Below, in pieces: positions 1 to 36,130 of a stretch of 36,130 nt of DNA. How positions within the stretch are numbered: the stretch's first letter is position 1; every line of letters starts with the position of its first letter. The notes below the pieces were generated by a model that did no database searches, was not told where the DNA came from, and saw only the letters and a list, made by a program, of their open reading frames with translations. This DNA comes from Microcaldota archaeon (GTDB lineage: Archaea > Micrarchaeota > Micrarchaeia > Anstonellales > Anstonellaceae): contig JAGVWK010000015.1 of the NCBI GenBank assembly GCA_018304295.1, positions 1 to 36,130 on the forward strand, in the 5' to 3' direction. The position numbers and the translations under genes were made by a program.

Positions 1-2
1 AA

Positions 3-284
3 TTCCTTTCAGTATGCAAGCAAATCGTTGCGCATGGCAGCGCGATTTGCGAAGAATCATACGAAAGCATGAGAAATGTCGTTTATCCATATGGGCATGC
101 AACAACATGGAAAAAAGGGCTGGAAAAATATTTTGGGAATAATATTTCCCTTGTGCTTTGTGAGGTTAACGGTAACCACAAGGTGATAAAAACTGAATTG
201 CTGGAAATGCGCGAAGACGTTTATGACTTGACTGTGGACGGGACGCACAATTTTGCGTTATCTGCCGGCGTCTTTGTGCATAAT
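3..284 (+). other. C-terminal part of a GyrA intein (splice junction HN|S at 284/285)
   Basis: MREDVYDLTVDGTHNFALSAGVFVHN|SIDGD matches intein block F/G (VYDLTV..HNF...G.FVHN followed by Ser +1); extein GyrA sequence resumes exactly after HN. Confidence 0.9.
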
Positions 285-2372
285 TCGATAGATGGGGATA
301 ATGCTGCCGCAATGAGATATACCGAAGTGCGCATGAGCAAAATGGCAGGCGACATGCTTGAGGACATTGAAAAGCAGACAGTTGATTTTGCGGCAACGCT
401 CAAGGAGCCCCTTGTGCTTCCCTGCGCAGTGCCGAATCTGCTTGTGAACGGCTCTTCGGGAATTGCGGTAGGGATGGCCACCAACATACCTCCGCATAAC
501 CTTGGGGAGGTTGTGGATGCGCTTGTGCTCATGATAGACAGCCCCAATGCCACATTGCAGCAGCTCATGGAAAAAATAAAGGGGCCTGATTTTCCCACTG
601 GGGGGATAATATGCGGCACTTCGGGCATACTTTCCGCGTATGCAACCGGCAGGGGAAGCGTGCGCATAAGGGCGAAAACGGAAATTCTGCAAAGCAAAAA
701 GGACAAGAGCCGCAAAAAGATAATCATTACGGAAATTCCTTATCAGGTGAACAAGGCTGAGCTTGTGAAAAAAATCGCCGAGCTTGTGCGCGAGAAGGTG
801 GTGGAAGGCATAAGCGACATTGCAGACCGCTCGGACAGGACCGGAATTGAGGTTGAAATTGAGCTTAAGAGGGACGCAAATGCGGAAGTGGTGCTTAACC
901 AGCTTTATGCGCACACGCCCCTTGAGAACGCCTTTGGGATAATCAACCTTGCGCTTGTGAACAATGAGCCAAAGGTGATGCCCCTTGCCGACATGCTGCG
1001 CGAATTCATCAACCACCGCAGGACTGTGGTGAGGCGCAGGTGCGGCTTTGAGCTTTCGCAGGCGCAGGAGAGAAAGCACGTGCTTGACGGCTTCAAGGCT
1101 GCTCTTGGGAGAATTGACGATGTCGTGAAAATGCTCAAGGCGGCGGCAAATGCGCCCGCTGCAAAGGATGCGCTCGTTTCCATGCTTTCAATAGACGTGA
1201 AGCAGGCAGAGGCGATACTTGAGCTTAAGCTTGGAAGGCTAACCGCCCTTGAGCAGGGGAAAATTGAAAGTGAGCACGCCGAGCTTTCAAAGAGGATAGA
1301 GTGGCTGGCAGCCGTGCTTGCGGACGAGGCAAAAGTGTTTGCGATTGTGAAAGAGGAGCTGCTTGAGATACGGAAAAAATACGCAAACGAGAGGCGCACA
1401 AAAATAGAGCAGGGTGGGGAGGAGGGGCTGGAGCTTGAGGATTTGGTGCCTGATGAAAAGGCGGTCGTGATAATCACAAAGAGCGATTACGTAAAGCGCG
1501 TGGGGCTTGAGGAATATCGCGTGCAAGGAAGGGGCGGCAAGGGCGTGCTTGGCACTGAAATGAAGGAGGAGGACGAGGTAAAGGACGTTCTTGTGTGCAA
1601 CACGCACGATTATTTGCTTTGTTTTACGCATCAGGGGACGGTGCATTGGCTCAAGGTGTATAAAATACCACAAACCGGCAGGTATGCGATGGGCAGGCCC
1701 ATTGTGAATTTGCTGAACGTAAAGGAGGAGAGGCTTGCCCATCGCATACCTGCCGGTTTGTGGTATTTTATACACCTTGAGCCAATGCACCGTCCCCTGA
1801 GCGGCATAATTGCAATCACGCTGCGTGAGAAAGACGAGCTCATAGAGGTGCGCAAAACCGACGGGAAAAGGAACATAATAATAGGCACAAAGGACGGGTA
1901 CGCGATACGCTTTGAGGAGGAAGACGTGCGCGAGATAGGAAGGACTGGGCAGGGGGTGCGCGGCATTGACCTGCGCGAGGGCGATGAAGTTATAGGGATG
2001 GCGCTTGATGACGTTAAAACCCTTCTTACTGTGTGCGAGAACGGGTATGGGAAGCGCACAGAGCTTGAGGAATACCGCGTACAAGGAAGAGGAGGAATGG
2101 GAGTGATAAACATACAGGCGGACGAGCGCAACGGCAAGGTTGTTGCGCTGCGCGCTGTTGAGGATGATGACGAGCTCATACTGCTTTCCAACATGGGCAA
2201 GGCAATAAGGATTCCGGCAGCAGGCATATCTGTTGTGGGCAGGAACACAAAGGGCGTTCGGCTCATGAGGATGCAGGAAAACGAGAAAGTTGTTGCGCTT
2301 GCGGTCGTAAAGAAAGAGCCCGACGGTAACGGGAACAAGGCGGAAAAGAAAGAAGACGCGCCCGCCTCTTAA
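3..2372 (+). CDS. gyrA: DNA gyrase subunit A, 3' part (5' end outside window), interrupted by an intein
   Basis: Frame open from the left edge; after the intein, SIDGDNAAAMRYTEVRMSKMAGDMLEDIEKQTVDF and PNLLVNGSSGIAVGMATNIPPHNLGEV are diagnostic GyrA motifs (catalytic Tyr in AAMRYTE); QGRGGKG (GyrA-box-like) and NGYGKRTELEEYRVQGRGGMGVINI in the C-terminal domain. Confidence 0.96.
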   Translation, partial: FLSVCKQIVAHGSAICEESYESMRNVVYPYGHATTWKKGLEKYFGNNISLVLCEVNGNHKVIKTELLEMREDVYDLTVDGTHNFALSAGVFVHNSIDGDNAAAMRYTEVRMSKMAGDMLEDIEKQTVDFAATLKEPLVLPCAVPNLLVNGSSGIAVGMATNIPPHNLGEVVDALVLMIDSPNATLQQLMEKIKGPDFPTGGIICGTSGILSAYATGRGSVRIRAKTEILQSKKDKSRKKIIITEIPYQVNKAELVKKIAELVREKVVEGISDIADRSDRTGIEVEIELKRDANAEVVLNQLYAHTPLENAFGIINLALVNNEPKVMPLADMLREFINHRRTVVRRRCGFELSQAQERKHVLDGFKAALGRIDDVVKMLKAAANAPAAKDALVSMLSIDVKQAEAILELKLGRLTALEQGKIESEHAELSKRIEWLAAVLADEAKVFAIVKEELLEIRKKYANERRTKIEQGGEEGLELEDLVPDEKAVVIITKSDYVKRVGLEEYRVQGRGGKGVLGTEMKEEDEVKDVLVCNTHDYLLCFTHQGTVHWLKVYKIPQTGRYAMGRPIVNLLNVKEERLAHRIPAGLWYFIHLEPMHRPLSGIIAITLREKDELIEVRKTDGKRNIIIGTKDGYAIRFEEEDVREIGRTGQGVRGIDLREGDEVIGMALDDVKTLLTVCENGYGKRTELEEYRVQGRGGMGVINIQADERNGKVVALRAVEDDDELILLSNMGKAIRIPAAGISVVGRNTKGVRLMRMQENEKVVALAVVKKEPDGNGNKAEKKEDAPAS
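1631..1800. repeat. 65-bp perfect inverted repeat inside gyrA (arms 1631-1695 and 1736-1800, 40-nt spacer)
   Basis: tcaggggacggtgcattggctcaaggtgtataaaataccacaaaccggcaggtatgcgatgggca is the exact reverse complement of 1736-1800. Confidence 0.97.
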
Positions 2373-4484
2373 AGCTTAGCCCATTTGAGCGTGAGCGCGT
2401 TAAGCACTACTGAAACGCTTGAGAGCGCCATTGCGCCGCCCGCTATTATTGGGGAGAGAAGCACGCCGCTTGAGTAGTAGAAAACTCCGGCAGCTATTGG
2501 AATGCCCACCACATTATACACAAGTGCCCAGAACATGTTCTGCTTTATTTTGCTTATTGTCGCCCTGCCAAGCACTATTGCGCGGGGAACGTCCATTGGG
2601 TCGCTTTTCATAAGAACAACAGAGCCGGTTTCCATTGCAACATCGGTGCCCGAGCCCATTGCAATTCCTATGTCCGCCTGTGCAAGCGCGGGCGCGTCGT
2701 TTATACCGTCCCCCACCATTGCGACCTTGATGCCTTTCTCTTGCAGCTTTTTCACGTATGCCGCCTTGTCCTGCGGGAGGACTTCCGAAAACACGTTCTT
2801 TATGCCTGCGAGCTTTGCAATTGCGCTTGCGGTGCGCGCATTGTCCCCTGTAATAAGCCAGCTTTCTATTCCCAGCTCGCGCAACTTGCTTATTGCTTTT
2901 ATGCTTGTGGGGCGGATTGTATCCGCGATTGCGATTATTGCGGCGGGTTCCCTCTTTTGCCTTCCCGTCCGGCTTTCCAATGTAAATTTTTTGGCTGCCT
3001 ATTTTTGCCTCAACACCGTGCCCGGGGGTTGCCTTAAAGCCGGTTGCCTTTTTTGCCTGCGCGCCTTTTTCCTTTGCATATTGCACTATTGCGCCTGCAA
3101 GTGGATGTTCGGAATTTCTTTCTATTGAGAATGCAAAGGAAAGAAGCTGCCTTTCATTGCCCAAAAGGCGGTTGCCTGCCAGCACAATGAAATCAGTTAC
3201 TTTTGGCTTTCCCTCCGTTATTGTGCCCGTCTTGTCAAATATTATTGCCTTTATCTTGTGCATTAGCTCAAGGCTTTCCGCGTTCTTTATCAGTATGCCC
3301 TTTTGCGCGCCTATTCCCGTGCCCACCATTATTGCAGTCGGGGTTGCAAGCCCCAATGCGCAGGGGCACGCTATTACGAGCACGGAGACTGCTATTATGA
3401 GGGCAAATGAGAGTGTCTGGCCGAGCACAAGATACCAAGCAAGAAACGAGAGGACTGCGATTGCTATCACTATTGGCACGAAAACCGCGCTTATCTCGTC
3501 CGCAAAGCGCTGTATGCTTGCGCGGCTGCCCTGCGCCTCCTCAACAAGCTTCACTATTTTTGCAAGCACGGTGCCCTCCCCAACTTTTGTTGCGCGCAAA
3601 GTGAGAGAGCCGTGCTTGTTTATTGAGCCGCCTACCACGTGCGAGCCTTTTTTCTTTTCAACAGGCATGCTTTCCCCGCTTATCATGCTCTCATCAACTG
3701 ATGAGTCCCCGCTTATCACAATGCCATCCACAGGAATGCTTTCGCCTGGCTTTACAAGTATCATGTCGCCGATTTTCACTTGCGCGATGGGTATTTTCTG
3801 CTCCTTTGCGCCCCTTATCACAGTCGCATATTTGGGGGAGAGGTCCATGAGCTTTCTTATTGCCTCTGATGTGCGCCCTTTTGCAAGCGCCTCAAGATAT
3901 TTCCCAAGTATTACAAGCGTGATGAGCACCGCTGCTGTTTCAAAATATTGCTCCTCCACAAAGCCAAAGAGCGCCGCTACGCTGTAGAAATACGCCGCGG
4001 ATGTGCCGACCGCAATAAGGGTGTCCATGCTTGCGGACCTGTTTTGCAATGCGCTCCATGCGCCAAGGTAAAAATGCCTGCCGACGTAAAACTGCACCGG
4101 GGTAGAGAGAAGGAAAAGGATTTCCATCCGATAAGGGAATTCCATAAGGAACATGCCGATTATGAGCGCGGGAAAGGAAAGCACCGCGCCTATCATGAGC
4201 AATTTTTTAAGCTCCGCTATTTCCTCTTCGCGCATTTTCTTTTCGCGCTCGCGATCCGCGCCAATGCTTGCGGAATAGCCCTTTGCCTTTACAACTTCAA
4301 TGAGCTTTTGCACGCCTGTTTTCTTTTCGTCAAATTCCACCAGCGCCTTCCCGGCAGCATAGTTCACGTTTGCATTACTTACGCCCTCTGCCTTTGCAAG
4401 CGCGCGCGTGAGCAATACTGCGCACGAGGCGCAGTGCATCCCGTTTATCGTGAGTTCAGCTTTTTTCATGCCGGCTTTTTTCAT
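2369..4484 (-). pseudogene. copA: Cu+-type P1B ATPase (CopA-like), split into two frames near 2945-2985
   Basis: N-part: [21 protein letters not shown] (CPC), [19 protein letters not shown]-part in another frame: [54 protein letters not shown]. Neither frame alone is complete. Confidence 0.8.
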
Positions 4485-4493
4485 GTGCCCACC

Positions 4494-4516
4494 TATATAT
4501 CTTTTTTGGATATATA
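4494..4516. promoter_or_regulatory. Dyad TATATATC-N7-GATATATA between divergent copA and the TRASH regulator
   Basis: Perfect 8-bp inverted arms (4494-4501, 4509-4516) in the divergent promoter region, AT-rich as for archaeal TATA elements. Confidence 0.5.
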
Positions 4517-4558
4517 AAAACCGAACATATTAAAAAGAGATTGGTGCATAATGCAAGC

Positions 4559-4978
4559 ATGGCTTCAAAAATAAAAGTTACCAATCTCGCAAAGTTCGCC
4601 ATACTTCTTTCCCTTTCAAAGGGGCGCCAGCACGGATATGGGCTCATGAAAAAAGTGGAGGATGCGCTTGGGGTGCGCCCAAGCCCCGCGCAGGTGTATC
4701 CTTTCCTTTCTTCCCTTGTGAAAAAGGGCTACGTTGAAGTGATAGAGAGAGGAACGCGGGAGAAAAAGGAATACGTGCTCACAAAGGAAGGCAAAAGAAT
4801 GCTTTCGGGCTTTTTGCACAAGTTCTCGGATTTGTTTGAAATTGCGATTGAGGGCAACATAACGCAGTGCGCGCACTGCAAGTGCAAGGTGTACGGCAAG
4901 GCATACACGGAAAAGAGAAAGGGGATTTTGATGCCCTTTTGCTGCCCGCACTGCGCTGCGAATTACCTGAAAAAATAG
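4559..4978 (+). CDS. PadR-like winged-helix regulator with C-terminal TRASH-like metal-binding domain
   Basis: FAILLSLSKGRQHGYGLMKKVEDALGVRPSPAQVYPFLSSLVKKGYVEV (PadR-type wHTH) plus CAHCKCKVYGKAYTEKRKGILMPFCCPHCAANYLKK (TRASH-like Cys pattern); divergent from copA. Confidence 0.8.
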   Translation: MASKIKVTNLAKFAILLSLSKGRQHGYGLMKKVEDALGVRPSPAQVYPFLSSLVKKGYVEVIERGTREKKEYVLTKEGKRMLSGFLHKFSDLFEIAIEGNITQCAHCKCKVYGKAYTEKRKGILMPFCCPHCAANYLKK

Positions 4979-4986
4979 GTGGTTTT

Positions 4987-5184
4987 ATGGAAGAGAAATT
5001 TTCTGTGAAGGGAATGCACTGCAAAAGCTGCGAGGAAATGCTCAAGATGGACATTGGCGAGCTTGCAGGGGTGAAGGAGATAAAGGCGGATTTCAGGAGC
5101 GGGAGCGTTGTTGTAAAAGGGGATTCCCTTGATAGGAAGAAAATAATTGAAACAATAAAGAAAAGCGGCTATAAGGCGCAATGA
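4987..5184 (+). CDS. HMA-domain copper chaperone (CopZ-like)
   Basis: 65 aa, single HMA domain with GMHCKSC. Confidence 0.85.
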   Translation: MEEKFSVKGMHCKSCEEMLKMDIGELAGVKEIKADFRSGSVVVKGDSLDRKKIIETIKKSGYKAQ

Positions 5185-5239
5185 GAAAGGCAAACGGAAA
5201 AATGGCGGAACTTGCGGATGGGCTCAAGGCGGTGGTTTT

Positions 5240-6211
5240 GTGGAAAAAATAGAACTTAAAATAGATGGGATGACGTGCAACTCCTGCGAGAGGCTTATTT
5301 CAAAGGCAGTTGAAAGCTTGGGCGGGAAGGTGCACAGAATAAGCGCAAGCGAGGGAAGGGCGACAATAGAAATAGAGGAGGGAAAACAGGAGCAAATGCT
5401 GGCAAAAATAAAAGAGGCGGGATATGAGCCGCACGTGCAAGGCGGCAGCGGCGAAATGCGCGAACAGCAAGGCAGCAGTGCGTTGGGAGGCGAAGTTTCA
5501 TTTGCATCCTTTGAGCAGGAGGCCGCTGATTTTTTCAAAAGGCTGCTGAACGCAGGCGAACTTTCCATTGAGAGGGACATATTGAAGATGTCGGTTTTCA
5601 CGCTTCTTGCGCTCTTTGCCCTAAGCTTTGTGGCGTATTTGTTTGCATGGAACAAGGGCGGGCAGGGCGCGCTTTACCAGTTTGTGCTTTACGGGATGGT
5701 TGCAAATGTTGCTGCGCTGGCTGCGATTTCGCAGATAAACACGTATGGGAGAAACCTTTCATGCATGAACGGCATGATGGTTGGGATGACGGTTGGCATG
5801 ATGGGAGGGTTTCTCATTGGTGCGGTTGTCGGGGCAACAAACGGGATGTTTGTGGGCTCGCTTATTGGAATGGCGGCAGGCACAATAGGCGGATATTATT
5901 GCGGAAGGTGCTGCGGCATAATGGGAGTGCTTGAGGGCATGATGGCAGGGCTTATGGGCGGCACAATGGGCGCGATGCTCACGGTGATGATGCTTGCGGA
6001 CAATTTGCTGCTTTTTATGCCGGTGCTTTTTGCAGCGTGCATTGCAATACTTTGGGGGCTTGCGTTCATGATGCACCAGAACCATCGGCACGCGCAAAGG
6101 GAAAGTGCGGTTTCCTTTGGAACGTTTTTCATGCTTGCGCTTTGCGCAAGCATAATCGTCGCTGCGGTCATAATGTACGGGCCGCGCGCTTCAATTGTTT
6201 TTGGCACATAA
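5240..6211 (+). CDS. HMA-domain protein with Met/Gly-rich polytopic membrane domain (possible copper membrane protein)
   Basis: GTG start; N-terminal HMA with GMTCNSC; several hydrophobic segments incl. MNGMMVGMTVGMMGGFLIGAVVGATNGMFVGSLIGMAAG and YYCGRCCGIMGVLEGMMAGLMGGTMGAML. Confidence 0.7.
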   Translation: MEKIELKIDGMTCNSCERLISKAVESLGGKVHRISASEGRATIEIEEGKQEQMLAKIKEAGYEPHVQGGSGEMREQQGSSALGGEVSFASFEQEAADFFKRLLNAGELSIERDILKMSVFTLLALFALSFVAYLFAWNKGGQGALYQFVLYGMVANVAALAAISQINTYGRNLSCMNGMMVGMTVGMMGGFLIGAVVGATNGMFVGSLIGMAAGTIGGYYCGRCCGIMGVLEGMMAGLMGGTMGAMLTVMMLADNLLLFMPVLFAACIAILWGLAFMMHQNHRHAQRESAVSFGTFFMLALCASIIVAAVIMYGPRASIVFGT

Positions 6212-6266
6212 GCATTTTTGGCGTGTAGGCGCATAGGGCATGCTTCAATTGTTTTTGGAACATAAG
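6188..6266. repeat. 25-bp direct repeat, one mismatch, 54 bp apart, spanning a stop codon
   Basis: gcttcaattgtttttggcacataag (6188-6212) and gcttcaattgtttttggaacataag (6242-6266). Confidence 0.9.
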
Positions 6267-6298
6267 AATTGCGGCTGCAGGCTGTGGCTGCAAGCGCA

Positions 6299-6880
6299 TT
6301 AGAAAAGCATGCTGCGCAGGGATTGCACGTGCTTTGAGTGCGCGCCTTTTTGAAGAAGCGGCAAAAGAACCGCTATTGAAAAGGAAAGGGCAAGCGTGAA
6401 GAGCGCTATTTGCCGCACGTGCGCAATCGGGACCGATGGGTGCGCTCCCAGCGCATAGTCCGCAAAATCATTGAGCAAAAACCATGCAAGCAGGAGGAAA
6501 ATGGCTGCTTTGGGGGTTTCTTTTGGCAGCAGCAAAAAGCCCTGCGCAGCCATTCCAATGTGCCCTAGCATGAAAATTGAATACATCAGGATGTCTGCCG
6601 GCGAAAAATAGTAAGTGCCGTAAAAAAAGAGCACTAAAATCGTCCATAAGCCGTATTTGAGCGTGCTTGCTGCTATTATGAGATTTAGTGTTTCGCTTTT
6701 TATTTTTCCCAGAAGCATTAGGATGCAAAGGAATACGTAGAGGGGGCAGTCTGGGATGAAAAGCCACAGCAGCAAGGATGAGGAGAGAAGCTGCGCCGAA
6801 TAAAACCACAGGCCTATTAGCACTGCGGCAACATTGAGCATAAGGACAAGCAAGAAAAGCATTCCGTGTTTTTTCTCCAT
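6299..6880 (-). CDS. DUF1405-like integral membrane protein
   Basis: WFYSAQLLSSSLLLWLFIPDCPLYVFLCI and several TM segments resemble the DUF1405 family; start taken at internal MEKKHG. Confidence 0.6.
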   Translation of the reverse strand: MEKKHGMLFLLVLMLNVAAVLIGLWFYSAQLLSSSLLLWLFIPDCPLYVFLCILMLLGKIKSETLNLIIAASTLKYGLWTILVLFFYGTYYFSPADILMYSIFMLGHIGMAAQGFLLLPKETPKAAIFLLLAWFLLNDFADYALGAHPSVPIAHVRQIALFTLALSFSIAVLLPLLQKGAHSKHVQSLRSMLF

Positions 6881-6885
6881 TCTTA

Positions 6886-7371
6886 TCACAGTTTTTTTAT
6901 CACCCTGCACGGGATGCCCCCTGCAAGGCAGTTTGGAGGGATGTCGGAGTTCACAAGGGACATTGCGGAGATTTGGGCATTGCTGCCTATTTTCACTCCT
7001 GCAAGCACTGTGCTGTTTGCTCCTATGAGCACATTGTCCCCTATTTTCACCCTGCCCACATTTGCACTTTTAATCAGGAACTCATGCGCCAAAATTGTCG
7101 CATTGAAGCCTATTACGCAGTTTTCTCCTATTTCAATAAGCTCCGGAAAGAAAAAATCGCACGTTGCGCCGTACGCGAACGCGGTGTTTTTCCCTATTTT
7201 CATCCCAAGCAGGTGATAAAGGCCGTTCTTCAGCGAAACGGACGGGAGGTGCCGGCACAACTGCACTATTAGGAAATTGAAAAAGATGATTGCGGGGTTT
7301 TTTGCCCTCCACCAGTAGTTGAGCGCGTTTTTCCCTTCCAAGGGCATTTGCAGCCCCTCAAGAACCCTCAT
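6886..7371 (-). CDS. Left-handed beta-helix (hexapeptide) acyltransferase
   Basis: IGKNTAFAYGATCDFFFPELIEIGENCVIGFNATILAHEF...VKIGDNVLIGANSTVLAGVKIGSNAQISAMSLVNSDIPPNCLAGGIPCRVIK. Confidence 0.85.
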   Translation of the reverse strand: MRVLEGLQMPLEGKNALNYWWRAKNPAIIFFNFLIVQLCRHLPSVSLKNGLYHLLGMKIGKNTAFAYGATCDFFFPELIEIGENCVIGFNATILAHEFLIKSANVGRVKIGDNVLIGANSTVLAGVKIGSNAQISAMSLVNSDIPPNCLAGGIPCRVIKKL

Positions 7372-7959
7372 TTAGTTCGCCTTTATTGTGGAGTATATTT
7401 GCGCAGCGCCTTCCGCCATCCTGTCTTTTATATAGGATTTGTATGCTTCCCGCTTGGGAGTGCACACCGCGTCCGCAGGGCAGTCTATGAAGTCCTTCCA
7501 CGTTTGGAACAGACCGGTGTCGTTGAATGCTTTTACTTTTTGCTCGTATTCCGATATTTTGCTGTAGGTCGGGATTGCGGCTGTTTCAAATAGTTCGGAG
7601 TAATCGTTTAGAAGCTCCAGATGCGCCTCGTATTTTGCAGTTGAGGCGCGTATTGCCAAAAGCGAGGTGGTTGCGTTTTCAAGGGAAGCGTCGGTTTCAA
7701 GCAGCTCCTGCCTGCATGATGTTGCCTCGCCTGCCGCATCGGCTTTTTGGCTTAGGCAGCCCGCATAGTTTTTTTCAGCGGCATTTAGGCGCGTTTCATA
7801 GTCGGCTGCGCTTATGCGCAAATCCTCAAGCTGCAAAAGGTATGAGTCGCGCTCCGCTGCGACCTGCTGGTATTGCTGCACATCCACTTTTTCAGTGCAG
7901 CCGAAAAACAATGCGAGTGAGAAAATTGCGAGCATTGAAAGCGCGCTTATTGGCTTCAT
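7372..7959 (-). CDS. Putative lipoprotein with coiled coil
   Basis: Signal peptide and lipobox-like LALFFGC followed by predicted coiled coil; start MKPISALSML. Confidence 0.6.
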   Translation of the reverse strand: MKPISALSMLAIFSLALFFGCTEKVDVQQYQQVAAERDSYLLQLEDLRISAADYETRLNAAEKNYAGCLSQKADAAGEATSCRQELLETDASLENATTSLLAIRASTAKYEAHLELLNDYSELFETAAIPTYSKISEYEQKVKAFNDTGLFQTWKDFIDCPADAVCTPKREAYKSYIKDRMAEGAAQIYSTIKAN

Positions 7960-8075
7960 CTTTACACCGTGCAAAGCAACGCGCGCTTGTTTTTTAATGC
8001 TATTTGACGCAAAAGCGCGGACTGGGCACTGCCAAGCGCGCCACGCAAAAAAAATTCGCCGGAAGCTGGAAAAGT

Positions 8076-8145
8076 GTGTTAATTTCTTATTGACAGTGTT
8101 AAGACCGTGCTAACATTTATAAAGAAGATGTTAATATAATGTTGA
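8076..8145. promoter_or_regulatory. Promoter of the heat-shock operon: five RTGYTRA boxes around TATA element TTTATAAA (8116-8123)
   Basis: gtgttaa 8076, gtgttaa 8096, gtgctaa 8107, atgttaa 8128, atgttga 8139; start-to-start spacing 20, 11, 21, 11. Confidence 0.6.
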
Positions 8146-8154
8146 CAGATTGGA

Positions 8155-8664
8155 ATGGAAGGCAGGAAGTTGGAAGGCAAAAAAACCCCTAGAAAAGACA
8201 GGATAGTGCGCATGCAGGTAATTGAAAGAAGAGGGGAGGGTGCGGACGAGGAGCTTGTGAAGCTGTGCAAATACATGAGGGTGATGTCGGATAGGGATAC
8301 CGATGCCACAGTTACGCAGGTATTGAAGACAATGATGATTGCAGGCCGCGACAAGGCGGTTGGAGGAAGCGAGCTTGCAAAAATATCAGGACTGAACAGG
8401 ATAACTGTGATACACCATTTGAAAAGGCTTGAAAGCGCGGGGCTTGTGAAAAGGGAGGAGACAAAATACATAATGCAGCCGAAAAATGCCGAGGAGATGC
8501 TGCTTGGCTTTCGCGAGGACATGGACAAGATGTTCTCTGAGATGGACGAGCTTGCGCGCGAAATAGACAGGGAATTTGAAATAATGGAAGGCAAGGGGCA
8601 GCACGAAAATGCGCAACGCGAAAATAAGGGCGGGATAGTGCAGGCAAAAAAGAAAAAGACTTGA
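8155..8664 (+). CDS. Winged-helix transcriptional regulator heading the grpE-dnaK-dnaJ operon
   Basis: VGGSELAKISGLNRITVIHHLKRLESAGLVKREETKYIMQPK is a wHTH; C-terminal amphipathic helix; short gap to grpE. Confidence 0.75.
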   Translation: MEGRKLEGKKTPRKDRIVRMQVIERRGEGADEELVKLCKYMRVMSDRDTDATVTQVLKTMMIAGRDKAVGGSELAKISGLNRITVIHHLKRLESAGLVKREETKYIMQPKNAEEMLLGFREDMDKMFSEMDELAREIDREFEIMEGKGQHENAQRENKGGIVQAKKKKT

Positions 8665-8674
8665 ATTTGCGTTT

Positions 8675-9325
8675 ATGGGGGATGATATGGACGAAAAGAA
8701 GAAGGCGGATGCCAAAAGCGCGGAAAATGCCCCTGAAAAAGGGAAAACCCTTGGGGGGGAGTGCGGGGAGCAATCCGAGGCGCTTGCAGGCGAGGTCGCT
8801 GCGCTCAATGAGAGGATGCTTCGCATTGCCGCGGAATATGATAATTTCCGCAAAAGGACCGCCAAAGAGAAAGAGGAGCTTATGCTCAATGCAAAAGCCG
8901 CAATGCTTTTGAAAATAATCCCGATGTATGAGGAGCTTGAAATGGCTGCAAAAGCTGCCGAGAAATCAGTGAAAAATGCAAACGCTGCTGAAAGCGCGGG
9001 AGAAAATGCGATGGGGGAAAATGCGATAATTGCCGGGGTGAAAATGCTTTGCACAAAATTCTCAAAGATGCTCTCTGAGGAGGGTATTGTGAGGATGCAG
9101 GCGCTTGGCAAGAAATTTGACCCGTATCTGCACGATGTTGTTTCGCACGTGGAAAGCGAGAAACCCCTCGGGGAAATCGTGCAAATAGTGCAGGATGGGT
9201 ATAACCTGAACGGAAAAGTACTGAGGCATGCGGTTGTTATTGTTTCAAACGGGAAAAAAGAGGAAAAGAAAACTGAAAAAGAAAACGAAGAGGAATGCGA
9301 CGTGGATGCGTGCCCGTCGTGCTAG
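8675..9325 (+). CDS. grpE: Nucleotide exchange factor GrpE
   Basis: AAEYDNFRKRTAKEKEEL, LGKKFDPYLHDVVSHVES, VQDGYNLNGKVLRHAVVIVS; directly upstream of dnaK. Start could be ATG at 8687. Confidence 0.93.
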   Translation: MGDDMDEKKKADAKSAENAPEKGKTLGGECGEQSEALAGEVAALNERMLRIAAEYDNFRKRTAKEKEELMLNAKAAMLLKIIPMYEELEMAAKAAEKSVKNANAAESAGENAMGENAIIAGVKMLCTKFSKMLSEEGIVRMQALGKKFDPYLHDVVSHVESEKPLGEIVQIVQDGYNLNGKVLRHAVVIVSNGKKEEKKTEKENEEECDVDACPSC

Positions 9326-9355
9326 AGATAGTATTAACAAAAAAAGGTGGTAGAA

Positions 9356-11251
9356 ATGGCAAAAATAATAGGAATTGACCTGGGAACATCAAACTCTGCG
9401 GCAGCGGTAATTGAGGGAGGCAGGCCGGTAATAATACCCTCCGCAGAGGGCGCGAGCCAGTATGGGAAGGCTTTCCCGTCTTTTGTTGCTTTTACAAAGG
9501 ATGGGCAGAAGCTTGTGGGCGAGCCTGCAAGAAGGCAGGCTGTTGCAAACTCAGAAGGCACTGTGTATGCTTTCAAGAGAAAGATGGGAACGGATTTCCG
9601 CTACAAGGTGTATGGGAAGGAATACCGCCCGCAGGAACTCTCAGCATTCCTTCTTGCGAAAATAAAGCAGGATGCGGAAAATTTCCTTGGGGAGAAGATA
9701 GAGAAGGCGGTTATCACTGTGCCTGCGTATTTTGATGACAACCAGCGCCAAGCAACAAAGGATGCAGGTTCCATTGCGGGATTGGAGGTTGTGCGCATAA
9801 TAAACGAGCCAACTGCAGCCTCGCTTGCATACGGGCTTGACAAGGGCGCAAAGGAGCAAAAGATAATGGTGTTTGACCTTGGGGGCGGCACGCTGGACGT
9901 TACGGTGATGGAATTCGGAGGGGGAGTGTTTGAGGTAAAGAGCACTTCTGGGGACACGCAGCTTGGCGGCACTGACATGGACAATGCGCTTGTGGACTAT
10001 CTGGTAGGCATATTCCTGCACGATACAGGCATAAACGTGCAAAACGACAGGCAGGCAATGCAAAGGGTGCGCGAGGCTGCCGAAAAGGCGAAAATAGAGC
10101 TTTCCACAACCCTTGAGAGCGAAATAAACCTGCCCTTTCTTTCCGCAGGCAAAGAGGGACCAATGCACTTTACGCACAAGCTCACGCGCGCAAAGCTTGA
10201 GGAGATAGTGGAGCCCATAGTGAGCAGGTGCAAAAAGTCTGTTGAGCAGGTGCTCAAGGACTCAAAGAGCACCTCAAATGACATTGGAAAAATAATACTT
10301 GTGGGAGGGCCTACGCGCATGCCGATTGTGCAGCGCTTTGTGGAAGGGATTGTTGGCAAGAAAGTGGAACGCGGGGTTGACCCGATGGAATGCGTTGCAA
10401 TGGGCGCTGCAATACAGGCAGGCGTTCTCGCAGGGGAGGTAAAGGACATACTCTTGCTGGACGTTACGCCCCTTTCCCTTGGGATAGAAACAATGGGAGG
10501 GGTATTTACAAAGCTCATTGAGCGCAACACAACAATACCGACCAAGAAATCGCAGGTATTTTCAACTGCCGCGGACTTCCAGACATCTGTGGACATACAT
10601 GTGTTGCAGGGGGAGCGCGCAATGTCAAAAGATAACATCGGGCTTGGAAAGTTCAATCTTGTGGGAATACCCCCTGCGCCGCGCGGGGTGCCTCAAATTG
10701 AGGTAACATTTGACATAGACGCAAACGGCATTTTGCACGTTACTGGAAAAGACACGGGGACTGGGAAGGAGCAAAAATTGCAAATCGTTGCGCCGCACAA
10801 AATGGACAAGTCTGAAATAGAGAAAAAAATGAAAGAGGCTGAGCAGTTTGCTGAAACTGACAAAAAGCTGCGCGAGGAGGCAGAAAGCAAAAACGAGGCT
10901 GAAACGCTTGTTTATACTGGCGAGAAGCTTATGAGTGAGCATGGGGAAAAGCTTTCAGGCGAGCTAAAAGAGAAAGTGCAAAACGCGCTTAAGGAGGCAA
11001 AGGATGCGCTTGCGGGAAAGGATGCTGTGAAAATAAAAAGCGCTAGCGAGAGCTTGAAGAAAATATTGCAGGAAGCGGGCGCGTCCATGTACCAGCAAAG
11101 CGGGCAGGGAGCAGGAAGCGGTGGGGCGGGCGCACAAGGCGGAGCCGGCGGAGAGCAGGGAGCAGGCTCTCAAGGAGGAGCGGATGATGGTCCCAGCGGA
11201 TACGGAGCGCCCAAAGATGATGCAAAGGATGCGGACTTCAAGAAGGCATAA
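9356..11251 (+). CDS. dnaK: Chaperone DnaK (Hsp70)
   Basis: [77 protein letters not shown]; Gly-rich tail. Confidence 0.98.
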
Positions 11252-11263
11252 GGGCGTTCATAG

Positions 11264-12376
11264 ATGGCAACCAAACGCGACTACTACGAGATACTTGGAG
11301 TTCCACGAAGCGCAAGCAAGGACGAGATAAAGGGCTCTTACCGCAAGCTTGCAATGCAGTTCCACCCTGACAGGAACAAGGATGCGGGCGCGGAGGAGAA
11401 ATTCAAGGAGATTTCAGAGGCGTATGCGGTGCTCTCAGACGAGCAAAAGAAGCGCACGTATGACCAATATGGGCATTCGGGCTTTGACCAACGATACACG
11501 CAGGAGGATATTTTCAGGAATGCGAATTTTGATGATATTTTCCGCGAGTTTGGGTTTGGCGGCGGCCCTTTTGAGGACATGTTTTCTGGCATGTTTGGAA
11601 TGGGCGGCGGCAGGCGAAGGGGAGAGGTCGGGCACGATTTGCGCTATGACATGGAGATTTCATTGGAAGAGGCTGCAAAGGGCGTTTCAAAGGAAGTGGA
11701 ATATGCGCACACTGTTGCATGCAACCATTGCAAGGGAAGCGGCGGGGAACAAGGCAGCGGCATAAAAACTTGCGCAAAATGCGGCGGGCGCGGGCAGGTG
11801 CAGCAAATAAGGAACATGGGGCCTTTTGGAAGGATGGTAACTGCAAGCACATGCCCATCATGCAGGGGAGTGGGACGGAGCTTTGAAAAAGAGTGCAAAG
11901 AGTGCTATGGGAAAGGCGCTGTGCGCAAAAACGAAAAGCTGGAAATAAGGGTGCCTGCCGGGGTTGAAAGCGGCAGCCGCATAAAATACAAAGGAATGGG
12001 CGAATTTGGAAAGGATGGGAGTGGGGATTTATACATAATTATCGGAGTGCGCGAGCATCCGGACTTTGTGCGCGAAGGGGAGGATTTGCACATGGATGTG
12101 GCAGTTGGCATTGTGCAGGCGGCTCTTGGCGCTGAAATAGAGGTTCCAACACTTTTTGGAAAAGTGAAAATGAAAATACCGGCAGGCACGCAACCACACG
12201 AAAAATTCAGGCTGCGCGGGGAGGGAATGCCGCACGTGCGCGGCAAAGGCAGGGGGGACTTATACGTGCGCGTGAGAGTGCAGGTTCCCTCTAAACTTAG
12301 CGAAAAGCAGAAGAGCCTGCTTAAGGAATTTGAAAAGGAAAGCAAGAAGGGAGTTATTGACAGGATGTTTGGCTAG
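11264..12376 (+). CDS. dnaJ: Chaperone DnaJ (type I, zinc-finger)
   Basis: J-domain [33 protein letters not shown] with HPD; G/F region; CxxCxGxG repeats ([32 protein letters not shown]). Confidence 0.98.
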
Positions 12377-12912
12377 GAAGAAGTATTGGTTGCAGGGTTT
12401 TTTGGCTCCGTTGCAGGTTTGCTTGCTTCGCTTGCAAGCAGATTTGCTTCATTTGCGATTTCATCTGCTATCCGTTCTGCTTTTGCAACTTTTTTTAAAT
12501 TCACGGCGTAGATTACGTTCCGCGTTGTTACAAACGCAAAAGCCGCGCCGCACAACATACTTGCCACTATCAGAGCGCTTGTAATTGCTTCGCCAGCATA
12601 GTTAAGCGGCAACTTTGAGGTCATGGTTGCAAAAAGATGCTTAATGCCGCCAAAGGTGAAGGCTGCACTGAAAGAAGAGGCGGTTATGATTGATAGCTGG
12701 TTTTCGGGCAGAAGATTGGCTTCTGCTGCGTGGAATGCAGAAGACAAAACCGCTTGCGGCCCGGGTTCATCTGACGTAACTATCTGCGTGAGCATGCGCT
12801 GGGAGAAGCGCCGTTGGAAAGGACTCAGTTTAGGCATCTCAGTTACACTCACAGCGGAATCACGCAAATTCTTGCATGTTACAGTAGGAGTGAGTTGAGG
12901 AATTGAAGCCAT
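12373..12912 (-). CDS. Hypothetical protein with hydrophobic segment(s)
   Basis: 179 aa; hydrophobic stretch [17 protein letters not shown]; convergent with dnaJ with a 4-nt stop-codon overlap. Confidence 0.5.
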
Positions 12913-12948
12913 AGGAATACATATGTGTTGAAATATTTAAAAACATGC

Positions 12949-13407
12949 CTATAGGTGCGAAAGTATTTCCTGTGCATGCCCTTCTGGCTTTACCTTTTCA
13001 AAGATTTTTTTCACTTTCCCATCCTTTCCTATAAGGAAAGTGGTGCGCAAAATGCCTTCGTATTCCTTTCCGTACATGTTCTTTGTGCCCCAAACGCCCC
13101 ACTGCCTGCACACTTTTGCGCCCCTGTCGCTAAGAAGCGGAAAGTTTAGGGAGTATTTTGAGGCGAATTTCCGATGCGCATCCATATCGTCCGCGCTTAT
13201 GCCAAGCACCACAACGCCCGCCTTTTTGTACTCTTGCAGGGAATCGCGAAAGCCGCATGCCTCTATTGTGCATCCGGGCGTATCGTCCTTTGGGTAGAAA
13301 TACACCACTACGGGCTGCCCCTTGAAGGAGGAAAGACTTACCATCCTGTCATCCTGATCCGCAAGCTCAAAGTCTGGTGCATTTTCGCCTTCTTTTAGCA
13401 TTGGCAT
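12949..13407 (-). CDS. bcp: Thioredoxin-dependent peroxiredoxin (Bcp/PrxQ type)
   Basis: GENAPDFELADQDDRMVSLSSFKGQPVVVYFYPKDDTPGCTIEACGFRD; true start likely MPMLKEG, the N-terminal ORF extension being a read-through of the adjacent repeat element. Confidence 0.92.
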   Translation of the reverse strand: MPMLKEGENAPDFELADQDDRMVSLSSFKGQPVVVYFYPKDDTPGCTIEACGFRDSLQEYKKAGVVVLGISADDMDAHRKFASKYSLNFPLLSDRGAKVCRQWGVWGTKNMYGKEYEGILRTTFLIGKDGKVKKIFEKVKPEGHAQEILSHL

Positions 13408-13410
13408 CAC

Positions 13411-13518
13411 CAACCACCCACGCCCAAAGCCCACGCTTTCAAGCGTGGGTAAAGGCGTGGCAGTTATCGCCAACCCCGTCTGCTTCACAAGCCCCACGCC
13501 TTTAGGCGTGGGTGGTTG
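13411..13518. mobile_element. Small hairpin-bearing element resembling IS200/IS605-family ends (no transposase)
   Basis: Perfect 14-bp terminal inverted repeat caaccacccacgcc/ggcgtgggtggttg (13411-13424/13505-13518); inner hairpins cccacgctt-tc-aagcgtggg (13430-13449) and cccacgcc-ttta-ggcgtggg (13493-13512); ccacgccTTTAggcgtggGTGGTTGAcc resembles IS605 end hairpins. Confidence 0.5.
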
Positions 13519-13564
13519 ACCAAAAAAGAAAGGGAGGGAAAGCATAAATAACGTAGTTATAACG

Positions 13565-14251
13565 CTACTGTATTGAGGAAATAATTTTCAGCAAATCCGA
13601 AAAGCGCTCTATTTCAAAGTCAGGCTTTACTGAGTCGTCCATTCCTATTATGCTTCCATATTTTGCAAAGCATGTGCGCATCCCTGCCAGTTTGGCGCCC
13701 CTTATGTCCCGCGAGAGGTTGTCGCCGGTGAAAAGGATTTGGGATGGCTCAAGGGCAAGGGAGGAGAGGAGCTTCAAAAAAGGGGCGGCTGCGGGCTTTG
13801 AGGAATTTGTATCGTGGTAAGTTACCACAATGTCAAAATAGCCTGCCAAATTCGCAAGTATGAGCCTCTGCCATGCCTTATTGCGCGGCGCGTCTGTTAC
13901 AACCGCAAGGCGGTATTTGGAGCGAAGCTCGTGCAGGGTTTGGGGAACGTCAGGGTAGGGATGCAATACCGCGAACTTTGTTTTCAGGTATGCGAGTATG
14001 CCTGCCTGCTGGATGCGTTCTGCGTCGTTAAGCGGCAGATGGAAGGGATAGACAACGTCAAAGAAAGTCTTCTGGTATTCTATGCCCTTTTTTGAGTATA
14101 TCTGGAAAATGCGCCCTTGTGCCTCCTCTTTTGAAATGGGCAGGCCCTGCTCCACCATTGCGGCTGCCGCCGCCTGCGCGCTTTTGCGCTTGAAAAGCAT
14201 GAAATTTATCAGCGTGTTGTCAAGGTCAAATGCAAGGGCTGCAAGCTTCAT
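13565..14251 (-). CDS. HAD-superfamily hydrolase (phosphatase-like)
   Basis: LAALAFDLDNTLINF (motif I), VVTDAPRNKAWQR, ILFTGDNLSRDIRGAKLAGMRT. Confidence 0.88.
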   Translation of the reverse strand: MKLAALAFDLDNTLINFMLFKRKSAQAAAAAMVEQGLPISKEEAQGRIFQIYSKKGIEYQKTFFDVVYPFHLPLNDAERIQQAGILAYLKTKFAVLHPYPDVPQTLHELRSKYRLAVVTDAPRNKAWQRLILANLAGYFDIVVTYHDTNSSKPAAAPFLKLLSSLALEPSQILFTGDNLSRDIRGAKLAGMRTCFAKYGSIIGMDDSVKPDFEIERFSDLLKIISSIQ

Positions 14252-14311
14252 GGGAAGCACACGCAGACAACATTTTAATAAATAGGGGAGCAATATCAAA
14301 ACGGGGTTTTT

Positions 14312-14866
14312 ATGGTGATGACGCTCTCAAACCAGAAGCTGAAAACAGGGCAGAAGTGCCCGGACTTTGAGCTTATGGACGCAAGCGGGAAAATGGTGAA
14401 ACTCTCGTCCCTTAAGGCAAAGGCAATAATGGTAACTTTCATGTGCAACCACTGCCCTTTTGTGCAGGCAAAAATGGATGAGATGATTAGATTGCACAAA
14501 GAGCACGGGAAAAATGGCGTTGTGTGCGTTGGGATAAGCTCAAATGAGACTGAGAACTACCCTATGGACGATTTTGCGCACATGAAAAAGGAGCTGGAGG
14601 AAAAGAAATTCGCGCGATACTATTTGTGGGATGAAACCCAAGAGGTTGCGCGCGCATACGGGGCTGCATGCACGCCTGACCCATTTTTAATGGATGGAAA
14701 GTTAAGATTGGTGTATCACGGGCGGCTAAATGACAGCATGGGGCCGCTCATGAAGGCAAAGAATTTTGAGATGGAGGATGCGATAAAGGCGGTATTGGCG
14801 GGAGAAACTCCTGCGCGGGATTTTGTGCCCTCTGTTGGATGCTCAATAAAATGGAAAAAGGAATAA
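14312..14866 (+). CDS. Thioredoxin-fold / AhpC-TSA-like redox protein
   Basis: GQKCPDFELMDASGKMVKLSSLKAKAIMVTFMCNHCPFVQAKMDEM; CNHCPF active-site motif. Confidence 0.85.
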   Translation: MVMTLSNQKLKTGQKCPDFELMDASGKMVKLSSLKAKAIMVTFMCNHCPFVQAKMDEMIRLHKEHGKNGVVCVGISSNETENYPMDDFAHMKKELEEKKFARYYLWDETQEVARAYGAACTPDPFLMDGKLRLVYHGRLNDSMGPLMKAKNFEMEDAIKAVLAGETPARDFVPSVGCSIKWKKE

Positions 14867-14875
14867 GGCGGAAAA

Positions 14876-16450
14876 ATGGAAAACGAAAAAACCGAAATGG
14901 AAAACCCTGTGCAGGAAAATGCGGCTGATGCTGCTCTTGACAAGGCAAGTATGCACTGGTCAATGCAGCTTGCGCACGAGGTAATGCAAAGGGGCAAGGA
15001 GCCATACGTGATAAGCGCGGGAATGACAACAAGCGGCCCCTGCCATCTTGGCACGCTTTGTGAATTCTTGTATCCGCAGGGCATAAAAAAGGCGCTTGGG
15101 ATGCAGGGCAAAAAGGCAACATACTATTTTGTTGCGGACATATTTGACGCGTTTGACGGCGTTCCTGTTGTTTTTGAGAAATACAAGGCGGAGCTTGAGC
15201 CCCATCTTGGAAAGCCCCTTACAAGCGTGCCTGACCCGACTGGAAAAACCGCGAGCTTCGGGGAGCATTTCATGGAAGAAGCGCAGGGAATAATGAGGCA
15301 TTTTGGGGTGGAGGCACAGGTGCTAAAGGCAAACGAGCTTTATGAAAAGGGCGCTTTTGACAAGCATGCAAAGCTCTTTTTGCAACAGGAGGAAAAAGTA
15401 AAAGAAGTTGTTGCAAGGACAAGCCTGAGAAAGGAGTTGCCTGAAGACTGGTCGCCTTTAATGCCCGTGTGCGAAAAATGCGGCAGGATTGCAACCACAA
15501 GGGTAACATGGCATGATGATGTGAGTTACAAATATGCGTGCGAGCGGGATGTAAAATACACAAAAGGGTGCGGCTTTAGCGGTGCAAACAGGCTCACTGA
15601 CCACAAATACAAGCTCAACTGGAGGCTGCACTGGCCTTCATGGATGGATTATTTTGGCACAAGCATTGAAGGGGCGGGAGTGGACCACCACACGCGTGGG
15701 GGAAGCTGGGACACCCTTGTTGCGGTATTCCGCGAGATATTCAAAAAAGAGCCGCCTGTGGGATACAAATTCGGATTTATACTTTTTGAGGGGAAAAAAT
15801 ACTCCAAAAGCAAGGGCACGGGGATGGGCGTGTCGCAGCTTATGAAACTGCTTCCCCCAGAGGCGATAAAATACATGCTCCTGAAGCCGGATTTGCAGGA
15901 AAACATTGACATAAACCCGACAAGCACAAACATGCTGAGGCTTCTTGAGGATTATCAGGGAGCTGTTGTGCTTATCGGGCAGGACGAGGAAAAAATGAGC
16001 AGGGCTGAGCGCAAAAGGCTCCAAGCGGCAAGGCTCTCAAAAATAAACGAGTGGAAAACGCCCTTCCTTGATGCTGTGCTTTATAGGCAGCTTTATGGAA
16101 GCTGGGAAGAGGTTGCAAAGCAAAGCAAGGATGAGGCCGGCGTGAAATACCTTGCGCCCTACATAGAGGAATGGGAAAAACAGGGATTCATACCAGAGGA
16201 GTATTCTTACATATATGCGCCGCAAAAGGCGCAGGGGAAAGTGCGCGAATATTTTGAAGGCATGCGCGAGGGCATGGGGCCCCTTGACATACACAATTCA
16301 ATTTTTGAGTTTGCAAAGGCGAACTCCGTTGCCCCCGCGGAATTTTTCAGGTCAATTTACCAGCTTTTGCTTGGAAAGGACAAGGGGCCAAAGCTTGGCA
16401 AATTCCTGCACGCGCTCGGGGTTATGCGCGTTAAAAAGGACGTGCTTTGA
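14876..16450 (+). CDS. lysS: Lysyl-tRNA synthetase, class I
   Basis: VISAGMTTSGPCHLGTLCEFLYPQGIKKAL (HIGH region) and FEGKKYSKSKGTGM (KMSKS region) as in archaeal class I LysRS. Confidence 0.92.
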   Translation: MENEKTEMENPVQENAADAALDKASMHWSMQLAHEVMQRGKEPYVISAGMTTSGPCHLGTLCEFLYPQGIKKALGMQGKKATYYFVADIFDAFDGVPVVFEKYKAELEPHLGKPLTSVPDPTGKTASFGEHFMEEAQGIMRHFGVEAQVLKANELYEKGAFDKHAKLFLQQEEKVKEVVARTSLRKELPEDWSPLMPVCEKCGRIATTRVTWHDDVSYKYACERDVKYTKGCGFSGANRLTDHKYKLNWRLHWPSWMDYFGTSIEGAGVDHHTRGGSWDTLVAVFREIFKKEPPVGYKFGFILFEGKKYSKSKGTGMGVSQLMKLLPPEAIKYMLLKPDLQENIDINPTSTNMLRLLEDYQGAVVLIGQDEEKMSRAERKRLQAARLSKINEWKTPFLDAVLYRQLYGSWEEVAKQSKDEAGVKYLAPYIEEWEKQGFIPEEYSYIYAPQKAQGKVREYFEGMREGMGPLDIHNSIFEFAKANSVAPAEFFRSIYQLLLGKDKGPKLGKFLHALGVMRVKKDVL

Positions 16451-17544
16451 TGGATGGCGCAGGGATGGGTGAAATCAACTCTTCTTATTACAAGGGAAAG
16501 GGCGCAAGGATTTATTCCGATTTCAAAACGTATGCGCACTCGGGCAAATTGCTTGCGGGCGCGAATGCAAAAGAGTTCTGCGAGAAGTTTGCCAATTCAA
16601 AGGAAACCGTGCTTGTTGCGGAGTTCGGGGTGGGAAACGGGAAGTTTGCATGCGATTTCCTTGTGGAAGTGGAAAAGAAAGACTCTGCGCTCTATGCAAA
16701 AACGCGCTATATGCTGTTTGATTTCTCCTCCAAAATGCTCGCCAGTGCAAGGAAAACACTTGGAATGCGGGCGGAAAAATGCGAATTTATTGCGTTTGAT
16801 GCCGCAAAGGAGAAGTTGCCAAAAAGATTTGCAGGAAAAATAAACTATGCGCGCATGAACGAGCTTCTTACGGATTTGCCATGTGAGTTTTATGCGCTGC
16901 AAAACAAGGAGGTTGTTGAGGCTGAGTTTGGCAGGCACGGGGAATTTTCAGGCTTTTTGGGGGCGGATGCGCAAGAAACAGGGCTTGAAAATGCGCAAGG
17001 GAGTGGGGCTGGAAGCGGGCATGGGGGCAGTGGCGGATTTGCAGATGTGGCAGGCGGCAGCGGATTTGAAAATGGCGGGCAGGAAGGCGGCTTTTTAGAC
17101 GCGGGCGTGGCGGGCAATGCGGGCGATAGGAACATTATTGCAGGGGAGTTCCTTTCAAGGATAGGGGAGAACTATATTATCCCTTTCAATTTTGTTGCAT
17201 GCGAGTTTGTGTGCGAGCTGGGGGGCGCGCTTGCACAGGGCGGCATTATTGACATTTTTGACTATGGGTTCTCAAATGCGGCTGATGTGCAAGGCGTGCC
17301 TGCGCAAATGTGGAACATGAACATTGTCCGGGAATTCGGCGGGCAGCTCACAACGGACTTGAACGTGCCGCTCCTTTGCGCGTTTGCAAAATCCCACGGG
17401 CTGAAAGTTGAAGTTCAGGGGCAAAAGCAATATGTGGAAAACACGCTTGGGAAAAAGGTTTCAATAGGGGAAACAAGATATGAAAAGAGCGCAAAAGGCA
17501 TTGGGGAGAGCGACATGTTCTTCCATGTGCGCATTTTGGCATAA
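16450..17544 (+). CDS. SAM-dependent methyltransferase with internal Gly-rich linker (MidA/NDUFAF7-like architecture possible)
   Basis: VLVAEFGVGNGKFACDFL (SAM motif I), YMLFDFSSKMLASARKTL, IIDIFDYGFSNAADVQG; Gly-rich insertion NAQGSGAGSGHGGSGGFADVAGGSGFENGGQEGG. Start overlaps the lysS stop (ATGA). Confidence 0.7.
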   Translation: MDGAGMGEINSSYYKGKGARIYSDFKTYAHSGKLLAGANAKEFCEKFANSKETVLVAEFGVGNGKFACDFLVEVEKKDSALYAKTRYMLFDFSSKMLASARKTLGMRAEKCEFIAFDAAKEKLPKRFAGKINYARMNELLTDLPCEFYALQNKEVVEAEFGRHGEFSGFLGADAQETGLENAQGSGAGSGHGGSGGFADVAGGSGFENGGQEGGFLDAGVAGNAGDRNIIAGEFLSRIGENYIIPFNFVACEFVCELGGALAQGGIIDIFDYGFSNAADVQGVPAQMWNMNIVREFGGQLTTDLNVPLLCAFAKSHGLKVEVQGQKQYVENTLGKKVSIGETRYEKSAKGIGESDMFFHVRILA

Positions 17545-17552
17545 GGCGAATT

Positions 17553-18746
17553 TCAGTATAAGCCCAGAAGCATGAGCTGCCTCTCATCAATAAGAAGGGT
17601 TTTTTGCGCAAATCCCTGCAATTGTGCCCTGCCTTTGGATTGACCGCCTATTTCTATTATAAGCTGTTTTGAGCCTTTTGAAATAATGTAGTCTGGATTT
17701 CTTTTTTGCCCTTTAATGGTGTTTATTTTCCAGCCCCTGCCGCTTAGGAAAAAGCACGCAAGCTCTTCGCGCAGCGCACCCTTGTCGGGCTCCACTTGGA
17801 GGGCGGCGCATACTGCCTTGCGCATAATAGGATGGTAAAACATGAGCTTTGGCTCGCCGCGAACAAGTTTTGCACCCCTCCCTGCAGGCCGCACAATGCG
17901 CAGGATTTTCATGGAAAGAAGCAATGAGATCATGTAATATGCCTTGTTTTTGGGCATTGCAAGTGTCCCTGACAGGCTGTTTATGCTGAACTCCCCAAGA
18001 ACCGCAGTCGCAAGAAAGGCAAGGGTGCGTTCCATATTTGCGATAATTTCCCCATCCACCCGCGGCAGGAAGGCTGCGTCCTCCCTTATGGATTTTTGGA
18101 TGCTGTTGTATATTGCCTGCAGGGTTTTTTCTTTGTAGGAAAAATATAATGGGAAGGCCCCGCCTTCAATGTATTGAGAGTATGCCACATGCAGCCAAGG
18201 ATTTTGCGCTAAAAAAGAAAGCGTGCTGCCTATGTCCAGCCATGCCTCATTTGGATGCGTTTTGTTGCCTGCGAACTGCGCGTATTCGCGCAATGACAGC
18301 GGCTCAACTTCCACTATCTGGTAACGGCGCTCAGGCTCAAAAGCGAGTGGGGAGCTGCCGGAAACTGCTATTGTGAGGCTTGGGAACTCGTCATAAAGAG
18401 ATTTTGTGTCAAGTTTCCAGTTTTTATAGTGATGCACCTCGTCAACCAGCAACAGGGAAATGCCTTCAAGGGCGAATTTTTTCCCGATGTCGTAAAGGCT
18501 GTGCATGCTTGCGTTTGGATTGTCCATTGAAAAATAAATTGCCTTGCTCTCCATAAGCTGCAAAAGCGCGGTTGTTTTTCCAACTCCCCTAAAGCCGCGC
18601 AATACTTTTATCCTCGGTTCTGCACCAATTGAGATTCCGGAGAGGAAATATCTTTTTTGCAACTGCGCAGCACCTGATGCAAGCCGCATGGCGCTTTCAC
18701 GCATCGCAAGAGAGTTTATTTCTGTCATGGGATTATTTTGCAGCAA
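17553..18746 (-). CDS. AAA-family ATPase (archaeal ATPase / DUF4143-type)
   Basis: VLRGFRGVGKTTALLQLMESKAIYFSMDN (Walker A), ISLLLVDEVHHYKNW (Walker B), LTIAVSGSSPLAF, EVEPLSLREYAQF. Start could be 18728. Confidence 0.85.
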   Translation of the reverse strand: MLQNNPMTEINSLAMRESAMRLASGAAQLQKRYFLSGISIGAEPRIKVLRGFRGVGKTTALLQLMESKAIYFSMDNPNASMHSLYDIGKKFALEGISLLLVDEVHHYKNWKLDTKSLYDEFPSLTIAVSGSSPLAFEPERRYQIVEVEPLSLREYAQFAGNKTHPNEAWLDIGSTLSFLAQNPWLHVAYSQYIEGGAFPLYFSYKEKTLQAIYNSIQKSIREDAAFLPRVDGEIIANMERTLAFLATAVLGEFSINSLSGTLAMPKNKAYYMISLLLSMKILRIVRPAGRGAKLVRGEPKLMFYHPIMRKAVCAALQVEPDKGALREELACFFLSGRGWKINTIKGQKRNPDYIISKGSKQLIIEIGGQSKGRAQLQGFAQKTLLIDERQLMLLGLY

Positions 18747-18754
18747 ATATTTTT

Positions 18755-18882
18755 AAAGTTTCCTGAAATTGGGAAAGAAATTGTGTAAAGTTTCCTGAAA
18801 TTGGGAAGGATTATGCATAAAATCATAAAAGCTTCCTGAAATTGGGAAAGAAATGGATTAAAGTTGCCTGAAATTGGGAAAG
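18755..18882. repeat. Four 23-bp dyad repeats AAAGTTTCCTGAAATTGGGAAAG upstream of the AAA ATPase
   Basis: Copies begin at 18755, 18787, 18828, 18860; core CCTGAAATTGGGAA invariant in all four; TTTCC/GGAAA arms. Confidence 0.95.
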
Positions 18883-18963
18883 TTGCATGGGAGCTGGAAT
18901 ATTTCTGCCAAATTTGGCTGGCGGAATGCTGTTGGTGTTTTTTTGTTAATTTCTGCGTTCTTA

Positions 18964-18989
18964 TGGTAATATTTAAATAGTTGTTACCA
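18964..18989 (+). promoter_or_regulatory. Putative rpl10e promoter: TATA-like ATATTTAAATAG between inverted arms TGGTAA-N14-TTACCA
   Basis: ttatggtaatatttaaatagttgttaccac; arms 18964-18969 and 18984-18989. Confidence 0.5.
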
Positions 18990-19036
18990 CATATCTATTC
19001 GGGAGAACGATTAAAAGATTATTCTCACTAAAACAA

Positions 19037-19075
19037 GCACCTAATTCCAGCATGCATGCTGAATAGTTGAGGTGC
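19037..19075 (+). promoter_or_regulatory. Leader hairpin covering the rpl10e Shine-Dalgarno
   Basis: Outer stem GCACCT (19037-19042)/AGGTGC (19070-19075); inner palindrome CAGCATGCATGCTG (19048-19061); SD-like GAGGTG at 19069-19074, 6 nt before ATG 19081. Confidence 0.55.
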
Positions 19076-19080
19076 GATTT

Positions 19081-19602
19081 ATGGGACTAAGACCAGCAAA
19101 AACCTGCAGAGACCTTGGGAAAGTGCCGTGGGCGAGGTATTCCAAGAAAAAGCCGCGCAAATCATTTGTGAAGGCAATGCCACACTTGTCGCTTAACGTG
19201 TACATGATGGGCCAAAAGGGCAGCTATGACACGCAGATGGACCTTGTTGCGGGCGGCGACATACAGCTGCGCGACAATGCGCTTGAGAGCGCGCGCCAAG
19301 CTGCGAACAAATACCTTGAGAAAGTGATGCTGAATCAGTATTTCTTCAGGATACTTGTGTACCCGCACAACGTGATACGGGAAAACAAGATGATTGCAGG
19401 CGCAGGGGCTGACCGTTTGCAAAAGGGCATGAGAAAATCCTTTGGGCGCTCAACTGACCGTGCTGCGCGCATACAGGAAGGGCAGACGGTTTTCACGATA
19501 AAGGCAAAGAAAACGAACGTGCCCCAGATAATGGAGGCATACAGGCGGGCAAAATCAAAGCTGTCAGGCAACTGGAGGATAATAACAGAAGCCTGCACTT
19601 AA
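19081..19602 (+). CDS. rpl10e: Large-subunit ribosomal protein L10e (L16/L10AE family)
   Basis: MGLRPAKTCRDLGKVPWARYSKKKPRKSFVKAMPH, GADRLQKGMRKSFGRSTDRAARI. Confidence 0.95.
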   Translation: MGLRPAKTCRDLGKVPWARYSKKKPRKSFVKAMPHLSLNVYMMGQKGSYDTQMDLVAGGDIQLRDNALESARQAANKYLEKVMLNQYFFRILVYPHNVIRENKMIAGAGADRLQKGMRKSFGRSTDRAARIQEGQTVFTIKAKKTNVPQIMEAYRRAKSKLSGNWRIITEACT

Positions 19603-19614
19603 TAGGAGGCAGTT

Positions 19615-21921
19615 ATGGACACCTTTCCAATCAGTGCGGACATAGACGGCATAATAGAAATTGTGCGCGGCGCTGGAGGAAAGGGAGTGGACATAAGGGA
19701 AATTTCCTCTTTTTTGGGCAAATCCGTTCCTGATACTGAAAAATGGGTGCGCGTGCTTGAGGAGCAGGGCGTTTTGAAAGTTGAGCACCGCCTCATGCGA
19801 GTGCACATTTACTGGACCGGAAAGGAAGTTTCGGCATCTTCTGCGCACGAGAGGGCGATTGAGCACAAGGATGGGCAACTTGAGCCTTTTATTGCGCAGG
19901 ATGCGCCAAAGGAGCCGCTTGCAGGCAGAGAAATTGACAAGGAAAGTGGCTTTACGCTGCAGCAGGTTGAGGAGCTTCTTTTGCGCGCGCAAAAAATAAG
20001 GGAAATGAAGCAGGGCGAGCAAACAGAGGTTACGGTCGCATTTGAGCAGGAAGTGCAAAGCAAAGCAGGGGAAGAAAGCAAAAGCAACAAGAGCATTGGG
20101 AGCGGCGTTGGGCAAACTCAAAGTGAAAGCAGCGGCGAGGCGCAAAAAAAAAGCACTTTGCAAAAAAAGAAAGAAGCTTCTTTTAAGGAAAAAACAATGC
20201 AGCAGAAGCTGCAGCACAAGCCGCGCGCGCAAACAGTTGAAGAGGAAAAAATAGAGGCTGCTGTTTCACAGGGGAAAGATGAAGAGCTCAAAGTACAGCA
20301 GGTGCACGAGCTTGCGCAAATTGAGAAAGAGATAATGGAGAGGCTTGGCGGGCTTGAAAAGGCAATAGACGGCCAGATTGAGCGTGCGCAACAGCAAGAG
20401 GAAAAAAGGGCGCAAATTGCAAAAGATGCGCAGATGGGAGAGTTTACACAGCAGGAGGCGGGCTTTGGAAAAATTGAAGGGCCTGAGGGCATTTCACAGG
20501 CAGCGGGAAGCGAAATTGCAATTTTTGCGCCTTCAAAGATTACGGTTAGCATGGTGCCGCGCAGGGTGGATGTCGGAATTGCACGCTTCTCAGGCAAGCT
20601 TGGCGAGCACTTGAAAGCGGTAAACGGGGTTGCGCAGGAAATAGAGGAGCTTAATTTGAGCAAGCAGAAGATTGCGCGCGAGATTTACGCGCCACTTGAG
20701 AAAAAGCTTGAAAGCGAAATGGAAGTGCTTGCAACAAGGCTGCTGCAAAAGGAGAAGACGCTCATGGAGCTGCGCGCGCGGGCTGCGCAAATACCAATTG
20801 CCGCAGGGGAGCTTGGGGAAAGGCACGAAAAAATGGCTCAAATAGAAAAGCAGATGAAGGGCATAGTGGACGAGAGCGGCATAATTATAGAGGAGGCGCG
20901 CGAGCAGGTTGCGCAGGCAATGCAGGAGGTGCAGCAAAAGGCTGAGGAAACGCGAAGGGCGCTTAATTCCCAGTACGTGCGCTTTGAGGAGCTGAAAAAC
21001 GCTTCCAAGGAGGCGCAGGCTGCGCGCGAGCAGGTTGAAAAAATGCTTGAGGAGGCGCACGCGCAGCTTGCAGAAGGGCAGCAGAGGGTTGCGATGCTGG
21101 ATGGGAATGCTGCCAAGCTTGCGCAAATGGGCGAGGAAACAAAGGAGGGCGTTGCGCGCATATGGAAGGACATTGGCAGGCAGCAGGCTGCGCTTTCAAA
21201 CATGCAGGAGCAGCTGCACCGGCTTGCAGAAGTTGACAGGTGGGCGTCTGAAAACCAGTTGGGATACAAGAGGAACATGATGCAGATTTCAGAGTTTGTG
21301 AAAAACAACGAAGCAGAGTATTTGGGCTTGCGCGAGGAAATAGAGGCGAACTTTGTGCGCCGCTACCTTCGCGAGCTTCGCACAATAACTGATTCCTACG
21401 AGTATGAGATAGGGGAAGCCGTGCGCATGGAAAAGGGCGTTGATGAGCGCATCATGGACGCCAAAAAAAGGATGGAGGAGATGGTGCAGGAAGGCAAAAG
21501 GATGGCTTACCTTTATGAATTGCAGCTCAAGGAAGAGTCCAAAGAGGCGTATGATGAGCAGAAGCTCAAGCGTGAAAAAATGTTCCGCGTGCTTTCTGCA
21601 AGCGGCGGGAAGCGCTCGCAGGTTGAGCAGATGATAGGGGAGATAATAGGAAACGTGGAGCAAGGCGGGCGCAAAGCGCAGCATGAGCTTGAACAGATAC
21701 AAATGCAGAGGCAGGCTGAAGGGACAAGTGAGGCTGGGAGGAAAGAAAAGGCTGCGCCAAAAAGCGCGATAAAGCATTCAAAAGGCATTAAGAAAGGCGC
21801 ACGAAAAGCTGCAAAGGGGAAAGCCAAAGTTAAATTTTCAGGCAAGGCAAAAGCGCATGCTGAGAAGGGCAGTGGGCAAAAGAAAAATAGTAGGAAAGAA
21901 AAAAACAGGAGGCAAGGATAA
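19615..21921 (+). CDS. Large coiled-coil protein: N-terminal winged-helix-like domain, long coiled coil, Lys-rich C-terminal tail
   Basis: VDIREISSFLGKSVPDTEKWVRVLEEQGVLKVEHRLMRVHIYWTG (wHTH-like); long E/K/Q/A coiled-coil; tail KHSKGIKKGARKAAKGKAKVKFSGKAKAHAEKGSGQKKNSRKEKNRRQG. Confidence 0.7.
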   Translation: MDTFPISADIDGIIEIVRGAGGKGVDIREISSFLGKSVPDTEKWVRVLEEQGVLKVEHRLMRVHIYWTGKEVSASSAHERAIEHKDGQLEPFIAQDAPKEPLAGREIDKESGFTLQQVEELLLRAQKIREMKQGEQTEVTVAFEQEVQSKAGEESKSNKSIGSGVGQTQSESSGEAQKKSTLQKKKEASFKEKTMQQKLQHKPRAQTVEEEKIEAAVSQGKDEELKVQQVHELAQIEKEIMERLGGLEKAIDGQIERAQQQEEKRAQIAKDAQMGEFTQQEAGFGKIEGPEGISQAAGSEIAIFAPSKITVSMVPRRVDVGIARFSGKLGEHLKAVNGVAQEIEELNLSKQKIAREIYAPLEKKLESEMEVLATRLLQKEKTLMELRARAAQIPIAAGELGERHEKMAQIEKQMKGIVDESGIIIEEAREQVAQAMQEVQQKAEETRRALNSQYVRFEELKNASKEAQAAREQVEKMLEEAHAQLAEGQQRVAMLDGNAAKLAQMGEETKEGVARIWKDIGRQQAALSNMQEQLHRLAEVDRWASENQLGYKRNMMQISEFVKNNEAEYLGLREEIEANFVRRYLRELRTITDSYEYEIGEAVRMEKGVDERIMDAKKRMEEMVQEGKRMAYLYELQLKEESKEAYDEQKLKREKMFRVLSASGGKRSQVEQMIGEIIGNVEQGGRKAQHELEQIQMQRQAEGTSEAGRKEKAAPKSAIKHSKGIKKGARKAAKGKAKVKFSGKAKAHAEKGSGQKKNSRKEKNRRQG

Positions 21922-22547
21922 TGGCATTTGCATTAAGGCATCCGGGGCACGTTGTCCATGCAGGGCAGGCAGATGCAAGGGCGCATGCGCCCAATGTTTT
22001 TGTAAGGCATTTTGCTGCAATGTGTGAAGGGATACAGATATTGAATGGGAGAAGGGAGCAGAGGGCAAAAGCCCTAAGATGCATACGTGAGAACAAATTT
22101 TCAAGCCCAAAAGAGGCTGCCAGTGAATTCAGAAATGCGTTTGTTTATGGGTGCAGCGTGGCAAGCGTTTGCAAAAATGCCTTGAAAAATGAAAGCCTCA
22201 TGGGAGGGTCCGGATTGCAAGAGAAAGAAGATTATAGGATAGATGTGCTTGCGCAAATTGTCAAGGTAGTTATGCAACTGGAGGCAAAAAGATCACATGC
22301 TGTGTTGGAGAAAGCGCGCTGCGGTTCAAAAAGAGGCATGATGGAGAAAAGAGGTAGGATGGCATATGTTGAAAGAATAAGCCGCCGGGTTGAAAAACTA
22401 AAGGCAAGAAGGGCATATACCGCATATGCCATTGCAGCCCAATATTGCGGCGAGCCGCTGCTTTTATTGGAAAGAATAAAAGAGCTGCCCTTTTTCATCA
22501 AATCCTGCGCTGCAGTTTCTTCTGCCATTCTTACCGAGAACATCTAA
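21921..22547 (+). CDS. Hypothetical protein
   Basis: 208-aa ORF starting at the stop of the upstream gene; no family recognised. Confidence 0.5.
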   Translation: MAFALRHPGHVVHAGQADARAHAPNVFVRHFAAMCEGIQILNGRREQRAKALRCIRENKFSSPKEAASEFRNAFVYGCSVASVCKNALKNESLMGGSGLQEKEDYRIDVLAQIVKVVMQLEAKRSHAVLEKARCGSKRGMMEKRGRMAYVERISRRVEKLKARRAYTAYAIAAQYCGEPLLLLERIKELPFFIKSCAAVSSAILTENI

Positions 22548-22769
22548 CAGTAGATAATGCCTGCTAACGATCATTAGGCGAAAAAAACCAATGGGAGGCT
22601 GTGGGACAAATCCTTTTAAACATTGTTATTTATACAGTATTGTCGGGGCTTAGCGGCTTAATTGTCTGGCGACACATAAAGGTTCCGGCCTATACTTGCT
22701 GTTACAATTGTTTTCCAACATAGGTATTTTTGGCATGTAAAATCCGGCGCGCAAAAAGGGGTGAAGAGC

Positions 22770-23408
22770 ATGGAAAAAGACGAGATAGTTGCACAAAAGA
22801 TGAAGATGCTTAATACGGGCACAACAACAGTGGGGCTTGTGTGCTCAGACGGGATAGTGATGGCGACTGACAAGCGCGCCACAATGGGGTATTTCATTGC
22901 AAGCAAGGACGTGCAGAAGGTGTTCCAGCTTGACGACAAGATTGCAATGACGGTTGCGGGAAGCGTTGCGGATGCGCAGGCGCTCGTGCGCATAATGCAG
23001 GCGGAGTTCAAGCTCTACAAGCTAAAGCATGGAAGGAACATTACGGTTAAATCCGCTGCAACTCTGCTTGCGAACATAATGTACCAGTACAAGTATTTCC
23101 CGTTTTACGTGCAGCTTCTCATAGGAGGCATGGATGAGAAGGGGGAGATATACTCCGTGGATGCGTTGGGAGGCGTTACCGAGGAGAAGTGCACCTCAAC
23201 TGGAAGCGGCTCGCCAATGGCCCTTGGGCTGCTTGAGGAGATGTACGTAAAGGACGGCAGCATAAAGGAGAATGCAAAAATTGCAATAAAGGCGGTTTCA
23301 GTTGCAATGAAGCGCGACTGTGCATCAGGCGAGGGGGTTGACCTGATAACTGTAACCAAGAACGGCTTTAGGCGCTTTGAGAAAGAGGAAATTGCAAAAA
23401 TGGCTTAG
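22770..23408 (+). CDS. psmB: Proteasome beta subunit
   Basis: Propeptide MEKDEIVAQKMKMLNTG before TTTVGLVCSDGIVMATDKRATMGYFIAS (N-terminal Thr after processing); SGEGVDLITVTKNGF. Confidence 0.95.
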   Translation: MEKDEIVAQKMKMLNTGTTTVGLVCSDGIVMATDKRATMGYFIASKDVQKVFQLDDKIAMTVAGSVADAQALVRIMQAEFKLYKLKHGRNITVKSAATLLANIMYQYKYFPFYVQLLIGGMDEKGEIYSVDALGGVTEEKCTSTGSGSPMALGLLEEMYVKDGSIKENAKIAIKAVSVAMKRDCASGEGVDLITVTKNGFRRFEKEEIAKMA

Positions 23409-23497
23409 GCTGCTGGTTCGCACGCAGGCTGAAGAAGGAAATTGGCATTTGTTTTGTTACATTTATTTTTCATATTTACACATAGCGAGGCGAAAAA

Positions 23498-25396
23498 GTG
23501 AACATAGAAGAAATAGAGAGAAGGATAAAGGAAGTGTTGCCGCCCAATTGCACCCTTAGCAAAGTTGAGGCAGAAGGCTTGGACGTCGTGCTTTACCTAA
23601 AGGACATAAACGCGTTTTACTCAAACGACCAGCTCATAAAAAGGATAGCAGGAAGCCTTCGCAAGCGGGTGCTCATAAGAAGCGACCCCTCAATGCTCAT
23701 GCCTGCGGAAACTGCGCTGTCTGTGATAAAGGAAACCGTCCCCCTTGAGGCGTCCATAAACGAGGTGCGCTTTAATCCTGAATTCTGCGAGGTGAACATA
23801 GAGGCGCTCAAGCCCGGCCTTGTGATAGGGAAAGGCGGAAGCACGCTCAAGCAGATAATAACAAAGACAAACTGGGCGCCAATAGTGCTTAGGACGCCCA
23901 CAATGGCATCAAGCACAATAAAAGGCATACGCTCCTCCTTGCTTAAGGAGGCTGGTGCGCGAAAGAAGTTCCTTCTTGGGCTTGGCAAAAGGATATGCAA
24001 CGGGGGGAACGCAAAAAGCGACTGGGTGAAGGTAACTGCGCTGGGAGGCTTTCAGGAAGTGGGCAGGAGCTGCACGCTGCTGCAAACCCCAAACAGCAAG
24101 GTGCTTGTGGATTGCGGCATAAACCCTGAAACTTTTGAGGGCACAAAGGCGTATCCATACCTTAATGCGATGGGAATAGAGGTCTCAGAGCTTGATGCTG
24201 TGATAGTTACGCATGCGCACCTTGACCATTCGGGCTTTGTGCCATACCTTTTTGCATACGGGTTTGACGGGCCGGTTTATTGCACCCCGCCCACGCGGGA
24301 TTTGATGGTGCTTTTGCAGATGGATTATATCGGGATAGTGAGCAAAAACTCAAACGTTGCGCCGCCGTACGGGATAAAGGACATACAAAAGCAGCTTGCG
24401 CACACCATTACGTTTGATTATGGGGAGGTAATGGACATCACCCCCGAGCTTAAGCTCACGTTTTACAATGCAGGGCACATACTTGGGAGCGCAATGGTGC
24501 ATTTGCACATCGGAGAGGGGCTGCACAACCTTGTGTTTTCAGGGGACATAAAATACGGCTTTACAAGGCTCTTTGACCAGGCGAACACCGTATTCCCGCG
24601 CATGGAAACGCTTTTCATAGAGAGCACCTACGGAGGAAAATCCGACATAACGCCCAACAGGTATGACACTGAAAAAAGGCTCACGCAGTTTGTCATGGAC
24701 ACAATAAACCGCAAGGGAAAAGTCCTCATACCCGTATTTTCAGTCGGCCGCTCGCAGGAAATGATGCTTGTGCTTGAGGAGTTTGCGCAAAAGAACCAAA
24801 ACTTCAACGTGCCGGTCTATCTTGACGGCATGATACTTGAGGCGTCTGCGATACATACCGCATATCCTGAATATTTGCGCCACAACATACAAAGGAGGAT
24901 ATTGTCAAACGACAGCCCCTTTGAGTCGCGCATCTTTGAGCCCATACGCCAGCAAAAGCGCGAGGACATAGCAAACGGAGAGCCCTGCGTGATACTTGCG
25001 CCTTCGGGAATGCTTGCGGGTGGGCCTTCAGTTGAGTATTTGCGATTGCTTGCAGACAATCCGCTTAATTCCATGCTCTTTGTGGGGTACCAGAGCGCGC
25101 TTTCCCTTGGAAGAAAAATTCAAAGGGGCGCAAAGGAAGTGCCCCTTGTAGGGGAGGACGGCCGCTCGCAGCTTCTTAACATAAAGATGAGCATTGAGAC
25201 AGTGGAAGGGTTTTCAGGCCACTCTGATAGGCACCAGCTCATGACGTTCATAAAGAGCCTCAAGCCAACGCCGCACCGCATATTCACTGGGCACGGGGAC
25301 GAGAGCAAGTGCGATGACTTTGCAAGGAGCATGGAAAGGATTTTGCACGTGGACGCGCGCTCGCCGATGAATTTGGATGCGATAAGGCTCAGGTAA
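23498..25396 (+). CDS. Archaeal CPSF-like beta-CASP ribonuclease with N-terminal KH domains (aCPSF1)
   Basis: KH region VIGKGGSTLKQIITKTNWAP; metallo-beta-lactamase VTHAHLDHSGFVPYLF; beta-CASP SVGRSQEMMLVLEEF; IFTGHGDESKCDDFA. GTG start. Confidence 0.95.
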   Translation: MNIEEIERRIKEVLPPNCTLSKVEAEGLDVVLYLKDINAFYSNDQLIKRIAGSLRKRVLIRSDPSMLMPAETALSVIKETVPLEASINEVRFNPEFCEVNIEALKPGLVIGKGGSTLKQIITKTNWAPIVLRTPTMASSTIKGIRSSLLKEAGARKKFLLGLGKRICNGGNAKSDWVKVTALGGFQEVGRSCTLLQTPNSKVLVDCGINPETFEGTKAYPYLNAMGIEVSELDAVIVTHAHLDHSGFVPYLFAYGFDGPVYCTPPTRDLMVLLQMDYIGIVSKNSNVAPPYGIKDIQKQLAHTITFDYGEVMDITPELKLTFYNAGHILGSAMVHLHIGEGLHNLVFSGDIKYGFTRLFDQANTVFPRMETLFIESTYGGKSDITPNRYDTEKRLTQFVMDTINRKGKVLIPVFSVGRSQEMMLVLEEFAQKNQNFNVPVYLDGMILEASAIHTAYPEYLRHNIQRRILSNDSPFESRIFEPIRQQKREDIANGEPCVILAPSGMLAGGPSVEYLRLLADNPLNSMLFVGYQSALSLGRKIQRGAKEVPLVGEDGRSQLLNIKMSIETVEGFSGHSDRHQLMTFIKSLKPTPHRIFTGHGDESKCDDFARSMERILHVDARSPMNLDAIRLR

Positions 25397-25424
25397 GGCA
25401 GGATGCAAGGCTAGAAAATTCTTG

Positions 25425-26712
25425 CTAGGAAACGGGCCCGTCTTTTTTGCCGAATATGTTGCGCACGTATTGCGAGATGCACCTTATTGCATACACTATT
25501 GAGCCGCGGAATATGAATATTGCGGCAAGAAGCACGGTGAGAAAGAGCACCTGCAGTACTATGAGAAGCCTGCTTGCGTCCTCTTCCACGGGCGCATCAA
25601 TGGTTGCGCCGATTTCAAGCTCCGTCGTATTTATGATGTTCACTACTGCTATTCCTTTTACAAAAACCTCCGCTGTTGCGGTTTCAAACTGGTTGGATGC
25701 GGTGATTGTAACGTTTGCGTCGTTAGGGGAGCATATTGCGACCACGTATTGGCCTATCCCTACCGTTTCAAAGTTCTTTGGGACCGCCTCGCCATCGTAA
25801 GACGCGTACACGCTGTTTTGCGCGCTCTCGCGCTCGTCTGAAACCTTTACGAAAATCTGGCTGCAGCCAGTATCGGTATTTTGCATGCGTATGTTTGAAA
25901 TCTTCAAAAGCGCATGCAGTTCCACCACCAATGGCTCGGAGGGGATGGGGCTTATTTGCTGGGAATAGGAGTAGTTGTTATAAGTGAAGGATATGTTAAG
26001 CGCGTTGTAAGGTATATTGAGAAGCCGTATCCTGCCGCTTGAGTCGGTTTTCACTATGCGCGCAGGATTAGGAGGGGAGATGCTTATCGCAAGGCCGGAA
26101 ATTGGCTGGCGGCGGTAGTCAAGTATTTGAAAATCAAGCGTGCGGCTCACAGCAGGCTGCAGCGAGGAAAAATCAGAGGAGAGTGCCACTGGTATTTCAA
26201 ATGCGCCCCCAACGAGGCTTGGATGGCATTCTGAAAAGTGCGCTTCCGCCTGCGTCCGTAAGGCGCGTTGCAAAAATCGGGCTTGAAAGCGTTACGGTTG
26301 CGCCATGCACGGGCTTGTTTTTCACGTCAACGACTTTTACAATGTAAGATGCAAGTGGCAGCGGATACGTGAAAACAACCGAATTTGAAGCTTCCCTGCC
26401 GGAAACAGCGGACATGGGCTTGGTTTCCCCTTCCCAGAAGAACGTATTGACGGAAACAGTGTAGTTTGTTATTTCGTCTGACTGCATCTGGTTGGTGAGT
26501 TTTATGCTAAAAGCGCCTTTTTCATCCGTAAAGCCGCTTGCATAGCCGTCAAGTTCGCCTTTTGCAAGCTTTTGGTATTGCACCTGCACCTGCGCGTCAG
26601 GTATTGGAAGCCCTGCCGCGTCCTTTACGCTGACAGCAAGGTTTTGCACCCAGAATGCGCCCACGATGCTTCCAAGCAGCAGGAGGGCAAGCAGCAATGA
26701 GGAGTATTTCAT
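25425..26712 (-). pseudogene. Secreted/membrane protein with carboxypeptidase-regulatory-like (Ig-fold) repeats, frameshifted at a C5 run (26206-26210)
   Basis: Frame 1 MKYSSLLLALLLLGSIVGAF...GSALFRMPSKPRWG continues in frame 2 as AFEIPVALSSDFSSLQPAVSRTLDFQILDYRRQP...; C-terminal TM LLIVLQVLFLTVLLAAIFIF. One nucleotide fewer in the run restores RWGAFEIPV. Confidence 0.75.
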
Positions 26713-26734
26713 GGTTATGTATTCCAACAGCAAA

Positions 26735-27325
26735 CTATTTAAATAAAATTTTGTGCAGGCTCGGGAAATGCGAAAAAATGTTGTCCGCAGCCATGTTGAG
26801 CATGGGAATGATGTAAAACGGGAGCGCAAAGCCCGCAATTGAGCCTGTTATTAGGCGCAGCATATTTGTGCTCTCATACAAGCCAACAAGCTGTGCGGTG
26901 CCGTCTATTGCCATGGGCACAAGCGCAATTGCAAGAAGCCATTTGTTGGGCATTTGCGTGCTTTGCACTTTGCGCACAAATGGGAGAATTGCGCCCCCAA
27001 GCAGCATTGCAAGATATATTGCAACGTCGCGTGCGCACACTGGGAGCTTGTATGCGTATGAGCCGTCCTCAAGCAGCACAACATTTTCATGCGAGTAGGA
27101 GAGGGTGCCGTCTTGGGGCATGCAGTCCACTATTGAGTATGAGGGCGTGAGGCATAAGGAGCGGGAAGTGAGCTGGTGGCAAAACGGGCGCAGACCCTCA
27201 TAAAAAGCGCCCGCAAAGGGGTTTTGGTGCATTTGCAGCACTGGTGTTACGAATATAAGGGCGTTTAGGAGCAGCATGCACAGCATGTAAGCAACATAGG
27301 CGTAAAGCGTGCCCTTGGATTTCAT
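26735..27325 (-). CDS. DUF2085-like membrane protein
   Basis: FCHQLTSRSLC, LPVCARDVAIYLAMLLG, MAIDGTAQLVGLYESTNMLRLITGSIAGFALPF. Confidence 0.8.
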   Translation of the reverse strand: MKSKGTLYAYVAYMLCMLLLNALIFVTPVLQMHQNPFAGAFYEGLRPFCHQLTSRSLCLTPSYSIVDCMPQDGTLSYSHENVVLLEDGSYAYKLPVCARDVAIYLAMLLGGAILPFVRKVQSTQMPNKWLLAIALVPMAIDGTAQLVGLYESTNMLRLITGSIAGFALPFYIIPMLNMAADNIFSHFPSLHKILFK

Positions 27326-27415
27326 AGTTAGGATTTGCTCTCAACGTTTTTAAAATAGTGCAGCGCAAATATCCTTGCGTATTCTGATGCGCGCACCCAA
27401 TACGTGCATCCTAAT

Positions 27416-27615
27416 GGGCCCGTAGCTCAGCTTGGATAGAGCGGCACCCTCCTACCCATAGGGGAACAATAGTTTCCCGAAAGTCCCATGCCCAATTCGC
27501 CTTGCAGCGAATGGGCTGTAAAGAGCTAACGCTCTTTGCTGATGGGTTTGCCCCGAAAGAAAGGCAAATGTGGGGAGCAAGGTGAAGGCCGAGAGTTCAA
27601 ATCCCTCCGGGCCCG
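27416..27615 (+). tRNA. tRNA-Arg(CCT) with a 125-nt intron (27455-27579, position 37/38)
   Basis: Acceptor GGGCCCG/CGGGCCC, D-stem GCTC/GAGC, T-loop TTCAAAT; anticodon CCT at 27451-27453. BHB: central helix CTCC/GGAG, 3-nt bulges TAC and CAA, inner helix CCATA/TGTGG. No encoded CCA. Confidence 0.88.
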
Positions 27616-27642
27616 TTTTATTTTTTCTTTTTGAAGCCTGAA

Positions 27643-27777
27643 TTTGCACAGCCGGCTTTTGCATTGCCGATATTTGCGCATTTGATTTTTGCACCTGCGG
27701 CTTTTATGCAGACGGCTTTTGCACCGGCACGGTTTGCGCATTTGATTTTTGCACCTGCGGCTTTTGCACGAATGCTC
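27643..27777. repeat. Nine degenerate 15-bp tandem units (minisatellite)
   Basis: Units begin TTTGC (one TTTAT) every 15 bp from 27643; units 3-4 (27673-27702) identical to units 7-8 (27733-27762). Confidence 0.93.
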
Positions 27778-27831
27778 TCCGTGCATGCGGTTTTGCACAG
27801 CATTTATAAGTTGTGGCTGCGCGTTGCATGC

Positions 27832-28608
27832 ATGGCTGACGTGGAAAAACTATCAGGGCTTTTTGTAAATGCGGTGAGGCAGTCGTGCAATGCGCAGACG
27901 GCAATACTTTTTTCAGGCGGGCTTGACAGTTCCCTTATTGCAACTGTTGCAAAGCGGTTTTGCGAGCCCCTGCTTGTAACCGCGGGCATTGAAAACAGCT
28001 CGGATTTGGAGGCTGCATGCGCGGTTGCGGCGCAGCTTGGGTTGCCGCATGAAAAAGTCGTGCTGGGCGAGGCTGAGATAATAAAGGTGTACAACAAGTG
28101 GCATAGGCTTGCGCGAGGGGGGCAGCTGAATAAAATTGAGCTCATGGTGCCGGTTTTTGCGTGCTGCCGCGCAGCCGCAAAGGCTGGGAAATGGAACGTT
28201 CTTCTTGGAAGCGGCGCTGAGGAGCTTTTTGTCGGATATGAGAGGTATTTTGATTATTTGAAGGAAAAAAAGGATTTGAAAGAGATATTGGAAAAAGAGT
28301 TCGCAGCCCTTCCCGCAGGTGACTGTGCTGCAACTGACATGGTTGCAAAAAGCTTTGGAATGGCTGCAAAATATCCGTTCCTGAATGCTGCATTTTCGCA
28401 GGAAGTCCTTTCATTGCCCATTAAGGAGAGGGTGGGCACACGGGAAAACAAAAAGCCGCTTTTGCGCAAAATGGCGCAAAATCTTGGGGTGCCTGCGCTG
28501 GCGGTTGAGAGGCGCAAAATTGCAATGCAATACGGAAGCGGCGTGCACAAAATACTCCTTAAGGCAAAAAAAGCAGGGCTTTTGGAACCTGAAGCCTCGC
28601 AGGACTGA
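27832..28608 (+). CDS. Stand-alone asparagine-synthase-like PP-loop ATPase
   Basis: TAILFSGGLDSSLIATVAKR (PP-loop), LLGSGAEELFVGYERYF, RENKKPLLRKMAQNLGVP; TATA-like catttataag upstream. Upstream ORF extension is the minisatellite. Confidence 0.8.
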   Translation: MADVEKLSGLFVNAVRQSCNAQTAILFSGGLDSSLIATVAKRFCEPLLVTAGIENSSDLEAACAVAAQLGLPHEKVVLGEAEIIKVYNKWHRLARGGQLNKIELMVPVFACCRAAAKAGKWNVLLGSGAEELFVGYERYFDYLKEKKDLKEILEKEFAALPAGDCAATDMVAKSFGMAAKYPFLNAAFSQEVLSLPIKERVGTRENKKPLLRKMAQNLGVPALAVERRKIAMQYGSGVHKILLKAKKAGLLEPEASQD

Positions 28609-28662
28609 ACGCCTGTGTTATGGCAAAGGTATATAAATACTAAATTCCATAAATAACAACAT

Positions 28663-31179
28663 ATGGCATCAAATTTTAGAAATAGAATAGGAGGGAGCGC
28701 CACCCCAAACACAGCAAGTGAAAGTAGTGCAATGCGGGCACAAGCATTGCTTGAAAGCGGCAGTAAGATTAATGCTGCAAGGAAAGCCCTGCTGGCAAAA
28801 ATACAAGAAAATATGGGCAGGTTTCACAGTTATCTGGCACAGATGAGCGGCAGGAGGCTTCTTGTTGCAAGAGAAGTGGCAATGGTTACTGCTGAAAATC
28901 CCAAAATTTTCAGTGAGGGTGCGCATTCAATAGAGTTTGCCCCGTCTGATGCAAATGCATTTGATTCTGTAACTCCTGCCATGGACAGGAACGATTTTCT
29001 GAGGCTGACTATAATAAAAAGGCAGGATGGAACGTTTGTAATGTATGGGCAGAAAACAATAGAATCCCTAGTGGATAAGATAGCAAGGCAGATAGGCATT
29101 GAAGATGAGAAAGGATGCGACAGCAAACAATGCCCTGTCCATGAAATTAGGGAACAAGCGCAAAGGCTTTTAGAAAGGATTGAAAAAGCAGGCGGCACGG
29201 AAAACGCCAATATAGTGGAGGCTATAAAAAAATGCCAACAATTTGAGAATGATATTCTTGAAATTGCACGGAGAGTAGAGGGGCAAGTGGAAAAAAAGGA
29301 ACTTGAACAAAGGATAAGCAGCATAAATTTCGCAATAGGCGAAGTGCTGGAAAAAGCAGCGGAAATGCGCAGGTTCGATCTTGGAAGGCCAAAGTTTGAT
29401 TTTGAAGCTGAAATACAGAGAACATGGCCGATTTCATCCAAGGAGGCAAACGCAATGGACCTGCGCGTATGGCAAAGGCTTGAAAAGGAAATATCAGAAA
29501 AATTTGTTGAGCCCTACAAAAAGCTTTGGTGTAGTTATAGGCTTGGAAGCCTTGAGTTCCACCATCGCGAATGCCTTTATGCAATGCTGGTCATTATGGG
29601 GAAAAAGGCATTGGGTGAAAACGATTTGAAGATGCTTGGGCGCATGGACAGATGCGTTGACAAAATAAAAGAAATGTCAGACACCGTGGCGGCTATCACT
29701 GCGGAGGCAAACAAGCTTGCTCAGGAAAATGGGGACTTCGGATACATGAAGGTAAAAAAGGATTTTGTGGCTATTTGCAAGCTTGGGGAAGCGCGTTCCT
29801 CTCTTGTGCAGCAAACGGAGTCGTTTGTGAGCGAGTTTGCCCAAGATTCAAAGGAACATGAGATGATACTAAGGTTTGCAGAAGAAATGCTTAGGGTGGA
29901 CGCGCCCATCAAAGCTGCGCAGGAGTGTGCTCTTATTTCAAATCTTGCAGAATTGTTCAAGAACGGCAGGTTGAAATTGAACGAGGGAAACGGGCACGTC
30001 CAAGTTAGGCATTATAATGCGATTAATATGCGCTGCAGCAGCGTCAAGAGATACATGGGCCACCTGAAAGAAATCGGGAACCGTGCGGAAGCGGATAAAA
30101 ATGAGGGAGCAAGCCGGAAAAAAAGCAGGCAAGCAGGCGTGGCTTTCATGCAGAAAAAAAAGGCATTGCGGAATGAGCTTGCCAGAAAAAAAGACGAGGT
30201 CCAAACACGCATAAAATCCCTCGGCGTGATTTCTCCGCTGCGCGGCGCAATATTGGAAGAAATACTGATGGAGCGCAAGTCCCATACATCCTATAAAATT
30301 GGGGAGTGGCTGCAGCCTGATGTTGAGCGGTATTTCACTCCTGAAAGAATTGCAAGGGTGCTGGGAAAAACAATTGGGGGAGATGCCGAAAAACTGGATG
30401 CTGCAAGGCGCGGGCTGAGTGGTGCAAGCGCAAGTCTTTTTGAGCTTTTTAAGGCATCCGGGCTTATGGAAGGCGAAATTGCCAGTGAATTCAGGCGCCT
30501 TGGTGTGCCTGAAGCAAATGCATATGAAATAGGGCTTAAGCAAAAGCCAAGCAAGGGGGCAATAAAAGTTGAATATGGCGAAACGATGGGGGAAAGCACG
30601 CAAATAGTTACAATTGTGATGAGAGAAGGGGGCAGGATATGGAGTACAGAAGTTGACATAAGTGACAATTCAATAAACATGGTATTTGAGCAGAGCGGCA
30701 GCCCGTTTGAGGCTGCAATAGGCAATGGAATAAAAATGGAGCTGGATTATGCTGCAATAGTGAATAAGATAGGGCTTGATACGAGCGATTATGACGCAAT
30801 GCTGGAAAAAATGCGCGACGTGGAAAGCATGGAATTTTTGGCATCTTTTATTGGCGGAAGGACACTCAACGGGGCGATTGGCATACTTGGTAATACAACA
30901 GTAGAAGTAACGCCGCATAGGATAGACAAATACCGTGAAGCCATCAGAATAGGCAAAGTGCCAGGCACCATAGAAAACGTTACATACGGAGATTTAGAAA
31001 GGCGTATTGACAACATTGAAGGCAGTGGTAAAGGGATTGAAATGGGAGTTGCTGCTGTTGATTTTCTGGAAATGCGCGCGCTTTTGAGGGTTTTGAACAG
31101 GATGCACGAGATGCGCCTGTCCCTTACAAATGAACTTTTGAAGAAAATAATTAGCGAAGAAGGCGGCATAAGAAAGTGA
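28663..31179 (+). CDS. Large hypothetical protein (838 aa), helical/coiled-coil regions
   Basis: Long single ORF with TATA-like tatataaatac upstream; no recognised motif. Confidence 0.65.
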   Translation: MASNFRNRIGGSATPNTASESSAMRAQALLESGSKINAARKALLAKIQENMGRFHSYLAQMSGRRLLVAREVAMVTAENPKIFSEGAHSIEFAPSDANAFDSVTPAMDRNDFLRLTIIKRQDGTFVMYGQKTIESLVDKIARQIGIEDEKGCDSKQCPVHEIREQAQRLLERIEKAGGTENANIVEAIKKCQQFENDILEIARRVEGQVEKKELEQRISSINFAIGEVLEKAAEMRRFDLGRPKFDFEAEIQRTWPISSKEANAMDLRVWQRLEKEISEKFVEPYKKLWCSYRLGSLEFHHRECLYAMLVIMGKKALGENDLKMLGRMDRCVDKIKEMSDTVAAITAEANKLAQENGDFGYMKVKKDFVAICKLGEARSSLVQQTESFVSEFAQDSKEHEMILRFAEEMLRVDAPIKAAQECALISNLAELFKNGRLKLNEGNGHVQVRHYNAINMRCSSVKRYMGHLKEIGNRAEADKNEGASRKKSRQAGVAFMQKKKALRNELARKKDEVQTRIKSLGVISPLRGAILEEILMERKSHTSYKIGEWLQPDVERYFTPERIARVLGKTIGGDAEKLDAARRGLSGASASLFELFKASGLMEGEIASEFRRLGVPEANAYEIGLKQKPSKGAIKVEYGETMGESTQIVTIVMREGGRIWSTEVDISDNSINMVFEQSGSPFEAAIGNGIKMELDYAAIVNKIGLDTSDYDAMLEKMRDVESMEFLASFIGGRTLNGAIGILGNTTVEVTPHRIDKYREAIRIGKVPGTIENVTYGDLERRIDNIEGSGKGIEMGVAAVDFLEMRALLRVLNRMHEMRLSLTNELLKKIISEEGGIRK

Positions 31180-31204
31180 TTTGCTGCCGCGCTGTTTTTC
31201 CTTG

Positions 31205-31864
31205 CTATTTTTTCCTTAAATGCAAAAAAAGATGGTCCTCGTCATATGGGTGCAGGTCTATTTTTTGCAGCACCTCAAAGCACGGCTCAAGGTCTGCGAT
31301 TACTTTTTCATACACTATTTTGGGGTCTTTTGTAACGTCAATGCTCTGGGATTTTATGCAAAGCATCGAAAAACCGCCATATTTTAGGCATGCGTTTGCA
31401 TTTGAAAGCAGTATTTTGGACTGGTCCGGCTGCGCAACGTCCTGATATAGCACGTCGCACTCTCCGATGTCTTTTGAGTATTGGGAGGGCGTGCGCGCAT
31501 CGGCAAAAATGGGCACCATGTTGGGGCGCGCCTCGCACACCGCTATCAGGTCCCTCATGGAACGCTGGGCAAATTCCACGCAGTAAAGCTCGCCTTTTGT
31601 GAGTATGTCGGAAATGTGCGAGGCGGTCGTGCCGCTTGCTGCACCAAGGTAGAGCACTTTTGAGGATGGGGCGATTGGAAACTCCTTGAGCCCCTTTTTT
31701 ATTGCGGCAGCAAGCTTGCTGCGGTGCAAATCCCACGTGCGGTATTCGTCCTTCCCTTCGCGCACAATGCGCTCGCCGTAAACGCGCGTGCCCACACAGA
31801 TGCTTTTGGTGGCAAGCCAGCCGTCAAGCTCGTACACGTTTGGGAATTTTTCAATTATTTTCAT
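31205..31864 (-). CDS. flpA: Fibrillarin-like rRNA/tRNA 2'-O-methyltransferase
   Basis: VLYLGAASGTTASHISDIL, VYCVEF-like LYCVEFAQRSMRDL, PIFADARTPSQY, DVLYQDVAQPDQSKIL. Confidence 0.95.
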   Translation of the reverse strand: MKIIEKFPNVYELDGWLATKSICVGTRVYGERIVREGKDEYRTWDLHRSKLAAAIKKGLKEFPIAPSSKVLYLGAASGTTASHISDILTKGELYCVEFAQRSMRDLIAVCEARPNMVPIFADARTPSQYSKDIGECDVLYQDVAQPDQSKILLSNANACLKYGGFSMLCIKSQSIDVTKDPKIVYEKVIADLEPCFEVLQKIDLHPYDEDHLFLHLRKK

Positions 31865-31903
31865 TTTTGCACCTTGAAAATGCCTGCGCTTAAAAAATAA
31901 AAG

Positions 31904-32099
31904 CGGGCCCAGAGGGATTTTCAACAAAGGTTGCGCCGCGCCATCTTCGGATGCGAAGAGGGGAGGAACCTTAGGGGGACATTGGGTTTGATTTGCTCCC
32001 CTGTGTTTTCGAACCCTCGGCTTTCTGATTTCTTGGCAACATCCGCTATCGGATGCGAGTTAAAAGTCAGACACTCTGGCCAAGCTGAGTTATGGGCCC
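31904..32099 (-). tRNA. tRNA-Lys(TTT) with two introns: 31 nt at 37/38 (32030-32060) and 90 nt at 59/60 in the T-loop (31918-32007)
   Basis: GGGCCCA...TGGGCCC acceptor, ACTC/GAGT D-stem, TCTGA-CTTTTAA-TCAGA anticodon arm, GAGGG/CCCTC T-stem; exons sum to 75 nt. T-loop intron BHB: helix TTCG/TGAA, bulges AAA and AAT, inner ACACAGG/CCTTTGT. Confidence 0.87.
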
Positions 32100-32222
32100 A
32101 CTGAAGAGTATTAGGTGGGAATGGTATATAAATAGTTAGCGGAAAAACCGCGAATAAAGGCAGCATGCGGCAGTTCGCGCCCTGCAATGGGAAGGCTTTA
32201 AAATTTCCCGCCTGTTTGCACT

Positions 32223-34676
32223 ATGGTGGGGCTCATGAAAAATATCATGTGGTTTGGCGAAATTTCAAAATCCAATTTGGCGGAAGTGGGCGGCAAGGGC
32301 GCGAACCTTGGCGAAATGGCGCGCAACAGCTTCCCCATACCTGACGGATTTGTCGTAACTGCAGGCGCGTATTTCTATTTTCTTGAGCACAATAAAATGG
32401 CTCCCTTTTTGCGCGAGATGCTGGATGGCTTGGATGTTGAGAATTCCGACGCGCTAAACAAGATTTCCGAGCGCATAAAAAACAAGGTGCTTAGCGGGGA
32501 GATACCTGCCGACCTCAAAAACGAGATAGTGGGCGCGTATAGGAAAATGAAAAATGGGCAGCAGCCCTATGTTGCGGTGCGCTCATCCGCAACAGCAGAG
32601 GATTTGCCGGAAGCCAGCTTTGCAGGACAGCAGGCGACTTTTCTTAACGTGCAGGGCGCAATGGAGGTTGCGCAGGCGGTAAAGGAATGCTGGGCGTCGC
32701 TTTTTGAGGCGCGCGCAATATACTATCGGGTGTCAAACAAATTTGAGCACATGAAAGTGGGATTGGCGGCAGTTGTGCAGGAAATGGTGCAGTCTGAAAA
32801 GGCGGGCGTGATATTCACAGTTGAGCCTGTTACGAAAAACAGGGGGCTTGTTTCAATAGAGGCGGCGTACGGGCTTGGGGAGATAGTCGTTTCAGGCGCG
32901 GTAACGCCAGATGCGTACATGGTGGACAAGAAAACCCTGCAAATACAAAACAAGGAAATAGCAAAGCAGACGTGGATGATAACAAAGGTGAACGACCAGA
33001 ATGTGCATGCCAACGTGCCCGAAGCACAGCAGGAAAAGCAAAAGCTCACGGATTCGGAGATAATAGGGCTTGCAAAAATAGCAATTGACATTGAGCGGCA
33101 CTATGGAAAGCCGCAGGATTTGGAGTATGCGGTTGCGGAAGGGAAGCTTTACATCGTGCAAAGCCGCCCGATTACGACACTTGGGGGTTCCGGGGAGGCA
33201 GGGGTTATTTCGGGCATGCAGGCGGCAGCGGACGCAGGCAGTGCAGCCGGCGCGGTCGCCCAAAATAACGCCGATGCCGCAGCGGCATCTTTTGGGAATA
33301 CGGCAGGCACAGGGGGTGCATCCATGATAAAAGCTTCTGATGCTAAAATAATTGCAAAGGGGCAGGGCGCCTCGCCCGGAGTCGGAAGGGGGCCTGTGAA
33401 AATAATACTTGACCCAAAGGAAATAAACAAGATGCAAAAAGGGGACGTGCTTGTAACGGACATGACAACGCCGGACTTTGTGCCTGCGATGAAAAAGGCT
33501 GCCGCAATCGTTACCAATGCAGGGGGAAGGACGTGCCATGCGGCAATAGTTTCGCGCGAGCTTGGGGTTCCGTGCATTGTTGGAAGCAAGAATGGCACTG
33601 AAGTGCTAAAAGAGGGGCAAGTGGTTACAGTGGATGCGGTGCACGGAAACGTTTTTGACGGGCTTGTTGATTTGGGCGACGTTGGAAAAGCAGAGGACAA
33701 GGTTTCCGCAGTGCAGGTTGCAGCGCCTATCACGGGAACGAAGATTTACACGAATTTGGCGGAAGTTGAGCTTGCGGACAAGGTTGCAAGGCAGCCCTGC
33801 GACGGGGTCGGGCTTTTGCGCGCTGAATTCATGATTGCGGACATTGGGGTGCACCCTCGCAAAATAATAAAGGAGGGAAGGCAGCAGGAGTTCATAGACA
33901 AGCTTGCGGACAAGTTGCGCACTTTTGCATCCGCCTTCTACCCCCGCCCGGTCGTGTATCGTGCAACTGACTTTAAGACAAATGAATACCGCAACCTTGA
34001 TGGGGGGGCGGAATACGAGCCGCAGGAGGCAAACCCCATGATGGGCTACCGCGGATGCGCGCGCTACATTGCGGAGCCTGACATATTCAAGCTTGAGCTG
34101 GAGGCAATAAAGAAAGTGAGGGACGAGTGGGGCATGAAGAATTTATGGCTCATGATTCCCTTTGTGCGCAGGATTGGGGAGATAAGGGCGGTAAAGGACA
34201 TATTAAAGAGCGTTGGGATACACCGCACGCGGGATTTCCGCCTTTGGATAATGGTGGAAGTGCCCTCTACGGTATTCCTTATTGATGATTTCTGCAAAGA
34301 GGGGATTGACGGGGTGTCCATTGGAAGCAACGACCTTACGCAGCTCATACTTGGCATTGACAGGGACAACTCAACCCTTGCCGACGGGTTTGACGAGCGC
34401 AATGCGGCAGTGTTAAAGGCGATAGAGCAGGTTGTGAAAACATGCAAGAAAAACGGGGTTACGTGCTCAATATGCGGGCAAGGCCCTTCGGTATACCCTG
34501 ATTTTGCAGAAAGGCTCATTGATTTTGGGATTACGAGCATGTCGGTTAACCCTGATGCGATTGAGCGCACACGCAGGATTGTCGCGTCCGCAGAGCAGAA
34601 AGTGCTCCTAAAAAGGCTTGAAAAGCTCACCGAGGCGGTGGAGGGGCACACGCACTCTGTTGGAAGCGATGATTAG
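32223..34676 (+). CDS. ppsA: Phosphoenolpyruvate synthase
   Basis: VGGKGANLGEM, VAVRSSATAEDLPEASFAGQQATFLNV, GGRTCHAAIVSRELGVPCIVG (phospho-His), SIGSNDLTQLILGIDRDN. Start could be 32235. Confidence 0.96.
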   Translation: MVGLMKNIMWFGEISKSNLAEVGGKGANLGEMARNSFPIPDGFVVTAGAYFYFLEHNKMAPFLREMLDGLDVENSDALNKISERIKNKVLSGEIPADLKNEIVGAYRKMKNGQQPYVAVRSSATAEDLPEASFAGQQATFLNVQGAMEVAQAVKECWASLFEARAIYYRVSNKFEHMKVGLAAVVQEMVQSEKAGVIFTVEPVTKNRGLVSIEAAYGLGEIVVSGAVTPDAYMVDKKTLQIQNKEIAKQTWMITKVNDQNVHANVPEAQQEKQKLTDSEIIGLAKIAIDIERHYGKPQDLEYAVAEGKLYIVQSRPITTLGGSGEAGVISGMQAAADAGSAAGAVAQNNADAAAASFGNTAGTGGASMIKASDAKIIAKGQGASPGVGRGPVKIILDPKEINKMQKGDVLVTDMTTPDFVPAMKKAAAIVTNAGGRTCHAAIVSRELGVPCIVGSKNGTEVLKEGQVVTVDAVHGNVFDGLVDLGDVGKAEDKVSAVQVAAPITGTKIYTNLAEVELADKVARQPCDGVGLLRAEFMIADIGVHPRKIIKEGRQQEFIDKLADKLRTFASAFYPRPVVYRATDFKTNEYRNLDGGAEYEPQEANPMMGYRGCARYIAEPDIFKLELEAIKKVRDEWGMKNLWLMIPFVRRIGEIRAVKDILKSVGIHRTRDFRLWIMVEVPSTVFLIDDFCKEGIDGVSIGSNDLTQLILGIDRDNSTLADGFDERNAAVLKAIEQVVKTCKKNGVTCSICGQGPSVYPDFAERLIDFGITSMSVNPDAIERTRRIVASAEQKVLLKRLEKLTEAVEGHTHSVGSDD

Positions 34677-34768
34677 CGCAGGCAAACCCTGCTTTTTGAG
34701 CCCAACGCTGCGCACTGGCGCAAGGGCGGGCTTTTATTCTTTGTTTTTCATAATTCCCAGTGGTCATC

Positions 34769-35719
34769 ATGAGGATAATACTACAGTTTCCAGAAGGGCT
34801 TAAGCAAAAGGCAGCACAATACGTGCAGCAGTACGAAAAAGAGGGGCACGAGGTGTTTGTTGCCTCCGCGCCCTGCTACGGGGCGTGCGACCTGTGCATG
34901 GACGAGGCGCGCGCGATAGGAGCAAAAAAGATAGTGCACGTGGGGCACGCGGAATTCATGAAAATGGACGTTAAGGGGCTGGAAATAGAGTACATTCCTT
35001 ATTTTGACGAGCTGCCTGAGGAAATTTTGCAGAATGCTGTGCAAAAGGCGCTTGGGATGCTTAAAGGATATGAAAAAATCGCGCTTGTAACGACCGTGCA
35101 GCACATTAAGCAAATGAATGAGGTGCGAAAGCTGCTTGAGGATGCGGGCAAAAAAATTCTCATGGAACAGGGAGGCAAGCACGTAAGGCATGCGGGACAG
35201 ATTCTCGGGTGCGATTCCATTGCTGCCTCAAAGGCTGCCTCAGGTGCGGATTGCGTGCTTTATTTTGGTGGAGGGCAGTTCCACCCGCTGGGGATACGCG
35301 CAGTGAAGCCCGTGCTTGTTGCAGACCCTTACCTTGGGAAGGCATACTGGATTACGGAAGATATAGAAAAGCTTGAGAAAAAAAGAAAGGGGGCAATACT
35401 CGCATCCGCGCATGCAAAAAGCTTTGGGATAATAGTGAGCACGAAAAACGGGCAGTTTAATTTGCATGGGGCAATGCTTGCGAAAAAAGAGCTTGTGAAG
35501 CGCGGGAAAAAGGCAATGTTGCTTGTGTCCAATGAGATATTCCCACTTGCGCTTGAGGATTTCAACATTTTTGACGCGTATGTTTCAACCGCATGCCCGC
35601 GCATAGGGGATGACCATTCACTCTATAAGAAGCCCATAATAGATTTTGGGGATTTTGGGAGAATGCTGGAACTTATGGATGCGGTGGACGGAAGGAGAAG
35701 TGCTGGAAAGGCGTTATAA
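34769..35719 (+). CDS. dph2: Diphthamide biosynthesis radical enzyme Dph2 (2-(3-amino-3-carboxypropyl)histidine synthase)
   Basis: RIILQFPEGLKQKA, ASAPCYGACDLCMDEA, GQILGCD, VSTACPRIGDDHSLYKKPII; three conserved Cys positions. Confidence 0.92.
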   Translation: MRIILQFPEGLKQKAAQYVQQYEKEGHEVFVASAPCYGACDLCMDEARAIGAKKIVHVGHAEFMKMDVKGLEIEYIPYFDELPEEILQNAVQKALGMLKGYEKIALVTTVQHIKQMNEVRKLLEDAGKKILMEQGGKHVRHAGQILGCDSIAASKAASGADCVLYFGGGQFHPLGIRAVKPVLVADPYLGKAYWITEDIEKLEKKRKGAILASAHAKSFGIIVSTKNGQFNLHGAMLAKKELVKRGKKAMLLVSNEIFPLALEDFNIFDAYVSTACPRIGDDHSLYKKPIIDFGDFGRMLELMDAVDGRRSAGKAL

Positions 35720-35760
35720 ATAGCTTTTTATAGTTTCAAAGAGTAGCAAATTGGGTAGGA

Positions 35761-36130
35761 ATGGCATCTGATTTTAATGAGAATAGTGCAGGTTTGCCCA
35801 AGCTCAATGGCAGGGCTGCGCGCCAGATGCATGCACGAAGAAGTGCAAGGGTATTTTTTAGAAATGGAGTGCATGTTTCAACGATTGCAGCCTTGCTTTT
35901 GGCTGCACCTGAAAAAAGCATGGAAATGGAAATTTTGAAAAAGAATCAGAATACTGAAGAAGTGCAGGATAAGCCTGCAGCTATTTTTGACAGAATAGAG
36001 CACATCCGCGAACTGGCAGAAATTTCGGATGAGTATGTTGCGAACCAAGATTCGCTTATGAACTGGGCTAAACTAGTGCAACAGAAAGACCCAGAGGCGC
36101 TTGAACTGATGGAATTTTGGTCGCAGTGGG
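35761..36130 (+). CDS. Hypothetical protein, truncated by window end
   Basis: ORF MASDFNENSAGLPKLNGRAARQMHARRSARVFFRNGVHVSTIAALLLAAPEKS... open to the right edge. Confidence 0.5.
   Translation, partial: MASDFNENSAGLPKLNGRAARQMHARRSARVFFRNGVHVSTIAALLLAAPEKSMEMEILKKNQNTEEVQDKPAAIFDRIEHIRELAEISDEYVANQDSLMNWAKLVQQKDPEALELMEFWSQW

Follow-up and report, generated by a model that had tools for sequence, protein, structure and literature searches.

The window analysed here is 36,130 nt long and comprises the entire contig C27 of a Micrarchaeota-type genome bin (1.05 Mb in 49 contigs, with completeness scored at 84% and contamination at 1%). Its first gene is gyrA, followed on the opposite strand by the copper-ATPase gene copA (2372-4469). 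The contig start falls inside a GyrA intein, whose C-terminal end is encoded at 3-296, where GVFVHN is followed by SIDGDN and the Pfam Intein_splicing match lies just below the cut-off. Intein C-termini at the same site were identified in the relatives' loci L006, L008, L009 and L012, while LFW-35 (L005) and others carry an empty site, GNFG followed by S(M/I/V)DGD. No gyrB was found in the assembly; since gyrB lies close upstream of gyrA in LFW-35 and in most relatives, the missing gene probably sits just past the left end of the contig. LFW-35 (G001), a member of the same genus and the closest of the relatives compared, served as reference and shares ~79% nucleotide identity with the window. 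The GyrA comparison set contained 109 other loci, a few of which represent the same genome twice. The coordinates of all features are provided in Table 1.

Table 1 Features of the gyrA region and deletions relative to LFW-35 in the same assembly. Positions without a contig prefix refer to the window.
Feature	Position	Strand	Description and evidence
Post-intein gyrA coding sequence, encoding the GyrA core and the C-terminal beta-pinwheel	297-2372	+	Pfam DNA_topoisoIV (8.6e-106), five DNA_gyraseA_C repeats; 82% identity to LFW-35 GyrA
Arm 1	1631-1695	+	Original gyrA sequence and template of the inverted copy; collinear homology with LFW-35 gyrA
Spacer (40 nt)	1696-1735	+	Ordinary gyrA sequence, GRPIVNLLNVKEERL; alignment with LFW-35 and other relatives
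First junction	1732-1738	+	Reverse-complement match to 1693-1699 with one mismatch (T opposite G)
Arm 2	1736-1800	+	Exact reverse complement of arm 1, standing in for ~110 nt that normally encode two blade strands of the CTD; relatives' alignments and structure models
Second junction	1801	+	Homology to relatives restarts; blastn of LFW-35 gyrA
copA lesion	2944-2952, near 2948	-	~77 nt (~26 codons) frame-shifting deletion that splits the gene; the window's other lesion, at a distance of 1.2 kb from the gyrA patch
rpoB lesion	C24:25155-25158 (L247, L248)		37 nt, frame shift inside RNA_pol_Rpb2_6
smc lesion	C34:41564		158 nt, frame shift inside SMC_hinge
T2SSE/TadA-type secretion ATPase lesion	C9:34756		128 nt, frame shift; Walker A motif GGTGSGKT lost
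ubiD lesion	C15:10220		135 nt, in frame
TIM-barrel gene lesion	C47:557		36 nt, in frame

The two arms within gyrA are reverse complements at 65 of 65 positions, exactly as an earlier note on this DNA had described them, and each is single-copy in the window. When one mismatch is allowed, the arms grow to 1631-1699 and 1732-1800 (69 nt at 99%). This is the sole perfect inverted repeat of at least 20 nt within 1 kb in 1,046,737 of the 1,051,108 genome bases, the runners-up in the assembly measuring 19, 18 and 18 nt, and no inverted repeat longer than 25 nt was found in 0.9 Mb of the relatives' loci. Because nothing comparable occurs elsewhere in the assembly or in those loci, the repeat is far beyond chance, and the inverted pattern is confirmed as a real feature of the assembled sequence. 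The candidate microhomology at the first junction consists of TGC plus GGC across one mismatch, the TGC at 1736-1738 being common to LFW-35 and the inverted copy, and the return point lacks clear homology. The arms are 100% identical, with zero differences between them, so the event would have at most ~18% of the age of the divergence from LFW-35. The gyrA reading frame remains open through the patch, which the earlier note had also observed, but ~22% of simulated events with the same geometry stay open as well; the open frame therefore carries little weight, and selection for an intact frame fails as proof that the event is real.

Comparison with relatives established what the patch replaced. 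By blastn and alignment, LFW-35 gyrA matches the window to 1738 and restarts exactly at 1801, with 110 nt of its own sequence in between. The codons of arm 1 share 91% amino acid identity with LFW-35, whereas the inverted segment is not homologous (30% amino acid and 37% nucleotide identity); homology thus identifies arm 1 as the original and rules out arm 2 as the ancestral arm. Between the conserved (L)A and GIIAI, 21 residues are encoded in the window versus 35-47 in all 109 other GyrA loci, which agrees with the earlier reading of the protein, in which about 21 residues took the place of a normal stretch of about 35-40. The alignment with relatives' gyrA proposed in the earlier note showed the ordinary segment kept throughout and the inversion in none of the 109 loci, and the suggested structure of an inverted copy plus a deletion was borne out. 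Several nearly invariant residues are among those lost.

In its C-terminal domain, the window GyrA contains five Pfam DNA_gyraseA_C repeats versus six in LFW-35 and in L035, and thus falls short of a complete six-blade domain as judged by six such repeats. Everything else, the GyrA box (QGRGGKG) and the remaining blades included, matches the GyrA C-terminal beta-pinwheel (PF03989); the difference lies in the one undetected repeat, a blade devoid of its two middle strands. AlphaFold2 models of the window and LFW-35 proteins, built from one common set of 28 sequences, displayed the same difference: LFW-35 strands 114-119 and 123-128 are missing in the window model, where residues 109-120 have a pLDDT below 50.

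Genes of this genome and LFW-35 were then compared in both directions (~350 genes, ~366 kb of coding sequence). Measured against LFW-35, six more lesions (36-158 nt), all with well-matching flanks, were found in conserved genes of this assembly (Table 1). By tblastn, copA falls into two pieces that occupy different reading frames, and the counterpart of LFW-35 residues 504-529 is absent. In rpoB, Pfam PF00562 positions 3-38 and 50-373 are matched in two frames of one contig, and positions 39-49, comprising 11 conserved residues, are lost. No second rpoB copy was found in the assembly. Cells need an intact RNA polymerase B subunit to live; as the sole copy is broken, the rpoB lesion at least must be false. 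With gyrA included, the frame is kept in three of the seven lesions and changed in four, which is the chance expectation in the absence of selection. An inverted piece accompanies the gyrA lesion only and none of the other six. The reciprocal search revealed no comparable series of lesions in LFW-35: the pieces missing there are intein-sized (1,416 and 1,536 nt) or linker-like and are multiples of three, the one exception being a 16-nt difference in a short ORF. The intein-sized pieces correspond to genes of this genome at C46:19693-22482 and C42:1565-4333, which contain in-frame insertions of 1,416 and 1,536 nt compared with LFW-35.

In approximately ten pairs of contig ends across the assembly the overlap is exactly 99 nt, which suggests that short reads were assembled by a de Bruijn method at a word size near 99-100. 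The earlier suggestion that a 65-bp arm is close to typical assembler k-mers does not fit this value.

Taken together, the inverted patch is in all likelihood a sequencing or assembly artefact, the likeliest kind being a local assembly error in a bin built from short reads. This reading is favoured because the assembly contains six similar deletions outside gyrA, one of them a frame shift in its only rpoB. The lesions break indispensable genes among others (rpoB, smc, the T2SSE ATPase, copA, ubiD and the TIM-barrel gene), they are unfiltered by frame, with four of seven shifting it, and the better assembly of LFW-35 is free of such lesions. The earlier note had left a real mutation and a chimera or assembly artefact side by side; the genome-wide comparison with LFW-35 strongly supports the latter and weakens the former.

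According to the proposed sequence of events, ~110 nt of true gyrA would have been lost at a weak spot in the assembly. The left side would then have been extended by a fold-back piece, in which the upstream strand runs backwards for 65 nt, primed by the near-match at 1732-1738, and this piece would finally have been joined to the right side at 1801. We infer that a fold-back read end at the weak spot supplied the inverted piece; the join itself was presumably made without read support. Local assembly errors in metagenome bins have been described as joins lacking even one supporting read, are suspected to be prominent in IDBA-UD assemblies, and numbered 13 in one 1.13-Mb genome (PMC7111523, in the portion of that report drawn on here). 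As in that portion, scattered and probably wrong joins here damage conserved genes in otherwise good contigs, and the seven in ~366 kb of coding sequence match the published frequency, about a dozen per Mb, in order of magnitude; unlike here, an inverted copy at the join is not mentioned in that portion of the report (PMC7111523).

Three observations weigh against an artefact. The 65 nt of arm 2 fall below the apparent word size (~99) and k-mers of at least 66 nt are unique in the arm 2 region, so a well-behaved de Bruijn path would have needed reads across both junctions. The other six lesions lack an inverted piece, and the gyrA event could in principle differ from them in cause. Finally, the gyrA frame and most of the gene are intact.

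A sub-case of the artefact reading, in which a chimera from multiple displacement amplification (MDA) or library PCR entered the consensus where coverage was low, is considered unlikely; being an artefact as well, it would alter the overall conclusion little. An inverted segment with an intervening deletion is present in 85% of MDA chimeras, which are usually primed at short complementary stretches (PMC1855051), and the gyrA patch resembles them in the former respect and, through its near-match at 1732-1738, possibly in the latter. The simple MDA chimera has one junction, however, while the patch has two within 65 nt. Inverted joins do not dominate here, as only one of the seven lesions is inverted, the others are plain deletions, and no further fold-back or other inverted repeat of at least 20 nt occurs in the assembly. 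The shortest contig, at 5,094 nt, also suggests a length-filtered metagenome bin rather than an amplified single cell. Since inversion predominates among MDA chimeras but marks one lesion of seven here, amplification is less plausible than local assembly error, and single-cell amplification chimeras were rejected as the main cause because the inverted fraction of these lesions is too low.

A real and recent template switch appears improbable. It would have produced a GyrA whose damaged blade is either tolerated or carried by a variant that still segregates in the population. By this route, itself no better than improbable, the growing strand would have folded back at the near-match between 1693-1699 and 1732-1738, copied itself for ~60 nt and returned ~110 nt further on. 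The geometry conforms to the four-point model: exit at ~1735-1738, backward copying from 1695 to 1631 and return at 1801 give the order 3-2-1-4, which belongs to the two most frequent classes of template switch in great apes (PMC7954356), so that both junctions and their order fit the model and its majority types. The insert is an exact reverse complement of nearby sequence (65/65), forming a single perfect inverted repeat between two switch points, and at 1801, where collinearity with LFW-35 begins again, the original template and orientation are resumed. In E. coli, quasipalindromes are established sites of template switching (PMC7202029), the frame is open, and perfect arms suit a recent event. 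Inverted insertions in great apes have been found up to 128 nt long, the median being 12 (PMC7954356); the window event exceeds that median, replaces 110 conserved coding nucleotides, and lies in an assembly whose essential genes contain demonstrable errors. No living majority genotype could have rpoB, smc and further conserved genes thrown out of frame by deletions, the lost segment held several nearly invariant residues, and the relatives all lack the inversion. Template switching had been the favoured reading on the strength of the isolated inverted repeat and an arm shorter than the assembler word, but was overturned by the genome-wide comparison of deletions. It retains a small share of the probability because gyrA alone is inverted among the lesions and its arm is below the apparent word size. 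That a natural archaeal switch of unusual length rewrote a blade of this essential gyrase subunit in frame, so that a functional GyrA now includes a peptide read from its own antisense strand, is more doubtful still and very unlikely.

A functional element has a negligible probability, be it an invertible switch, a hairpin kept by selection or a mobile palindrome that entered the gene in frame, since the very stable RNA hairpin predicted for the region (-170 kcal/mol, z -22) arises automatically from an inverted copy, while arm 1 is ordinary gyrA, a mobile palindrome is rejected by arms found nowhere else in the genome, and an invertible switch by the lack of any sign of the structure among relatives. 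The junction sequence had no match in the viral contigs searched.

With the patch attributed to a local assembly error, its biological meaning is most likely none, and GyrA in the living organism very probably has the usual six blades. The result is chiefly a caution about a species-representative genome in which gyrA, rpoB, smc and further marker genes very probably contain false deletions. Such deletions escape the scores for completeness (84%) and contamination (1%), and they would distort protein annotation, counts of blades and of pseudogenes, and trees built from marker genes.
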